Notes under the pieces: generated by a model | What the model was told of the DNA's origin: nothing | The model's input: the letters and a program-made list of their open reading frames with translations, nothing else | Database searches by the model: none | NCBI RefSeq assembly: GCF_014640255.1 | Contig: NZ_BMGP01000004.1 | Coordinates: 124,001-188,000, forward strand | Source: Subtercola lobariae | Lineage (GTDB): Bacteria; Actinomycetota; Actinomycetes; Actinomycetales; Microbacteriaceae | Direction: 5' to 3' | DNA length: 64,000 bases | In this document: positions 1 to 64,000 of the stretch, one piece after another | How positions within the stretch are numbered: position 1 is the first letter of the stretch | Layout: each line of letters opens with the position of its first letter | Position numbers and translations under genes: made by a program

Positions 1-60
1 GACCTCGACCCGGCACGGCTGTCGGCACGGGCATCCGGTTCGCCTGCGACCGAGCGCTAG
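1..60 (+). CDS. Possible 3' end of an upstream gene
   Basis: Frame 1 is open from the first base to a TAG at 58-60 and encodes about 19 residues rich in Ala, Arg, Ser and Pro, as expected for a disordered C-terminus. The next gene lies on the opposite strand, so a convergent gene end here would be natural. The fragment is too short to recognise and the frame could be open by chance in GC-rich DNA. Confidence 0.3.
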   Translation, partial: DLDPARLSARASGSPATER

Positions 61-76
61 CCTCAGGCTGCCGGCC

Positions 77-316
77 TCAGCTCTTGAACTCTGACGTCTC
101 GCCTGAGACCTCGTGGGCGAGTCGCGCGAGCTTGATGTCGTCGACCTCGATGCCGGCTTGCTCGAAGCGCTCGCGAATCTTCGCCAGCACCACGGGCAGG
201 TCTTCACCGCCGTGGTCTTGCCGCACCTGCGCCACGATTCCGGTGATCTTCTCGTCGGTGGTGGCGTCGCCTGCGCCCACCATGATCGGTTCGTTCTGTT
301 CGCCGTTGTCAGCCAT
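77..316 (-). CDS. Small acidic hypothetical protein (79 aa)
   Basis: This is a 79-residue soluble protein, acidic in its N-terminal third, with no signal peptide or membrane segment. The middle (about residues 22-70) looks helical: VAQVRQD, LAKIRERFEQAGIEVDD, IKLARLAHEV. The start is supported by an AAAGGATG ribosome-binding site about five bases before the ATG. It lies 77 nt downstream of the beta-helix gene on the same strand, so the two could be co-transcribed. I do not recognise a family. Codon use matches the neighbours, so it is probably a real gene. Confidence 0.65.
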   Translation of the reverse strand: MADNGEQNEPIMVGAGDATTDEKITGIVAQVRQDHGGEDLPVVLAKIRERFEQAGIEVDDIKLARLAHEVSGETSEFKS

Positions 317-393
317 GGTTCATCCTTTCACCACTCGTGGTTCGGAGCACCCGTCGAATTCGGTGGTTGACAACCCGTCATCGGGTTCGAGCG

Positions 394-1746
394 CTAGGTG
401 GTCTTCACCACGTTGTCGCCGTGGTTGCCCACCACCTCGGTGTTGGAGCAGGTCAAGAAATGGCAGGGCTGGGTTTGCATGTGGCCCTCGATCCACTGGT
501 TGCCGACGGCCGCGATGGTGCGAGCGAACTGGGCTTCGACGATGTACGTCCAGCCGGCGCCCGCGTCGTCGCAGGCGAAGGTGTTACCCGTGATGGTGAA
601 GCCCTCGGTGCGGGCGTCGCTCGAGACGCCGATGATCGAGACGGCCGGGTAGGTGTTCTGGGCGAGCTTGCCGCCGTTCGAGAACATGTTGCCGATGAGC
701 TGAATCTGCGGCTTGTCTGAGCTGAGCCAGGGCGGCATCGTGTAGACGATCGACTGCTTGCGCGAGCCTTCGAGAATGTTGTCTGAGACCAGAATGCGTT
801 TGTTGCCGCGAAACTCGATGTTGTAGGTAGGTGACCCGTCGAGGTGATTGCCGAGTATGCGAACGGGGCCTCCTTCGATAGAGAGGTCTGCATAGCTGGC
901 GCCCACGTTGTTGTTGATGATCCACGAGTCGTAGAAGCGGTACCCGGTGTAGATGCCGGTGCCGGTGTTCTGCTGAATGTTGCAGCGGTCGATGAAGTTC
1001 AACAGGCCGCCGTTGTCGCTGAAGGTACCGTCGTTCACGGTGATGCCAGAGGTGTTCCAGTTCAGCAGCAGCAAGCGTTCGAGGTGCGTCTTGTCGACGT
1101 GCACCGAAATGCACGGCGAGCCGAGCCCGTTGGCGTCGAGCACCAGGTTCGTGACCGTGCAGGAATACCAGATACCCGTCAGCACGGGAGTGTTGTTCGA
1201 CACCTTGAGGGTAGCGATCTGCGACCCGGCGCCGGCGAGCGTGATGCTGGTGAGGCCCGCGGTGGTGTTTCCGATGGCCGCAGAGATGAGATAGGTGCCG
1301 ACCGGAAACCAGACAGTGCCGCCCCCGTGCGCTGTCGCGGCGGCGATTGCGGCGTTGATGGCCGGCAGATCATCCTGAACCCCGTCGCCGACGGCGCCGT
1401 AGTCGCGAACGTTGAACACGAGCTCGTCGTGCTTGGCGACGTCGGTGGGCAGTTGCGACTCATACACGTGCCCGTTGGCATCGAGCGTGGCGAGGGTGGG
1501 CGGCAGCTGCGACTCGTAGACGTGCCCGTTCGCGTCGAGCGTGGCAAGGGTCGGCGGCAGCTGATTCAGGTAGATCAAGGCGTTCGCATCGAGCGAGGCC
1601 ACGCCGTTCGCCTGCGCCTTCTCGGTTTCGGGAATGAAGCTCGGCGTCGCGTCGGTATGCAACGCGGGCAACGCCGCCCCCGACATCGCCCCCGCGAAGA
1701 GCGCCCGCCTCGTCAGCTCTGCCGCAATGATGATTTCGGTGACCAT
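394..1746 (-). CDS. Secreted right-handed beta-helix protein, pectate-lyase superfamily (Pectate_lyase_3 type)
   Basis: The 450-residue protein starts at the ATG at 1746, eight bases after GAGGGA; upstream in-frame Mets lack this site. Residues 11-30 (LTRRALFAGAMSGAALPAL) resemble a Tat-type signal with a twin Arg. Residues about 48-100 hold three copies of an 18-residue unit containing LDANGHVYESQLP, like the LDANGKV..QLP repeats of phage tail fibres. From about residue 108 a typical Pectate_lyase_3 opening (FNVRDYGAVGDGVQDD, then GGGTVWFPVGTYLIS) begins and beta-helix rungs follow to the end. Proteins of this fold cleave or bind polysaccharides outside the cell. Substrate and catalytic activity cannot be told from sequence. 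Confidence 0.75.
   Translation of the reverse strand: MVTEIIIAAELTRRALFAGAMSGAALPALHTDATPSFIPETEKAQANGVASLDANALIYLNQLPPTLATLDANGHVYESQLPPTLATLDANGHVYESQLPTDVAKHDELVFNVRDYGAVGDGVQDDLPAINAAIAAATAHGGGTVWFPVGTYLISAAIGNTTAGLTSITLAGAGSQIATLKVSNNTPVLTGIWYSCTVTNLVLDANGLGSPCISVHVDKTHLERLLLLNWNTSGITVNDGTFSDNGGLLNFIDRCNIQQNTGTGIYTGYRFYDSWIINNNVGASYADLSIEGGPVRILGNHLDGSPTYNIEFRGNKRILVSDNILEGSRKQSIVYTMPPWLSSDKPQIQLIGNMFSNGGKLAQNTYPAVSIIGVSSDARTEGFTITGNTFACDDAGAGWTYIVEAQFARTIAAVGNQWIEGHMQTQPCHFLTCSNTEVVGNHGDNVVKTT
1441..1570 (-). repeat. 54-bp in-frame tandem repeat in the beta-helix gene
   Basis: Two nearly identical 54-bp units and a weaker third encode the 18-residue LATLDANGHVYESQLPPT unit. Differences between the two closest copies are mostly third-base changes, suggesting selection on the protein. 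Confidence 0.8.
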
Positions 1747-1872
1747 GTGCATGCTCCCTCGTGCTGCGCCGTCAGGAACCCGCTGTGAGTTGCAGCGCAA
1801 GATCTGGCTCAAGTGTAGGGGGCAATTGTTTCGCGCACCCCCCGAATTGGTGATAGCGCACTCAATGTTCGG

Positions 1873-1900
1873 TTGGCCTTTCGGTCAGATTGTGTAACAA
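1873..1900 (+). promoter_or_regulatory. Promoter of the EamA-gntR pair, leaderless type
   Basis: TTGGCC (1873-1878), a 16-nt spacer and TAACAA (1895-1900) end six bases before the ATG at 1907. No ribosome-binding site fits between, so the mRNA probably starts at the ATG. Confidence 0.5.
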
Positions 1901-1906
1901 TCTGGT

Positions 1907-2944
1907 ATGGCGGTGAGCGAAGCACGAGCATCCGCGATTCTCGTGGCAGCTGCCGCGGTGTGCTTCGGCACCACCGGAACGGCTCAGGCACTCGGTGGTG
2001 CTGGAGCAAGCGCGTTGTCGCTCGGCGCTGCCCGCGTCGTGTTCGGCGGGGCACTGCTGGCGCTGATCGCAGTGGCGGTGGGCGTGCGCGGGGGGCGTTC
2101 GGGCGAGTGGATGCCCCGACCCACGTCTCGCGCGGCGAGTAGCGCTGCCGGGCATCCGTTGCGCCTGATCGCGCCGCTTGGTCTCGTGGTCATCGGAGCC
2201 CTCGGGGTGGCTGCTTACCAGCCTGCCTTTTTCACCGGAACGAGTCAGAACGGGGTTGCCGTCGGCACACTGGTCGCCCTCGGATCTGCGCCCGTGCTGA
2301 CGGGCCTGCTCGAATGGGCCGTGTGGCGCAAAGCCCCCGGGCGACGCTGGGCGATCGCCACGGGCGTGGCAGCGCTCGGCGTTGCAGCGCTGTCGGGGGT
2401 GTTCGCGGAGGCGTTCGGGGGCGCGGGCGGTGCGGGCGGCGTCAGCAGCGCGGGCGGCGCGGGCAGCATCAGCGTGGCGGGGCTCTTCGCCTCGCTCGCG
2501 GCGGGACTCTGTTACGCCGTCTACGCACTCAGCAGCAAAGCGCTGCTCGAGCGGGGCTACTCCCCCACCATGACCATGGGCGCGACTTTCGGCGTGGCCG
2601 CACTCGTGATGGTTCCCGTGCTGGTCGGTTCAGATCTGGCGTGGCTGGTCACACCCCGTGGAGCGCTGACGGTCGGCTGGCTCGCAATCGTCACGACGGG
2701 GCTCGCCTACACCCTGTTTGCGAGAGGCCTGAAGAACCTGGCTGCTTCGCGCGCCGCCACGCTCACGCTCATCGAGCCGCTGACCGCCACCGCTCTCGGC
2801 ATCGCGGTGCTGCATGAACAGTTCACGCTGTCGAGTGCCATCGGGGTCGCCTTGCTCACTGCTGGGCTAGCCATTCTCACGGTATCGAGGCGCGGCAGCC
2901 GGGCGAACGCTTTCGTCTCGCCCGTTTCGGGCGAGGGAGTCTGA
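1907..2944 (+). CDS. EamA/DMT-family exporter
   Basis: This 345-residue membrane protein has about ten hydrophobic segments in two EamA repeats, as in drug/metabolite transporters that export amino acids or other small molecules across the inner membrane. Family marks are an N-terminal ILVAAAAVCFGTTGTAQAL and a C-terminal AATLTLIEPLTATALGIAVLHEQ. Between the repeats (about residues 168-186) is a Gly/Ala/Ser stretch (GGAGGAGGVSSAGGAGS) that looks like a simple-repeat expansion in a loop. The stop overlaps the next gene's ATG (TGATG), so it is translationally coupled to the GntR regulator. The substrate is unknown. Confidence 0.85.
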   Translation: MAVSEARASAILVAAAAVCFGTTGTAQALGGAGASALSLGAARVVFGGALLALIAVAVGVRGGRSGEWMPRPTSRAASSAAGHPLRLIAPLGLVVIGALGVAAYQPAFFTGTSQNGVAVGTLVALGSAPVLTGLLEWAVWRKAPGRRWAIATGVAALGVAALSGVFAEAFGGAGGAGGVSSAGGAGSISVAGLFASLAAGLCYAVYALSSKALLERGYSPTMTMGATFGVAALVMVPVLVGSDLAWLVTPRGALTVGWLAIVTTGLAYTLFARGLKNLAASRAATLTLIEPLTATALGIAVLHEQFTLSSAIGVALLTAGLAILTVSRRGSRANAFVSPVSGEGV

Positions 2945-3900
2945 TGTCGTCAACGCGCGCGGGCAAAGCCGCAGCCGCATCAGTGGTCGCATCCGGCCCC
3001 GGTGCGACCGTCATCGCGCCCACACCCACAACCGCGCCCGCACCCGCACGCGCCGCAACGGCCGTCGGCCGCCTCCACGAACACCTTCGCAGCCGCATCC
3101 TCAGCGGCGCGCTGCCGCCCGACACCGCACTGCGCGAGCAGGCCATCTCGGCAGAGTTCACCCTGTCACGGCATACCGTTCGCGCCGCGCTTCGACAACT
3201 CGCCGCCGAGCGCCTCGTCACGATCAACCCATACTCGGGAGCCCGCGTCACCCTGCTCGACGACGACGCGGTGCGCGCCCTGATGCAGCTGCGTTCTGCC
3301 CTCGAGGGTGAGGCCGTGCGCCTGCTGAACCGCCGCGCGAAAACTTTTTCGCCACAGCAAACCTTTTTGCCAGCGCAAACCTCCTCGCCAGCGCAGACCT
3401 CCTCGCCAGAGCAGACCCCCTCGCCAGAGCAGACCTCCTCGCCAGCGCAAACAACTTCGCGCACGCAGACACCCTCGCCTGCCCAGAGCACGCCGGCCGG
3501 CCACGAGGGCGACGCCGATGCCGCGGAACTTCTGTCGGGCATCCACGCCGCCAACGCCGAGCTCGCCCGCCGATGCCGCGCCACCCCGCTCGACCACGCA
3601 GCCATCGAACGCGCGCATGCAGCCCTTCACCACGCCATCGTCGTCGCTGCAGACAGCCCCAGAATCGCGGATGCTCACGCCGACCTCGAGGCTGAGAGCA
3701 TTCTTTTTCTCGCCCAGCTTCGCCACGTGCTTGACCCGGGCGAGCTCATTCGGCAACACGACCAGCTCGTCGGCGACCTGCTCATTCGCGGTGAAGACGC
3801 GATTCACGAGCACCTCGAACTCGCCGCAGATCAGCTCATCAGGGCCCGAGCCGCCGAATCGCCACCCGCGGCGAATCGCGGTAGCTCGACCCCTCACTGA
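2944..3900 (+). CDS. GntR-family transcriptional regulator (FCD type)
   Basis: The 318-residue regulator has a Thr/Pro/Ala-rich N-terminus, a GntR winged helix at about residues 40-105 (LHEHLRSRILSGALPPDTALREQAISAEF...RHTVRAALRQL) and a helical FCD-like ligand domain. The ligand domain is split by about 40 residues of degenerate Q-T-S/P-S-P-A/E repeats (about residues 138-182), encoded by imperfect 15-18-bp DNA repeats at 3350-3480. Overlap with the EamA gene suggests that it controls that exporter. The insertion is unusual for the family and probably forms a disordered loop. The effector is unknown. Confidence 0.82.
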   Translation: MSSTRAGKAAAASVVASGPGATVIAPTPTTAPAPARAATAVGRLHEHLRSRILSGALPPDTALREQAISAEFTLSRHTVRAALRQLAAERLVTINPYSGARVTLLDDDAVRALMQLRSALEGEAVRLLNRRAKTFSPQQTFLPAQTSSPAQTSSPEQTPSPEQTSSPAQTTSRTQTPSPAQSTPAGHEGDADAAELLSGIHAANAELARRCRATPLDHAAIERAHAALHHAIVVAADSPRIADAHADLEAESILFLAQLRHVLDPGELIRQHDQLVGDLLIRGEDAIHEHLELAADQLIRARAAESPPAANRGSSTPH

Positions 3901-4011
3901 TCTATATTCCATTTGCGGCATGCGTCGCACACTACGGGTGACCGAGCGCGTCACGCCGAAAACACTCGTGTTACGAACGGGTAAATTTGCGGTCGACTTC
4001 AGAAAAACAGC

Positions 4012-4047
4012 TTGCGTCGAGTTTGTTCGTAAGCTTTACTAACAAAC
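4012..4047 (+). promoter_or_regulatory. Leaderless promoter with ROK-type operator
   Basis: TTGCGT (4012-4017), 17 nt and TTTACT (4035-4040) place transcription at the ATG at 4048. A 27-bp imperfect palindrome covers 4021-4047: outer arms GTTTGTT/AACAAAC and inner arms GTAA/TTAC. It overlaps the -10 and ends at the start codon, as expected for an autorepressing ROK/NagC-type operator. Confidence 0.6.
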
Positions 4048-5268
4048 ATGTCTGCAACAGAAGGGCAGCGCGGCTCTTCGACTTTGGAGCCCGCGCACCC
4101 CCACACCCACCTGGCATTCGCCCAGAGCCGCGCCCTGCGCCCCAGCACAAAAGTGCTGCCGGAGCACGCTCGCAATCACAATCGTTCACTCGTGCTGCAG
4201 ACCCTCTACCGCACCGGCCGGCAGAGCCGCGCCGACATCGCCCGCGAGACGGGCCTGACCCGGGTGACCGTCTCTGACCTCGTCAACGACCTGATCGCCG
4301 AGCGCCTCGTCATTGAGATGGGTCAGCGAGAGGATGCCCGGCCGGGCAAACCCGCCACGATTCTCGACATCGACCGCTCTGCTTTTCAGATCGTGGGCAT
4401 CGACCTCTCTGAGCACAGCCTCTTTCGCGGCGCGGTGCTCGATCTCGACGGCCAGATTCTCAACGAGGCCGAGATCGCTCTAGCCGGCAGCACGGGCGAC
4501 GACGCCGTGGCGAAAGTTCTGGCGCTCACCGAGCAGTTGCTCGCCAAGACCACTGCACCCGTGCTTGGCATCGGCATCGGCTCACCGGGTGTGGTCAACC
4601 TCGACGGCGTGGTGCTCAGCGCCCCGAACCTCGGCTGGCACAATCTCGACCTGCGCGCTCAAGTAGAGGCACGCTTCGGACACGCCATCATTGTGGCGAA
4701 CGACGCCAACGCCGCAGCCCTCGCCGAGCACAGTTTCGGTGGCGCCGATGGCGACCTGATGATCGTCAAGGTGGGCCACGGTGTCGGCGCCGGCCTGCTG
4801 CTCGGCGGATCGCCGCTCTACGGCAGCCGCTTCGCCGCGGGCGAGATCGGCCATGTCGTGGTCGGCACCGACGGCGGCGCGCTCTGCGTCTGTGGCAAGC
4901 ACGGCTGCCTCGAGACCTGGCTGTCGACGCCCAACCTCAACCTGGCCATCGAGGTCCTACGGGCATCCGGTGCCAGCGAGGCAGAAGTGGATGCCCGTAC
5001 CAACCTGATTCTGATCGAAGCCGGCCAGCGCCTCGGCATTGCCCTCGCTCCCATCGTGGGCGCCCTCAACCTGCCAGAGGTTGTGTTGAGCGGCCCGACC
5101 GAACTTCTCGATGGGCCGCTTGCCCAGGCAACCATCGAGACCCTCCGCAACAGAACGATGGCCGAGTTTCACGGTGATCTGACGCTGCGGATGACCACGC
5201 TCGGGCAGAACATCGTTCTGCGCGGCGCGGCCGTCATGGTGCTCTCAGGCCAGCTCGGGGTTTCGTAG
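4048..5268 (+). CDS. ROK-family transcriptional repressor (NagC/XylR type)
   Basis: The 406-residue protein has a disordered 40-residue N-terminus, a winged helix at about 48-95 (LYRTGRQSRADIARETGLTRVTVSDLVNDLI) and a ROK sugar-kinase-like domain to the end. The ROK zinc motif CxCGxxGCxE (CVCGKHGCLE) is at about residues 278-287. Such proteins repress sugar-uptake genes until they bind a sugar or sugar phosphate. It heads a cluster with a sugar transporter, GH3, ROK kinase and NagB, so an amino sugar or its phosphate is the likely inducer. A palindrome overlapping its own promoter suggests autorepression. Confidence 0.88.
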   Translation: MSATEGQRGSSTLEPAHPHTHLAFAQSRALRPSTKVLPEHARNHNRSLVLQTLYRTGRQSRADIARETGLTRVTVSDLVNDLIAERLVIEMGQREDARPGKPATILDIDRSAFQIVGIDLSEHSLFRGAVLDLDGQILNEAEIALAGSTGDDAVAKVLALTEQLLAKTTAPVLGIGIGSPGVVNLDGVVLSAPNLGWHNLDLRAQVEARFGHAIIVANDANAAALAEHSFGGADGDLMIVKVGHGVGAGLLLGGSPLYGSRFAAGEIGHVVVGTDGGALCVCGKHGCLETWLSTPNLNLAIEVLRASGASEAEVDARTNLILIEAGQRLGIALAPIVGALNLPEVVLSGPTELLDGPLAQATIETLRNRTMAEFHGDLTLRMTTLGQNIVLRGAAVMVLSGQLGVS

Positions 5269-5386
5269 CCTCGGGCCACGATCTCTCCACAACCGGCTCA
5301 TTGCATCACTTCTCCACAACTGCACACAAGACGCATCACACGTCGGCACCCAGCCGACACAATCAGCCCTAGGAAAGGTAACAACA

Positions 5387-6661
5387 ATGAGAAAGAAGCT
5401 CGGTCTGGTCGCACTCGGTGTGGCCAGCATGCTCGCCCTTGCGGCCTGTTCGTCAGGCGGCTCCTCATCGGGTAGCAGCACACCAGAGGCGGGCAACATT
5501 CGCGTCTGGCTGAACGGCACCGACACTCCGCAGGCGGCTCGTGACTACCTGAAGACCACCTTCGAGGCGCAGAACCCCGGTTCTACGCTGACCATCGAAG
5601 AGCAGTCGTGGACGGGGTTGGTCGACAAGCTCACCACCAGCCTCTCGGGCAGCGACAGCCCTGACGTGGTGGAGGTCGGCAACACGCAGGCCGCCGCGTT
5701 CACCTCGGCCGGCGCCTTCGAAGACCTCACCGACAAGTACCAAGACCTCGGCGGCGACGACCTGCTGCCCGGCTTCGTGACGGCCGGCACGTACAACGGC
5801 AAGTTCTACGCCGCGCCGTACTACTCGGGCGCTCGCCTGGTCTTCTACAAGAAAGACCTGATGGCGGCCTCGGGCCTCAGCGTTCCGACCACGCTCGATC
5901 AGTACGTCTCCGACGGCGTCACTCTCGCGGCGGCGAACCCCGGCGTCTCGGGAATCTACTTTCCCGGTCAAGACTGGTACAACGCTCTCCCCTACATCTG
6001 GGAGAACGGCGGAGAGATCGCAACCGACGACAACGGCACCTGGAAGGCGGGCTTCGAGTCTGCGGGCGCCATCGCCGGGCTCAAGCAGGTTCAGCAGGTC
6101 ATGACCACCGCTTCGGTCGCACCGAAAGACGGCAACGAAACCGACCCGCAGGTTCCGTTCTGCGCCGGCACCGTTGCTCAGTTGTCAGCTCCGAGCTGGG
6201 TGAAGGGCTCCATTCTCGCCCCGACCACCTCGTCTGCGCCAGGCTGCCCCGACCAGGAGGCGAACCTCGGCGTGTACGCGCTGCCCGGTAAGAACGGCGG
6301 GGCCGCTTCAGTCTTCGCCGGCGGATCGAACATCGCCATCGCGGCGAAGTCGGCTCACCCCGACCTCGCCTACAGCGCGCTGAAGATCATGCTGAGCGAC
6401 GACTACCAGACCATTCTCGGTAAGGCCGGCCTGGTTCCCGCAAAGAAGTCGCTGGCTTCGACACTGGGCACTGACGATGTTGCCAAGGCGACCGCCGCGG
6501 CTGCCGCCAACGCCAAGCTGACGCCCGCTTCACCGAAATGGGCAGACGTCGAGGCCGCCAACATCTTGCAAGACTTCTTCGTGAAGATCGCGCAGGGCGG
6601 CGACATTCCCACGCTCGCGGCCGATATCGACACAAAGATCGACGCCATTCTGAACGGATAG
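5387..6661 (+). CDS. Sugar ABC transporter substrate-binding lipoprotein
   Basis: The 424-residue protein has a lipoprotein signal with lipobox LAAC, Cys21 being the lipidation site, then a Ser/Gly linker. The rest resembles extracellular solute-binding family 1 proteins: IRVWLNGTDTPQAARDYLKTTFEAQNP near the start and the SGSDSPDVVEVGN segment. It captures sugar outside the membrane and delivers it to the two permeases downstream. AGGAAAGG lies seven bases before the ATG. Context (NagZ-type GH3, NagB) suggests N-acetylglucosamine, chitobiose or muropeptide sugars as ligand; this is inference. Confidence 0.88.
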   Translation: MRKKLGLVALGVASMLALAACSSGGSSSGSSTPEAGNIRVWLNGTDTPQAARDYLKTTFEAQNPGSTLTIEEQSWTGLVDKLTTSLSGSDSPDVVEVGNTQAAAFTSAGAFEDLTDKYQDLGGDDLLPGFVTAGTYNGKFYAAPYYSGARLVFYKKDLMAASGLSVPTTLDQYVSDGVTLAAANPGVSGIYFPGQDWYNALPYIWENGGEIATDDNGTWKAGFESAGAIAGLKQVQQVMTTASVAPKDGNETDPQVPFCAGTVAQLSAPSWVKGSILAPTTSSAPGCPDQEANLGVYALPGKNGGAASVFAGGSNIAIAAKSAHPDLAYSALKIMLSDDYQTILGKAGLVPAKKSLASTLGTDDVAKATAAAAANAKLTPASPKWADVEAANILQDFFVKIAQGGDIPTLAADIDTKIDAILNG

Positions 6662-6697
6662 CCCGATCGGTCGGCGCGGTACGTCTGCGCACGGAAC

Positions 6698-6734
6698 GTT
6701 CGGGGGCTTGGCATTGCCCGCCAGGCCCCCGAAC
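6698..6734 (+). terminator. Intercistronic hairpin after the binding-protein gene
   Basis: A 14-bp stem (GTTCGGGGGCTTGG with CCAGGCCCCCGAAC, one G-U pair) closes a 9-nt loop. No T-run follows, so it is probably an mRNA-stabilising or attenuating hairpin that keeps binding protein in excess over permeases, not a full terminator. Confidence 0.6.
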
Positions 6735-6804
6735 ATCCACCAGGTGGTTTCAGCCCTAGGAAGGCGAAGTCACGTTCATCATCGTAACGAAAGCCCCCAC
6801 CTTC

Positions 6805-7779
6805 ATGTCTTCTGCCACCAGCACTCGCGAGCGGCCCGGCACCGTGCCGCCGCCCGCGGCGCCGCAGTCTGCCCCGAAGCGACGGATGCTCGCTCGCAAG
6901 GGCCTCGCCCCGGCACTCCTGCTCGTGCCCGCCGCCGCGATTCTCATCGTGGTCATCGGCTGGCCCCTCGTTCAGCTCGTCATCGTGTCGTTTCAGCAAT
7001 ACGGCCGCGCACAGGTCTTCGGCCAGCCGGCCCCGTTCATCGGGTTCGGCAACTACGTTCGAGTGCTGGGCGACCCGCAGTTCTGGCAGGTACTCGTTCG
7101 CAGCTTTCTCTTCTGCATCGTGAACGTGGTCGTCACCATGAGTCTCGGCACCCTCATCGCGCTGCTGATGACCCGCCTCAATAAGTTCTTTCGCACACTC
7201 ATCTCGGTGGGCCTGCTTCTTGCCTGGGCGATGCCCGCGCTCACCGCCGTCATCGTGTGGGGCTGGCTCTTCGACACCCAGTTCGGTGTGGTCAATTACG
7301 TACTCACCCAGGTCACCGGCATCAACTTCATCGGCCACTCCTGGCTGATCAACCCCATCAGCTTCTTCGCCGTCGCCGCCATCATCATCGTGTGGCAGTC
7401 GGTGCCCTTCGTCGCCTTCACCATCTACGCCGGTCTTACGCAGGTGCCTGACGAAGTGCTCGAGGCCGCGCAACTCGACGGCGCCGGCGCGGTGCAGCGC
7501 TTTCGCCTGGTGATCTTTCCCTACCTCAAGTCGATTTTCGTGGTGGTCACGATTCTGCAGATCATCTGGGATCTCCGAGTCTTCACGCAAGTGTTCGCTC
7601 TGCAGGGCATCGGCGGCATCAGAGAGCAGACCTCCACTCTCGGGGTCTACATCTACCAGACCTCGCTCGGCACCGGAGACTACGGCGCCGGCGGCGCCAT
7701 CGCCGTGATCATGGTCATCATCATGATGGCCATCTCCATCTTCTACGTTCGCCAGGTCATCAAAGAGGAGGAGCTGTGA
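6805..7779 (+). CDS. Sugar ABC transporter permease (MalF/UgpA type)
   Basis: The 324-residue protein has six membrane segments after a cytoplasmic Pro-rich N-terminus and carries the EAA loop (EVLEAAQLDGAGAVQRFRLV) at about residues 215-235 that docks the ATPase. It forms a heterodimeric channel with the next gene, whose GTG start overlaps its stop (GTGA). The assigned ATG has no clear ribosome-binding site. A CAGCCCTAGGAA segment identical to that before the binding-protein gene lies about 50 bases upstream. No transporter ATPase gene is present in the cluster, so a shared MsiK-like ATPase encoded elsewhere is likely. Confidence 0.87.
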   Translation: MSSATSTRERPGTVPPPAAPQSAPKRRMLARKGLAPALLLVPAAAILIVVIGWPLVQLVIVSFQQYGRAQVFGQPAPFIGFGNYVRVLGDPQFWQVLVRSFLFCIVNVVVTMSLGTLIALLMTRLNKFFRTLISVGLLLAWAMPALTAVIVWGWLFDTQFGVVNYVLTQVTGINFIGHSWLINPISFFAVAAIIIVWQSVPFVAFTIYAGLTQVPDEVLEAAQLDGAGAVQRFRLVIFPYLKSIFVVVTILQIIWDLRVFTQVFALQGIGGIREQTSTLGVYIYQTSLGTGDYGAGGAIAVIMVIIMMAISIFYVRQVIKEEEL

Positions 7780-8768
7780 GCACGCCCACCCGAACGCAGC
7801 CCGACAGCCCAACCCAGCCCCACGAGACATCCGTCGAATCGAAGGCGCTGACCTCGGCCGTCTCCGCCATGATCGTTCCACCCTCGGCGCGTAACGGGGT
7901 TCGCCGCTACCAGGTCTCTGGCCCCCGCGTGAAGCGGCGCGTCACGAATATCATCTTCAGCGCCGTCGCGGCTGTGATCTTTCTCTGCTCGGTGTTTCCG
8001 GTCTACTGGATGATCAACACCTCTTTGCAGCCGAACAACGAAATTCGCACCCCGGTGCCGAACTTCTTTCCGAAAGACTTCACGCTCGGCAACTACGTCA
8101 CCGTGCTCTTCGAGCCATCGCGTTCGCCGTTTCTGCCAGCGTTGATGAATTCTCTCGCGGTGACGTTGCTCACGGTAGTCATCGCCCTGGTGTTCGCGTT
8201 TCTCGCCTCGCTCGCCGTGACGCGGTTTCGGTTCAAGGGGCGCAAGGCGTTCATCCTCTCGATTCTCATCATTCAGATGATTCCGGCCGAGGCCATGATC
8301 GTGTCGACCTACCGCGTGCTCGATAGCTGGTCGCTGCTGAACACCATCGCCGGGCTGACCCTGGTGTACGTTGCCACCGTTCTGCCGTTCACCATCTGGA
8401 CGCTGCGCGGCTTCGTCAACGGTGTACCGGTAGAGCTCGAAGAGGCGGCCATGATCGACGGCCTCTCGCGAACCGGAGCGTTCTGGAAGATCACGTTTCC
8501 GCTGCTCGCCCCCGGTCTCGTTGCAACTGGCGTTTTCGGCTTCATTCAAGCCTGGAACGAGTTCGTTCTCGCTCTCGTGGTGATGTCACGGCCCGCGTCG
8601 CAGACACTGCCGGTCTGGCTGCGCACGTTTCAGCAGGCGAATGGCACCACCGACTGGGCGGCCATCATGGCCGGCTCCACTCTCATGGCGATTCCCGTCG
8701 TGGTCTTCTTTCTCATCGTTCAGGGCCGCATGACCAGTGGGCTGATGAGCGGGGCGGTGAAAGGATGA
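7776..8768 (+). CDS. Sugar ABC transporter permease (MalG/UgpE type)
   Basis: The 330-residue permease begins at GTG inside GTGA, behind GAGGAGGAG. It has a 60-residue cytoplasmic N-terminus, six membrane segments and an EAA loop (VELEEAAMIDGLSRTGAFWKI) at about residue 217. A conserved WMINTSLQPNNEI segment follows the first helix, as in MalG-type proteins. It is the second half of the sugar channel and overlaps the GH3 gene by ATGA, giving a tightly coupled operon. Confidence 0.88.
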   Translation: MSTPTRTQPDSPTQPHETSVESKALTSAVSAMIVPPSARNGVRRYQVSGPRVKRRVTNIIFSAVAAVIFLCSVFPVYWMINTSLQPNNEIRTPVPNFFPKDFTLGNYVTVLFEPSRSPFLPALMNSLAVTLLTVVIALVFAFLASLAVTRFRFKGRKAFILSILIIQMIPAEAMIVSTYRVLDSWSLLNTIAGLTLVYVATVLPFTIWTLRGFVNGVPVELEEAAMIDGLSRTGAFWKITFPLLAPGLVATGVFGFIQAWNEFVLALVVMSRPASQTLPVWLRTFQQANGTTDWAAIMAGSTLMAIPVVVFFLIVQGRMTSGLMSGAVKG

Positions 8769-10480
8769 TCGAGCAGACCCAGCACGACTCCCGGCGTCGC
8801 TCCGTGCTTGCCACACTGCTGCCCGGCTTCGAGGGCATCACTCTGCCCACCTGGCTCAGCGCACGGCTCGCCGAGGGGCTCGGCGGAGTCTGCCTCTTCG
8901 GCGAGAACGTGGAGTCGCTCCCCCAGCTGGCAGCCCTCACTTCGGCCATTCGCGAAGCCAACCCGCACGCCATCATCGCCATCGACGAAGAAGGCGGCGA
9001 CGTCACACGCTTGTTCTACGACATCGGCTCGCCCTACCCCGGCAACGCGGTGCTCGGGCGCCTCGACGACCTCGCTCAAACCGAGGCGGTAGCCCGCGCC
9101 GTAGGCGTGGCTCTGCGAGGGGCCGGGGTGAACCTCGCCTTCGCGCCCGATGTCGACGTCAATTCCAACCCGAACAACCCGGTCATCGGGGTTCGGAGTT
9201 TCGGCGCCGACGCCGAGCTCGTTGCCCGGCACAGCGCCGCCTGGGTGCACGGGCTCCAATCGACCGGCGTCGCGGCGAGCGCCAAGCACTTTCCGGGTCA
9301 CGGTGACACCGCCGCCGATTCACACCGTTCGCTGCCCGTGGTCGACGTGCCCCTCGAGGTGCTGCGAGCGCGCGAGCTCGTGCCATTCGCCTCGGCCATC
9401 GCCGCCGAAGTGCGAACCATCATGACGTCGCACATTCTGTTGCCTCACCTCGACTCCGAGCATCCGGCTACCCTTTCGTCACGCATTCTGCAGGGGTTGT
9501 TGCGCACCGAACTCGGTTTTGATGGCGTTGTGGTCAGCGACGCCCTCGACATGGCGGGCGCGAGCGGTTCAATCGGCATTCCCGAGGCGGCCGTACAGGC
9601 ACTGGCCTCCGGTTGCGACCTGCTCTGCATCGGCACCAAGAATACGGATGCTCAGCTCGCCGAGGTCGAGCGCGCACTCCTCGCGGCTCTCGACGACGGT
9701 CGGCTCACCGGCACGCGGCTCGGCGATGCAGCAACAGCCGTGCGCTCGTTGGGCGCCGAGTTGGCAGAGGCGGCCGTGCGCCCGGAATTAGCAGCGTCGG
9801 CCGTGCGGCCGGAATCAGCAGAGTCGGCCGTGCGGCCGGAATCAGCAGAGTCGGCCGAGGCGCCCGAGTCGACTGACCCGCGCACAGCCACCCACCTGCC
9901 CGAACCGGCTCGCATCGCTGCCACCTTCGAGCTGAATAGTGAGGCCCGGGCGTGGTTGCAGAACGGGCCACCCGATGTCGTGGTGCGACTTCACACCGTG
10001 CCGAACGAGGCCATCGGCACCGTACCCTGGGGTCCGTTCGCTCATCTCGACGAGCAGGCAGAGCTTCGCGAGCACGCCAACCTCCGCCAGCACGCAACAG
10101 CTCACGACCCGCACTATGCGCAATTCACGCCTGATGCCTGGCATGCCGCCAACGTCATCACGGTCACCGAGAAATCGGCCGGCCCGCTCAAGAAGCTCGC
10201 GGCCGACCCCGACTTCACGGGCTCACGCATCGTAGTGATCGGCACGGCCAATCACCTGACCCCCTGGGTCACCAGGCTCATCGATCGCCTTCGACGTTCG
10301 AACTCGGTGCTCGTCATTGACATGGGCTGGCCCGCACCCGACCGCAGGTACGCCGACATCGCCACATTCGGCGCCTCGCGGCTCGTCGGCGAAGCGCTGC
10401 TTTCGCTCTTTGCCGCATCGAACGACGCCACTCGAACGATTATGCAGCACACGCACACTTACGAAGGGGTTGTTCGTTGA
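8765..10480 (+). CDS. Glycoside hydrolase family 3, NagZ-type beta-N-acetylhexosaminidase
   Basis: The 571-residue protein has no signal peptide, so it acts in the cytoplasm on imported sugars. Family 3 and NagZ marks are clear: KHFPGHGDTAADSH at about residue 177 (the Asp-His acid/base pair of NagZ enzymes) and SDALDMAG at about 258 holding the Asp nucleophile. NagZ enzymes retain configuration and release terminal N-acetylglucosamine. After about residue 335 it has three 9-residue ESAESAVRP-like repeats (27-bp DNA repeats at 9768-9860), then a second domain. It overlaps neighbours at both ends (ATGA and TTGA). The likely role is trimming imported chitooligosaccharides or muropeptides. Confidence 0.85.
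   Translation: MIEQTQHDSRRRSVLATLLPGFEGITLPTWLSARLAEGLGGVCLFGENVESLPQLAALTSAIREANPHAIIAIDEEGGDVTRLFYDIGSPYPGNAVLGRLDDLAQTEAVARAVGVALRGAGVNLAFAPDVDVNSNPNNPVIGVRSFGADAELVARHSAAWVHGLQSTGVAASAKHFPGHGDTAADSHRSLPVVDVPLEVLRARELVPFASAIAAEVRTIMTSHILLPHLDSEHPATLSSRILQGLLRTELGFDGVVVSDALDMAGASGSIGIPEAAVQALASGCDLLCIGTKNTDAQLAEVERALLAALDDGRLTGTRLGDAATAVRSLGAELAEAAVRPELAASAVRPESAESAVRPESAESAEAPESTDPRTATHLPEPARIAATFELNSEARAWLQNGPPDVVVRLHTVPNEAIGTVPWGPFAHLDEQAELREHANLRQHATAHDPHYAQFTPDAWHAANVITVTEKSAGPLKKLAADPDFTGSRIVVIGTANHLTPWVTRLIDRLRRSNSVLVIDMGWPAPDRRYADIATFGASRLVGEALLSLFAASNDATRTIMQHTHTYEGVVR
9768..9860 (+). repeat. 27-bp tandem repeat in the GH3 gene
   Basis: Three near-identical 27-bp units (core CGGCCGTGCGGCCGGAATCA) encode SAVRPE-containing repeats between the catalytic and C-terminal domains. 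Confidence 0.8.
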
Positions 10481-11562
10481 GAATCGGCATCGACATCGGC
10501 GGCACCAAGACCGACGCGGTGGTCATCAGCGACGACGGCAGCATTATCGAGCGCATTCGCCTCGTGACCGGGTTCGGCGCAGACGCCGTGGTGCAGTCTG
10601 CCGTCGACGCCATCGAGTTGCTGCTCGAACGTACCGGCCTGCGGCTCGGCGACGTGCGCTCCGTCGGCATCGGCATTCCCGGAACCGTCGACAGCACCTC
10701 GGGTCACGTCTCGCACGCCGTCAACCTCGGTTTCGACACCCTCGACCTCGGCGACGCCCTCGAAGAGCGGCTCTCGGTGCGGGTTCGAGTCGAAAACGAC
10801 GTGAAGGCGGCAGCACTGGGCGCTTACTCACTGATCGGCGCATCCCGGGCCGCGAGCCCCGGCCTAAGCCGCATCCCCGGCCCCGCCACCCATGCCGACA
10901 CCGACACCAGCACCAGCACCAGCACCGGCACCGGCACCGGCACCGGCGAGTCTCGCCACAGCGAAACCGACCAGGCTCCCCCGTCGATGGCCTACTTGAA
11001 CCTCGGCACCGGCCTCGCCGCCGGCATCGTGCTGAACGGCGAACTGTGGCGCGGTTCGTGGGGCGCGGCCGGTGAAATCGGCCACATTCCCATCGACCCG
11101 AGCGGAGCTCTCTGCCCCTGCGGCCAGCGGGGTTGCCTCGAGACGGTGGCGTCGGGCTCGGGAATCGCCCGCCAATGGCAGACCGACGACCCGAAACCGG
11201 CCCAGTCGCTCTTCGCCGCAGCGGATGCCGGCGACCCCCACGCTGCCGACATTCGCAGCTGGTTCATCGACGGCATCGCCTCGGCCGTGCGCATTCTCGT
11301 GCTCACGGTCGACGTCGACACCGTCGTCATCGGCGGCGGCCTCAGCAACCTGGGGGCACCCCTGCTCGACGCGGTCACCGAGGTGCTCGCCGAGTGGGCC
11401 GAATCATCCCCGTTCATCGCCTCCCTCGACCTCGGGCGCCGAGTCGAGTTGCTGCCCGAGGGCTTTCCGGCGGCAGCCGTCGGCGCCGCGCTCGTAGGCG
11501 TGACCCCACCCGCGAGCCCCAGCACCCCCACTCTGGTTCCCACCTCAGAGGCCACCGCCTGA
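10477..11562 (+). CDS. ROK-family sugar kinase (probable N-acetylglucosamine kinase)
   Basis: The 361-residue protein starts at TTG inside TTGA, overlapping the GH3 stop. It has the ATP-binding DIGGTKTD motif at the N-terminus, GIGIPGTVD, and the zinc motif CPCGQRGCLE at about residue 210. Unlike the cluster's ROK repressor it lacks a DNA-binding domain, so it is a kinase. It should phosphorylate the hexose released by the GH3 enzyme at O6. Residues about 130-168 contain a Ser/Thr/Gly run from hexanucleotide repeats (10900-10950) inserted before SMAYLNLGTGLAAG, which is unusual for the family. Confidence 0.83.
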   Translation: MRIGIDIGGTKTDAVVISDDGSIIERIRLVTGFGADAVVQSAVDAIELLLERTGLRLGDVRSVGIGIPGTVDSTSGHVSHAVNLGFDTLDLGDALEERLSVRVRVENDVKAAALGAYSLIGASRAASPGLSRIPGPATHADTDTSTSTSTGTGTGTGESRHSETDQAPPSMAYLNLGTGLAAGIVLNGELWRGSWGAAGEIGHIPIDPSGALCPCGQRGCLETVASGSGIARQWQTDDPKPAQSLFAAADAGDPHAADIRSWFIDGIASAVRILVLTVDVDTVVIGGGLSNLGAPLLDAVTEVLAEWAESSPFIASLDLGRRVELLPEGFPAAAVGAALVGVTPPASPSTPTLVPTSEATA

Positions 11563-12413
11563 TGGCCGAAGTCGTCATCGTCGCGAACGCGGCCGAGGCC
11601 GGCCACCTGGCCGCCGACGCCATCGTTCGCCTCATCGCCCGAAAGCCCACCGCCGTTCTCGGCCTCGCCACCGGCTCCACTCCGCTCTCGACCTACGCAG
11701 CCCTCGCCGAGCGCGCGGCAGCCAGTGCCAAGCTTCCCGGCACCAAAATTTCCGGTGCCAAAATTTCCGGCACCAATATTTCCGGCGCCGAGACTCTCGA
11801 CCTCAGTCGTGTGCGCGGATTCGCCCTCGACGAGTACCTCGGGTTGCCGCCGGGGCACCCGCAGAGCTACCGCACGGTCATCACCCGCGAAGTGGTTGAG
11901 CCTCTGGGGTTGACTCCCACGAACATCCATGTGCCCAACGGGTCGGCAGAAGCCGCCGCAACCGCTGGTGACGACTACGAACGCGCCATCGTCGCGGCCG
12001 GCGGAATCGACCTGCAGATTCTCGGCATCGGCACCGACGGGCACATCGGTTTCAACGAGCCCGGCTCGTCATTCGCGTCGCTCACTCGCGTGAAAACGCT
12101 CACCGAGCAGACCCGGCGTGACAACGCCCGGTTCTTCGAGACTCCGGATGCCGTACCGATGCACTGCGTCACCCAGGGCCTCGGCACGATACTCCGAGCG
12201 CGTCACCTCGTGCTGCTGGCCTACGGACCGGCCAAGGCTGCCGCAGTAGCGGCTGCCGTCGAAGGGCCCCTCACGGCGAGCCAGCCCGCCTCGGTCATCC
12301 AGCTGCACGCGCACGCCACCGTGATCGTCGACGAGCAGGCGGCCGCCGCCCTGGCGAACGCCGACTACTATCGGCACGCATGGCAGAACCGCCCATCCTG
12401 GCAGCAGCTCTAG
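11562..12413 (+). CDS. nagB: Glucosamine-6-phosphate deaminase
   Basis: The 283-residue enzyme converts glucosamine 6-phosphate to fructose 6-phosphate and ammonia. The ATG overlaps the kinase stop (TGATG). Motifs: GLATGSTPLSTY (phosphate binding) at about residue 36, ALDEYLGL with the catalytic Asp, and GIGTDGHIGFNEPGSSF with the active-site His. About 20 residues of KISG-type repeats (15-bp DNA units, 11739-11795) are inserted between the first helix and LSRVRGFALDEYLG, absent from ordinary NagB. It closes the amino-sugar operon; the deacetylase NagA that should supply its substrate is not in this window. Confidence 0.93.
   Translation: MAEVVIVANAAEAGHLAADAIVRLIARKPTAVLGLATGSTPLSTYAALAERAAASAKLPGTKISGAKISGTNISGAETLDLSRVRGFALDEYLGLPPGHPQSYRTVITREVVEPLGLTPTNIHVPNGSAEAAATAGDDYERAIVAAGGIDLQILGIGTDGHIGFNEPGSSFASLTRVKTLTEQTRRDNARFFETPDAVPMHCVTQGLGTILRARHLVLLAYGPAKAAAVAAAVEGPLTASQPASVIQLHAHATVIVDEQAAAALANADYYRHAWQNRPSWQQL
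11739..11795 (+). repeat. 15-bp tandem repeat inside nagB
   Basis: About three and a half copies of GGCACCAAAATTTCC-like units, AT-rich against the surrounding GC-rich coding DNA, encode a GTKISGAKISG-type stretch. Confidence 0.85.
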
Positions 12414-12449
12414 CGACCACAGCACCGCTGAGCAACAACAACAACAGCT

Positions 12450-13064
12450 CTAGCGCTGCTCCTGCTCACGCTGGCTCGCCAGCGCCCGAACCATGTCGAG
12501 TTTCTCGGGAAACGCGCATTCCATCAGCTCCCGCACATCGGGGTCGCCGTCGTAGTCTTCGACCATGTCGATGCCGATCATGGTGTTGACGAGCATCCCT
12601 GAGGCCAAAAAGTTCTGCACCTCGAGGGGGTCGAACCCGGCGTCATCGCGCAAGAATCGGTAGACCTTCATGAAGCCGGCCCGCGCGGCCGCCCCGATCA
12701 CCGGGTCTCGCCCCAAGACGAACGCATGCATCAGCGACAACAGCAGGCCGTGCTGGTTGAGCTGATTGACGTAGGCCAGCGCCATGCGCTTACCGAGTGG
12801 AACGTCAGACGTCGCGTCGTCGAGCGCACCCCGAAACGCCGCGAGCAGCACGTCGAGCGCCCGCTGAATCACGTCGAGAAAGAGTTGCTCTTTCGTGCCG
12901 AACAGGCGCACCACGTAAGGCTGACTCACGCCGGCGGCCCGCGCGATGTCGGCGGTCGTTGTTCCGACGTAACCAGTCTCAGCGAAAACCTCGGTTGCGG
13001 CTTCGAGAATCAGTTCGCGACGCTCACCGCTTTTCATTCGGGTCACGGGAGCTGAAATCGTCAT
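12450..13064 (-). CDS. TetR/AcrR-family regulator
   Basis: The 204-residue repressor has a TetR helix-turn-helix at about residues 15-60 (RRELILEAATEVFAETGYVGTTTADIARAAGVSQPYVVRLFGTKEQLF) and a helical ligand domain. It is divergent from the MFS exporter, separated by 88 nt with palindromes, so it almost certainly represses that pump and itself. A TACCAT -10 lies six bases before the ATG, suggesting a leaderless message. It is convergent with nagB. Confidence 0.9.
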   Translation of the reverse strand: MTISAPVTRMKSGERRELILEAATEVFAETGYVGTTTADIARAAGVSQPYVVRLFGTKEQLFLDVIQRALDVLLAAFRGALDDATSDVPLGKRMALAYVNQLNQHGLLLSLMHAFVLGRDPVIGAAARAGFMKVYRFLRDDAGFDPLEVQNFLASGMLVNTMIGIDMVEDYDGDPDVRELMECAFPEKLDMVRALASQREQEQR

Positions 13065-13065
13065 A

Positions 13066-13115
13066 TTGACATGGTATCAGTTGATAACTAAAGTCTAAGT
13101 AATCGATCGATAACT
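13066..13115. promoter_or_regulatory. Divergent TetR/MFS promoter and operators
   Basis: On the plus strand TTGACA (13066-13071), 17 nt and TAAAGT (13089-13094) form a good promoter for the MFS gene. TATCA-GT-TGATA (13075-13086) lies in its spacer. An 18-bp palindrome at 13098-13115 (AGTAATCGATCGATAACT, 16 of 18 symmetric) lies just downstream of the -10. Both are well placed for TetR repression. Confidence 0.6.
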
Positions 13116-13152
13116 AATCATCCGCCGCTTCTTTTCGTGAATCGAGACGACC

Positions 13153-14637
13153 ATGACCTCCGCCTCCACACAGCCCGCTTCCGGCGTCGGCCCAGCCGCT
13201 GGACCAGCCGTCGGCCCGGCCGTCGACATCGAGCCCGAAACCTCATCGCGTCGCCGCATTCCCATCTGGCTCGCTATCGTTGCGGCGTCACTGCCCATGT
13301 TCATGGCCACGCTCGACAACCTCATCATGACGAGCGCGCTGCCGGTCATCCGCACCGACCTGAATGCCTCGATCAGTGAGCTTCAGTGGTTCGTGAACGC
13401 CTACACGCTCTCGTTCGCCACGTTCATGCTGATGGCGGTGGCGGTTGGTGACCGGCTCGGCCGCCGAAGCGTGTTCGTGTTCGGCATCGCGCTGTTCACG
13501 GCCGCGTCGATATTCTCCGCACTCAGCACCGAATCGTGGATGCTCATCGTCGGCCGCGCGTTTCAGGGCGTCGGCGCGGCGGCGCTCATGCCCCTGTCGC
13601 TGACGCTGCTGGTCGGCTCGGTCAGCACCAAAATGCGGCCGCTCGCCATCGGCATCTGGGGCGGAGTCTCAGGTCTTGGCGTGGCCCTCGGCCCGCTCAT
13701 CGGCGGAGCCGTCATTCAGGGCTTCGACTGGCAGGCCATCTTCTGGCTGAACGTTCCGGTGGGCATCATCGCGATTCCGCTCGCGCTGATCGCCCTGCCG
13801 AACACCTTCGGCGCCAAGCTTCGCGCCGACATTCTCGGTCTGCTGCTCGTGGGAACGGGTGTGCTCGCCATTGTCTACGGCATCGTGCGCGGCAACGATG
13901 CGGGCTGGTCGAGCTTCGAGGTCGACGGTTCGCTCGCGGCGGGCGCGGTGCTGCTCGCGGCGTTCATTCTGTGGGAGTCACGCACATCCGCACCCCTGTT
14001 GCCGCTGCGACTGTTTCGCGACCGAAGCTTCACCGTGGCCAACATCATCGGTATGACCTTCAGTTTCGGCATCTTCGGCTCGGTGTTCATTCTCATTCAG
14101 TACTTGCAGATCGTTCAGGGTCACTCCCCGCTCGAGGCCGGCCTGATGACCACCCCGTGGACGGCGGCGCCGCTCATCGTCGCACCCCTCACGGGCTTCA
14201 TCACGCCCCGCATCGGCACTCGCCCGCTCATCATCGTGGGTCTGGCGCTGCAAGCCGCCGGGCTGTTCTGGCTGGCGCTCGTCATGACGCCTGACACGGC
14301 CTATCTCGCCATGCTGGGGCCGTTCTTGATCGCCGGAATCGGCATGGGCCTCGTCTTCGCTCCGGTCTCCACCGCGGTGCTCGTGAACATGGCACCGGCC
14401 GACCAGGCCAAAGCGTCGGGCACGAACTCCACCCTGCGCGAGATCGGGGTGGCGCTCGGCATCGCGGTACTCACGGCGGTCTTCACAGGTCACGGCGGTC
14501 AGCTGACCCCCACGGGTTACGTCGACGCGGCCATCCCCGCCGTCATGGTGGGCGCCGCAGTGCTCGCGCTCTCGGCTCTCGTCGGCTTCTTCTTGCCCTC
14601 CGGTCGCGCGCCACAGCACGCAGGCTCGGCGACCTAG
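13153..14637 (+). CDS. MFS drug exporter, DHA2/EmrB-QacA type (14 TM)
   Basis: The 494-residue protein has about 14 membrane segments. Motif A is seen as AVGDRLGRRSVFVFG and the DHA2 first-helix pattern as MATLDNLIMTSALPVI; RAFQGVGAAALMPLSLTLL follows. These pumps expel hydrophobic or cationic drugs by proton antiport. The N-terminus has a short Ala/Gly/Pro/Val repeat (GPAAGPAVGPAV). It is divergent from its likely TetR repressor and ends three bases before the convergent peptidase gene. Confidence 0.9.
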   Translation: MTSASTQPASGVGPAAGPAVGPAVDIEPETSSRRRIPIWLAIVAASLPMFMATLDNLIMTSALPVIRTDLNASISELQWFVNAYTLSFATFMLMAVAVGDRLGRRSVFVFGIALFTAASIFSALSTESWMLIVGRAFQGVGAAALMPLSLTLLVGSVSTKMRPLAIGIWGGVSGLGVALGPLIGGAVIQGFDWQAIFWLNVPVGIIAIPLALIALPNTFGAKLRADILGLLLVGTGVLAIVYGIVRGNDAGWSSFEVDGSLAAGAVLLAAFILWESRTSAPLLPLRLFRDRSFTVANIIGMTFSFGIFGSVFILIQYLQIVQGHSPLEAGLMTTPWTAAPLIVAPLTGFITPRIGTRPLIIVGLALQAAGLFWLALVMTPDTAYLAMLGPFLIAGIGMGLVFAPVSTAVLVNMAPADQAKASGTNSTLREIGVALGIAVLTAVFTGHGGQLTPTGYVDAAIPAVMVGAAVLALSALVGFFLPSGRAPQHAGSAT

Positions 14638-14640
14638 GTG

Positions 14641-15600
14641 CTACAGGTCAGCGAATCGGTCGGTCGCCTCGATCAGCGCGTCGAGGATGCCCGGCTCGTC
14701 GAACGAGTGCCCAGCATCCTGAATCACCGTGAATGACGCCTCGGGCCACGCCTCGTGCAGATCGTATGCGGTGATCGCCGGGGTACAGAGGTCGTACCGC
14801 CCCTGCACGATGGCACCCGGAATCTCGCGCAACAGCCCCGCGTGCGCGATGAGCTGGCCCTCGTCGAACCAGCCCTCGTTCACGAAGTAGTGGTTCTCGA
14901 TGCGCGCGAACGCCAGCGCATACGTCGGGTCTGAGAACTTCGCAATGAGGTCGGCGCGAGGCTGCAGCGTAATCGTCGACGCCTCCCAGGTGGCCCAGGC
15001 GACAGCCGCAGGCCCGTGGATGCTCGGGTCGGGGTTGCTCAACAGCTCGTGATAGGCGCGAATCAGGTGCCGCCCCTCGGCGTGCGCCACCGGCTCCAAA
15101 AACGTCTGCCACAATTCGGGAACGATGAGCCGAGCGCCACCCTCGTAGAACCAGTCGAGCTCGCGCTTGCGCAGCGTGAAGATGCCGCGCAGCACGAGTT
15201 CGGTGACCCGCTCGGGGTGCGTCTCGGCGTAGGCAAGCGCCAACGCACTACCCCAGGAGCCGCCGAACACCTGCCAGCGCTCGACGTTCAGATGCTCACG
15301 TAGTTTCTCGATGTCGCGAACCAGATGCCAGGTGGTGTTCGCGGCGAGGTGATCGGCCGATTCGCTCACGTGCGGCAGGCTGAGCCCGCAGCCGCGCTGG
15401 TCGAAGAGCACAATGCGGTACTTCGCGGGATCGAAGAGTCGCCGATGCGCCGCACTCGTGCCGCCGCCGGGGCCGCCGTGCAAAAACACGACGGGCTTAC
15501 CCGCGGGGTTGCCGCTGGTCTCCCAGTAAAGCTCTTGGCCGTCGCTCACTGGCAGAAAGCCGATTTCGTCGGGTTCGATCTCGGGGTAGAGAGTGCGCAT
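14641..15600 (-). CDS. pip: Prolyl aminopeptidase
   Basis: The 319-residue alpha/beta hydrolase of peptidase family S33 releases N-terminal proline from peptides in the cytoplasm. Seen: the oxyanion-region HGGPGGGTS at residue 41, DQRGCGLS, the nucleophile elbow GGSWGS (Ser115), the acid in GRYDLCTP and the catalytic His in DAGHSFDEPG. Length is normal. A TAAGCT -10 six bases before the ATG suggests a leaderless message. Confidence 0.92.
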   Translation of the reverse strand: MRTLYPEIEPDEIGFLPVSDGQELYWETSGNPAGKPVVFLHGGPGGGTSAAHRRLFDPAKYRIVLFDQRGCGLSLPHVSESADHLAANTTWHLVRDIEKLREHLNVERWQVFGGSWGSALALAYAETHPERVTELVLRGIFTLRKRELDWFYEGGARLIVPELWQTFLEPVAHAEGRHLIRAYHELLSNPDPSIHGPAAVAWATWEASTITLQPRADLIAKFSDPTYALAFARIENHYFVNEGWFDEGQLIAHAGLLREIPGAIVQGRYDLCTPAITAYDLHEAWPEASFTVIQDAGHSFDEPGILDALIEATDRFADL

Positions 15601-15606
15601 GCTCAG

Positions 15607-15612
15607 AGCTTA
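15607..15612 (-). promoter_or_regulatory. Leaderless -10 element of pip
   Basis: TAAGCT on the minus strand ends six bases before the ATG at 15600. A GCTCAGA direct repeat flanks it (15601-15607 and 15617-15623). Confidence 0.4.
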
Positions 15613-15670
15613 AGCCGCTCAGAACTTTTACGCCGCGCCACGCCCACCCGCACAGCGCCTCTGCCACAGA

Positions 15671-16015
15671 TCACAGGTCGTCGAAGTCATAATCTGTGGC
15701 GACCACAGCCGAATCGGCGCTGTCGGCCGCGACGGGCCTCGGCACCGCCAGCGACTCCGTGCGTTTGTGCAGATTCTCGACCGCCGCGCTCGAGTCGGGT
15801 TCGGCGAAAGACGTGGCCTCTGACACGCTCACGAGCTCACTCGCCGGCCCGATGACGAGCTGTATGGTGTCTTCGCGCCCATCGTCATGCAGCACGGGAA
15901 TCTCAATGGCCTCAGCCCGATGGCTCGACCCGAGCGCCGCGACGAAATGCAGTAGCGCACCGGCGACGCTGTCGGTCGTCAAGAACGACCCACCGCTGTA
16001 AGAGATTCGTTTCAT
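15671..16015 (-). CDS. Hypothetical protein (114 aa)
   Basis: This small soluble protein begins MKRISYSGGSFLTTDSVAGALLHFVAALG and continues with EAIEIPVLHDDGREDTIQLVIGPASELVSVS, which reads as a compact alpha/beta domain of about 70 residues. An acidic, low-complexity C-terminus ends in DYDFDDL. No membrane segment or catalytic motif is evident. Coding bias fits the genome. It stands alone between pip and the response-regulator gene on the same strand. Function unknown. Confidence 0.7.
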   Translation of the reverse strand: MKRISYSGGSFLTTDSVAGALLHFVAALGSSHRAEAIEIPVLHDDGREDTIQLVIGPASELVSVSEATSFAEPDSSAAVENLHKRTESLAVPRPVAADSADSAVVATDYDFDDL

Positions 16016-16165
16016 TCTTCAACACTCGTGCGCCAGGGCAACAGGAGCAAGGGCGTTGCGCAGACCCGATGAGCCTGATAGCCCCTAGCGCTCGCTATCG
16101 ATACAGGTCGACTTCGGGCTCGTGCTCAGCCGCAACGGCCGAACCGGAGCTCCTGAGGTTGAGCG

Positions 16166-16897
16166 TCAGACTAGCCCTGTTTCGTAGGCAAAGATGACCG
16201 CCTGCACTCGATCTCTCGCGCCGAGCTTCTGCAGCACTCGCCCCACGTGCGTTTTCACCGTCGACTCCGACACCACGAGCCGCGCCGCGATCTCGGTGTT
16301 CGTGAGCCCTTCGGCGATGGCGGTGAGCACTTCGCGTTCGCGATCGGTGAGCGCCTCGAGCCGGCCGTCGCTCTGGGCGAGAGGATGCTCGGCAGCGCCC
16401 GCACCGCCCGCGCCCGCGTTCGCCCCGTCGCCCGCACTCGCACTCGCACTCGCACTCGGCAACTTCGCCCCGAACAGCTCCAGCAGCTGTTTCGTCACCC
16501 GCGGCGACACCACGGCGTCACCTGCCGCCACGGCCCGAATCGCCGCCACGAGTTCGGCCGGGCGCGCGTCTTTCAGCATGAATCCACTGGCGCCCGCGCG
16601 GAGGGCGGCGAAGGCGTACTCGTCGAGATCGAACGTGGTCAGAATGAGAACCCTGCTGCTGGGGGCCTGAGCTGCGATGGCCGCGGTGGCGTCGATGCCG
16701 TTCATGACGGGCATGCGAACATCCATCAGAATCACGTCAGGCGCTTCGGCAACAGCGGCTGCCACACCGGCCGCGCCGTCGGCCGCCTCGCCCACCACCG
16801 CAAACCCGGGCTCGGCTTCGAGCACCATCCGAAAGCCCATACGCAGCAGCGGCTGATCGTCGACGAGCAGAATTCGCACGGTCTCTGTGTCGCTCAT
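16166..16897 (-). CDS. NarL/LuxR-family response regulator
   Basis: The 243-residue protein has a receiver domain (residues 1-125; phospho-acceptor Asp59 in VILMDVRMP, switch Thr in LILTTFD, Lys in FMLKDARPAE) and a C-terminal LuxR helix-turn-helix (LTDREREVLTAIAEGLTNTEIAARLVVSESTVKTHVGRVLQKL). The linker (about 148-172) carries Ser-Ala and Gly-Ala repeats from hexanucleotide DNA repeats at 16395-16460. Its ATG overlaps the kinase stop by ATGA. It should control the ABC transporter of the same operon. Confidence 0.93.
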   Translation of the reverse strand: MSDTETVRILLVDDQPLLRMGFRMVLEAEPGFAVVGEAADGAAGVAAAVAEAPDVILMDVRMPVMNGIDATAAIAAQAPSSRVLILTTFDLDEYAFAALRAGASGFMLKDARPAELVAAIRAVAAGDAVVSPRVTKQLLELFGAKLPSASASASAGDGANAGAGGAGAAEHPLAQSDGRLEALTDREREVLTAIAEGLTNTEIAARLVVSESTVKTHVGRVLQKLGARDRVQAVIFAYETGLV

Positions 16898-18366
16898 GAC
16901 TCACCCCGTGCGCTGAGCGGCACCCGCGCCAGCACCTGCCAGCCGCCGGCCGTGGTGGGCCCGGCTTCGAGCGTTCCGCCAAAGGCGGCCACCCGCTCGC
17001 GCATGCCGATCACTCCCCGACCCGAGCCGACCGACGGAATTCGTTCTTGCGCTTGCCCCACATCGTTCACACTCAATCGAATCTCTTTCTGGGTGAACCC
17101 GAGGGTAACCGCCACGTGTTTCGGGTTCGGAGCGTACCGCAGACTGTTCGTCAGCGCCTCTTGCAGCACACGAAAGATCATCACCTGCACACCCGTGTCA
17201 GTCACCGGCGCTCCCGAAACGGTGAAGTGCACCACCATTCCCGCGCCGCGAAATGACTCGATGAGCGGCCTGAGCGCGTCATTGCCGGGCTGCGGCGCCA
17301 AGAGCGCCCGGCTCGCGTCGGCCTGAGCCGCCCCAGCACCACCCTCACCCTCACCGGAGCGAGCGCCGACCTCACCGTCACCCAGCTCGCCCGCCTCGCC
17401 CAGCTCGACCGGCTCTGCCAGAACCCCCAGCACCACCCGCATGTCGGCGAGCGCAGTCCGCCCCGTTTCGGCCACCTGCCGCATGGCCGCGCGCGCCCGA
17501 TCGGCGTCGCGCCCCGCGGTCGCGTCTGCGCCGTCTGCGAGCGCCACCATCACCGTCAGGCTGTGCGCCACAATGTCGTGCATCTCGCGCGCGATTCGGG
17601 CGCGCTCAGAGATGGTTGCGAGCAAAGCCTGCTGATCACGCTCCCGTGCGAGTTGGGCTGCTCGATCGAGCAGCGCCTCGACGTACCGTTTGCGGTTACC
17701 CACATTCACGCCGATGAGTGTGGCGATGAGCATCAGAAAACCGAGCGACAACGACATGCCCACTGCATCGGCCAGTCTGCCGTGCGCCACGATGACACTC
17801 GCCACCCCGAGGGCCACGGCCAGCACCCCGAACGAAACCCACGCCGATCGCACCGACGCATAAACGGCAACCGCGTAGGTGGCGACCACCGCGGGAACGA
17901 TCATCAGCGACCCGTACACGGGAAACACCAGAATGAATCCCAGCACGACCGCGCCGACAAGCAGGTATGGATGCGCGCGGCGAAACAAAATGCCCACCGC
18001 CATCAGCGCCGCCCCGGCGATTGCCACCAGCGACCAGACCAGCGGGGGGTCGGTCGGCGTCAGTCTGAACGCTTGCAGGGTGACGTAGAGGGCCGCGGGC
18101 AGCACGAACAGACCCACTAAGACCCCGTCGACGAACCACGGGTGGCGCGCGAAGAAGATGCGAAAGACCCCTGGCGGCCGGGGCAGCCGCAGAGCATCCG
18201 CCGTCGCATCGGGCGTGAGCACCCCCGCCGGCACCCCAGCCGGCATGCGAGCTGGCGCACCAGCCCGCACCTCGGCCGAAACAGCAGGCACCGCACCGGG
18301 CACAGCACGACGCCCGGCCGCGCCCACCGCTTCGGGTGGGGCGACCGGGCGCCGTGACTTAGTCAT
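16894..18366 (-). CDS. Sensor histidine kinase (NarL-partner, HisKA_3 type)
   Basis: The ATG at 18366 lies two bases after the permease stop, with AGGAGAG upstream, giving 490 residues. A Pro/Ala-rich N-terminus precedes about four to six membrane segments (residues 70-215) with almost no outside loop, so it probably senses in or at the membrane. The HisKA_3 box RIAREMHDIVAHSL has the phospho-acceptor His near residue 262. The HATPase domain has QEALTNSLRYAP and GRGVIGMRERVAAFGG. Between them a Glu/Gly repeat linker (ELGEAGELGDGEVGARSG) is expanded. Last but one gene of an exporter-sensor operon. Confidence 0.9.
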   Translation of the reverse strand: MTKSRRPVAPPEAVGAAGRRAVPGAVPAVSAEVRAGAPARMPAGVPAGVLTPDATADALRLPRPPGVFRIFFARHPWFVDGVLVGLFVLPAALYVTLQAFRLTPTDPPLVWSLVAIAGAALMAVGILFRRAHPYLLVGAVVLGFILVFPVYGSLMIVPAVVATYAVAVYASVRSAWVSFGVLAVALGVASVIVAHGRLADAVGMSLSLGFLMLIATLIGVNVGNRKRYVEALLDRAAQLARERDQQALLATISERARIAREMHDIVAHSLTVMVALADGADATAGRDADRARAAMRQVAETGRTALADMRVVLGVLAEPVELGEAGELGDGEVGARSGEGEGGAGAAQADASRALLAPQPGNDALRPLIESFRGAGMVVHFTVSGAPVTDTGVQVMIFRVLQEALTNSLRYAPNPKHVAVTLGFTQKEIRLSVNDVGQAQERIPSVGSGRGVIGMRERVAAFGGTLEAGPTTAGGWQVLARVPLSARGES

Positions 18367-18368
18367 AC

Positions 18369-19196
18369 CTAAGCATCTCTCCTGCGCAGCAGTGTTGCCG
18401 CAGCCGCACCGACCACAACGATCCAGCCGATCACAATGAGCAGGGCCTGCCACCATTCGAACGTGCCGCCGCTGGAGTAGATGTCACCACCGGCAGAACC
18501 GGGCAGCCAGTCGGCGATGGAGTGCGCCCAGTCGGCCGGAATCAGTGAGAACACCGCGGGTGCCACGAGCAGCAAGCCGAGCGCAACCGCGATTCCGCCA
18601 GCCGTGCTGCGCACAACGGCGCCGATCACGAGGGCGAGAATGCCGATCAGCGCGAGGTACCCGGCGGCGCCGACGAAGGTCAGAAACACCCCGTCATCGA
18701 AAAGGCTCGACGAGACGCCGGCCCCCGCCAGAATCGGCGACGTCACCAGGTAGGTGAGCAGAATGCCGACGAGCGACACGATGAACGTGACAACGCCGAA
18801 CACCACGATCTTCGCCCAGAGCACGGCCAGACGTTTCGGTACGGCCACCAGACTCGACCGAATCTGGCCGGTGGTGTATTCGCCGGCGATCACCATCACG
18901 CCGAGCACCGACACCACGAGCTGGGCGAAGGCGACACCGCTGACGGCGCCGAACGTGGCGAGACCACCGGCATCGCCGGCAGAGGCGGTTCGCGCGAAGC
19001 CCTCGCGGTTGACGCTGACCGAAACGATGAGCAGGCCGAACGCGATCTGAATGACGAGCATGATGGCGTACGCCCACACCGTCGAGCGCAGCGTGCGCAG
19101 TTTGATCCACTCCGAGCGCAGAATGCCTCCAGTGCTGAGGCGGATGCTCGAGGCGTGGTGAGTCGAGGCCACGGGGGCCGGGGCGGCGGTAGTCAT
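18369..19196 (-). CDS. ABC-2-type transporter permease
   Basis: The 275-residue protein has six hydrophobic segments and an N-terminal ILRSEWIKLRTLRSTVWA, typical of ABC-2 permeases of the antibiotic/bacteriocin-resistance group. VIAGEYTTGQIRSSLVAVPKR is the conserved cytoplasmic motif after the second helix. It overlaps the ATPase gene by ATGA and is followed directly by the sensor kinase, so transport and sensing are linked. Confidence 0.88.
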   Translation of the reverse strand: MTTAAPAPVASTHHASSIRLSTGGILRSEWIKLRTLRSTVWAYAIMLVIQIAFGLLIVSVSVNREGFARTASAGDAGGLATFGAVSGVAFAQLVVSVLGVMVIAGEYTTGQIRSSLVAVPKRLAVLWAKIVVFGVVTFIVSLVGILLTYLVTSPILAGAGVSSSLFDDGVFLTFVGAAGYLALIGILALVIGAVVRSTAGGIAVALGLLLVAPAVFSLIPADWAHSIADWLPGSAGGDIYSSGGTFEWWQALLIVIGWIVVVGAAAATLLRRRDA

Positions 19197-20242
19197 CGTG
19201 AGACCTCCGGGTTCGAAGCGGGCTGAGAAGGAGCGGATTGCGCCGCGGCGGCTTGAGGCGCGGCAGCCTGTGGCGCGGCAGCCTGAGGGGCAGCAGTCTG
19301 AGGCGCGGCAGCCTGGGTCGCAGCGGGGTGCGTCACAGCAGACTGCGTTCGGTATTCCACCGAATCTGCGGTGAGGTTCATGTAGGCGTCTTCGAGCGAA
19401 CCCTTGAGCGGCGTCAGCTCGTGCAGCACGAGGCCGGCGCGCGCCGCAGCCTCACCGACGGCCGCCGAGGTCAAGCCGGTGATTTCGAGCGTTTGCGCAT
19501 CCACGCTGGTGATCGTGACGTCGGGCGAGACCAGCAGCCGTGCGATGTCGCCGGCCTGCGGGCTCACCGCCCGAACCGATGAGACCGTCGAGGCGTTCAT
19601 CATCTCGGCCAACGGCGCATCGGCGAGAACGCGGCCCTTGCCGAGCACGATGATGTGATCGGCCGTCAAAGCCATCTCACTCATCAGGTGCGACGAGAGC
19701 AGCACCGTGCGGCCCTCTGACGCGAGAAAGCGCACGAGTTCGCGCACCCACACCACGCCTTCGGGGTCGAGCCCGTTGACGGGTTCGTCGAGAATGAGGG
19801 TGCCGGGGTCACCGATCATTGCAGCGGCGATGCCGAGCCGCTGGCCCATGCCGAGCGAGAACCCGCCGACGCGCTTCTTGGCCACCGAGTCGAGGCCGGT
19901 CATCTCGATGACCTCTTTGACTCGGGATGCCCCGATGCCGTGTGTCGCACCGAGTGCCAGCAGGTGGCTGTACGCCGAGCGGCCCGAGTGCACCGCCTTC
20001 GCGTCGAGCAGCACACCTACTTCGTGAAGCGGAGCATGCGAATCGCGGTAGGCCCTACCGTTGACGGTGACGCTGCCCGACGTGGGTCGGTCTAGGCCGA
20101 CGATCATGCGCATGGTGGTTGATTTGCCGGCCCCGTTCGGGCCGAGAAATCCGGTCACGAGGCCGGGGCGAACGGTAAAGCTCACCTGATCGACGGCGGT
20201 TTTGGCGCCGTACGTCTTGGTGAGTGAATGAGCTTCGATCAC
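19193..20242 (-). CDS. ABC transporter ATPase (drug/lantibiotic-resistance type)
   Basis: The 349-residue ATPase starts at GTG with GAGGAG eight bases upstream. It has Walker A GPNGAGKST (about 36-44), signature FSLGMGQRLGIA and Walker B LILDEPVNGLDPEG. The last 50 residues are a low-complexity Ala/Gln/Pro tail (AAPQ repeats from 12-15-bp DNA repeats at 19225-19310), not normal for the family. It powers the adjacent permease. First gene of the ATPase-permease-kinase-regulator operon. Confidence 0.9.
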   Translation of the reverse strand: MIEAHSLTKTYGAKTAVDQVSFTVRPGLVTGFLGPNGAGKSTTMRMIVGLDRPTSGSVTVNGRAYRDSHAPLHEVGVLLDAKAVHSGRSAYSHLLALGATHGIGASRVKEVIEMTGLDSVAKKRVGGFSLGMGQRLGIAAAMIGDPGTLILDEPVNGLDPEGVVWVRELVRFLASEGRTVLLSSHLMSEMALTADHIIVLGKGRVLADAPLAEMMNASTVSSVRAVSPQAGDIARLLVSPDVTITSVDAQTLEITGLTSAAVGEAAARAGLVLHELTPLKGSLEDAYMNLTADSVEYRTQSAVTHPAATQAAAPQTAAPQAAAPQAAAPQAAAAQSAPSQPASNPEVSR

Positions 20243-20479
20243 AGTGCAATCTCCTCGAGATCTGTGGTTTGTGTACTAACGACACTATGAGCAGGGGGCA
20301 GGTGAGGGCATCCGTCTACGGGCTGGTCTTTGCCCCGGGCGCCGACGCCCGTTGTCATACTGCGGTACTACCTGAGAGTTTCCGGTATGTTCTTGTCGAA
20401 CATCCTGTTCACGTCATTCTTGTCTCGTGCACCGCTGCACACTGTTGCCGCGGTGCACTTCTCTGTGGGGAGCCCCGTC

Positions 20480-21283
20480 ATGTCATATCCCGAAGCACCA
20501 GAACCAGCCGAGCCATCGACCCTCGCGCGCCTCATCGCTGAGGCGGTGGGTACTTTTCTGCTCGTGTTCGGCCTCGTCGGCACGGCCACGTTCTCAGCCG
20601 TTTTTCCCGGTAACGACTCGGGCAACCCGCTCGGCGTGGGGTTTCTGGGCGTTGCCGTCGCCCTCGGTCTCACCGTGATGATCGGCGCCTACGCCTTCGG
20701 CCCCATCTCGGGCGGCCACTTCAACCCGGCCGTCACCCTCGGGCTCGCCGCTGCCGGGCGTTTCGCCTGGCGCGACGTGATCATGTACATCGTCGCCCAG
20801 CTCGTCGGCGCAATCGTCGGCGCAACCGCCGTGTTCGGTCTCGCATCGGGCGGCCCTGCTGGGTTTCTGGATGCCGCGGTCAAGGGTGGTTTCGTCTCGA
20901 ACGGGTACGGCGACCACTCACCCGGCGGGTTCAACCTCGCCTCAGCCATCATCATCGAGATCGTCATCACCGCGGTGTTCTTGTTCGTGATTCTCGGAGT
21001 CACCAACGCCCGGCACGCTATCGCGGGCTTCGCGCCCATTGCGATCGGCTTCACGCTGACCCTGCTGCTGCTGATCTCGATTCCCGTCGACAACGCTTCG
21101 ATTAACCCGGCTCGCTCCATCGCGACGGCGATCTACGGCGGCGGCGACTGGCTCGCGCAGCTCTGGGTCTTCATCGTGTTCCCCATTGTGGGCGCGCTGA
21201 TCGCGGGTTTCAGCTACCGGTACCTGTTCGACGGCGTCAAGTACGTCGCCGGCAGCAAGGGTGCCGCGGGCGCCAAGAAATAA
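20480..21283 (+). CDS. Aquaporin (MIP family, AqpZ-like)
   Basis: The start is the ATG at 20480 with GGGGAG seven bases upstream, giving 267 residues and six membrane segments. The two pore motifs are GGHFNPAVTLG and NASINPARSIATA. Ser after NPAR is the water-channel form; GlpF-type proteins have Asp there, as in the second MIP gene at 52008. It probably conducts water. It is divergent from the ABC exporter operon, with 237 nt between. Confidence 0.88.
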   Translation: MSYPEAPEPAEPSTLARLIAEAVGTFLLVFGLVGTATFSAVFPGNDSGNPLGVGFLGVAVALGLTVMIGAYAFGPISGGHFNPAVTLGLAAAGRFAWRDVIMYIVAQLVGAIVGATAVFGLASGGPAGFLDAAVKGGFVSNGYGDHSPGGFNLASAIIIEIVITAVFLFVILGVTNARHAIAGFAPIAIGFTLTLLLLISIPVDNASINPARSIATAIYGGGDWLAQLWVFIVFPIVGALIAGFSYRYLFDGVKYVAGSKGAAGAKK

Positions 21284-21286
21284 CGC

Positions 21287-21323
21287 TTCACACCTTCACA
21301 CCGTCACACCGTCACACCTTCAC
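21287..21323. repeat. 8-bp tandem repeat between convergent genes
   Basis: Four and a half copies of (T/G)TCACACC fill the gap between the aquaporin and TetR stop codons. Confidence 0.8.
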
Positions 21324-22414
21324 TTCGAGCGGGCGGCCAATTTGGCTGCCCGCTCGCGTGCTTTGGCGATCATTTCGCGCTCACGCTTCTGCGCCTCGCG
21401 CAGGCGCCCTTCGGCCTCGCGGCGCTTCGCGGCGGCCTCACGCACGGCGGGGTCTTTCGGGTAGAACTCGAGCCGGGCATCCACGTCGGCCGTAGAAGCG
21501 GCGAGCAACGCATGCTCGCGCTGCGATGCGGTCTGGCCGAGGTAGTGCTCGATGCCGTCGAGCAGCCGTTCGAGCCCGAACTCGAACGAATCGGCTGCGC
21601 CGACGCCGACCCCGGCCCCGCCGCCACTGGCGCCACCGACACTGGCGCCCGCGTCGCTGCTGCCACCGCCCGCACCCGCGTCGCCGCTGCCGTAGCCGCT
21701 GACACCGGCCGCACCGGCCCCCTCGAGAATCACCGGCCGCAGGTACGGAAACCGTTCCTCGGTGACGAGTTCGCGCACCGCCACCGCGAATTCCGAGCCG
21801 CCCGAGAACTCGGGCACACCGCCACCGCCCGAACGCGCGTAGCCCCCGGCCAGCAACACGATCGCGAGCTTGTCGCTTCCGCTCAGCCCCGTCGGCGCCA
21901 GGCACCGAACGCCCCAGTCGACCAGACGCAGGTTCATCGGCGTAAGCAGCAGCCCAGACACGGGAATCTCTGCGTACCAGGGGTGCGAGAGGTAGGTCTG
22001 GCGCGTCAACAACACCCACTCGCGAAGCTGCAGCCGCCAGCCGGCATCTGATTGCCCAGCACCGGTTGCTTCTGGCGGAATCGGCATGTCGAGCGCCTGG
22101 TCTTGCATCAGCAGCAACAGGTCGTCTTTGCTCGTGACATACCGGTAGAGCGACATGGTGGTGAACCCGAGGGATGTCGCAACCCGGCTCATCGACACGG
22201 CCGACAGCCCCTCGACATCGGCGATGTCGATCGCCGACTCGACAATTCGCTCGATGCTCAGTTCGCGCTTCGGGCCGCGTTCGGGCCGCTCGGCGATGCC
22301 CCACGACAGCGCAACCGCGTGCGGAAGAGACACCTCGACAGGTTCTGTCATGCCGTCGTCCTCCTGCCACGCGCGCCAGTTCTGCCAGTCTAGGCCGAGC
22401 AGCCCGTCGCTCAT
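21320..22414 (-). CDS. TetR-family regulator of the adjacent ABC exporter
   Basis: The 364-residue protein starts at the ATG overlapping the permease stop (TGATG). The helix-turn-helix lies at about residues 55-100 (RIVESAIDIADVEGLSAVSMSRVATSLGFTTMSLYRYVTSKDDLL), followed by a TetR_C_1-like domain. About 45 residues of Gly/Ala/Ser/Val repeats are inserted at about 235-280. The C-terminus is a charged helix rich in Lys, Arg, Glu and Ala, ending in ARERAAKLAARSK. Being last in the exporter operon, it probably autoregulates it through the palindromes at 24290 and 24325. Confidence 0.85.
   Translation of the reverse strand: MSDGLLGLDWQNWRAWQEDDGMTEPVEVSLPHAVALSWGIAERPERGPKRELSIERIVESAIDIADVEGLSAVSMSRVATSLGFTTMSLYRYVTSKDDLLLLMQDQALDMPIPPEATGAGQSDAGWRLQLREWVLLTRQTYLSHPWYAEIPVSGLLLTPMNLRLVDWGVRCLAPTGLSGSDKLAIVLLAGGYARSGGGGVPEFSGGSEFAVAVRELVTEERFPYLRPVILEGAGAAGVSGYGSGDAGAGGGSSDAGASVGGASGGGAGVGVGAADSFEFGLERLLDGIEHYLGQTASQREHALLAASTADVDARLEFYPKDPAVREAAAKRREAEGRLREAQKREREMIAKARERAAKLAARSK
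21326..21356. terminator. Long hairpin at the end of the TetR gene
   Basis: A 31-nt near-perfect palindrome has 15-bp arms starting CGAGCGGGC with one mismatch and a one-base centre. It overlaps the last TetR codons and lies 43 nt past the aquaporin stop. No T-run follows either way, so it may only block converging transcripts. Confidence 0.45.
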
Positions 22415-23220
22415 CAGCGGGCCACCGTGCGCCGGTAGAGCAGCATCGACAACACGACTGAGGCCACGAGAATGCCCACCAGCCAAGCGCACGCCTGCCA
22501 GAGCGCGTCGCCGGGCGCCACACCGCTGAGCAGATCGCGCAGCGTCTCGATGATGGGCGTGAACGGCTCATTGTTCGCAAAACCCTGCAGCCAGCTCGGC
22601 ATCGTGTCGGTCGCGACGAAGCCGCTCGAAACGTACGGCAGAAACAGAAACACGAACGTGATGCTGTTGGCCGCGTCGATGCTCAGTACGAGCCCCGCAA
22701 CGCAACTCAGCCAGGTGAACGCCACAATGATCAGCACCGAGAAAGCGATGGCAGCCACCCAGCCTGCGGCATCTGCGTGCGGCCGAAAGCCGAGCAGCAC
22801 GGCCACCGCCAGCACCGGAACGCACGCCGCCAGGTTTCGTAAGACGCTCGCGATCACATGACCGTACAGAACGGATGCCCCGAAAATCGGCAGCGTCTTG
22901 AACCTGTCGATTGTTCCGCTGGTCATGTCTTGCGCAACCGCTGTCGCCGTGGATGCCGAGCCGAACCCGAGGCAGAGCACCAGGATGCCCGGCACAACGT
23001 AATCGATGTACTTGCCATCGGTTTCAATCGCCCCGCCGAACACCACCACGAAGACGAGCATGATGCACACGGGAATGGCGAAGGCGGAGACGAGCCCGTC
23101 GACGCTTCGCACCGTTCGGCGCGCCTCGCGAGCCACCATGGCCGCGATGTCGGCGATGGGGTTCGAACGAGGTGCGGTCGTGGCACCGGCGTAGCCGCGG
23201 CTCGTGGCCACGGCGCTCAT
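22414..23220 (-). CDS. ABC-2 permease (DrrB type)
   Basis: The 268-residue permease has six hydrophobic segments and DrrB-family marks: an N-terminal cytoplasmic stretch, VVPGILVLCLGFGSASTATAVAQDMTSGTIDRFKTLPI at about 90-127, and a C-terminal NPEPFTP-like region (NNEPFTPIIETLRDLL). It forms the membrane part of a drug exporter with the overlapping ATPase gene (ATGA overlap). Confidence 0.9.
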   Translation of the reverse strand: MSAVATSRGYAGATTAPRSNPIADIAAMVAREARRTVRSVDGLVSAFAIPVCIMLVFVVVFGGAIETDGKYIDYVVPGILVLCLGFGSASTATAVAQDMTSGTIDRFKTLPIFGASVLYGHVIASVLRNLAACVPVLAVAVLLGFRPHADAAGWVAAIAFSVLIIVAFTWLSCVAGLVLSIDAANSITFVFLFLPYVSSGFVATDTMPSWLQGFANNEPFTPIIETLRDLLSGVAPGDALWQACAWLVGILVASVVLSMLLYRRTVAR

Positions 23221-24236
23221 GCCGCCACCTGCTCGGGCTCACGCGCGTCCGTGTTCGTGTGCCCGTTCGCGTTCGTGGTCGTGTTCGCGCGCCCGTTCGC
23301 GTTGCCGCTCGTCGCGCTGCGCCCGGTCAGCGCCAAGAACACCTCATCGAGGGTCGGTTTCACAACGTTGACGTCGGCCACGACGATGTCGTGTTCGGCC
23401 GCGAGCGCCAGCATGTCGGCAATCACCGTCATGGGTGCCGGTGCGTCGACGCTGACCGTCAAAAGCTCGGGGTTCTCTGAGGTGGGCGTCACGAGGGTTC
23501 GAGCGAGAGCGTAACTCCGGGCATCCTGAAGCGTGAACTCAACGCGCTGGCCGGCAACCCGGCTCTTGAGCTCAGGCGCGGTACCTTCGGCCACGATCGT
23601 GCCCTCGTCGAGCACCGCGATGCGGTCAGCCAGCTGGTCTGCTTCGTCGAGATACTGCGTGGTGAGCACGATCGTCGTTCCGCTGCCTGCGAGCTCGCGC
23701 ACGATCGACCACAGCTGCACCCTGCTGCGCGGATCGAGCCCGGTCGTCGGTTCGTCGAGAAAGACCACGGGAGGGCGCGCGATGAGGCTGATCGCCAGGT
23801 CTAGCCTGCGACGCATACCACCGGAGTACTGCGCCACCCGGCGGTTGGCCGCATCGACGAGCCCGAACTGCTCGAGCAACTCGGCCGAACGCCGCGCCGT
23901 CTCGCGCCGGTTGAGGTGTGCCAGTCGGCACATCATGGCGAGATTCTCACGCCCGGTCTGAAACGCGTCGACCGAGGCGAACTGGCCCGTAAGACTGATG
24001 TGCCGCCGCGCTTGCTTGGGGTCGGCCAGCACGTCGGTCGACGCGATGCGAATGGATCCGGAATCGGGGCGCACGAGCGTTGTGAGAATCGAGATGGTGG
24101 TGGTCTTGCCTGCGCCGTTCGGGCCGAGCATCGCGAAAATCTGGCCCGGTTGCACCTCGAAACTCACCCCCTTCAGCACGTGATTTGAGCCGTAGCTCTT
24201 CGTGAGGCCAGAGACCTCGATGACTGGCGTGGGCAT
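23217..24236 (-). CDS. ABC transporter ATPase (DrrA daunorubicin-resistance type)
   Basis: The start at 24236 has GGAGGAAAAC before the ATG; 339 residues. Walker A GPNGAGKTTT, signature QYSGGMRRRLDLA and Walker B VVFLDEPTTGLDPRSR are intact, and the C-terminal DrrA domain is present (VDAPAPMTVIADMLALAAEHDIVVADVNVVKPTLDEVFLALTG). A trailing Asn/Thr/Gly repeat (NANGRANTTTNANGHTNT) ends the protein. It should export amphipathic drugs; the real substrate is unknown. Confidence 0.92.
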   Translation of the reverse strand: MPTPVIEVSGLTKSYGSNHVLKGVSFEVQPGQIFAMLGPNGAGKTTTISILTTLVRPDSGSIRIASTDVLADPKQARRHISLTGQFASVDAFQTGRENLAMMCRLAHLNRRETARRSAELLEQFGLVDAANRRVAQYSGGMRRRLDLAISLIARPPVVFLDEPTTGLDPRSRVQLWSIVRELAGSGTTIVLTTQYLDEADQLADRIAVLDEGTIVAEGTAPELKSRVAGQRVEFTLQDARSYALARTLVTPTSENPELLTVSVDAPAPMTVIADMLALAAEHDIVVADVNVVKPTLDEVFLALTGRSATSGNANGRANTTTNANGHTNTDAREPEQVAA

Positions 24237-24289
24237 GTTTTCCTCCGTCTGATTGCGTTGAGTGTGCGGGCACCGGATGCTCTCGCACT

Positions 24290-24339
24290 GTGTATGGCAT
24301 ACACTGGTGTACAAGCTACACAGTGTGTATGCCATACGC
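24290..24339. promoter_or_regulatory. Pair of operators before the DrrAB-TetR operon
   Basis: GTGTATGGCATACAC (24290-24304), a perfect 7+1+7 palindrome, and GTGTATGCCATACGC (24325-24339), one base off, are 35 bp apart centre to centre. A possible minus-strand promoter (TTGCGT, 17 nt, TAGCTT) overlaps the second. They are the likely targets of the TetR protein of this operon. Confidence 0.65.
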
Positions 24340-24363
24340 AATAAGATCTCAAAGAAGAAGCAC

Positions 24364-24401
24364 GAAAAAGGCCGGGAAAGCAGCGGATGCTCTCCCGGCC
24401 T
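24364..24401 (-). terminator. Terminator of the acyl-CoA oxidase-like gene
   Basis: On the minus strand AGGCCGGGA pairs with TCCCGGCCT around a 15-nt loop containing GCATCCG, followed directly by a T5 run. It lies 55 nt after the stop. Confidence 0.8.
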
Positions 24402-24456
24402 CAGCCGTGCCGTTTTTTGTCGACGTTTACGACGACGTTTGCCTCTCCGTGCGCTT

Positions 24457-26583
24457 CTACTTCTTCTTCATCGACTTCTCGTCGACCGGTGCATTGCCGC
24501 TCGCCCGCAGCTCGCGATAGTACTCACGCGCTTCGTTCTGTCGCTCGGCCTCAGCGCCCGACGCAATCGGAGCCCGCAGGTGCTCGGGGCCATACCCGAA
24601 CGCCTCGACGAGATCGAGCACATGCGGGCGCAGCCGCGCAGTGAGCCGCTCGATGTAGTCGCTCACGGCCTGCGCACGCTTCGGCGACAGCCGACCGTGA
24701 ATGAGGTACCACGCGGCGTGCTTCTCGATGAGGCCGAGCCCGAAGAGGTCACGAACCCAGGTGAGCACGGTCTTGGTGCCGGTGTCTTCGACCTTCGCGA
24801 GGGCGTCGGTGAACGCCTCCCACTGCAGCAACTCGGCATGAGCGCGAGCGGCCTCGATCATGGCGTTCTGGTTCTGGTTGAACAGATCGGCGGCCTTCTT
24901 CTTCGAGGCCTTATTGGCGGGGCGCAGCCGGGTTGCAACCTCGGCCACCATCGTCTCGACCCGGTCGGTGAGCAACGCCCGCTGCACCTTCTCCGAGCGC
25001 AGCTGACCCACCGAACGGGCCGTCGAACCATGGTCGGTGACGGTTTGCGCAATGCGGCGCAGACCCATGCCATTCACCGTGCGATCAGCAGCCTGTTCGA
25101 CCGCGTAGCGAGCGAGCACACCCACATCGGCCTTGGCGAACTTCTTGCTGTAGTCGGTCAGCAACCGCTTTGCAACCAGCTGCAGCAGAACGTGATTGTC
25201 ACCCTCGAACGTGGCATAGACATCCAAATCGGCCCGCAGGCTCGTGAAGCGATTCTCTGCCAAGAAGCCGGCTCCGCCACAGGCCTCACGCGCCTCTTGC
25301 AGGGTGTCGAGAGCATGCCAGGTCGAGAGCGGCTTGAGTGCAGCTGCAAGAGTCTCGAGGTCTTGGCGGTCGAGATCGGTGTCGTTCTTGCCCGAGAACA
25401 CGGCGTCGAACTTCGTCAGCAGCACCTCGTGCGCGAAACTCGCCGCGTACGTGGTGGCGAGTTTCGGAATGAGTCTGCTCTGATGCTTCTGATAGTCGAG
25501 CAGCACCTCTTCGTTCGTGTCGCTGCCGGCGGTGAACTGGCGCCGCTGAGTGGCGTAAGTTAGTGCGATCTTCAGGGCCACTTTCGCGGCCGCAGTGGAT
25601 GCCCCATCGAGCGAAACGCGCCCCTGAACCAGTGTGCCGATCATCGTGAAGAATCGTCGCCCGGGGCTCGCTATCGGCGAAGAGTACTCCCCCTCTTCTG
25701 ACACGTCGCCATACCGGTTGAGCAGGTTCGTTCGCGCAACGCGCACGTCACTGAAGTGCAGCCGCCCGTTGTCGATGCCGTTCAAACCGCCCTTGAGGCC
25801 GTCGTCTTCGCCGCCGATTCCCGGCAGAAAGCCGCCATCGACGTCGCGGAGAGGAACGTAAAACGCGTGCACGCCGTGGTTCACACCGCGGGTGATCAGC
25901 TTGGCGAAGACCACCGCTGCGGTTCCATGAACGGCCGCGTTGCCGAGATAGTCTTTCCAGGCGCCGCGGAATGGCGTGTTGATCACGAACTGCTGCGCAT
26001 CGGGGTCGTAGGTCGCCGTGGTGCCGATGGCCGCGACATCTGAACCGTGGCCCGTCTCCGTCATGGCGAAGGCACCGGGAACCTCGAGGCTCATGATGGC
26101 CGGCAAGAACGTGTCATGGTGATACTCGGTGCCCAGGTGCAGCACTGCGGCACCGAACAGCCCCCACTGCACACCCGATTTGATCTGCAGCGACGGGTCG
26201 GCCGTCACGAGCTCTTCGAACCCGGCGATGTTGCCACCGTGGTCGTCTTGACCGCCCAGCCGAGTCGGGAACGCCTTGTTGACCGCACCTTCGCGCACCA
26301 GGTAGTGCAGCTGCTCGAACACCGTCTGGCGGTGCTCGGCGAGGCTCTGACCTTCAACGCGCTGCAACTCGGGGCGGGCAGTCACTCGGCGAGCATCCAG
26401 CCGCGCCTCGGCCCACGTGCCGAGCAGATAACGCCCGAGCCATTCCACGTCGATCGTGGGCTCAACACCAGCACCGATCGGCGCTGCCGATGCCCGACCA
26501 CCGGTCTTTTTGCCCGCTGATGCCGAAGTTCCGGCTGCCACAGCGCTCGCCGCCGATGTGCTCGATGCAACAGTGTCTACCAT
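24457..26583 (-). CDS. Acyl-CoA oxidase/dehydrogenase-family flavoprotein
   Basis: The start at 26583 has GAGGGT eight bases upstream; 708 residues, the length of acyl-CoA oxidases and not of 380-residue dehydrogenases. Seen: an Ala/Thr/Ser-rich N-terminus, the FAD-contact loop AFAMTETGHGSDVAAIGTTATY at about 170, the AWKDYLGNAAVHGTAAVVFAKL segment, GRVSLDGASTAAAKVALKIALTYATQRRQF and LQEAREACGGAGFLAENR near residue 440, then an oxidase-type C-terminal helical domain. It should catalyse the first step of fatty-acyl-CoA beta-oxidation with FAD. The end is very basic (EKSMKKK). Confidence 0.85.
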   Translation of the reverse strand: MVDTVASSTSAASAVAAGTSASAGKKTGGRASAAPIGAGVEPTIDVEWLGRYLLGTWAEARLDARRVTARPELQRVEGQSLAEHRQTVFEQLHYLVREGAVNKAFPTRLGGQDDHGGNIAGFEELVTADPSLQIKSGVQWGLFGAAVLHLGTEYHHDTFLPAIMSLEVPGAFAMTETGHGSDVAAIGTTATYDPDAQQFVINTPFRGAWKDYLGNAAVHGTAAVVFAKLITRGVNHGVHAFYVPLRDVDGGFLPGIGGEDDGLKGGLNGIDNGRLHFSDVRVARTNLLNRYGDVSEEGEYSSPIASPGRRFFTMIGTLVQGRVSLDGASTAAAKVALKIALTYATQRRQFTAGSDTNEEVLLDYQKHQSRLIPKLATTYAASFAHEVLLTKFDAVFSGKNDTDLDRQDLETLAAALKPLSTWHALDTLQEAREACGGAGFLAENRFTSLRADLDVYATFEGDNHVLLQLVAKRLLTDYSKKFAKADVGVLARYAVEQAADRTVNGMGLRRIAQTVTDHGSTARSVGQLRSEKVQRALLTDRVETMVAEVATRLRPANKASKKKAADLFNQNQNAMIEAARAHAELLQWEAFTDALAKVEDTGTKTVLTWVRDLFGLGLIEKHAAWYLIHGRLSPKRAQAVSDYIERLTARLRPHVLDLVEAFGYGPEHLRAPIASGAEAERQNEAREYYRELRASGNAPVDEKSMKKK

Positions 26584-26804
26584 CGATGACCCTCGTCTTT
26601 CATTGGACCGATTTTTGCTACCCTCACGGCACACATACGCCGTCGATGCCACAGTACGAGCCCGTCCACGCTTGCCAAAACATGCAGTGTCTGGCCTACA
26701 ACCCGGGCCCAACCGATCGCCGCGGCTTATGCGAGAGTCTACAAAGCAGCCAGCCATTCACGAGAGAGGTCACACAACGACTCAGCCCAGTTAGCCACCC
26801 CGCT

Positions 26805-28697
26805 TCAAGCTGTCGCCGCCACCACCCCCAGCAGATCTTCACCGTACGTGTCGAGCTTCTTCTGCCCGATCCCGCTCATGCCATCGAGGTCGGCCAGCAC
26901 GGCCGGGCGCCGAACCGCGATCTCGCGCAAAGTCGCATCGTGAAAGATCACATACGCCGGCACACCCATCACCTTCGCCGTCGCAGAACGCCACGCACGC
27001 AACGCCTCGAACAGCGCCACCGCATCGTCGGGAAGGTCGGCCACGGCAGCCTTCGCTCGCTGAGCTCGCGACCCGCCACTTCCCGCACCCGCTCCCCCGG
27101 CTCCCGCCCCGCTGCCGGCCGAACGTTCCGGTTCGGTGCGCATCGACACCGTCATTGCTCCACTCAGCACATCGGCACTCGCCGGAGCCAGCACGAGCGT
27201 TCCGAACCCGTCGTCGTTCACCGCGAGCAGCCCCTTGGCCAGCAGCTGACGCACTACCCCGCGCCATTGCTGCTCGCTCAGGTCAGACCCGACGCCCCAC
27301 ACAGCGAGCTCATCGTGCCCGTACTGATCGACCCGCGAGGTCTTGTTCGCCCGCAAAATGTCGATGAGATGCCCCGCGCCGAATTTCTGGTTGCGTTCGC
27401 GCTGCAACCGAACCACCGTCGAAAGCAGCTTCTGCGCCGCAATCGTGCCATCCCACGACTGCGGCGGCAGCAGACACGTATCGCAGTTGCCGCACGGCAC
27501 GCTGCCTTGCCCGAAATACCCCAACAGGTTCACTCGACGACAGTCGACCGTTTCACACAGCGCCAACATGGCATCTAAGTGCGACGAGAGCTTTCGCCGA
27601 TGCGAAAGATCACCCGGTGACTGTTCGATCATGCGGCGCTGCTGAACCACATCTTGCAGCCCATACGCGAGCCACGCGGTCGACGGCAACCCGTCTCGCC
27701 CCGCGCGGCCGGTCTCTTGGTAGTAGCCCTCAACCGATTTCGGCAGGTCGATGTGCGCCACGAACCGCACGTCAGGCTTGTCGATTCCCATGCCGAAGGC
27801 GATGGTCGCCACAATGACCACCCCGTCTTCTCGCAAAAATCGAGACTGCGTGCGCGCCCGCAGGCCAGCATCCAAACCGGCATGATACGGCAGCGCATTC
27901 ACACCGTTGGCGGCCAGAAATTGCGCGGTCTGCTCGACCGTCTTTCGAGACAACGCATAAACGATTCCCGCGTCGCCGTCGTGCTCCGTGCGAATCAGCG
28001 AAAGCAGCTGACGACGCACCTCGCCCTTGTTCTCGATGCGGTACCGGATGTTCGGCCTGTCGAAGCTCGCAACGAAGTGCTGCGCGCGCCCGAGCTTCAG
28101 CCGCTCGGTGATCTCTTTATGCGTAGCGTCGGTCGCGGTGGCGGTCAACGCGATACGCGGAACCTCGGGCCACCGCTCAGCCAGCTCTGACAGCCCCAGG
28201 TAATCGGGCCTGAAGTCGTGCCCCCACTGCGAAACGCAGTGGGCCTCATCGATGGCGAAGAGGGCGATGGTTCCATTCTGCAGAAACCGTTTCGTGGCCT
28301 CAGAGGCCAGACGTTCAGGCGCGACATAGAGAAGGTCGAGTTCTCCGGCGAGGTAGGCATTCTCAACCCGGGTGCGCTCGAAGCTGTCTTGAGTCGAGTT
28401 GAGAAACGCAGCGCGCACGCCGACGGCCAGCAGTGCATCCACCTGGTCTTGCATCAGGGCGATCAGCGGCGAGATCACAACGCCCGTTCCGGGGCGAAGC
28501 AGCGCCGGAATCTGATAGCACAGCGACTTGCCGCCACCGGTCGGCATCAGCACAACGGCGTCGCCACCGCCTGTCACCTGCTCGATGACCGCAGCCTGGT
28601 CACCCCGAAAGTCGTCGTACCCGAACACCCGCTTCAACACGGCGCGAGCAGCGGCGCCGGGCGCAGGCGGGGCGTCGGCCTCGAGGTTCAGTGTCAT
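26805..28697 (-). CDS. recQ: ATP-dependent DNA helicase RecQ
   Basis: The start is the ATG at 28697 (630 residues), seven bases after a TAAACT -10. Helicase motifs are clear: [16 protein letters not shown] (motif 0), [12 protein letters not shown] (Walker A), [17 protein letters not shown] (DEAH plus the RecQ aromatic loop) and [10 protein letters not shown] (motif VI). The RQC zinc site supplies Cys in CETVDCRR and CGNCDTC. A Gly/Ala/Ser linker ([13 protein letters not shown]) precedes a C-terminal HRDC domain ([27 protein letters not shown]). It unwinds DNA 3' to 5' in recombination and repair. Confidence 0.94.
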
Positions 28698-28704
28698 GCC
28701 ATCC

Positions 28705-28710
28705 AGTTTA
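28705..28710 (-). promoter_or_regulatory. Leaderless -10 element of recQ
   Basis: TAAACT on the minus strand lies seven bases before the ATG; no ribosome-binding site fits. No convincing -35 is seen. Confidence 0.45.
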
Positions 28711-28790
28711 GGTTCGGCCTCTGACAGAAACGCCGGTGAGCCAAGCACTGTGGAGAACTTCTCCTCCACAGCCCGGCTGACGCAGTGCTC

Positions 28791-28796
28791 TAGGCT
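28791..28796 (+). promoter_or_regulatory. Leaderless -10 element of the EamA gene
   Basis: TAGGCT ends eight bases before the ATG at 28805, with no ribosome-binding site between. Confidence 0.4.
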
Positions 28797-28804
28797 CGAA
28801 TCAC

Positions 28805-29719
28805 ATGTTTGCAGCCCTTCTCGGAATCACCGGAGCCTTCGTCTACGGCAGCTCAGACTTTCTCGGCGGCCTCGCCTCGAAACGCATCAGCCCGCTGATC
28901 GTCACAGCAACGAGCGCGGCGGCCGGTCTCGTGATTCTGCTTCTGCTCTTTCCGGTGCTGGGCGGCGCCTGGTCATGGTCTGCCGTCATCTGGGGCGGCC
29001 TGTCGGGCATCTCAGGGGCGATCGCGCTCTCGCTGCTGTACGCCTGCCTCGCGATAGGGCCGATGAGCATCCTCTCGCCGACGACGGCCATCATGTCGGC
29101 TGTCGTACCGATGACCTTCGGACTCGCAACAGGCACGACCTTCGGCCTCGTCGGCTACCTCGGCCTCGGCGTCGCTCTCGTCGCCGTGGTTCTCGTGGGC
29201 TTCGTGCCCGAGAAAGGCGCCGTGCGGCCCTCGGCGAAGGGCCTGATCATGGCGATCGTCTCGGGCGCACTGATCGGCCTGTTTCTGATTCTGATCAACC
29301 AAACACCCACCGACTCGGGCATCGTTCCGTTGCTGTTCAATCGCGGGGTGAACGCGGTGCTTCTCTTCAGCGCCGTTGGAGTTGTAGCGCTCAGCTCCCG
29401 ACGCAAGCGCGCACGCGCCCAGTTGCACCCCGCGGCCCCCTTGGGCAGCGAAGTGGATGCCCGCGCCAACGCGAAAGCGAACCTGCGCACAGCTCTGCTT
29501 CTCGCCCTCGGTTGCGGCGTGCTCGACGCCGTGGCGAACGTACTGTTGCTCACCGGCATCCACATCGGCGACCTTGCGGTCATGTCGGTGCTGACGGCCA
29601 TGTACCCCGCCGGCACCATCATCTTGGCGGCCATCGTTCTGCGCGAGCGGATAGCACCCGTGCAGATCGGCGGCCTCGTTCTCGCGCTCGTCGCGGCCGG
29701 AATGCTCGCCGTCGCCTGA
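28805..29719 (+). CDS. EamA/DMT-family transporter
   Basis: The 304-residue membrane protein has ten hydrophobic segments in two EamA halves, with [20 protein letters not shown] at the start and [31 protein letters not shown] near the end. It is divergent from recQ. It is closer to the bacterial group with an early GSSDFLGG motif than to the EamA gene at 1907, so the two are not recent copies. Substrate unknown. Confidence 0.85.
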
Positions 29720-29870
29720 CAACCTCGCAACACGATTTCGACAAGCTCAATCAGCGGAAGCCCACCACCGTCAGCACAGGGTGTGCCTGCACTCGTCGTC
29801 GAGTTCGCCGCCCTGTCACGGAATATCGCCGCCCGGCCCGGGCGAAGGCGGAGTTCTGTGCTCGTGCGGG
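29720..29870. repeat. REP-like intergenic segment
   Basis: TTTCGACAAGCTCAATCAGCGG (29738-29758 core TTCGACAAGCTCAATCAGCG) resembles the dispersed TTTCGACAAGCTCAACCACCGG-type sequences of high-GC actinobacteria. It lies between convergent genes next to a DUF222-HNH gene. The link to that repeat family is from memory, not from a search. Confidence 0.35.
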
Positions 29871-31562
29871 TCATGGCGTATCGCGGTCGGGGCTGGTCGC
29901 GCGGGAGCCGGCGGCGGTGTTTCTCGCGGCGTAGCCCTCGGGGCTTGGTGTGCGGTGCCAGGGTTCCGAGCGTTCGGGGAGGTCGCCAAGATGCAACGGT
30001 TTCAGCCGTGTGCGGGTGCGTTGCTGGGTTGCGGGTCTGGGGGTGCGTGTCCAATCAAGGCAGTCGGGTGGGATGAAGTGTGGTGCCCCGCTGATCATGG
30101 TCAACGTCCACCCCGTTTTGTGTACGACGGAGTGGTGAAAATGGCAGAGGAGCACGCCGAGGTTCACATCGGTACGGCCCGGGAGGTAGCCTTGCGAGGT
30201 CCACGGGGTTGTGTGGTGACTTTCGCACCAGGACGGTGGCCTGTCGCAGCCTGGCCAGACGCATCCGCCGTCACGGGCCGCCATGGCCTGAATCTGCCGG
30301 GTCGTGAACAGGCGTTGCTTCTTGCCTTGGCAGAGCACGTGCCCGCCCTCACCGAACACCGTGGTGGTTGTGTCGGCGTGGCAGAGCAGCTGCTGCACAC
30401 TCGACGCGGGTAACGGTTCGGTGATGCCGGGTACCCAGCCCACCCCGCGACCGGCAACAATGTCATCAAGATCAGCATGCACCGAAACGACTGCGGCGGC
30501 ACCGTTGATACGAGGCACATCAGGCAACGTCGCACCCCTCCGGATCACATCAGTGAAAACGTCTAAACATTTCTGATCCCGAGTACGCGGATCCTCGAAC
30601 ACCACATCCACCGGCGGCTCGCCGGCCTCATCGTCGTCGCCGTGATCGTTGCCGGCCGCAGCATCACCGGCGACAGTGGCCCTCCCAGAGCCCGTGTCAC
30701 CGCCGCTTCGCCGGGCGGCAGTAGTTCCACCGTCAGGATCCGTATCGGCCGGGTCAGCACGGAACGACGGCCGCACCCTGGGGCTTTGGGTGGCGGCGTC
30801 GATCGCGAGCCAGGATGCGGCGTCTTCGGGTGGGAGCAGGCCGATCATTTTCACCATCCCCGACGGCAGGGTGATGAATCGGAGGCTGCGCTGCTCGGTC
30901 AGGCCGGCGTCGCGGGGTTCGACCCCGTCAGGGTCAAGACGGTCGCGGAGATTCCCCGCGAGAATACCTACTTCGTCCGCGGAGAAACCCAGACCACCCG
31001 CCGACTGTGCTGCCGCCGCCACGAGATACTCCTCTGCCGCCCCGAGCTCCTCGGTGTACCCGGTGGTCTTCGCGACCTGCGACAGCTTCCGGGTGATCAC
31101 CTCCGCCGTATCCACACCGAGTACTCCGGTACGGAGTGCTTCTTCGACGTGCGGAAACCGCGACGGGTTCGGTACCCCAGCGAGCGACATATCCGTGCGG
31201 ATACGACGGCCCAGCCGCAACCTGTCAGACGCCGTCGACACCGACGTACCCGTGTGCGCCGCGAGAAGCTTCTGCACCGTCGCGAAGCCCAGCCTCACTG
31301 TGAGACGGTCGTCCCCTCGCGACACCTCACACCGAGCATCCACTGTAGAAGCGAACTCGACCCGCAGAGCATCAACCAACTTACCCAGCCGCTCCACGAG
31401 CACCAGCCCCGTCAACGCATCCGAGTCAGACAACCCAGCCACCGTGTTGTCGGCAAGCCCATTGGGCGCGGCAGCACGGCACCCCGACAGCGCCTCAATC
31501 GAGCCGATCAGCGCGCGCATCCCATCACCCACAGACACGGAAGAAGACGCGGTTTCATTCAT
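29871..31562 (-). CDS. DUF222 and HNH-endonuclease domain protein
   Basis: The preferred ATG at 31562 gives 563 residues; a GTG at 31595 is an alternative. Residues about 20-330 form the helical DUF222 region, with an Asp/Gly-rich linker at about 270-310. The HNH nuclease is at about 430-520: CVWPGCDRPPSWCESHHTTPW...TDVNLGVLLCHFHHSVVHKTGW holds the zinc Cys pairs and catalytic His. Such proteins occur in many copies in actinobacteria and are suspected mobile or repeat-linked genes; their role is unproven. The C-terminus is Arg/Thr-rich. Confidence 0.88.
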   Translation of the reverse strand: MNETASSSVSVGDGMRALIGSIEALSGCRAAAPNGLADNTVAGLSDSDALTGLVLVERLGKLVDALRVEFASTVDARCEVSRGDDRLTVRLGFATVQKLLAAHTGTSVSTASDRLRLGRRIRTDMSLAGVPNPSRFPHVEEALRTGVLGVDTAEVITRKLSQVAKTTGYTEELGAAEEYLVAAAAQSAGGLGFSADEVGILAGNLRDRLDPDGVEPRDAGLTEQRSLRFITLPSGMVKMIGLLPPEDAASWLAIDAATQSPRVRPSFRADPADTDPDGGTTAARRSGGDTGSGRATVAGDAAAGNDHGDDDEAGEPPVDVVFEDPRTRDQKCLDVFTDVIRRGATLPDVPRINGAAAVVSVHADLDDIVAGRGVGWVPGITEPLPASSVQQLLCHADTTTTVFGEGGHVLCQGKKQRLFTTRQIQAMAARDGGCVWPGCDRPPSWCESHHTTPWTSQGYLPGRTDVNLGVLLCHFHHSVVHKTGWTLTMISGAPHFIPPDCLDWTRTPRPATQQRTRTRLKPLHLGDLPERSEPWHRTPSPEGYAARNTAAGSRATSPDRDTP

Positions 31563-31670
31563 GACCCAAGTCAAACACCAACCACTGACATTCACTCACC
31601 TTCGCTCACGACCTGCACACACAACTCCGTTCACCACCAAAATGTGAAGAACAAGACACCCGCGAAACGC

Positions 31671-31676
31671 GATAAT
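31671..31676 (+). promoter_or_regulatory. Leaderless -10 element of the TMEM175-like gene
   Basis: GATAAT, one base from consensus, ends six bases before the ATG at 31683. Confidence 0.45.
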
Positions 31677-31682
31677 TACCCC

Positions 31683-32318
31683 ATGGTGATTAAGCGCGGC
31701 TACGACCGACTCGTGAACCTCAGCGACGCCGTCATCGCCATCGCCGTGACCCTGTTGATCTTGCCGCTGGTCACCGATGCCGGAAACATCGGAAGCACGA
31801 ACCCTGCCGATTTTCTGGCCGACCACTCAGAACAGCTGTTCTTGTTCGTGCTGAGCTTCGTGGTGATCGCCGATTTCTGGCTCATTCACCACAAGCTGTA
31901 CCGGTCGATCGATGCGTACACGATTCCTATGGTGTGGGTGAACTTCGTGTGGTTGCTCACCATTGTTTTCTTGCCGTTTCCGACTGAACTGCTCGGTCAG
32001 ACGTCAGCGTCGAACATGGTCACGTCGGCGCTGTACATCGGCACAATGGTCGTCACGACCTACGCGGGATTCGTGCAGCAGGTCATCATCGTTCGACGAC
32101 CAGAGCTGCAGATCGAAAATACTCGCGGCACCGTGCTGCTCTCGGCCGCCATCATTCCGGCGGTTGCGATGTCACTCGCGTTCATTGTGGCTGTGAGCAT
32201 TCCGGGCGTGGGCCTCTGGTCGCTGCTCATTCTGCTGGCATCGGGCTGGTTCGAGCGGCAGTGGATGCACAGAAGCCGCGCACGCCTGAGAGCGCAGACC
32301 GAGAACACCGAACGCTGA
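31683..32318 (+). CDS. TMEM175/DUF1211-family membrane protein (possible K+ channel)
   Basis: The ATG at 31683 gives 211 residues with six hydrophobic segments. The first helix carries the family motif in the form RLVNLSDAVIAIAVTLLILPL, with Ser-Asp after an upstream Arg (R...LSD; usual form R...FSD). A conserved FVVIADFWLIHHKLYR follows at helix 3. Bacterial TMEM175 proteins form tetrameric potassium-leak channels with this helix lining the pore. The motif Phe is Leu here, so channel function is likely but not certain. Confidence 0.82.
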   Translation: MVIKRGYDRLVNLSDAVIAIAVTLLILPLVTDAGNIGSTNPADFLADHSEQLFLFVLSFVVIADFWLIHHKLYRSIDAYTIPMVWVNFVWLLTIVFLPFPTELLGQTSASNMVTSALYIGTMVVTTYAGFVQQVIIVRRPELQIENTRGTVLLSAAIIPAVAMSLAFIVAVSIPGVGLWSLLILLASGWFERQWMHRSRARLRAQTENTER

Positions 32319-32329
32319 CCCCGCGAAAA

Positions 32330-32370
32330 GGGCTCCGGATGCCCGCCCGAAGGCAGAGCATCCGAAGCCC
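32330..32370 (-). terminator. Terminator of the YVTN gene (41-nt element, copy 1)
   Basis: On the minus strand GGGCTTCGGATGC pairs with GCATCCGGAGCCC (one mismatch) and is followed by CTTTTCG. On the plus strand it can also close off the TMEM175-like gene, 11 nt upstream. It is identical to the element at 33850-33890 except for one base. Confidence 0.75.
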
Positions 32371-32396
32371 AGCTCACAGCTGCCGCGACGGCTGCG

Positions 32397-33722
32397 TTAC
32401 GGGCTCACCACAATCTCGTAGTCTGACGTTGCCGAGCCCACCGGGTTCGTTGCCGTGACCTCGAAGTCGAACGTGCCCGCCCTGGTCGGGGTTCCGGCAA
32501 CGACGCAGGTGGTCTTGCTCACATTGACCCCGGGAGGCGGTGAACCGACCACCCGGCAGACGGGCGGGAGAAAGCCGGTCGCGCCCAGATCGAAGTGGTA
32601 CGGGCGTTTCAGCGCAGCCATCGGCAGAATGTCGGAGGCCGTGATGGTCGGCGCAGAGGTCGGCCGCTGAATGATCGAAACGGAGTCGTCGAGCAGGTTG
32701 GCGACGTACGCGAAGTGCGTCTGGGGGTTCGCCGCGATGCCATACGGGTCTCGCCCCACGGGGAGGTTCGCCACGATGGCGAGCGACTTACCGTCAACGA
32801 CCTGAACCGAATTCGTTGAGCCCACAACAGAGAAAATCGTGTTGGTCGCAGAATCGACGGCGACCGATTTCGCTTGGGTTCCGACCTTCACGCTCGACAC
32901 CATCGAGTTCGAAACCGTGTTGATGACCGTCATGGTGCCATCAACGAAATTGTTGACGTACGCACGTTGGTGAGCAGAATCCACGGCGAGACCCCACGGC
33001 CCCTGGCCTACCGTGATGAGCGCGAGTCGCGCGCGCGAGGTGAGGTCGATCACTTCGAGAACACCGGGCGAGCCGGCGGGTACGTCGTCTTCTAGCACGT
33101 ACAGCCTGTTGGTGGCCGGATCGACCGCGAGATCGTTGCCCGGTTCGACCATCGACAACGGCACCGGCGGCCCTGAAATCGTGTCGGTGACACCGTCGAT
33201 TGCCACGATCTGCCCGCCGACATTCGCCTGTGCCGCGTAGATGGTGTTCGTTTTCTCATTCACGGTCACCGCGCCCGCCCACGACGAACCGAGATCGATC
33301 GTCTTGACCACCGTGTCAGAGACGCCGTCGATCACCGAAACCGAGCCGTCGTACATGTTCGAGACGTAGATCTTGTCGGTGACCGAGTTCACAGCAATGC
33401 TCACTGGCCCGCTGCCCACCGTAATCGGCAAGCCGATCACAGAACTCGTGGCGCCGTCGATCACCCGAATGGTGCCGTCGAGAATGTCTCCGCTGACATA
33501 GATGCGGTTGGTCACCGGGTTCACCCCGATCGCGCTCGGCGCATCTCCGACAGCACACACGCCACCCGTGCACGGCACCGACATCGGCGGCGGATCACCC
33601 GGGCCCGAGGCGTACGCGATCGACGAACCCCCAATCACCGCAGGCACCGAAAGAAGCGCACCGATCACTGCCATGCGCTTGTACTTCGCCGTGACCCCTC
33701 GACGGCTCTGTTCTGTGTACAT
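32397..33722 (-). CDS. Secreted YVTN beta-propeller protein with Ig-like C-terminus
   Basis: The ATG at 33722 has GAGTGGGGC upstream and gives 441 residues; an ATG at 33749 is possible. Residues 17-38 form a signal peptide (MAVIGALLSVPAVIGGSSIAYA). About seven repeats follow, each with a NPVTNRIYVS or DSATNTIFSV core and a GTIRVIDG-like partner strand, as in YVTN beta-propellers. The last 90 residues (ITASDILPMAALKRPYHFDLGATG...FDFEVTATNPVGSATSDYEI) look like an Ig-like putative sugar- or protein-binding domain. No anchor or sorting signal is seen, so it is probably secreted. Ligand unknown. Confidence 0.82.
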   Translation of the reverse strand: MYTEQSRRGVTAKYKRMAVIGALLSVPAVIGGSSIAYASGPGDPPPMSVPCTGGVCAVGDAPSAIGVNPVTNRIYVSGDILDGTIRVIDGATSSVIGLPITVGSGPVSIAVNSVTDKIYVSNMYDGSVSVIDGVSDTVVKTIDLGSSWAGAVTVNEKTNTIYAAQANVGGQIVAIDGVTDTISGPPVPLSMVEPGNDLAVDPATNRLYVLEDDVPAGSPGVLEVIDLTSRARLALITVGQGPWGLAVDSAHQRAYVNNFVDGTMTVINTVSNSMVSSVKVGTQAKSVAVDSATNTIFSVVGSTNSVQVVDGKSLAIVANLPVGRDPYGIAANPQTHFAYVANLLDDSVSIIQRPTSAPTITASDILPMAALKRPYHFDLGATGFLPPVCRVVGSPPPGVNVSKTTCVVAGTPTRAGTFDFEVTATNPVGSATSDYEIVVSP

Positions 33723-33849
33723 TACTGCCCCACTCTGTTCAGTTTTCATCACGAGCACAGCGAATTCGTGCTCTACCGAGAGAGAGTGCCGTTCACGCCG
33801 CTCATTACGCCGGTTCGCGAAACCCGCGCAAATGGGGGGGCACGAAAAA

Positions 33850-33890
33850 GGGCTTCGGATGCCCGCCCGAAGGCAGAGCATCCGAAGCCC
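33850..33890 (-). terminator. Terminator of the DEAD-box helicase gene (41-nt element, copy 2)
   Basis: A 13-bp perfect stem (GGGCTTCGGATGC with GCATCCGAAGCCC) with a 15-nt loop is followed on the minus strand by TTTTTCG. It lies 44 nt after the helicase stop. Confidence 0.8.
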
Positions 33891-33934
33891 TGAAGCGTCA
33901 GCGCGAAGAGCGTCGGCGCGAAAAGCGAAAGCGC

Positions 33935-36430
33935 CTACACGCCCGCGCTCTGCAGGTCGTCGATGAGCCGATCGCCCGGCGTCACCGACTCCATGGTGGC
34001 CTCGATGTCGGCGCGGCCGAGCAGCTCGTCCATACGGCGACGACGTGACTTCGAAATGAGCGTCACGACGGTGCCCTGCTTGCCGGCGCGGCCCGTACGG
34101 CCCGAGCGGTGCAGGTACGTCTTGTACTCGTCGGGAGCGTCAGCCTGAATGACCAGGTTGATGTCGTCGACGTGGATGCCGCGTGCCGCAACGTCGGTCG
34201 CAACGAGCACATTGACCCGGCCGCTGGTGAGCAGCTGAAGGTTGCGCGTGCGGCGAGCCTGGTTGAGGTCGCCGTGCAGCGACGTAGAAGGAATACCCGC
34301 GTTGTCGAGCTGGTCGGCCAGCTCTTCGGCGAACGCACGGGTGCGAGCGAAGATCAGCGTCTTGCCCTCACCCGACGCGAGCTGCTCGATGATGGCACGC
34401 TTGTCGCGCTGCTCGATGAGCAGAACGCGGTGATCGATGGTTGATGACGCCTGGTCTTCGCCGGCGACTTCGTGCACGGCCGGCTCGACGAGAAACTCGT
34501 TGACGAGCTGGGCAACACCCTTGTCGAGGGTTGCCGAGAAGAGCAGTTTCTGGCTCGAGGTCGCGGTCTGGCGAAGGATGCGCTGCACCGGCTCCAAGAA
34601 TCCGAGGTCGCACATGTGGTCGGCCTCGTCGAGAACGACGATCTTGACCTGCGAGAGGTCGAGGCGACCCTGCTCGACGAGGTCTTCAAGGCGCCCGGGG
34701 GTCGCGATAATGATGTCGGTTCCGCGCTGCAGAGCCGAGACCTGCTTGAACTGCGGCACGCCGCCGAAGATGGGCGTGGTGAACAGGCCGACCGAGCGTG
34801 CGATTGGCTGCACGGTGCGGTCGATCTGCATCGCGAGCTCACGCGTCGGGGCGAGGATGAGCGCACGAGGCAGACGCCCGGGCTTGCGGCCCTTGGCGCC
34901 GTCGTTCTCCATCAGACGCTCAACCAGGGGCGCACCGAAGGCGATGGTCTTGCCGGAGCCGGTCTTGCCGCGGCCGAGCACATCTTTACCGGCGAGAACG
35001 TCGGGAATGGTCGCAGCCTGAATCGGAAACGGGCTCGGAGCACCCATGGCAGCCAGCTGCCGCGTGATGTTGTCGCCCAAGCCGAGGTCGCCGAAGGTTT
35101 TGTCGACCACGTCGCTCGCGGTGGTCACTTCAGCTTCGAGGCGCTCGAGCACGACGTCTTCTTGCGCGCCGAACCGGCCTGCTGCGGCGCCGACGGCACC
35201 CGCTGCCGCACCGGCCGCGTAGCCGTTAGCGTCGCGCTTCGGGTAGAAGTCGCTGCCGCGCGAGGCGCGATCGGTGTTCGAGTCACGACGGTCGTCGAAC
35301 GAGCGCGCGGGGCGATCGCTGTAGCTCGGGCGCTCGGTGCGAGTACCGCGGTCGCTGTTCGCGCTGCGGTCACCGTAGCTCGGGCGTTCGCTCGAGGCAC
35401 CGCGGTCACCATACGACGGGCGGCCAGTGGATGCTCCGCGGTCGCCATAGGCAGGCCGCTCAGTGCGTGCGGGGCGGTCGCCATAGGCAGGCCGCTCAGT
35501 GCGTGCGGGGCGGTCGCCATAGGCAGGCCGCTCAGTGCGTGCGGGGCGGTCGCCATAGGCAGGCCGCTCAGTGCGCGCGGGGCGGTCGGTGTACGACAGA
35601 CGCTCGTTACGAGCCGGGCGATCACCATACGACGGGCGCTCACTCAATGAAGCACGGTCGCCATACGAGGGGCGCTCGGAACGAGCCGGGCGGTCACCAT
35701 ACGAAGGGCGGTCAGAACTCGCGCTGCGGTCACCGTACGACGGGCGGCCAGTCGAAGCTCCACGGTCACCATACGACGGGCGGCCAGTCGAAGCTCCACG
35801 ATCGCCATATGACGGCCGTTCGGTGCGGGCACCGCGGTCAGCCGAAGCATTGCGGTCGCCGTATGAGGGCCGTTCGCCGCGCCCGGCAGAAGCGCCGCGG
35901 TCGGTGCGGTCACCATACGAAGGGCGACCGGTTGAGGCACCACGGTCACCGTACGACCCGCGCTCGCTCGACGCGTTACGGTCGCCGTACGACGGGCGAC
36001 CCGTCGATGCACCGCGACCAGCAGACGCACCGCGGTCAGTGCGGTCACCATACGAAGGGCGACCGGCAGCAGCACCGCGGTCGTTGCGGTCGCCGTACGA
36101 CGGGCGACCCGTCGAGGCACCGCGACCGGCAGACGCACCGCGGTCAGTACGGTCGCCATACGCGGGCCGCTCGCCACGGTTGCTGTAGCTGCTCTCGCGC
36201 GTCGGCGTGGCCGCGCGCGGCTCCCAGTTGGGTCGCTCGCCACGGTTCGTGGGTGCGGCGCCGCGCTGAGCGCGCTCATCCGCGTTCCAGCGGGCCTTCT
36301 TGGGCGCGCCAGCCTCAGCGGCTTTGTAACCGCGGTGACCTGCGCTGCGTGAACCGGCAGCAGCCGAGCCTGAGCTCTTGCCTCCGGTGAATTTGTTACC
36401 GCCAGCGGACTTTTTCGAATAATCGGGCAT
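33935..36430 (-). CDS. DEAD-box RNA helicase with long N-terminal SYGDR-repeat region
   Basis: The 831-residue protein starts at ATG with GGAAAG six bases upstream. Residues about 1-85 are basic and disordered. Residues about 85-385 contain 21 copies of RPSYGDR or close variants (RPAYGDR, RGSYGDR, RLSYTDR, RPSYSDR) separated by GASTG, PARTE or TDRGASAGRGE spacers. The DEAD core is at about 440-800: Q motif, GRGKTGSGKTIAFG (Walker A), PTRELAMQ, VLDEADHMCDLGF (DEAD), SAT, and HRSGRTGRAGKQG. It ends without the usual C-terminal basic tail. It should unwind structured RNA in ribosome assembly or the cold. Repeats of Tyr, Arg, Gly and Ser are typical of condensate-forming proteins. Confidence 0.93.
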   Translation of the reverse strand: MPDYSKKSAGGNKFTGGKSSGSAAAGSRSAGHRGYKAAEAGAPKKARWNADERAQRGAAPTNRGERPNWEPRAATPTRESSYSNRGERPAYGDRTDRGASAGRGASTGRPSYGDRNDRGAAAGRPSYGDRTDRGASAGRGASTGRPSYGDRNASSERGSYGDRGASTGRPSYGDRTDRGASAGRGERPSYGDRNASADRGARTERPSYGDRGASTGRPSYGDRGASTGRPSYGDRSASSDRPSYGDRPARSERPSYGDRASLSERPSYGDRPARNERLSYTDRPARTERPAYGDRPARTERPAYGDRPARTERPAYGDRPARTERPAYGDRGASTGRPSYGDRGASSERPSYGDRSANSDRGTRTERPSYSDRPARSFDDRRDSNTDRASRGSDFYPKRDANGYAAGAAAGAVGAAAGRFGAQEDVVLERLEAEVTTASDVVDKTFGDLGLGDNITRQLAAMGAPSPFPIQAATIPDVLAGKDVLGRGKTGSGKTIAFGAPLVERLMENDGAKGRKPGRLPRALILAPTRELAMQIDRTVQPIARSVGLFTTPIFGGVPQFKQVSALQRGTDIIIATPGRLEDLVEQGRLDLSQVKIVVLDEADHMCDLGFLEPVQRILRQTATSSQKLLFSATLDKGVAQLVNEFLVEPAVHEVAGEDQASSTIDHRVLLIEQRDKRAIIEQLASGEGKTLIFARTRAFAEELADQLDNAGIPSTSLHGDLNQARRTRNLQLLTSGRVNVLVATDVAARGIHVDDINLVIQADAPDEYKTYLHRSGRTGRAGKQGTVVTLISKSRRRRMDELLGRADIEATMESVTPGDRLIDDLQSAGV
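35441..35584 (-). repeat. 36-bp tandem repeat in the DEAD-box helicase gene
   Basis: Four head-to-tail 36-bp units, the first three identical and the fourth with one substitution, encode PARTERPAYGDR. They lie inside the larger 35,250-36,200 repeat region and must be recent. Confidence 0.95.
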
Positions 36431-36765
36431 AGTTCTTTCCGGGTTTTTTCATTTGCATGGCAAAGCGGTCAATACATTTGCGATTGACTTTTGCTGAACC
36501 CGGGCAGTCTTTGGCCGGGGCCGTTTCACATACGTGATTGTTCCCGCCGCACGCCTCTGACTTTCACAGAGACCTTGCACACCGCATCCATATTGCAGCG
36601 CGCCCATCGCGTACTGACGAGAAACCGGCCCACCTGACTTACAAACCCATCCGCGCACAACGCGCGGTGTCAAGAGCCGACCAGCCAACATTACACGACT
36701 CGGCCGCAAAAAGCACGACCTCCGCGCCAAAAAGCACGACCTCCGCGCCAAAAAGAACCCCCCGA
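36431..36765. other. 335-bp gap upstream of the DEAD-box helicase gene
   Basis: No gene is seen. On the minus strand TTGACA (36673-36668) is followed by a CCGCGC...GCGCGG inverted repeat but no convincing -10; a transcript from it would have a leader of about 200 nt. Three A5 tracts spaced exactly 21 bp lie at 36708-36754. The rest is less GC-rich than the coding DNA. A long leader is common for cold-induced RNA helicases, which is a hint, not proof. Confidence 0.5.
36708..36754. repeat. Phased A-tract repeat
   Basis: AAAAA starts at 36708, 36729 and 36750, the last two repeats being identical 21-mers (core AAAAAGCACGACCTCCGCGC). Spacing of two helical turns would curve the DNA. Confidence 0.8.
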
Positions 36766-38862
36766 CTATGTGGCGAGCCCCGGCTGCGATTTCGGCGTCA
36801 GCGCCGCATGCTCCGGATGCCCGTGCGGGCGACCCTGGGCATCCACTTCGCCCTCGTTCACAGCCCCCGCCCCCGACGACGGGCCGTCGTTGTCACCGCG
36901 CGGAGACGTGGGCCGCCCGTTCGCCCCGGCCAACAGCCACCCTGTGCGAATCGGGTTGCGCCTGCGCGCCAGCGCCACACCGCAAAGCAACAGACTCACG
37001 ATCAGCAGAATGCCCATGACCACCACACTCGTGATGATCGGCCCCGACTCACCGCCGGTCAGAATGCCCTGCATGCCCGCCACCGCATAACTCATCGGCG
37101 AAATTGCGCTGATGAACTGAAACGGCCCGCTCAGAATCTGCACGGGGTAGATGCCCGCGGTGGTGGCGATCTGCACGGCGAACAGAATGAGCGAAACGAT
37201 GATGCCCACCCGCCCGAACGCGGTGGTCAAGAACTGGTTGAACGCCAAGAACGCCAGCGACACCAGCAACGCGAACCCGAACGTCGCCGGCGCGGTCGAC
37301 CACCCCGCACCCAAGCTCAGAAGCAGGTAGGCCACGACGAGCAGCACCTGTACCAGGCCGATGGCGGATGCCCGGCCGAACACCCGCGCAACAAGCCGTG
37401 TGGTCGAGGCCGAACTCGCCAGCACCGCACTCTTCAGCGGCCGGAGGAACAAGAACACGGCGAGCGCACCGATCCACAGCCCAGCGGGAATGATCAGAAT
37501 GCCGATGACCTGACCGATGCTGCTCACCGGGTTGAGCGCCGTGACGTTCACCGCGATGGGGTCGGCCGCGACTTTGGCGGCGGCGGCGGGATCAGCAGCG
37601 GTGCTCTTGCTGAGCGAATCGGCCCCCGTCTGGAGCCCGGTCTGCAATTGAGTGATGCCGCTGGTCAACTGCGTCGCGCCCGTTGCCGACTGCGCGAGAC
37701 CCGAGGCGAGCGGCGTGAGCCCGGCAGCGAGCTGCGACGCGCCAGAGCTCAGCGGCGCAGAGCCCGCGGCCAGCTGGTTCGCGCCAGACGAGAGCTGCGA
37801 GATGCCCGATTGCAGCGAATCGAGGCCAGACGTGGTCTTCGACGAGAGCGTCGATCCGCCGCTGGCGGCCTGGCCGAGGCCGCCCTGCAAACCCGAGTAG
37901 CCCGCGGTCAGCTGCTGCTTGGTAACGGCGTCGAGATTCGGGTTGCTGTTGATCGCGGCCAGAATGCCCGGCGATAGTTGACCAGACAACGTCGAGAGCG
38001 AAGCCACGCCACCCGTGTAATCGCTCACCGCCCCCGACAGCGACGACAACCCGCTCGCATTGTCGTCGAGCGTCGAGAGCCCACCCGCGAGTGTATTCAC
38101 GCCGTCGGTGTACTGCGTCACTCCTGAGCTGAGCGATGCAGCGCCCGATGCGGCACTCGCCGCACCCGTCGACAGCTGCCCGAGCCCATCGCTGAGGGTC
38201 TGCGCGCCCGAGGCCAATTGCCCGGCACCAGACGCGGCGGTCGAGAGCTGCGTACCCACGGTTCCGAATCCGGTGTACACGCCGGTGAGCACCTGCGCGG
38301 TGATTGCCTGGCCGAAGCCCGCCTTGATGGCGTTGCCCACCGTGCTCGCCACAATGCCAGAGAGGTATCCGTGCGAGTTGTCGGTCGCGATGTCGATCGA
38401 CCCCTGAACCGGGTTCGGCGTGCCCTGGCTCGAGATCTGCTTCGAGAAGTCTTCGGGAATCGTCAGCACGGCGTAATACGTGCCGTCGGCCAGGCCTTTT
38501 GCTGCGTCAGCAGAGTTGGTGACGTGCCAGTCGAACCCGCTCGCGGTGGGGCCGGTGAGCTGCGTCACGAGCCCGCGCCCCGCGTACACGGTCGATTGGG
38601 TGCCGTCGGCGGCGGTCGTGGTGATGAGCTGGTCGTTGTTCACCAGAGCGGCCGGAACCTTGTTGATGTTCGTCGACACGTTCGAGAACGCGCCCGAGAA
38701 CAGCCCGCTGGCCGCCAGCGGAATGGCGATCACCGCAAGCAGCCCGATGGCGAACCACAGCCCTCGCCTGCGCCGATGCGATCGTGCGGGCGCCTCGGCG
38801 ACAGCGGCAACGGGCACCGAGGCAGTGGTGACCGGCACGGATTCGGGGTGCGGTGAGGTCAT
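36766..38862 (-). CDS. YhgE/Pip-family membrane protein
   Basis: The 698-residue protein has one N-terminal membrane segment (LWFAIGLLAVIAIPLAASGLFSGAF), an extracytoplasmic part and five or six C-terminal segments of ABC-2 type. The outer part starts with the YhgE/Pip pattern NINKVPAALVNNDQ and contains about 250 residues of heptad-like repeats (GASQLAAGLTPLASGLAQ, LSSGVTQYTDGV), probably a long coiled coil or fibre. Such proteins are linked to type VII secretion, phage receptors and lipid export. Its ATG overlaps the MMPL stop (ATGA), so the two work together. The C-terminus is Pro/Gly-rich. Confidence 0.88.
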   Translation of the reverse strand: MTSPHPESVPVTTASVPVAAVAEAPARSHRRRRGLWFAIGLLAVIAIPLAASGLFSGAFSNVSTNINKVPAALVNNDQLITTTAADGTQSTVYAGRGLVTQLTGPTASGFDWHVTNSADAAKGLADGTYYAVLTIPEDFSKQISSQGTPNPVQGSIDIATDNSHGYLSGIVASTVGNAIKAGFGQAITAQVLTGVYTGFGTVGTQLSTAASGAGQLASGAQTLSDGLGQLSTGAASAASGAASLSSGVTQYTDGVNTLAGGLSTLDDNASGLSSLSGAVSDYTGGVASLSTLSGQLSPGILAAINSNPNLDAVTKQQLTAGYSGLQGGLGQAASGGSTLSSKTTSGLDSLQSGISQLSSGANQLAAGSAPLSSGASQLAAGLTPLASGLAQSATGATQLTSGITQLQTGLQTGADSLSKSTAADPAAAAKVAADPIAVNVTALNPVSSIGQVIGILIIPAGLWIGALAVFLFLRPLKSAVLASSASTTRLVARVFGRASAIGLVQVLLVVAYLLLSLGAGWSTAPATFGFALLVSLAFLAFNQFLTTAFGRVGIIVSLILFAVQIATTAGIYPVQILSGPFQFISAISPMSYAVAGMQGILTGGESGPIITSVVVMGILLIVSLLLCGVALARRRNPIRTGWLLAGANGRPTSPRGDNDGPSSGAGAVNEGEVDAQGRPHGHPEHAALTPKSQPGLAT

Positions 38863-41800
38863 CGCAGTGATCCTTCCTGGCGAGCAGGGTTCTGCAGAGC
38901 AGGGTGAGAGAGTTCGAGAATGCTGACCGCGCGTGGTGCGGGGGTGGATGCTCGGGCAGCGACATGCTCGCCCGACTCGGCACTCGGGGCCTGCACCGAG
39001 GTGGTCTGTTCGAGCCCGAACGGCACCGCGGGCATCCCGACGACCAACGTCGTTGCGGCATCGACGAGCGACACCAGCGCATCGAGAAACACCGTCTCGT
39101 CTGCGGTCGGCGAACCCTTGTCGCCGGTGTCGACCACCACGAGTTCAGAGCGGTCGGCGAGGCCGAGGGCGGTGAGCAGTATGGCCGAGGCGAGGGGCGA
39201 GAGCGCACCGAGAGTGGTCGTATCGGTGATTTCGGCTTCACCCTCCACCACGCGCAACGAGCGGTTCACGGCCGCGATGCGATCGTTCACCTCGGCGCGA
39301 GACACCCACGGCCTGAACCAGGGTTTCGCCAGGCTGATGCGCTCGCGCAGTGCCTGGTCAACGGTGGTGTCGATATCGGGCCGGGGCGACGAGAGGTCGA
39401 CGAGCGAAACGAGCCTCGAGATTGCACCCGCCTCAGAGGGCAGACAGCGGGAGAGAATCTGCAGCTCACCGTGTTCGGGCAGCAAGCGCCCGGCGAGAGT
39501 TGCGCCGAATAGCCGGCGCGAACTGGTGTCGCCCGCGACGACGAGCAGACCGCCCGAGGGCACCGAGACGTCGACCCTGCCCTCGACACCGGCGATGGCC
39601 AGGTTCTCAGCGGTGACGGCGTCGCCCGTGTGCTTGGCAGCCCAGGCCGAGTTCGTGATGTGCTCGCGCAGCCCCTCACCCTCGACGTCGACGTTCGGCA
39701 GAATGCGGCGAATGGCACGCGGCAGCTTCCACGCCGTGTCGCCGAGCATGGTCATGATGGCCGGAATGAGTGTCATGCGCACCAAAAACGCGTCGACGAA
39801 CACACCGACCGCGAGCGCGAGAGCGATCTGCTTGATGGCACCGGTGCCCTCGGGCACGAACGCGAAGAACACGAAGAACATGATGAGAGCGGCGGCGGTG
39901 ACGACCCGTGCGCCATGCACGAACCCGACGCGCACCGAACGCCGGGCATCCCGAGACTTCACGTACTCTTCGCGCATGCCCGACACCAAGAACACCTGAT
40001 AGTCCATGGCGAGGCCGAAGAGTATGGCCATCAGCAGAATGGGTAAGAAGCTGAGCAGCGGCCCGGTCGAATCCATATTCAGCAGGCTGCTGCCCCAGCC
40101 CCACTGGAAGACGGCCACCGAGACGCCGAAGCTGGCGCCCACCGAGAGCAGAAAGCCGAGCGCCGCAGTGACCGGCACCGCGATGGAGCGGAACACCATG
40201 GCCAACAGCACAATCGAAAGCCCCACCACGAGAATGCCGAACGGCAGCAGCGCGGCCGTCAGCAGGTTCGAGATGTCAACGGCGACGGCGGTCTGACCGG
40301 TGACGGCGATGGGCGTGCCGAGGTCTGCGGTGATCTTCGGGTTCAGGTCGCGAACCGCCTGCACCACCACCTTGGTCTCGGGCGAATCGGGTGCCGCGTC
40401 GGGAATCACGCGGAAGATGGCGGTGTCGAGGGTGGCATCGGGCACACCCTGGCTGACGTAGGTGACGCCTTTGACGGTGCCCAGTTCATCCTGAATCTTG
40501 GTGAGAACGCCCTGAATGTCGGTCGACTGGGTGATGTCGGCGGCCACGATGAGCGGCCCGTTGTAGCCGGGGCCGAAGCCCTTCGCGAGCAGGTCGTAGG
40601 CCTGGCGGTTAGTGGTGTTGAGCGGCTGCTGGCCCGAGGTGGGCAGGTTGAGGTCGAGGCTGAGGGCGGGAATGGATGCGACGCCCACGATTCCGAGAAC
40701 CACGATGACGAACACGATGGGGGCTTTCATGACGAAGCCCACCCAGCGGGCGCCCATCGACTTACCCACAGGCTTCTGAACCTTGCCGGTCTTGGTGGTC
40801 GTCTCGGTCGGCGCCGGTACAGCGGAATCCTGGCCGTGACCGGCCAGATCGGCAAGCGCGCGACGTGCGATGCGGCCACCCTTTTTCGGCTCGAGCCGGT
40901 GCTTGAACAGGCCCATGATGGCCGGCAGCAAAGTCATCGCCAGTAGCACGGCCACGAACACCGAGAACGCTGCTGCGACGCCCATCACACTCAAGAACGG
41001 GATGCCCACCACGAGCAAACCGAGCAGAGCGATGATCACCGTGGTGCCGGCGAAGACCACCGCACTGCCGGCGGTCGCCACAGCCTGCGCGGCAGACTCT
41101 TCGGGCGGCACCCCCTGCGCCAGCTGTGTTCGATGCCGAGACAGAATGAACAGCGCGTAGTCGATGCCCACCGCGAGCCCGATCATCGCCGCCAGCGTCG
41201 GCGCGGTGCTCGAAACCGAAGCGAAAGCCGAAACGAAGATCACGGCGCCGAGCGAGATACCCACGCCGAGAATCGCCGAGAGCAACGGCAACCCGGCGGC
41301 CAGAATCGAGCCGAAGGTGAAGAACAGAACGATAGCGGCAAAGAGCACACCGAGACCCTCAGAAGGGCTCACAGCTACGCCGGTGGCCTGAAAGACGTCG
41401 CCACCGAATTCCACCCGAATGCCGGCATCGGTCGCCGGCGTCTTCGCGGCCTCGATGGCCGTGATGGTCGACTGGGGAATGCTGGTGGTCGGCCCGTCGA
41501 ACTGAACCGACGCATAGGCGATGGTGCCGTCTTTCGAGATGGCGTTCGCGGCGTACTGCGAATACGGCGTGACGACCGAAGAAACGTGGTCGACCTTCGC
41601 TATGGCGTCGGTCGTGGCGGTGATGGCCGCTTGGTTAGCCGGGTCGTTGACACTCTGGCCATCCGGAACTTCGAAAACCACCTGCGCACTCGAGCCCGCG
41701 ACCGCCGGAAACACCGCGGCGAGCTTGTCGAGGGTCTGCTGCGATTCGGTGCCGGGAATCGAGAACGTGTTCGTCGTCGAGCCGCCGAGGGCGACGCCGC

Positions 41801-41897
41801 CACCCAGAATGCCGACCAGAATCAGCAGCCAGGCCACCAGAATCTGCCACGAGTGGCGGTACGAGAAGCGCCCGATGCGATAGAGAAGCGTTGCCAT
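38859..41897 (-). CDS. MMPL-family RND permease fused to a degenerate ABC-ATPase-like domain
   Basis: The ATG at 41897 (13 nt after the TetR stop) gives 1012 residues. Residues 1-734 are a normal MMPL permease with about 12 membrane segments and the proton-path motifs GIDYALFILSRHR and GLAMDYQVFLVSGMREEY. Residues 735-1012 are cytoplasmic and look like an ABC nucleotide-binding domain: VSVPSGGLLVVAGDTSSRRL, where the Walker A lysine pattern is lost, LAGRLLPEHGELQILSR, then LSPLASAILLTALGLADRS-ELVVVDTGD in place of signature and Walker B. It probably exports lipids or amphiphiles together with YhgE; the fused domain may be regulatory. Confidence 0.87.
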   Translation of the reverse strand: MATLLYRIGRFSYRHSWQILVAWLLILVGILGGGVALGGSTTNTFSIPGTESQQTLDKLAAVFPAVAGSSAQVVFEVPDGQSVNDPANQAAITATTDAIAKVDHVSSVVTPYSQYAANAISKDGTIAYASVQFDGPTTSIPQSTITAIEAAKTPATDAGIRVEFGGDVFQATGVAVSPSEGLGVLFAAIVLFFTFGSILAAGLPLLSAILGVGISLGAVIFVSAFASVSSTAPTLAAMIGLAVGIDYALFILSRHRTQLAQGVPPEESAAQAVATAGSAVVFAGTTVIIALLGLLVVGIPFLSVMGVAAAFSVFVAVLLAMTLLPAIMGLFKHRLEPKKGGRIARRALADLAGHGQDSAVPAPTETTTKTGKVQKPVGKSMGARWVGFVMKAPIVFVIVVLGIVGVASIPALSLDLNLPTSGQQPLNTTNRQAYDLLAKGFGPGYNGPLIVAADITQSTDIQGVLTKIQDELGTVKGVTYVSQGVPDATLDTAIFRVIPDAAPDSPETKVVVQAVRDLNPKITADLGTPIAVTGQTAVAVDISNLLTAALLPFGILVVGLSIVLLAMVFRSIAVPVTAALGFLLSVGASFGVSVAVFQWGWGSSLLNMDSTGPLLSFLPILLMAILFGLAMDYQVFLVSGMREEYVKSRDARRSVRVGFVHGARVVTAAALIMFFVFFAFVPEGTGAIKQIALALAVGVFVDAFLVRMTLIPAIMTMLGDTAWKLPRAIRRILPNVDVEGEGLREHITNSAWAAKHTGDAVTAENLAIAGVEGRVDVSVPSGGLLVVAGDTSSRRLFGATLAGRLLPEHGELQILSRCLPSEAGAISRLVSLVDLSSPRPDIDTTVDQALRERISLAKPWFRPWVSRAEVNDRIAAVNRSLRVVEGEAEITDTTTLGALSPLASAILLTALGLADRSELVVVDTGDKGSPTADETVFLDALVSLVDAATTLVVGMPAVPFGLEQTTSVQAPSAESGEHVAARASTPAPRAVSILELSHPALQNPARQEGSLR

Positions 41898-41910
41898 GGT
41901 CTCGTGGCTC

Positions 41911-42561
41911 CTAGAGGGTGAGTCGGTTCGGCGAGGCAGAGGTGGGGCTCGGTACAAGAACTGCGGCAGGAACGACAAGCTCCGACACCACATCGATGAG
42001 GGCTGCCCTGACCTCTGCGATCGAATCGGTGACGTTCATTTCTACAGCACTGGTGGCTAAAACGTACGCGGCGCCGGCTAATCCGACACCGATGCGGATG
42101 CGCTGGCTGACGCTCGGCACCTCAGAGTCGAAGGCGGTCGCCAGTCGGGCGATCCACTCGCGAGCGCGGTCGATGGTGGCGATGCCCGCGAGCGACTGCC
42201 CCTGATTGATGATGATGTGCGCTTCGAGCCGGTATTCGAGCAAGTAGTCGATGAACTCATCGACGAAAGCCGCGCGCAGATCGGTGTCGGTTACCCGGCC
42301 CACCGATCCGGCGAGCAAGACGCCTAACCGTTCGACCGCTGGCGCAAGAGCAGCCTCGAGCAGAGCCTCTTTCGAAGCGAAATGGTAGAGCACACTCGAT
42401 TTCGAATACCCCGCCGCATCTGCGATCTGCTGCAACGACGTACCGGCGTAACTCGTTTCGACGAACAGCCGAAGGGCGGCAACCCGCAACTCTTCTGCAG
42501 CATCAGTGCGCCCGTGCGCAGGTGAGGCTGAGTGCGAAGACTTCAGTGGCGGAGACGACAC
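41911..42561 (-). CDS. TetR-family regulator of the MMPL-YhgE operon
   Basis: The start is GTG at 42561; an upstream in-frame start at 42639 would put the operator palindrome inside the gene. The 216-residue protein has a helix-turn-helix at about 20-65 (AALRLFVETSYAGTSLQQIADAAGYSKSSVLYHFASKEALLEAAL) and a helical ligand domain. It is the first gene of a tetR-mmpL-yhgE operon with 13-nt and overlapping junctions, so it should autoregulate and respond to an exported compound or membrane stress. Confidence 0.88.
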   Translation of the reverse strand: MSSPPLKSSHSASPAHGRTDAAEELRVAALRLFVETSYAGTSLQQIADAAGYSKSSVLYHFASKEALLEAALAPAVERLGVLLAGSVGRVTDTDLRAAFVDEFIDYLLEYRLEAHIIINQGQSLAGIATIDRAREWIARLATAFDSEVPSVSQRIRIGVGLAGAAYVLATSAVEMNVTDSIAEVRAALIDVVSELVVPAAVLVPSPTSASPNRLTL

Positions 42562-42574
42562 CCCACCACGGTAG

Positions 42575-42590
42575 CTGACCGCTCGGTCAG
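42575..42590. promoter_or_regulatory. TetR operator
   Basis: CTGACCG-CT-CGGTCAG is a perfect 7+2+7 palindrome 14 nt before the GTG of the TetR gene. GACCGnnCGGTC is a common TetR half-site arrangement. Confidence 0.7.
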
Positions 42591-42645
42591 AGTCTGCACG
42601 TTGTGTCAGATGCGGGGTCGACTCCCAGCGGAGAGCCACCGATTC

Positions 42646-45600
42646 TCAGACAGGCTCGACAGACGGGCCAGACTCAGACGGGCCAGAGTCAGACGGGCCA
42701 GACTCAGCAGACGGGCCACGCGCAGCGCTGGGGCCGCCTGCGCCCGCGCCGATGGCGAGCGGAGGCCGAGGCACCGGTGCCTTCGCCTCGGCCAGGCGGT
42801 CGGCACGGCGCTGCTCTCGTCTCGTTCGGCGGCGCTCGCGCCAACCCTCGACGAGGTTGTAGAGCACAGGCAGCACGATCAGCGTCAAAATGGTCGACGA
42901 GATGAGACCGCCGATCACGACGATGGCCAGCGGCTGCGAGATGAAACCGCCGTGGCCAGTAAGACCGATAGCCATCGGCACCAACGCGAAGATCGTCGCC
43001 AGAGCGGTCATCAGAATCGGCCGCAACCGGCGAATCGAGCCCTGCACGAGCGCCTCGCGCACGGGCAGACCCTTCGTTCGATACTGATTCACGAGGTCGA
43101 CGAGCACGATGGCGTTCGTCACCACGATGCCGATCAGCATCAGCACACCGATGATCGAGGGCACGCCGAGCGGGATGCCCGAAATCACCTGAAGGGCAAT
43201 GGCACCGGTCGCGGCGAAGGGCACCGAAACCAACAGCAACAGGGGCTGAATCAGGCTCTTGAAGGTGGCGACCATCACCACGTACACGATCAGAATGGCG
43301 ATCAGCAGCGCGAGCCCCAATTGGCTGAAGGCGTCACTCTGGTCTGAGGTGGCACCGCCCAGCGAGGCTGTCGCGCCGGCCGGCAGCGGAGTGTCGGCCA
43401 CGGCCTTCGACACCTCTGCACTCGCGCCGCCGAGGTTGTCGCTCGAGGGTGTCGCCGTAATGGCGGCCGTGCGCAAACCCTTCGCCTCGGTGATGGTGTC
43501 GGGCCCGTTCTGCTGCGTCACGGCGGCGAGCGAGTCGAGTCTGACGGGCCCGGCCACGGTCGGAATCTGCAGCGCAGCCAGGTCGGCCTGTGTCATCGGC
43601 GTCGAGTCGCTCGCGATGTAGATGGTGTACTGCGTTCCCTCGATGCCGATCGATCCCACCGTTTGCGGCTGCATCGCGTTCGACACCAGCGTGCCGACCG
43701 CAACTTCGTTCAGGCCCGCCGCGGCCGCCTTGGCACGATCGACGGTGACGGCGATATAGGGCCGGGTCGCCGAAAGATTCGAGGTGGCCTGCGTGATATC
43801 AGAGAGCTTCGAGACAGAGGCGAGCAGAGCATCCGAAGCCGTCTGCAAATCGGCCTGGTTCGAGGCGGTGATGTCGACCTCGATGTCAGACGAACCGCCG
43901 AAGCCGGCCGAACCGCCCACGGTGATCTGGCCGACGTCAGGAATGGCCTCGAGATCGGTGCGCACGGTGTTCGTCAGATCGTCTTGGTTCACGTTCTCGT
44001 CGGTGGTGATCGAGTAGGTGATGGCATTCGCTCCGCCGCCGGCGAAGGCATCGCGAAGGCTCGAGCCGCTCGAGCCGATCGAGACCTGAACGGTCTGGAT
44101 GCCCGAAATGCCCTGAAGCGCAGCCTCCACCTTCTGCGCTGAGGCATTCTGCGCATCGAGGCTCGAGCCCACGGGAACGGTCTGCGTGACCGTCAGAGTG
44201 TTCTGCCCGCTGGAGCCCAAGAAGTTCGTCTTCATGAACGGAACGAGCGCGAACGTACCGGCCAGCACGAACACCGCGATCAGCAGCGTTGCCACCGAGT
44301 GCTTCAACGTCCACGTGATGATGGGCAGGTAGCGGCGTTGCAGGGCGGTGGGCTTCTCGTCGTCGACGACGTTCGTCGCCTGCCGGCGACTGCGCCGGCC
44401 CACGGGAATGGCGGCCGTCGCAACAGCGAGGGAATCACGAACCGGTCGCCCGTTGACCAGGTCGCGGTTTGTGGCCTGCTCGGCATCCGCCCCGCCCGCC
44501 ACTGCGACCTGCTTCGACGCCTTGGCTTTCTTGGGCTTCTTCAGCGAACTGCCGAGAAACCAGTACGCCAGAACGGGAACGATGGTGAGCGCAACGACGA
44601 GTGACGACAGCAGGGCGATGGTCACGGTCAACGAGAAGGGCTTGAACAGCTCGCCGGTGGTGCCCTGCACGAACAGCGCGATGGGCAAGAACACGGCCAC
44701 GGTGGTGACTGTCGAGGCCGTAACCGCCGTCGCGACCTCGCGAACCGCTTCGACGATGACCTGTGAGCGGGTCGGGCCGTCGATGGGGCCGTTCACTTCG
44801 GCGAACGTCAGGTGGCGCTTGATGTTCTCGATCACCACGATGGAGTCGTCGACTACGCGCCCGATGGCGATGGTCAGCGCACCGAGCGTGATGATGTTCA
44901 GCGAATAGTTCGCCGTCTGCATGGCGATGAACGTGATCAGCACCGAGGTGGGAATGGAGATCGCTGTCACCAGCGTCGACCTGATCGACATCAAGAAGAT
45001 GAGAATGATCACCACGGCGAAGAACAGGCCGAGCAGACCCTCCTCGGCGAGCGAGTTGATCGACTGCTGAATGAACGGCGCCTGATCGAACACCACTGTG
45101 AACGTCGAACCAGGCAGCGCTGTCTGCAACGACGGAATCAGGTCGCGCACACCCTTCGACACGTCGACGGTGTTGGCGGAGGGCAGTTTCGTCACCGCAA
45201 TAGTGAGGGCCGGCTGGCCGTTCACGCGCGAGATCGACGTCACCGGGTTGTCGACGAGTGCGACGGTCGCAACGTCGCCGATGGTCTTTACGGGAGCCCC
45301 GAGTGCGGCCGAGGCGGCAGCGCCTGCCACGCCCGTTCCGCCGGTTGCGCCCGTCGAGCCCGACACCGTGGGCGTCACGGGCAGCGCCGCGATGTCGTCG
45401 ACCGACGTCAGCTGTGACCCGGCCTGAACCGAATACGTCAACCCGTTCTCGGTCAGAGACCCGGCCGGAATGAGCGTGCCGTTCGTCGCCACAGCAGACT
45501 TGATCGAGGCATCCGTCAGCCCTGCAGCTGCCAGCTTCGCCGGGTCGGGCGTGATGGTTACCCGTTTGCCCACGTCACCAACGAGCTGCGCCGCGCGTAC

Positions 45601-46104
45601 GCCCGGCACCTGCTCGATATTGGTCAGCGTGCTCGCGTTTATCTGCGCAGCCATGGCGTCGGTGTCGCCACCCGTGACGGCGATTTGGATGACCGGCAGA
45701 TCGTTGATGCTGCCGCTCAGCACCTGCGGGGTGACCCCCGTCGGCAACGTCGACTGAATGCGGTTGATGGCCTGACTGATCTTCTGCTCGGCGTTCGCCA
45801 AATTCGTGCCGTAGACGAACGTCGCGTTGACGATCGAGAGGTTCGTGCTCGAGGTCGCAGAGGTCGTATCGATGCCCTCGACGCCCTGCACGGCCTGCTC
45901 GACCGGAATGCTGACGTCTTGGTTCACGACCTCGGGCGAAGCACCCGGGTAGTTCGTCAGAACAACCAGCTGCGGAAAGTCGATCGACGGAATCAGCTCT
46001 TGCTTCAAGCTGGTCAACGCGAGTGCGCCGAACACAGCCACGACAATGGTCACGAGCGCGATGAGCGCTCGGTTTTTCATGCTGAAGACGGCGAGAAGGT
46101 GCAC
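42646..46104 (-). CDS. RND efflux permease, HAE1/AcrB family
   Basis: The 1152-residue pump starts at GTG behind AAAAGAGA. It has 12 membrane segments and two large outside loops. Seen: FPQLVVLTNYPGASPEVV, typical of HAE1 porter domains, the proton-relay pair GRVVDDSIVVIENIKRH in helix 4, and GVPSIIGVLMLIGIVVTNAIVLVDLVNQYR in the second half. A cytoplasmic loop of about 90 residues between helices 6 and 7 is Lys/Arg-rich. The C-terminus carries GPSDSGPSESGPS repeats. No membrane-fusion gene is nearby, as is usual in actinobacteria. It is upstream of, and on the same strand as, the TetR-MMPL operon. Confidence 0.93.
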   Translation of the reverse strand: MHLLAVFSMKNRALIALVTIVVAVFGALALTSLKQELIPSIDFPQLVVLTNYPGASPEVVNQDVSIPVEQAVQGVEGIDTTSATSSTNLSIVNATFVYGTNLANAEQKISQAINRIQSTLPTGVTPQVLSGSINDLPVIQIAVTGGDTDAMAAQINASTLTNIEQVPGVRAAQLVGDVGKRVTITPDPAKLAAAGLTDASIKSAVATNGTLIPAGSLTENGLTYSVQAGSQLTSVDDIAALPVTPTVSGSTGATGGTGVAGAAASAALGAPVKTIGDVATVALVDNPVTSISRVNGQPALTIAVTKLPSANTVDVSKGVRDLIPSLQTALPGSTFTVVFDQAPFIQQSINSLAEEGLLGLFFAVVIILIFLMSIRSTLVTAISIPTSVLITFIAMQTANYSLNIITLGALTIAIGRVVDDSIVVIENIKRHLTFAEVNGPIDGPTRSQVIVEAVREVATAVTASTVTTVAVFLPIALFVQGTTGELFKPFSLTVTIALLSSLVVALTIVPVLAYWFLGSSLKKPKKAKASKQVAVAGGADAEQATNRDLVNGRPVRDSLAVATAAIPVGRRSRRQATNVVDDEKPTALQRRYLPIITWTLKHSVATLLIAVFVLAGTFALVPFMKTNFLGSSGQNTLTVTQTVPVGSSLDAQNASAQKVEAALQGISGIQTVQVSIGSSGSSLRDAFAGGGANAITYSITTDENVNQDDLTNTVRTDLEAIPDVGQITVGGSAGFGGSSDIEVDITASNQADLQTASDALLASVSKLSDITQATSNLSATRPYIAVTVDRAKAAAAGLNEVAVGTLVSNAMQPQTVGSIGIEGTQYTIYIASDSTPMTQADLAALQIPTVAGPVRLDSLAAVTQQNGPDTITEAKGLRTAAITATPSSDNLGGASAEVSKAVADTPLPAGATASLGGATSDQSDAFSQLGLALLIAILIVYVVMVATFKSLIQPLLLLVSVPFAATGAIALQVISGIPLGVPSIIGVLMLIGIVVTNAIVLVDLVNQYRTKGLPVREALVQGSIRRLRPILMTALATIFALVPMAIGLTGHGGFISQPLAIVVIGGLISSTILTLIVLPVLYNLVEGWRERRRTRREQRRADRLAEAKAPVPRPPLAIGAGAGGPSAARGPSAESGPSDSGPSESGPSVEPV

Positions 46105-46217
46105 GTGTCTCTTTTCGTTATAGAGGCGGTCTCCAGTCTCTCATTTCCCGAGGCCGGGTTTAGCCTGGAAGCGGGCCGGATGTTCGGCCACTCCCCGGCT
46201 CTGTCGAAAGGTTTTTC
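46105..46217. promoter_or_regulatory. Divergent promoter region, RND pump and aldo/keto reductase
   Basis: This 113-bp gap must hold both promoters. A GAAAGG ribosome-binding site precedes the reductase ATG; no confident -35/-10 pair or palindrome was found. Confidence 0.35.
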
Positions 46218-47162
46218 ATGCCCCGCATCGGTCTCAGCGACCTCGACGTCTTTCCCCTCAACCTCGGCGGCAACGTCTTCGGCTGGACTGCCGACAAGCA
46301 GGCGTCGTTCGACATTCTCGACGCCTACGCGGGTGGCGGCGGCAACTTCATCGACACGGCAGACGGCTACTCGTCGTGGGTGCCCGGTAACCACGGCGGC
46401 GACTCAGAGGCCATCATCGGTGAGTGGATCGCCCAGCGTGGCAGCCACGACGACTTAGTGATTGCGACGAAGGTCAGCCAGCACCCCCAGTTTCGGGGTT
46501 TGAAGGGCGCGAACATCCATGCCGCCGCAGAGGCATCTCTCAGCCGACTCGGCGTCGACTCGATCGACCTTTACTACGCGCACTATGACGACGCCGAAAC
46601 TCCGCTCGAGGAGTCGGCCGCCGCGTTCGACGAGCTCGTGAAGGCCGGCAAGATTCGCTACTACGGCCTCTCGAACTACACCGCAGAGCGCATTCAGCAG
46701 TGGCTCGACGTCGCCGACGCGAACGGGCTCACGCGCCCGGTCGCGCTGCAGCCGCACTACAACCTGGTGCACCGCAACACGTTCGAAGAGACGCTCGCGC
46801 CCATCGCCGAGGCCGCGAACCTCGGCGTTCTGCCCTACTACTCCCTCGCGAGCGGCTTTCTGACGGGCAAGTACCGCACTCCAGACGACAACGCGGGAAC
46901 CGACCGCGCGGGCAGCGCGGCCAAATTCGCGACTCCCGCCGGTTTCGCCATCATCGACGCCCTCGCAGAGATCGGCGCGGCCCACGAGGCCAGCATCACC
47001 ACCACAGCCCTCGCCTGGCTGCTAGCCAAGCCCACCATCGTCGCTCCCATCGCGAGCGCCTCCCGCGCATCCCAGGTGCCAGACCTCCTGGCCGTCGCCG
47101 CCGTAACCCTCTCCCCCGAAAAGGTAGCCCGCCTAGACGACGTGAGCGCCTGGCGCCCTTAG
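46218..47162 (+). CDS. Aldo/keto reductase
   Basis: The 314-residue TIM-barrel oxidoreductase uses NADPH to reduce aldehydes or ketones. The catalytic tetrad is readable: Asp in FIDTADGYSSW (about 53) with Tyr in the same motif, Lys in VIATKVSQHP and His in LYYAHYDD. The cofactor end is IVAPIASASRASQVPDLL. Length is normal. It resembles the YajO/Tas-like group; substrate unknown. Confidence 0.9.
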   Translation: MPRIGLSDLDVFPLNLGGNVFGWTADKQASFDILDAYAGGGGNFIDTADGYSSWVPGNHGGDSEAIIGEWIAQRGSHDDLVIATKVSQHPQFRGLKGANIHAAAEASLSRLGVDSIDLYYAHYDDAETPLEESAAAFDELVKAGKIRYYGLSNYTAERIQQWLDVADANGLTRPVALQPHYNLVHRNTFEETLAPIAEAANLGVLPYYSLASGFLTGKYRTPDDNAGTDRAGSAAKFATPAGFAIIDALAEIGAAHEASITTTALAWLLAKPTIVAPIASASRASQVPDLLAVAAVTLSPEKVARLDDVSAWRP

Positions 47163-47214
47163 CCTTGCATTCCCCGGCGTTAGGAGGCCCCTAGTCTTTC
47201 TGGTCTGGCTACCG

Positions 47215-48204
47215 TCAATGAAGCCATGCCCAGAGAAAGACTGCCACCACAACTAGTGCACAAGCGGCCTCGACGAGCTGAGTCGATCGGTTCGATCGCC
47301 CAGTTGACAGAGTAAGTCGTTTGTGACTGTGAATTTCTGGTTGCATTGACTGGCCCGATTCAGTCAAATCGACTCGATTGAACCGTTGCGTGCGTTTTAG
47401 TGCATCTTTTCCTACCGAATGAAGCAGGCGAAAGCAACGCCGCCATTGGGCAGGATCCTCGGGGTCGAATCCGCCAGGGGTGAAGAAAATCAGGGCGTTA
47501 TCGGTTATTTCCATGCTAGAAAATCCCGCGTTGTCAGCAAGGCTTGCCATGAGGTCTGGGGTGAGAATGTATAGCGCGTCTCGCTCAGAGCCCGGCGTAC
47601 AATACACGTCAAAATAGTTGGGAAAATCGCCTTCGAGCTTCATCTTCTGTCGAGGATCCAGCGACGAGGGTAGGCTCCGTCCTCTATCGTCTTTTGAAAC
47701 CAAAAGAATGTGGGGCAACGGGGGTCCAGTAACGACTTGTGAGATAAATGCCCATCGTTCGGTGACATGCACGCTCGCACGTTCCACTTCGAATGCGAGA
47801 GTACCGATTCGTACATTTCCAGGGCCTAGATCACCACAAAACTCCTCATAGATTCGTCTATTCGCAGCGCGATGAATCAAGGCGCTTGGTGCGCTCCACT
47901 CGGCGACTGGCACGAACTCAAGGCCATTCGATCGCGCAAGCCTCGTAAGTCGATCCAGTCGACTTCTTCGGGACGCTCGCCAAAGCGCTTCGATTGCGAC
48001 CAGCCCAGATCCTGCGATTGCTAGAACTACGTATGCTCGAGCCAACGGAATCGAAACAGCACTAGAAATCGCAATCGCCAGAACTACAACAGCTACCCGC
48101 AGCCCCCATAACATTGGTCGGCGCGCCAGCGTCAGACGCCAGGCTGGCATCGACTGCTCAATGGCAGACAAGTCCATAAAATCGTGCGAGCTGGAGCTAA
48201 TCAA
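47215..48204 (-). CDS. Hypothetical membrane protein in a lower-GC islet
   Basis: The 329-residue protein starts at TTG with GGAACC upstream (an ATG at 48177 is the alternative). Two membrane segments lie at about 33-75 (LWGLRVAVVVLAIAISSAVS and AYVVLAIAGSGLVAIEALW) and one at the C-terminus (ACALVVVAVFLWAWLH). Between them is a soluble cytoplasmic domain (EFVPVAEWSAPSALIHRA...FCGDLGPGNVRIGTLAFEVERA). I recognise no family. DNA here is visibly less GC-rich, with more A/T in third positions than neighbours, suggesting acquisition or weak selection. Confidence 0.75.
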   Translation of the reverse strand: MISSSSHDFMDLSAIEQSMPAWRLTLARRPMLWGLRVAVVVLAIAISSAVSIPLARAYVVLAIAGSGLVAIEALWRASRRSRLDRLTRLARSNGLEFVPVAEWSAPSALIHRAANRRIYEEFCGDLGPGNVRIGTLAFEVERASVHVTERWAFISQVVTGPPLPHILLVSKDDRGRSLPSSLDPRQKMKLEGDFPNYFDVYCTPGSERDALYILTPDLMASLADNAGFSSMEITDNALIFFTPGGFDPEDPAQWRRCFRLLHSVGKDALKRTQRFNRVDLTESGQSMQPEIHSHKRLTLSTGRSNRSTQLVEAACALVVVAVFLWAWLH

Positions 48205-48225
48205 GAGGTTCCGCCCTAATGGTTC

Positions 48226-48768
48226 TCAACGAGCGGAACCGTGGAGTGTACCGACCGTCTTCGCACTTGAGTCGCCCACCATGCACGAGATCAGACGGTC
48301 ACCGCTTGCCCACGACATCGCCGTGGGCTTATAGCTGGTCACATCGAGACTCGAATTGTCGTAAGAAGTTCCGATGAACGCAGCAAACCGAGACGTACAA
48401 CCGTCGTCCGCTTCGTTACCGAGAGCGACCGGATTCCATGAGGCGTCTGTCACCTGAAAGTCGTCGAAAACCTCAAGATCGTGCGGGGCTGCGCAGTCAA
48501 CAATGGGCACGTCGGAGACCATCAGAGAATCGAGGTCATTCAGGCAGTCGCCGACCTTCAAAGAAAACACATCGGTCTGCTTCGGATCGGCGGATGTCGC
48601 AGTTGGCGGATCAGTCGAAGGCGCGGAAGCATTCGCTGACCCAGTGGCGGCCGACGATGGGGAAAACACAGGCCCGCTCGCCTCAGGCCCTCCAGGATTT
48701 GAAGCACATCCACCAAGCGTCAAGACGACGAATATCGGAACGATGGACATAAACTGTCTACTGAGCAT
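48226..48768 (-). CDS. Lipoprotein with septum-formation-like domain
   Basis: The 180-residue protein has a lipoprotein signal with lipobox LGGC (Cys21), a Ser/Thr/Pro/Ala linker to about residue 65, and a compact domain FSLKVGDCLNDL...VPIVDCAAPHDLEVFDDF...CTSRF...LISCMV. Two Cys pairs and the GDC...DC..PH pattern match the Septum_form family of actinobacterial surface proteins, whose role is poorly known. It shares the lower GC of the downstream gene and lies 21 nt before it, so the two are probably one unit. Confidence 0.78.
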   Translation of the reverse strand: MLSRQFMSIVPIFVVLTLGGCASNPGGPEASGPVFSPSSAATGSANASAPSTDPPTATSADPKQTDVFSLKVGDCLNDLDSLMVSDVPIVDCAAPHDLEVFDDFQVTDASWNPVALGNEADDGCTSRFAAFIGTSYDNSSLDVTSYKPTAMSWASGDRLISCMVGDSSAKTVGTLHGSAR

Positions 48769-48847
48769 TAATCAATAGTATGCCATTGTCTCCGGTTTAG
48801 CGAATTTTGCTCGGCTTCTAGCTGATCTCCTCTTCCGGGCGAACAAA

Positions 48848-49909
48848 TTACTCGTCTAGCAGGCCGTGCACGGTGGCCTCGTCGACGATGAGGTCGGTGA
48901 TGAGGTGCGCCGCGAGCGCGCCGCGGAGGGCCGGCATGCGCGACTTGCCCGAGACCACGCAGACGCGGCGCGAGACTCGGGCGAGCTGGTCGAGGGGCGG
49001 CCCGCTTGCGCGGGAGTTGATGGGCACGTCGGCCGAGGAGCCGTCGGCGCGGTAGAACACCGTCGCCACATCGCCCACCACGTTCGAGGCGGCGAGCGAC
49101 GCGAAGTCGTTTTCGTCGAGGTAACCACTCGAGTACACGTGGCCAGGCACCTCAGAGTTCGGGGTGCCGAGACCGAAGAGCGCAACATCCATGTGCTTTT
49201 GAATGTCGAGTACTCGCCTGATGCTGCGTTCACGCCAGAGCACCTGTTTCGTGGCCGGGTCGTCGAAGAACGCCGGCACCGGAAACTGCTGCACGTACGC
49301 CCCGTATGCCAGGCCGAACCGGCTCATGATCTCGCTGGCGTAGACGATGCCTGTGGTGCGCGTATTCGCGGCGCCGTTCAGCTGCACGATCTGCGAGTTG
49401 TGCGTCACCTTCGGCTGCAAATGGCGGCTGACCGCACTCATGGTGCTGCCCCAGGCGATGCCCATGGTCATGTTCGAGTCGAAGAACTGGCCGAGAATTC
49501 GTGCGGCCGACATCGCCACCCGCTCGAGCCGATCGACCTCGTTGGCCGAGTCAGGCACCGGAACGACGTGCACCGTCACGTGGTGCTTGTCTTGTACCCG
49601 CTGCAGCGCGGTCGAAATACGCTCAGCCGGCGTCTTCACCTGAATCTCCACCAACCCGGCTTCGCGCGCATAACTGATCAGGCGAGAAACGGATGATCGT
49701 GACGTGTGCAACTCGGCCGCAATCGCCTCCATGGTGAGGTCTTGCATGTAATAGAGGTGTGCGGCTCGAAGGGCATCACGCACACGCTCGTTGGCGACCT
49801 GATGCTCGGCGGCTCGCTCCGGCCGCTTCTCCGTCGAATTCGAGGCGTCTGCCCCGCCAGAATGCTCGGCAGTTCTCTCGCCAGACGTCTCGACCACGGG
49901 TGCATTCAT
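48848..49909 (-). CDS. SorC/DeoR-type sugar-binding regulator, probable glycerol regulator
   Basis: The 353-residue protein starts at ATG with GGAGG seven bases upstream. A disordered N-terminus of about 40 residues precedes a helix-turn-helix (YYMQDLTMEAIAAELHTSRSSVSRLISYAREAGLVEI, about 52-88) and a SorC sugar-phosphate-binding domain (MGIAWGSTMSAVSRHL, VALFGLGTPNSEVPG, NSRASGPPLDQLARV...VVSGKSRMPALRGAL). It is divergent from glpD with TGCAC palindromes in the gap, so it is the likely repressor of glycerol genes, with glycerol 3-phosphate as a plausible effector. Confidence 0.9.
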   Translation of the reverse strand: MNAPVVETSGERTAEHSGGADASNSTEKRPERAAEHQVANERVRDALRAAHLYYMQDLTMEAIAAELHTSRSSVSRLISYAREAGLVEIQVKTPAERISTALQRVQDKHHVTVHVVPVPDSANEVDRLERVAMSAARILGQFFDSNMTMGIAWGSTMSAVSRHLQPKVTHNSQIVQLNGAANTRTTGIVYASEIMSRFGLAYGAYVQQFPVPAFFDDPATKQVLWRERSIRRVLDIQKHMDVALFGLGTPNSEVPGHVYSSGYLDENDFASLAASNVVGDVATVFYRADGSSADVPINSRASGPPLDQLARVSRRVCVVSGKSRMPALRGALAAHLITDLIVDEATVHGLLDE

Positions 49910-49963
49910 CGCACGCCTCCATTGCTTGTTGCGCGTTACCTATCGCCCAATCAATACACAGTC

Positions 49964-49977
49964 TGCACGTATGTGCA
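49964..49977. promoter_or_regulatory. Glycerol-regulon operator 1
   Basis: TGCAC-GTAT-GTGCA, a 5+4+5 palindrome between the SorC-type gene and glpD, upstream of the glpD -35. Confidence 0.6.
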
Positions 49978-49983
49978 AGTAGC

Positions 49984-50012
49984 TTGACCAAACGTGTTGT
50001 GGTTCCCATTAT
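49984..50012 (+). promoter_or_regulatory. glpD promoter
   Basis: TTGACC (49984-49989), 17 nt and CATTAT (50007-50012). Operators lie on both sides of it. Confidence 0.55.
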
Positions 50013-50028
50013 GGATGGAGTCACACGA

Positions 50029-50044
50029 GTTGCACAGGTGCAAC
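50029..50044. promoter_or_regulatory. Glycerol-regulon operator 2
   Basis: GTTGCAC-AG-GTGCAAC is a perfect 7+2+7 palindrome just downstream of the expected glpD transcription start, 66 bp from operator 1. Confidence 0.65.
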
Positions 50045-50072
50045 CTGGGACTTACACGAAGGCGAGTGAACA

Positions 50073-51863
50073 GTGACTGACAGCACCACCGAGTCTGCAG
50101 CGACACAGGATGTACGCAGCGACGTTCAGGCAATTCTCGACCGCCCCACGGCCCAGGTTCTGGTCATCGGCGGCGGCATCAACGGCGTAGGCACTTTTCG
50201 CGACCTCGCCCTGCAGGGCGTCGACGTGATTCTGGTCGAACGCAGCGACTTCATCTCGGGCGCCTCTGCCGCGTCGAGCCACATGATCCACGGCGGGGTG
50301 CGTTACCTCGAGAACGGCGAGTTCAGGCTTGTTCGCGAATCGGTGCAAGAACGCAACAGACTGCTGCGCCTCGCGCCCCACTATGTGAAGCCGCTGCCCA
50401 CCACGATCCCGATCTTCTCGACCTTCTCGGGCATCCTGAGCGCACCTCTTCGTCTGCTGACTCACAAGCAGGCCGGCAAGCCGAAAGAGCGCGGCGCGCT
50501 GCTCATCAAGTTGGGGCTCACCGGTTACGACTCGTTCTCGCGTGACGGCGGCACCGTACCTCGCCACGAGTTCAAGGGCCACAAGAAGTCGATGCAGAAG
50601 TTTCCCAAGCTGCGCGATTCGGTCAAGTACACGGCGCGCTACTACGATGCCGCGGTCGAGAACCCCGAGCGTCTCGCACTCGACATCATCGGTGACGGCC
50701 GGGCGGCCGCGAAGAGCGGTGCCGCCGCCCAGGCGCGAAGCGTGAACTACGTCGAAGCGATCGGCGATTCCGACGGCGGCGTACTGCTGCGCGACACTGT
50801 GAGCGGCACCGAATTCACCGTCAAGGCCGACGTCATCGTCAACACCTCCGGCCCCTGGACCGACATCACGAACAAGGCGCTCGGCAAGGTCACGAGCTTC
50901 ATGGGTGGCACCAAGGGCTCGCACATCGTGCTCGACAACCAAGAACTCTACGACGCCTGCGCGGGCGGCGAGATCTTCTTCGAGAACAACGACGGTCGTA
51001 TCGTGCTGATCTACCCGCTGAATGGGCGCGTGCTCGTCGGTACCACCGACATCGATGCCGACCCGAATGAGCCGAGCGTCACCACCGAAGAAGAGGTCGA
51101 CTACTTCTTCGAACTCGTCTCGCACGTTTTCCCAACGATTGCGGTCGATCGTTCGCAGATCGTGTACCGGTACTCGGGCATCCGCCCCCTGCCGAAGCAC
51201 GACGACACCGCCCCCGGGTTCGTGTCTCGCGACTACCGCATCGAGCAGACTGTGTTCGCGGGCGACAAGAAGACGCCCGTGCTCTCGCTGGTCGGCGGCA
51301 AGTGGACGACCTGGCGCGCGCTCAGCGAACACCTCACGAACGAGACGCTGGGGCTGCTGAAGAAGACCAGAACCGTCAGCACCGAAGATCTGCAGATCGG
51401 CGGCGGCGTCGGCTTTCCCACCACCGACTCCGGCTCGCGCGCCTGGGTCTCTGAGCACTCGGCCGGCCTCTCGGCCGAGCGCACCGCCCAGTTGCTCAAG
51501 CGTTACGGCACCAAGGCTGCGGGCGTCATCGCTTACATCACCGAACGCACCGACGACGCACCGCTGGCATCTCTGCCCGACTACAGCACCGCCGAGATCG
51601 ACTACCTCATCGCCAAAGAGTACGTGGTGCACCTCACCGACGTCGTACTTCGCCGCACTATCGTCGCCTTCATCGGCGGCCTCACCCAGCCCGTGTTCGA
51701 CGAGCTGAGCGTCATTGTGGGCAAGCAACTCGGATGGTCGGCGGCGCAACTCGCCGACGAACGCACCCGAGCCGTGAAAGATCTCGACTTCTTTCACGGG
51801 CTGAAGCTCGAGGCACCCGCACTCACCCCGGCTACGTCAGAAAACCTGACCGACGCCAAATAA
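50073..51863 (+). CDS. glpD: Aerobic glycerol-3-phosphate dehydrogenase
   Basis: The 596-residue enzyme starts at GTG with GGCGAG upstream. It oxidises glycerol 3-phosphate to dihydroxyacetone phosphate at the membrane and passes electrons to quinone. The FAD-binding VLVIGGGINGVGTFRDLALQG is at about 27-47, SSHMIHGGVRYLENGEF follows, and GTTDIDADPNEPSVTTEE and YSGIRPLP are typical. It has the C-terminal helical DAO_C domain. It is first in the glycerol block and flanked upstream by two operators. Confidence 0.95.
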   Translation: MTDSTTESAATQDVRSDVQAILDRPTAQVLVIGGGINGVGTFRDLALQGVDVILVERSDFISGASAASSHMIHGGVRYLENGEFRLVRESVQERNRLLRLAPHYVKPLPTTIPIFSTFSGILSAPLRLLTHKQAGKPKERGALLIKLGLTGYDSFSRDGGTVPRHEFKGHKKSMQKFPKLRDSVKYTARYYDAAVENPERLALDIIGDGRAAAKSGAAAQARSVNYVEAIGDSDGGVLLRDTVSGTEFTVKADVIVNTSGPWTDITNKALGKVTSFMGGTKGSHIVLDNQELYDACAGGEIFFENNDGRIVLIYPLNGRVLVGTTDIDADPNEPSVTTEEEVDYFFELVSHVFPTIAVDRSQIVYRYSGIRPLPKHDDTAPGFVSRDYRIEQTVFAGDKKTPVLSLVGGKWTTWRALSEHLTNETLGLLKKTRTVSTEDLQIGGGVGFPTTDSGSRAWVSEHSAGLSAERTAQLLKRYGTKAAGVIAYITERTDDAPLASLPDYSTAEIDYLIAKEYVVHLTDVVLRRTIVAFIGGLTQPVFDELSVIVGKQLGWSAAQLADERTRAVKDLDFFHGLKLEAPALTPATSENLTDAK

Positions 51864-51877
51864 TGCACGAACGTGCA
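51864..51877. promoter_or_regulatory. Glycerol-regulon operator 3, before glpF
   Basis: TGCAC-GAAC-GTGCA, same 5+4+5 form as operator 1, directly after the glpD stop and 130 bp upstream of glpF. Confidence 0.6.
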
Positions 51878-52007
51878 CCTCAGATGCCTTGTTGACGGGT
51901 TGCAGGCAGGACTAGGTTTCGTACTGGTTCCGCACTGCACCCTTCGTCAACGCTCGCCGACGAGGGTTCAACAACCGTGACATAGCTGTCACAAAAGAGA
52001 GGTCAAC

Positions 52008-52775
52008 GTGGACAATTTAGGTATTGATTTCGTATCGGAGCTGGTGGGCACCGCCCTCCTTGTGCTCCTCGGCTGTGGCGTCGTCGCCAACGTCGCCTTG
52101 ACGAAATCTAAGGGCTTCAACGGCGGCACCCTGATGGTGAACATCGGCTGGGGCCTCGCGGTCTTCGCCGGTGTCATCGTCTCGTATGCCTCGGGCGCGC
52201 ACCTCAACCCGGCTGTCACCCTCGGCCTGGTCGCCAACGGCGCCACGCATTTCGGTGGCGCGAACAGTCAAGTCGACGTGAACTTCTTGACGATCATCGC
52301 TTATATCGGTGCGCAGCTCATCGGCGCGATCATCGGTGCCGTGTTCGTGTGGCTGGCTTACAAGCAGCACTTCGACGAAGAACCCGAGCCCGCCAACAAG
52401 TTGGGCGTCTTCTCCACCGGCCCGTCGATTCGTTCGTATGGCTGGAACCTCATTACCGAGATCATCGGCACTTTCGTTCTGGTCTTCGTGGTCATTGGCT
52501 TCTCACGCCACAACGACACGGGCGGTCTGAACGCCCTCGATGCTCTGCCCGTAGCGCTTCTGGTTATCGGCATTGGCGCCTCTCTCGGTGGCCCTACCGG
52601 CTACGCCATCAACCCAGCTCGTGACCTCGGCCCGCGTATCGCGCACTTCATTCTGCCCATCAAGGGCAAGGGCAGCTCTGACTGGTCTTACTCCTGGGTG
52701 CCTGTGGTCGGCCCCATCATCGGTGGCGTGATCGCGGGCTTCGCGGCTATTCCGCTGCTGCCTATCCTCACCTGA
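52008..52775 (+). CDS. glpF: Glycerol uptake facilitator (MIP family)
   Basis: The 255-residue channel starts at GTG behind AGAGAGGTC. Pore motifs are [12 protein letters not shown] and [13 protein letters not shown]. The Asp after NPAR marks glycerol facilitators, unlike the water-channel copy at 20480. Six membrane segments. It lets glycerol in for GlpK. The order glpD, glpF, glpK, with the SorC-type regulator divergent, forms a complete glycerol route. Confidence 0.93.
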
Positions 52776-52860
52776 CACCGGTTCACCCGCCCGAGTTGAC
52801 ACCGATGTCAGCAACGGTCCACGCAGTACGACAATGCAAGAAAATAAGGAGTTTCACACA

Positions 52861-54381
52861 ATGAGCGAGCAATACGTCATCGCCATCGACCAGGGAACCA
52901 CGAGCTCTCGCGCAATCATCTTCACGCACGAAGGCACCATCGTTTCGAGCGGCCAGAAAGAGCACGAGCAGATCTTTCCCCGTGCGGGCTGGGTCGAGCA
53001 CGACCCCATCGAGATCTGGAACAACGTTCGCGAGGTCATCGGCCAGGCCCTCTCCAAGGCCAACCTGACCCGTCACGACATCGCGGCCATCGGCATCACC
53101 AACCAGCGCGAGACCGCGGTGGTCTGGAACAAGAAGACCGGCCAGCCCGTCTACAACGCCATCGTGTGGCAAGACACCCGCACCCAGTCGATCGTCGATC
53201 GTCTCGCGGCCGACGGCGGCGTCGAGCGCTTCAAGCAGATCGTCGGCCTTCCGCTGGCGACCTACTTCTCGGGCACGAAGATCGTCTGGATTCTCGAGAA
53301 CGTCGACGGCGCACGCGAAGCCGCCGACGCCGGCGACCTGATCTTCGGCACCACTGACAGCTGGGTTCTCTGGAACCTCACCGGCGGAGTCGACGGCGGC
53401 GTTCACGCCACCGACGTCACCAACGCCTCGCGTACCCTCTTCATGGATCTCGAGACGCTCGAATGGCGCGACGACATTCTCGAGGCGTTCAACGTTCCGA
53501 AGTCGATGCTCCCCACGATCAAGTCGTCGTCAGAGGTCTACGGCGTGGCGAGCGACAACAGCCTGCTGCGCGAGGTGCCCATCGCGGGCATCCTCGGCGA
53601 CCAGCAGGCGGCTACCTTCGGCCAGGCGGCGTTCGACGCCGGCGAGTCGAAGAACACCTACGGCACCGGTAACTTCTTGATCTTCAACACCGACACCGAG
53701 ATCGTCCACTCCAAGAACGGTCTGCTCACCACGCTCGGCTACAAGCTCGGCGACGCACCTGCTCACTACGCGCTCGAGGGTTCGATCGCTGTGACTGGTT
53801 CGCTCATCCAGTGGCTGCGAGACAACCTCGGCATCATCTCGTCGGCCCCCGAAGTCGAAGAGCTGGCCAAGACGGTCGACGACAACGGTGGCGCGTACTT
53901 CGTGCCGGCATTCTCGGGTCTATTCGCGCCGTACTGGCGGTCGGATGCCCGTGGTGCCCTCGTGGGCCTCACCCGCTATGTCAACAAGGGCCACATCGCC
54001 CGCGCCGCTCTCGAGGCGACCGCGTTCCAGACCCGCGAGGTTCTCGATGCGGTCAACGCCGACTCCGGTGTCGACCTCACCGAGCTCAAGGTCGACGGCG
54101 GCATGATCGCCAACAACCTGCTCATGCAGTTTCAGGCCGACATTCTGGGTGTGCCCGTGGTGCGCCCGGTCGTCGCTGAAACCACCGCCCTGGGCGCTGC
54201 GTATGCGGCCGGCCTGGCGACGGGTTTCTGGGCGAACCTGGATGACCTGCGAGCCAACTGGCAAGAAGACTCCCGCTGGACTCCGAACATGGAGCCCGAA
54301 GAGCGGGACCGCCAGCTGCGCAACTGGAAGAAGGCCGTCACGAAGACCCTCGACTGGGTTGATGCTGACACTCAGGAGTAG
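52861..54381 (+). CDS. glpK: Glycerol kinase
   Basis: The ATG at 52861 follows AAGGAG by ten bases; 506 residues. Glycerol kinase marks: [27 protein letters not shown]-like [40 protein letters not shown], the ATP loop [10 protein letters not shown], and the FGGY-family signature regions near [14 protein letters not shown]. It phosphorylates glycerol with ATP, trapping it for GlpD. It is 85 nt after glpF, probably co-transcribed. A 15-nt direct repeat duplicates the stop region. Confidence 0.96.
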
Positions 54382-54399
54382 CACGACACTCAGGAGTAG
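54367..54399 (+). repeat. Direct repeat over the glpK stop codon
   Basis: GACACTCAGGAGTAG occurs at 54367-54381 (containing the stop) and again at 54385-54399, an 18-bp-period duplication. Confidence 0.9.
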
Positions 54400-54417
54400 T
54401 TAGTACGCTCTCGACAG

Positions 54418-54446
54418 GGGCGGGCATCCACACTGGGTGCCCGCCC
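54418..54446 (+). terminator. Terminator of the glycerol operon
   Basis: GGGCGGGCA pairs with TGCCCGCCC around ATCC...GGG, followed by TCTTCTCT. It lies 36 nt after the glpK stop. Confidence 0.75.
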
Positions 54447-54481
54447 TCTTCTCTGGCTGCTTAAGTGATAATTCATCAGTT

Positions 54482-55645
54482 ATGATTGATCGGCCAATGG
54501 ATGCCGACCGATCGTTGCAGAGCTACACCGCCGCGCGCCTGACCCGTGACGCCGAGTTCTGGCTGCGGCGGCAGGGGCTGCCGTACTTCGTCGCTCCACG
54601 AGCGCGCCGCACGCTGCTGGTCGCTCGCACCGGGCCGTTCTTCACGGTTCTGCTGGCGCTCGATGCGGCGAGGTGGGTGCTGCGAAGCGTTGACGTGACC
54701 GTCGACGGCAGCCCCGGCGCGGTTGTGGGGCTGGCCGCGCTGGCGGTAACCGCGCTATTCGCACTCGTCGTGGTGCCGATCGGCCTCATCGCCCTCTCGC
54801 CGGCCGCGATCAGTGCGGTTCCGCGGCGAATGACCGTCGTCAGCGCGACTCTGCTTGGCGCGTACCTCGTCGTCGACCCGCTGCTGCAGCACGCTGCCGG
54901 TCAGACCTACCGGCTTGAGGCTCTGCTCGCTGCCGCGTTCGCTGCTCTCGCATCTCTGCTCGCCACCGGGCTCGGCGTCGGAGCGGTGGCATTGTGGGCG
55001 ATCAGAGTCGCCGGCCGGCAGCTGCGGGCGCTTCGTGAGGTCTCGGGCAGGGTGTTACCCCTACTCATGCTCGTCGTGGGGCTGGCCCTGCTCGCTCCGG
55101 GGCTCTGGCAGGTCACCAGCACGCTGACTCCGCTACGCCTCGCGGCGGTCATCGTGCTGTTCGGAGTGCTCGGGCAGTGGTTCATCGCCCCGGTCATCCA
55201 ATCGGAAGCGGCGGCCATCGCAGAGCAGAACACGGGCTCGGGCTCCCCAGCACTCAGCCGGGGCGAACGGGCCAACCTCACCATCGTGCTGGTTCTGGCT
55301 CAGAGCTTTCAGGTCGCCATCTTCTCGGCCCTCGTCGCCGTCATTCTCGTCGTCTTCGGTGAGCTCGCCCTGACGCCCGCCGTCATTGCGGCCTGGTCGG
55401 GCGGCCGAACGCAGCCCGTGCAGCTCTTCGGGCTGACGTTGCCGGTCGACACCGCGCTGGTGAAGACGTCGGTGTTCTTGAGTTGTTTCGCTTCGCTCAA
55501 CTTCGTGGTGAACATCCGCTCGAATGCCGCCTACAAATCGGCGTTCTATGATCCGCTGTTCGACGACGCCCGAATAGCGCTGAACGTGCGCTCGGCGTAT
55601 CGCACCGCGACGGCCGCTGCTCGCCGCCCCGACAAGCGGAGCTGA
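54482..55645 (+). CDS. Hypothetical multi-span membrane protein
   Basis: The ATG at 54482, nine bases after GATAAT, gives 387 residues; an ATG at 54497 is also possible. About nine hydrophobic segments run from residue 55 to 345, with an Arg-rich first 45 residues (TAARLTRDAEFWLRRQGLPYFVAPRARRTLL) facing the cytoplasm. A Ser/Gly loop (EQNTGSGSPALSRGERANL) lies at about 258. The last 45 residues (NAAYKSAFYDPLFDDARIALNVRSAYRTATAA) are soluble. I recognise no family; coding bias is normal. Confidence 0.72.
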   Translation: MIDRPMDADRSLQSYTAARLTRDAEFWLRRQGLPYFVAPRARRTLLVARTGPFFTVLLALDAARWVLRSVDVTVDGSPGAVVGLAALAVTALFALVVVPIGLIALSPAAISAVPRRMTVVSATLLGAYLVVDPLLQHAAGQTYRLEALLAAAFAALASLLATGLGVGAVALWAIRVAGRQLRALREVSGRVLPLLMLVVGLALLAPGLWQVTSTLTPLRLAAVIVLFGVLGQWFIAPVIQSEAAAIAEQNTGSGSPALSRGERANLTIVLVLAQSFQVAIFSALVAVILVVFGELALTPAVIAAWSGGRTQPVQLFGLTLPVDTALVKTSVFLSCFASLNFVVNIRSNAAYKSAFYDPLFDDARIALNVRSAYRTATAAARRPDKRS

Positions 55646-55684
55646 ACCCTCAGGTCTGGGCCTGAAACCGCCCATCAACGCAAT

Positions 55685-55712
55685 TTGACCCGCAAATATT
55701 CCGGTGTAGTGT
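55685..55712 (+). promoter_or_regulatory. Leaderless promoter of the APC permease gene
   Basis: TTGACC (55685-55690), 16 nt and TAGTGT (55707-55712) put transcription at or within a base or two of the GTG at 55721. The -35 itself has often-misread TTG start potential. Confidence 0.6.
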
Positions 55713-55720
55713 CGTCACAC

Positions 55721-57784
55721 GTGACTAACGAACCCAGGTCTGCGAAACGCTGGATAATCGGCGACCCGCTGCCCAGCCACAAGATGGAGGGGCAGCTTCT
55801 TCCTAAGCGACTCGCACTGCCCATCTTCGCGAGCGACCCGTTGTCGAGCGTCGCCTACGCACCCCAAGAACTGCTGATGATTCTGCTCATCGGCGGGCTC
55901 GCGTTTCTCTCGTTCGCGCCCATCGTGGCCGGCGCCGTCATCGTGCTGCTCATTGCGGTGGTCGCCTCGTACCGCCAGCTCGTGAAGGCCTACCCGTCGG
56001 GCGGCGGCGACTACGAAGTGGCCCACAAGAACCTCGGCGAGAAGGCCGGGCTCGTGGTCGCGTCGGCCCTGCTCGTCGACTACGTTCTGACGGTTGCCGT
56101 GTCGGTCGCCTCGGGCGTCGACAACATCATCTCGGCACTGCCGTTCTTGAACGACTTCCGCGTCGAAATGGCCATCGGGTTCGTTGTTCTGCTCGCGGCG
56201 GTCAACCTGCGCGGCGTCGCCGAGTCGAGTAAGGCGTTCGCCATACCCACCTACGTGTTCGTGGGCAGCGTTCTGGTGATGATCGTGGTCGGGCTCACGC
56301 AGACCGCCCTCGGGCATCCACCGGTCGCCGAATCGGCCCACTACGGCGTGCAAGCGCAGAGTCTCGGGCAGGTCGCGGTCATTCTGCTGCTGCTTCGGGC
56401 TTTCTCGAGTGGATGCTCGGCCCTCACCGGTGTCGAAGCCATCGCCAACGGCGTTCCCGCCTTTCGCCGCCCCAAGATTCAGAACGCTCAGCGCACGCTG
56501 GTGCTCATGGGCAGCATCGCCATCACGCTGTTCGCCGGGCTCACCGCGCTGGCACTGATCTCGGGCGTGCACTACGCCGAGAACGCCTGCGAGCTGACCG
56601 GGTTCGTCGACTGCAACAACGTGCCGCAGCGCAGCCTGATGGCCCAGGTGGCCTCGGCGGTGTTCGGTAACAGCTCGGTGATGTTCTACGTGATTCAGGC
56701 CGCCACGGCAGCCGTGCTGCTGCTCGCGGCGAACACCGCGTTCAACGGCTTTCCCCTGCTCGGATCGGTGCTCGCCAAAGACTCGTATGCCCCGAAGGCT
56801 CTGCTCACCCGGGGCGACCGGCTGGTGTTCTCGAACGGCATGATTCTGCTGGCGCTGGCCGCCGCGGCGATTCTGTTTGTCTACCAGGCGTCGCTGACCA
56901 ACCTGATTCAGCTCTACATCATCGGCGTCTTCGTGTCGTTCACCCTTGGGCAGAGCGGCATGATCGTGCACTGGATACGCCTGTTGCGAAGCGGTACGCC
57001 TGACCGGGGAGCGGTCATCCGGAGCCTGACCATCAACTCGTTCGGCGCCCTGCTCACGTTCGTGGTGCTGATCGTGGTCACCATCACGAAATTCACGCAC
57101 GGGGCGTGGCTGGTGTTCGTGATCATGCCGATTCTGTATATGTTCATGCTCGGCATCAACCGGTATTACCGCGATGTGAGCAAAGAGATCGAAGTCGACC
57201 CGGTCACGACGTTCGGTGCGAAGGGCGACTACGCCATCGTGCTAGTGGGGCGCATGCAGAAGCCCGTGCTGAAGGCGCTCGACTACGCCATCGCGGCGAA
57301 GCACAGCAACCTCGAGGCTGTGCACATCTCCATCGACGAAGAGCAGACGCTGCAGCTCGAACACGATTGGGTGGAGCAGAACATCGCGGTGCCACTGCGC
57401 ATCATCGATTCGCCGTACCGCGACGTTGCCGACCCGCTGATTCACTACATCAAAAAGCATCGCGAGCAGTTCGGCTCAGAAGTGGTCACGGTGTACACGC
57501 CCATGTACATCGTGGGGCACTGGTGGGAGGCGCTGTTGCACAACCACAAGTCGCGGCGACTGAATAAACGGCTGATGCTGGTGCACGGCGTGACTATCGC
57601 TCTCGTTCCGTGGCTGCTCGACTCCAGCGAACTCATCTACGGTCGACGTTCGCGGCCGCTGCCGGGGCAAGAGCGGCGCGGTGAGCCGGTTCGGCCCATT
57701 CCTCGGGCGTACCCGCCGCAGCAGCCGACTGAGGCGCAACGACACACTCGATCGACCGACGGGCGCAATCAGCCGCGTCTCTGA
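55721..57784 (+). CDS. APC-superfamily amino-acid/potassium permease with C-terminal soluble domain
   Basis: With the leaderless GTG start the protein has 687 residues: 12 membrane segments (about 30-470) and a soluble C-terminal domain of about 200 residues. The APC start is LPIFASDPLSSVAYAPQELLMILLIGG; GGGDYEVAHKNLGEKAGLV follows helix 2. The soluble part (YAIVLVGRMQKPVLKALDYAIAAKHSNLEAVHISIDEEQ) looks like a universal-stress-type nucleotide-binding fold, as in KimA-like potassium importers. It may be a potassium or amino-acid importer regulated by nucleotides. The tail is Arg/Pro/Gln-rich. Confidence 0.85.
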   Translation: MTNEPRSAKRWIIGDPLPSHKMEGQLLPKRLALPIFASDPLSSVAYAPQELLMILLIGGLAFLSFAPIVAGAVIVLLIAVVASYRQLVKAYPSGGGDYEVAHKNLGEKAGLVVASALLVDYVLTVAVSVASGVDNIISALPFLNDFRVEMAIGFVVLLAAVNLRGVAESSKAFAIPTYVFVGSVLVMIVVGLTQTALGHPPVAESAHYGVQAQSLGQVAVILLLLRAFSSGCSALTGVEAIANGVPAFRRPKIQNAQRTLVLMGSIAITLFAGLTALALISGVHYAENACELTGFVDCNNVPQRSLMAQVASAVFGNSSVMFYVIQAATAAVLLLAANTAFNGFPLLGSVLAKDSYAPKALLTRGDRLVFSNGMILLALAAAAILFVYQASLTNLIQLYIIGVFVSFTLGQSGMIVHWIRLLRSGTPDRGAVIRSLTINSFGALLTFVVLIVVTITKFTHGAWLVFVIMPILYMFMLGINRYYRDVSKEIEVDPVTTFGAKGDYAIVLVGRMQKPVLKALDYAIAAKHSNLEAVHISIDEEQTLQLEHDWVEQNIAVPLRIIDSPYRDVADPLIHYIKKHREQFGSEVVTVYTPMYIVGHWWEALLHNHKSRRLNKRLMLVHGVTIALVPWLLDSSELIYGRRSRPLPGQERRGEPVRPIPRAYPPQQPTEAQRHTRSTDGRNQPRL

Positions 57785-57958
57785 GCTGAGCTCGCGCTGC
57801 GAAGCGCTGCAGACACACGGCCAGTCAAGCCCGTCGAGAACCGGCACGGCACACAGAAGACGGTCGGATGCCGCGTGCTAAACTCAAGGCAGTTTTTCAC
57901 GTATTCAACTCATCCGGGTGGCTCCAATCCCCCGGCCCGAAAGGTGAGGGGGTCTCGC
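57785..57958 (+). promoter_or_regulatory. Leader region of the DUF3073 gene
   Basis: A TAAACT -10-like hexamer (57879-57884) is followed by about 70 nt of leader holding CCGGG...CCCCGG (57919-57939), a possible hairpin, then GAGGGGG before the ATG at 57959. No good -35 is seen. Confidence 0.4.
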
Positions 57959-58183
57959 ATGGGGCGCGGCCGTCAAAAAGCAAAGCACACCAAAGTGGCG
58001 CGCGAGCTGAAGTATTTCAGCCCCGACACCAACTACAGCGCACTCGAACGCGAACTCGGCACGCACTCCGAGCCCGATTTCGCGGCCCTCGCGGCCAAGT
58101 ACGACACTGACGATGACGACGAAGTCGACCTCGAAGACGATCTCGACGAGTACGTTCCCACCGACGAGCAGAAGCGCGCCTGA
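57959..58183 (+). CDS. DUF3073 protein (74 aa)
   Basis: The ATG at 57959, with GAGGGGG seven bases upstream, gives the standard DUF3073 start MGRGRQKAKHTKVARELKYF and the SPDTNYSALERELG core. The second half is extremely acidic (DTDDDDEVDLEDDLDEYVP). This small protein is conserved across actinobacteria and its function is unknown; a basic N-terminus and acidic tail suggest a nucleic-acid or ribosome partner. Confidence 0.9.
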   Translation: MGRGRQKAKHTKVARELKYFSPDTNYSALERELGTHSEPDFAALAAKYDTDDDDEVDLEDDLDEYVPTDEQKRA

Positions 58184-58208
58184 GCTGACGGCTGGTGACC
58201 GCTGACTG

Positions 58209-58275
58209 CTAACGCTCGGTGGCTGCTAACGCTCGGTGGCTGCTGACGCTCGGTGGCTGCTAACGCTCGGTACTG
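58209..58275. repeat. 17-bp tandem repeat
   Basis: Four units of CTAACGCTCGGTGGCTG (third has G for A, fourth lacks one base) between convergent genes; decayed copies of AACGCTCGGT continue to about 58350. Confidence 0.9.
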
Positions 58276-58367
58276 CTGACTGTGGCGACCGGCTGCGGCT
58301 AACGCTCGGTGCAGCCGACGCTGAGTTCCGGCTGCCGACGCTCGGCGCGATTGACGCTGAGCTCTGG

Positions 58368-58805
58368 CTATCGGGCGGGCGGTTCGTCAGCTTTCGCGGA
58401 TTCGACCGGTTCTGCCTGCCCCGAAATCGCGGGCCGTTCGGCGCTCTGTTCGATGGCCGTGCCTGCCGGGCTCTCGATGCCCTCGGGGTTCTCGCCACCT
58501 TCGACGTGCTCCATCATGACGGTGCGAGCGGCACGGCGAGAGGCGCGGTCTACGAGCAACGCCACCACCGCGCCCACCGCAAAGCCGAAAACGGCGAGAA
58601 AGAGCGCGAGAAACCCGAAAACCTGTGAAAAGTCGAAGCCGGGAGGCTCCGGAAACGAGAACGTCAGAATCAGTGCAACGATCAGCCCCACGACACCGCC
58701 GGCGACCATGAACCTGAAGTAACGCGGCGCGCGGTGGATTCTTACGGAGTCGTCGCCGACCACGCTCTCGTTTTCACGTTCGTCAGGTTCAGGGGTGTCG
58801 CTCAC
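58368..58805 (-). CDS. Small membrane protein with two TM segments
   Basis: The 145-residue protein has an acidic N-terminus (MSDTPEPDERENESVVGDDSV), two hydrophobic segments at about 33-55 (FMVAGGVVGLIVALILTFSF) and 65-88 (GFLALFLAVFGFAVGAVVALLV), then a charged tail rich in Glu/Ala/Pro. The order next to DUF3073 and the sterol-carrier protein is common in actinobacteria. It follows the sterol-carrier gene by 43 nt on the same strand. Function unknown. Confidence 0.78.
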   Translation of the reverse strand: MSDTPEPDERENESVVGDDSVRIHRAPRYFRFMVAGGVVGLIVALILTFSFPEPPGFDFSQVFGFLALFLAVFGFAVGAVVALLVDRASRRAARTVMMEHVEGGENPEGIESPAGTAIEQSAERPAISGQAEPVESAKADEPPAR

Positions 58806-58848
58806 CCCTCCATTGTCGCAGCCCTCGCTGCGTATTCCCGCTCACCCG

Positions 58849-59394
58849 CTAGCTCCCGGGCCGAAGGCCGAGGCCGGCGAGCGGCACGTAACCACGAAGG
58901 TCGGCGCGCTGCCCCGAGGCGTGGATGCGCCCGGCTTCCACCCCGCTCACCCAGTCGAGCGTGCCGGTCACGAGGGCGAGCCAGGTCGGGGCATCCATCT
59001 CGACCACATTCGGCGGGGTGCCCCGGGTGTGGCCGGGGCCTTCGATGCACTGCACCGCTGCGAACGGCGGAACCCGCACTTCGACCGTGTTGCCCTTCGC
59101 CCGCTCGGCCAGCACCTGCAGGGTGTAGCGCACGGCGGTAGCAATCACGTCACGCCCCACCGCCCGAGCGGTGCCCGAAGCGGCCGCGCCATCCGTCGTG
59201 CCCGCCCCACCCGCCCCACCCGTCGCGGCCGCCCCACCCGCCCCACCCGTCGCGGCCGCCCCACCAGTCGTGCCCGATCCATCAGCCAGGTCGGCCGCGT
59301 CGGCCAGATCGGCGGTGCCCGGCGATGCCGTGACGGCTGCTACGGCCGCTACGGCGCTCAGCCCCACCGCATCCGCAATTCTCGCCCGTGCCAT
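58849..59394 (-). CDS. Sterol-carrier-type protein (SCP_3-like)
   Basis: The 181-residue protein has an N-terminal MARARIADAVGLSAVAAVAAV helix and a C-terminal SCP-like domain from about residue 85: RDVIATAVRYTLQVLAERAKGNTVEVRVPPFAAVQCIEGPGHTRGTPPNVVEMDAPTWLALVTG, which matches bacterial SCP orthologues thought to bind lipids. Between them lies a Gly/Ala/Thr repeat (GGAAATGGA, 27-bp DNA units at 59204-59257). A TAGCCT -10 six bases before the ATG suggests a leaderless message. Confidence 0.82.
   Translation of the reverse strand: MARARIADAVGLSAVAAVAAVTASPGTADLADAADLADGSGTTGGAAATGGAGGAAATGGAGGAGTTDGAAASGTARAVGRDVIATAVRYTLQVLAERAKGNTVEVRVPPFAAVQCIEGPGHTRGTPPNVVEMDAPTWLALVTGTLDWVSGVEAGRIHASGQRADLRGYVPLAGLGLRPGS
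59204..59257 (-). repeat. 27-bp tandem repeat in the sterol-carrier gene
   Basis: Two identical 27-bp units (core GCCCCACCCGCCCCACCCGT) and a partial third encode the GGAGGAAAT linker. Confidence 0.9.
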
Positions 59395-59484
59395 ACCTCA
59401 AGGCTAACGGCGAGCGGGGGTTCTGACCCCCGTCGCCCGAGGCGCAGCGCCCGAGGCGCAGCGAGCGAGGCGTAGCGCAAGAGG

Positions 59485-59670
59485 TTTCGCGGGGCGGCCC
59501 GGGGGATGGGCGGGCCGCCCCGCGAAAGGGATTCGTGCGAAGGGCGGGTTGGGGGAAAACGCCCTTCGCACGAAACTGGTTCGTGCGGCGGCAGGTCGGG
59601 GGAACGCACCGCCGCACGAGTTCGTGGGTGCGTGTGGCGAGCTGTTAGGGGGGATACAGCCCGCCACACG
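59485..59670. ncRNA. Candidate structured RNA: array of four G/C-loop hairpins
   Basis: H1 59485-59527 has a perfect 17-bp stem, H2 59532-59574 a perfect 15-bp stem, H3 59581-59619 a perfect 11-bp stem, H4 59631-59670 9 bp, one mismatch, then 5 bp. Centres are spaced 47, 47 and about 50 nt. Every loop contains GGGGGA(A/T) or GGGGGGAT; on the minus strand the loops read (A/T)TCCCCC. Arms of H1-H3 begin TTCG. The array lies between two predicted leaderless starts, so it is in neither mRNA. C-rich loops recall actinobacterial 6C RNA, which has two hairpins. Transcription and strand are unproven. Confidence 0.5.
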
Positions 59671-59805
59671 ACGTCTGCGAGGCTGTTGAGCGCCTCACAT
59701 AGATAAGAGAGTGGGCTCCCGCTCATCCATTACGCCACTTTCAGAAAAAGTTTGAAAAGTTTTGCGTACCGCCATCGCGGCGGCCGCCGTCGCACCCCCC
59801 CACCC

Positions 59806-59811
59806 TAGAAT
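59806..59811 (+). promoter_or_regulatory. Leaderless -10 element of purDC
   Basis: TAGAAT, six bases before the GTG at 59818; no ribosome-binding site lies between. No good -35 is seen. Confidence 0.5.
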
Positions 59812-59817
59812 CGTCGA

Positions 59818-62121
<2,304 letters not shown>

Positions 62122-62160
62122 CCGCCTCGGCGGTCACCCGACCGGTTCCGCTGCCGCCTG

Positions 62161-62220
62161 ACCGACACGGCGGTCACCCGACCGGCACGGTGGTCACCCG
62201 ACCGGCACGGTGGTCACCCG
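62161..62220. repeat. 20-bp tandem repeat
   Basis: Three units of ACCGGCACGGTGGTCACCCG, the last two identical and the first with two changes; a decayed relative starts near 62132. Confidence 0.95.
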
Positions 62221-62307
62221 ACCGGTTCCCCTGCTCCTGCGCGCCTCAGCGTCAGCCCGCCGGCGGCCTGACGCGCCCAAAAGCCAGCCGGCCCGCGCCC
62301 CATCTAC

Positions 62308-62515
62308 CGCACGAGGGAGTTACGTCGGAGCACAGCCGATATCCGCCCGTATTGTCGACTTGCGCGCTCTGCTCCGACCTAACTCCCGCAGCCTGTGCCC
62401 GATGTGTGGATGCTCGGCATCGCAGATGCTCGGCAGCGCACGTGCCCGGCAGCGCACGTGCCCGGCCGCCGCTCACCGCCGACGCCACCGACTGCATGCG
62501 TCGCCGCGGGCTCAC
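62308..62515. repeat. Duplicated palindromic unit, copy A
   Basis: About 104 bp match copy B with two changes, then a diverged spacer and a similar tail (GCCGCCGCTCACC...GCGTCGCCG). Inside, GGGAGTTACGTCGGAGCA (62315-62332) pairs with TGCTCCGACCTAACTCCC (62370-62387): 18 positions, one mismatch, 37-nt loop. Confidence 0.9.
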
Positions 62516-62547
62516 CCCGTCAGGAGAGCCGGCTCCCCACCACGTGC

Positions 62548-62725
62548 CGCACGAGGGAGTTACGTCGGAGCACAGCCGATATCCGCCCGTATTGTCGACA
62601 TGCGCGCTCTGCTCCGACCTAACTCCCGCAGTCTGTGCCCGATGTGTGGATACTCAGCAGCGCGCATGCCCTGCCGCCGCTCACCATCGACGCCACCGAC
62701 TGTTTGCGTCGCCGCCGGCTCACGC
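62548..62725. repeat. Duplicated palindromic unit, copy B
   Basis: Same arms at 62555-62572 and 62610-62627, exactly 240 bp after copy A; both arms are unchanged and the two nearby substitutions fall outside them. The tail is shorter by about 30 bp. Confidence 0.9.
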
Positions 62726-62742
62726 CTGGCAGGGCGCGGGCG

Positions 62743-63897
62743 TCAGACGGCGTAGGCGCCGACGAGGCGCACGGCGCCGCCGTTGACACCCTTGGCGCCC
62801 TGCTCGAAGCCCGTGAAGTCGCGGGAGGTGGTGGCGACTTCGCCGATCTGCCAGGTACGGATTCCGTCTGCCGAGAGCGCTGCTGTGATCGCCGCGGCCG
62901 CGGGGGCTGCGACGATGGCGATCATTCCGATACCGAGGTTCCAGGTGCCTTCGGCCGACTCGAGGGTGGAGCCCGCCCAGTCGCTCAGCACGCGGAAGAC
63001 CGGCAGCGGCGACCACGTCGCGCGGTCGACCTCGACCCACGATCCGACAGGCAGCACGCGCGCGAGGTTCGCCGCGATTCCGCCGCCGGTGACGTGGCTG
63101 AGCGCGTGCACGGAGCCCATCGGCACTGCGATGTCGTAGCCTGCGTGGTCGAACCCGTCGGCACCCGTCGCGAAGCCCTGGGCGCCGCCGATCAGGCGCA
63201 GGAGGGGCGCGGTGTACAGCCGGGTGGGCTCGAGCAGAGCTTCACCGACCACGCCACCGAGTTCGGCCGAGGTGGAGCTGTACGAAACTCCGGCACCAGA
63301 GAGAATGTGGCGTACTAGTGAGAATCCGTTCGAGTGCAGGCCCGACGACTCGAGCGCCAGAACAACGTCGCCGGCGGCGACGCGCTCGGGGCCGAGCAGA
63401 GCATCCGCTTCGACCACACCTGTGGCAGCGCCCGCCACATCGTAATCGTCAGGCCCGAGCAGCCCCGGATGCTCGGCCGTCTCGCCCCCGACCAACGCTG
63501 TTCCGGTGGCGGCACACCCCCGCGCGATTCCGGCAACGATGTCGGCGATGCGCGCCGGAACAACCTTGCCGCAGGCGATGTAGTCCGTCATGAAGAGCGG
63601 CCGCGCGCCGACCACCACGATGTCGTCGACCACCATGCCCACCAGGTCTTGACCAATGGTGTCGTGCTTGTCGAGCGCCTGCGCGATGGCGACCTTCGTG
63701 CCGACGCCGTCGGTGGAGGTCGCGAGCAACGGGCGGCGGTACGCCGTGAGCGCCGACACGTCGAAGAGCCCCGCGAATCCGCCGAACCCGCCCACCACGT
63801 TCGGGCCGTGCGTGTTCGAGACCGCCGACTTCATGAGTTCGACCGCGAGGTCTCCGGCCGCGGTGTCGACCCCGGCTTCGGCGTAGCTGTTCGTCAT
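62743..63897 (-). CDS. purM: Phosphoribosylformylglycinamidine cyclo-ligase (AIR synthetase)
   Basis: The 384-residue enzyme closes the imidazole ring of FGAM with ATP to give AIR, step 5 of purine synthesis. Start: ATG with GGGAG upstream. PurM marks: YAEAGVDTAAGDLAVELMK, GFGGFAGLFDV, LATSTDGVGTKVAIA, DLVGMVVDDIVVVGARPLFMTDY, GGETAEHPGLL, ALESSGLHSNGFSLVR and HVTGGGIAANLARVLP. Length is a little above the usual 345-360. It converges on purDC; a palindrome lies upstream. Confidence 0.96.
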   Translation of the reverse strand: MTNSYAEAGVDTAAGDLAVELMKSAVSNTHGPNVVGGFGGFAGLFDVSALTAYRRPLLATSTDGVGTKVAIAQALDKHDTIGQDLVGMVVDDIVVVGARPLFMTDYIACGKVVPARIADIVAGIARGCAATGTALVGGETAEHPGLLGPDDYDVAGAATGVVEADALLGPERVAAGDVVLALESSGLHSNGFSLVRHILSGAGVSYSSTSAELGGVVGEALLEPTRLYTAPLLRLIGGAQGFATGADGFDHAGYDIAVPMGSVHALSHVTGGGIAANLARVLPVGSWVEVDRATWSPLPVFRVLSDWAGSTLESAEGTWNLGIGMIAIVAAPAAAAITAALSADGIRTWQIGEVATTSRDFTGFEQGAKGVNGGAVRLVGAYAV

Positions 63898-63938
63898 GCG
63901 CCCATTCTCCCAGACTCGCCCCTGCGCCGCGCCGCAGT

Positions 63939-63996
63939 GAGGCCGTTACGCCGTAGCGAGCCCGGCGTACCTGCCTCATCACGGCGTAACAGGCTC
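63939..63996. repeat. Palindrome upstream of purM, related to the 62.3-kb units
   Basis: GTTACGCCGT (63945-63954) pairs perfectly with ACGGCGTAAC (63981-63990); the stem extends outward to GAG/CTC with two mismatches. GTTACGCCGTAGC matches 11 of 13 bases of the left arm of the duplicated units. Confidence 0.7.
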
Positions 63997-64000
63997 ACTA

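Follow-up and report, generated by a model that had tools for sequence, protein, structure and literature searches.

REPs are found chiefly in the spacers of convergent and tandem genes, close to gene 3' ends, and they also occur inside genes, DNA repair genes among them, with dnaE2 named in a published account (PMC3733652). In that account, REPs are 20 to 40 bp long, with a stem of 5 to 13 bp, a loop of 2 to 20 bp, and an unpaired GTAG or CGTC tagging one end. They are described there predominantly from Proteobacteria, the CGTC type is without a dedicated transposase, and the account leaves open what moves them and what roles they play (PMC3733652). We analyzed a pair of longer palindromes from Subtercola lobariae, and we hold, with moderate confidence, that they are two copies of a 73-bp REP-like dispersed palindrome, spread by insertion or copying and kept at gene 3' ends, where it likely limits read-through or 3' decay. 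No such 73-bp family was described in the titles and abstract openings, drawn from few subscription journals, of the literature on repeats in Subtercola, Microbacteriaceae, Clavibacter, Leifsonia, and Microbacterium or on actinobacterial REPs and RAYTs.

Two palindromes in the purDC-purM spacer

The window, meaning the whole 64,000-nucleotide stretch of DNA that was analyzed, comes from a genome of 4.09 Mb. In it, a 621-bp spacer between the convergent genes purDC (plus strand) and purM (minus strand) holds two 73-bp palindromes that are 240 bp apart. The features are as follows.

59818..62121, plus strand: fused purD-purC reading frame, 767 aa, with domains GARS_N, GARS_A, GARS_C, and SAICAR_synt; left convergent neighbor
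62300..62533, no strand: first unit of the local tandem duplication (element plus flank), aligning to 62540-62741
62315..62387, plus strand: 73-bp palindromic element, copy 1; the plus strand bears the CGTATTG center
62324..62331, plus strand: left block GTCGGAGC of copy 1, element columns 10-17, with its mirror GCTCCGAC at 62371-62378
62348..62354, plus strand: center CGTATTG of copy 1, columns 34-40, with the dyad base A at 62351
62540..62741, no strand: second unit of the local tandem duplication, aligning to 62300-62533
62555..62627, plus strand: 73-bp palindromic element, copy 2, matching the family model
62588..62594, plus strand: center CGTATTG of copy 2, with the dyad base A at 62591
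62743..63897, minus strand: purM, 384 aa, with domains AIRS and AIRS_C; right convergent neighbor

A sequence-only reading of this DNA had proposed a duplication with a 240-bp period and about 104 bp alike with two changes, and the alignment bears this out, as 105 bp are common to both copies (62307-62411 and 62547-62651) with two changes and at a distance of 240 bp. The tails, said to match again beyond a variable stretch, do so after a 32-base gap, and the units aligned in full show 182 identical positions, 19 mismatches, and 34 gap letters. The flanks were doubled along with the element; the real duplication in the window is therefore a local tandem one that covers both. The stem of 18 positions was also described exactly for the two window copies, as were its single C-C mismatch and the loop of 37 nt. 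The folding energies of both copies on both strands had z scores of -5.7 to -8.3 relative to shuffles. Inverted repeats with an arm score of at least 14 numbered 5 in the real window and 0 in 8 Markov-resampled windows, and those with an arm score of at least 12 numbered 6, compared with 0, 3, and 0 in three block shuffles. A translated product across the region, which the earlier reading had named as evidence that would count against it, is not indicated by codon use, by which the two open frames across the palindromes (198 and 181 aa) look noncoding, scoring -61 and -42 while purDC and purM scored +258 and +146. Neither frame matched a Pfam family, and the whole 64-kb window gave no Rfam match above the gathering score.

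Several other repeats were observed nearby. The purD part of the fused protein has a Glu-His dipeptide run near its start (19 residues), a short repeat that could vary in length, and a degenerate 20-bp tandem repeat begins at the purC end and continues in the spacer (62097-62234). The divergent spacer upstream of purD (59485-59574) contains two strong hairpins with loops of 9 and 13 nt. Upstream of purM (63928-64000; L113:2683-2762), an inverted repeat of 80 bp, whose 27-bp arms are separated by a 26-nt spacer, extends past the window end.

A dispersed family in Subtercola

The earlier reading had held that a single occurrence of the stem-loop in the genus, with no conserved structure, would speak against it, and a search of the whole genome and of relatives found the element far beyond the window. 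The 17 rows of the BLAST listing consisted of the query itself, three second-strand repeats, and 13 further distinct places in this genome. Fifteen copies of this genome align across exactly 73 columns with no gaps, and columns 10 to 17 are invariant in this first alignment, with a few later, more distant copies differing there. Both ends of the element pair, with GGG at the left in 14 of the 15 copies and CCC at the right in 9. The C-C mismatch, previously thought to be kept, is not a family-wide property, as columns 9 and 65 are C-C in five of these copies, C-G in four, G-C in four, and G-G in two. Likewise, the 37-nt loop was correct in length and incorrect as a plain loop, since the unit is a 73-bp element with the conserved inner blocks AGC, CATG, and CGTATTG.

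A first covariance model, built from the fifteen copies of this genome, had matches in 11 of 12 genus genomes (E values up to 0.05). The model designated R2, built from 56 copies of five species and applied at an E value of 1e-4, gave 54 strand matches in this genome, 68 in G009, 90 in G002, 51 in G005, and 40 in G006, with 3 to 20 in six other genus genomes and 0 in G003, such that again 11 of 12 genomes were matched. The number of places is about half the number of strand matches because most places match on both strands, and the 54 strand matches in this genome thus correspond to about 27 places, with 25 distinct places among the matches listed. An arm pattern matched 35, 24, and 9 times in G000, G009, and G005, respectively, versus 0, 0, and 1 for the reversed pattern, and 33, 20, and 8 of those matches lay inside R2-listed places. 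Outside listed places, G000 had two weak matches and G005 had one, and the remaining matches fell in a tandem repeat of 21-bp period in G009. At one G009 place (L074:2837-2936; G009:C1:590036-590135), this period reflects five head-to-tail repeats of the right arm of an element. When named genomes were scanned for an exact pattern, only the Subtercola MAG RYN_58 (five contigs) and one unrelated record matched. A Burkholderiales pattern match (L021) had no model match at an E value of 0.01 or better and was put down to chance.

The element is 73 bp long in 92 of 121 places (range, 66 to 75 bp). The two GTCGGAGC-type blocks enclose a core of 55 bp at 66 of the 69 places and of 56 bp at the other 3, a constancy that the fitted model may itself favor, and none of the three 56-bp cores has an intact CGTATTG. 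The 69 places were obtained by keeping one strand per place from 137 strand matches (for L058, the strand that scored slightly lower), and incomplete matches, one in L112 and two in L102, were extended to 73 bp. Alignment A5 comprises the 56 of these 69 places that are exactly 73 nt, and its absence of gaps is due to that selection. Another list of 97 strand matches gave 52 places used, with L026:844-916 omitted and L163 widened. All fetched places are the best scoring among the matches listed.

Placement relative to genes

Gene context, derived from a codon-based gene caller, showed that 60 of the 121 fetched places are convergent, 50 are tandem, and only 3 are divergent; a further 5 fall within called genes, and the last 3 are at the ends of contigs. 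Divergent settings thus account for 3 of the 113 classified intergenic places, whereas background spacers of at least 60 bp in four sampled stretches were 30% divergent and 14% convergent (P = 4e-14 for divergent scarcity, with places not fully independent). The location P values exaggerate the significance because orthologous places and tandem pairs enter more than once. Between convergent genes, the median distance from the element to the nearer stop codon was 20 bp. Between tandem genes, the upstream stop was at a median distance of 57 bp and the downstream start at one of 96 bp, with the upstream stop nearer in only 29 of 50. The strand of the center agreed with transcription in 15 and disagreed in 11 of 26 tandem Subtercola places, and it agreed in 9 and disagreed in 15 of the other 24; therefore, the orientation of the element is free.

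Several functional candidates were set aside. A promoter operator was rejected because divergent regions are avoided, and with it the promoter sense of the palindrome-based regulatory site that had been one of three options in the sequence-only reading; a DNA dyad site, the other sense of that option, is weighed below as a rival. A chromosome-position marker of the matS or KOPS kind was rejected, as the 33 listed G009 places, with dnaA taken as the origin, showed no clear bias toward a replication strand (15 versus 18) or toward the half around the terminus, which holds 21 of the 33 (P = 0.08). A DNA uptake sequence was tried via the short motif GNCGGAGCNNAGC, which occurred 49 times versus 56 for the reversed control in G000, 61 versus 51 in G005, and 22 versus 66 in G003; with frequencies this close to the control the motif was uninformative, and the longer arm pattern was used instead. 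Phages, plasmids, and viral contigs had no match to the element, which rules against a phage or plasmid origin.

Copies inside genes and signs of movement

One copy of the element lies in frame in the gene for the error-prone DNA polymerase DnaE2 of this genome (NCBIfam PRK05672; E = 0), and G002 also has an element copy in dnaE2. Compared with a DnaE2 homolog on a Microbacterium plasmid, which is 60% identical and from another genus, the query has an extra 36-residue stretch that includes all 25 element residues. This "empty" homolog may itself be broken, because it is represented by three tblastn pieces and no listed gene. A Tsukamurella homolog is without a much longer stretch around the place of the element, as are solved DnaE structures (residues 866-950 versus about 8). 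In other species, two oxidoreductase-like frames (L094 and L026) contain copies that are read in a similar frame, with weak codon scores nearby. The codon scores around the element at L060, another place inside a called gene, are negative, and this is probably a mis-called gene end.

A tandem pair in G002 (L107) is identical at 84 of 86 positions, which comprise the element and only 8 and 5 bp of flank. Pairs of elements 169 to 202 bp apart occur in G009 (L076 and L102), G006 (L098), and G002 (L107). Three places were common to this species and G009 (L063/L084, L066/L087, and L073/L081), a sign of persistence, some of them common also to G002 or G006, and most fetched places were not common to species in the partial sample. 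A transposase of the IS200/IS605 type (Y1, RAYT; PF01797) was detected in 0 of 12 genus genomes, while 5 of 14 control genomes were positive, and a RAYT-driven REP was rejected on the basis of that absence. Target duplications of 2 to 9 bp were no commoner than with shuffled flanks at 56 places, and old copies could have lost them. No parent transposon was seen via the arm pattern (1 mismatch at most) in G000, G009, and G005. In a test of whether halves reassort through crossover at the center, the correlation (r) of left and right halves was 0.31 in G000 (P = 0.002) and 0.03 in G009 (P = 0.39).

Related dyads in the Microbacteriaceae

Subtercola belongs to the Microbacteriaceae, and a scan of that family with strict filters at an E value of 0.001 matched 20 of 249 genomes in 11 of 85 genera, with 5 of the 20 from Subtercola. 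A class-wide scan of 296 genomes matched this genome and gave three marginal single matches, one of those in the Microbacteriaceae. The related units elsewhere in the family are 66 to 75 bp, with a mostly similar center and arms that are specific to the lineage: CGGACGGAGC in G011, CGGGAGGAGC in G001 and G008, and GGGCGGAGAT in G164 and G215. The likeness of the centers alone proves little because the loop of the model favors a CGTATTG-type center, and long inverted repeats were therefore sought without any model in 1.2 Mb of four genomes. The nongenic palindromes with a spacer of at least 29 numbered 13, of which 12 were odd in length, and 6 of these 12 had TAT or ATA at the exact center (P about 2e-9 from composition, with a spacer cut picked after viewing the palindrome list and several palindromes having common arms, so that the cases are not independent). 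The count was rerun at other cuts, and without a spacer cut it was 6 of 27. The 13 long spacers contain nine TAT or ATA trinucleotides, every one within one base of the center.

The purC-purM place itself varies among species. In G009, it is occupied by a differently armed second family, which has at least four G009 copies and supplies one of the 12 odd-length palindromes, and in G002 it holds yet another palindrome; by eye, the 73-bp family is in the purC-purM spacer of this species alone among 12. Other palindrome families occur near genes between 3.6 and 4.0 Mb of G009 (L187-L206), for example ATCGAGCTACGAGTTTGTGCGGGTG (four places in these 400 kb) and TTTGCGCAGAAGCACC, and the same 400 kb contains 26 nongenic palindromes of at least 44 bp. 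It is conceivable, and in our judgment rather improbable, that a Microbacteriaceae superfamily of dyads, with arms that vary by lineage and family around a common central TAT, serves as target sites for some undescribed lineage of recombinases or transposases, enzymes that would insert and exchange dyads at gene 3' ends and re-target through arm change.

DNA dyad or RNA hairpin

Pairing across lineages gave 219 double-change cells versus 134 ± 10 in shuffles and 78 to 100 in slid controls, an excess that lineage-specific arms alone could also produce. The first 15 copies of this genome showed no pairing excess. Compared with swaps of whole right halves among 24 copies of this genome (G000), observed total pairing was slightly higher, at 0.720 versus 0.699 (19 of 500), carried by columns 1 to 9, where it was 0.815 versus 0.730 (0 of 500). 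The inner columns of G000 showed no gain over swapped halves (0.526 versus 0.530 and 0.568 versus 0.581), and columns 18 to 33 were null. Total pairing was 0.711 versus 0.678 in G009 (15 of 500) and 0.761 versus 0.665 in G006 (0 of 500), and in columns 18 to 25 it was 0.600 versus 0.510 (10 of 500) and 0.703 versus 0.534 (0 of 500), respectively. On the sense strand, G-T mismatches were not in excess over A-C mismatches (78 versus 85). A small RNA was rejected for want of strand bias, and the pair of small RNAs put forward by the sequence-only reading is disfavored by the 3'-end location, the alike strands, and the missing G-T excess. Given this mixed evidence from pairing and spacing, a DNA dyad and a hairpin are both possible. 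We lean toward a REP-like element characterized above all by its 3' placement, and recognition at the DNA level is the chief rival.

In that rival, which is possible and on balance unlikely, the element is a double-stranded DNA site, a dyad of some 55 to 73 bp for an oligomeric protein such as a recombinase, transposase, or nucleoid protein, with an arm specificity that shifted between lineages and a central TAT contact that stayed. The 55-bp core is near constant even though many inner columns are unpaired, the inner columns of G000 pair no better than swapped halves, and the G-T bias is absent, all of which are consistent with a DNA site, as are the central TAT or ATA of the model-free palindromes (at either cut) and the other-armed second family at the purC-purM place of G009. 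However, the outer columns in G000 and columns 18 to 25 in G009 and G006 pair above swapped halves, and pairing across lineages exceeds shuffles, which favors a hairpin or a process in which one arm is repeatedly repaired from the other; the lack of a clear terminus-half or replication-strand bias among the G009 places also weighs against a DNA site.

That the element is only an ordinary bidirectional intrinsic terminator, with the likeness of the copies incidental, would fit the convergent and 3' location, the strong folds on both strands, and the fact that genes of the genus have further long hairpins at their 3' ends. However, the T fraction was 0.145 after the hairpin and 0.147 before it (50 tandem places), with no U-tract; the element is therefore not a canonical intrinsic terminator, and this reading, which also has to accommodate the conserved center, the intragenic copy, and 73-bp units with common blocks at dozens of places, seems very unlikely to us. 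We give still less credence to a classical MITE, in which the arms would serve as terminal inverted repeats for an insertion sequence of the DDE type that these genomes still carry. The inverted arms, near-constant length, dispersal, and apparent dnaE2 insertion suit it, but 61 of 68 arm matches are in listed 73-bp places, with four in the adjoining tandem repeat and three isolated, none fits a longer element, and target duplications were not found at the 56 places. In the broader sense of a miniature mobile element, the corresponding option of the sequence-only reading is nonetheless the best supported of its three: dispersal, copying with little flank (L107), and the in-frame dnaE2 copy argue for it, and the searches above found neither a transposase of the Y1 type nor a target duplication.

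The REP-like reading that we prefer can be put as a series of steps. Each half of the element carries conserved blocks at fixed distances from the central CGTATTG. The family would have been dispersed through the chromosome by insertion or copying; the dispersal is observed, and the enzyme and event are hypothetical. In the places examined, copies are retained chiefly downstream of genes, most of all where two genes converge, and hardly at all in divergent promoter regions. At such gene ends, the long dyad, whether it acts as DNA (bound or extruded) or as an RNA hairpin from either strand, most likely marks the ends of transcription units and would limit read-through or 3' decay, as has been proposed for REPs. 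Later, the element of the window was doubled together with its flank by a tandem duplication of about 200 to 240 bp, which is observed as such.

Comparison with known systems

Tyrosine-recombinase core sites have inverted arms around a short asymmetric center. By analogy, the present element may be compared with them, in that its center is among its best conserved parts. The common center with changing arms offers a practical way into the search for the protein that reads the palindromes.

Among described repeats, stem-loop sequence families are similar in being repeated, mostly intergenic, and of unassigned function in bacterial genomes (PMC2267715). The survey differs in covering 40 genomes, and the actinobacteria in its available table are Corynebacterium and Mycobacterium (PMC2267715). 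Rickettsia palindromic elements (RPE) are described as palindromes of the REP kind inserted in protein-coding genes (PMC3733652), a likeness to the copies found here inside genes; unlike RPE, the present family has another host and sequence, and 5 of its 121 places are inside called genes.

The closest counterparts are the REPs of the GTAG and CGTC types, which like the 73-bp family are dispersed, mostly extragenic palindromes that prefer the 3' ends of convergent and tandem genes and include a dnaE2 copy (PMC3733652). As with the CGTC REPs of that account, no dedicated transposase was found for the 73-bp family, and it differs from the GTAG REPs in that no Y1 transposase was found in 12 genus genomes (PMC3733652). 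It also differs in host, a member of the Actinomycetota, and in design from the REPs described there, being 73 bp and symmetric, with long arms around a conserved center and no one-sided unpaired tag (PMC3733652). An actinobacterial counterpart of REPs that is built differently, and yet has the same 3'-end preference and dnaE2 insertion, would suggest that bacteria have repeatedly acquired palindromes at the ends of their genes.
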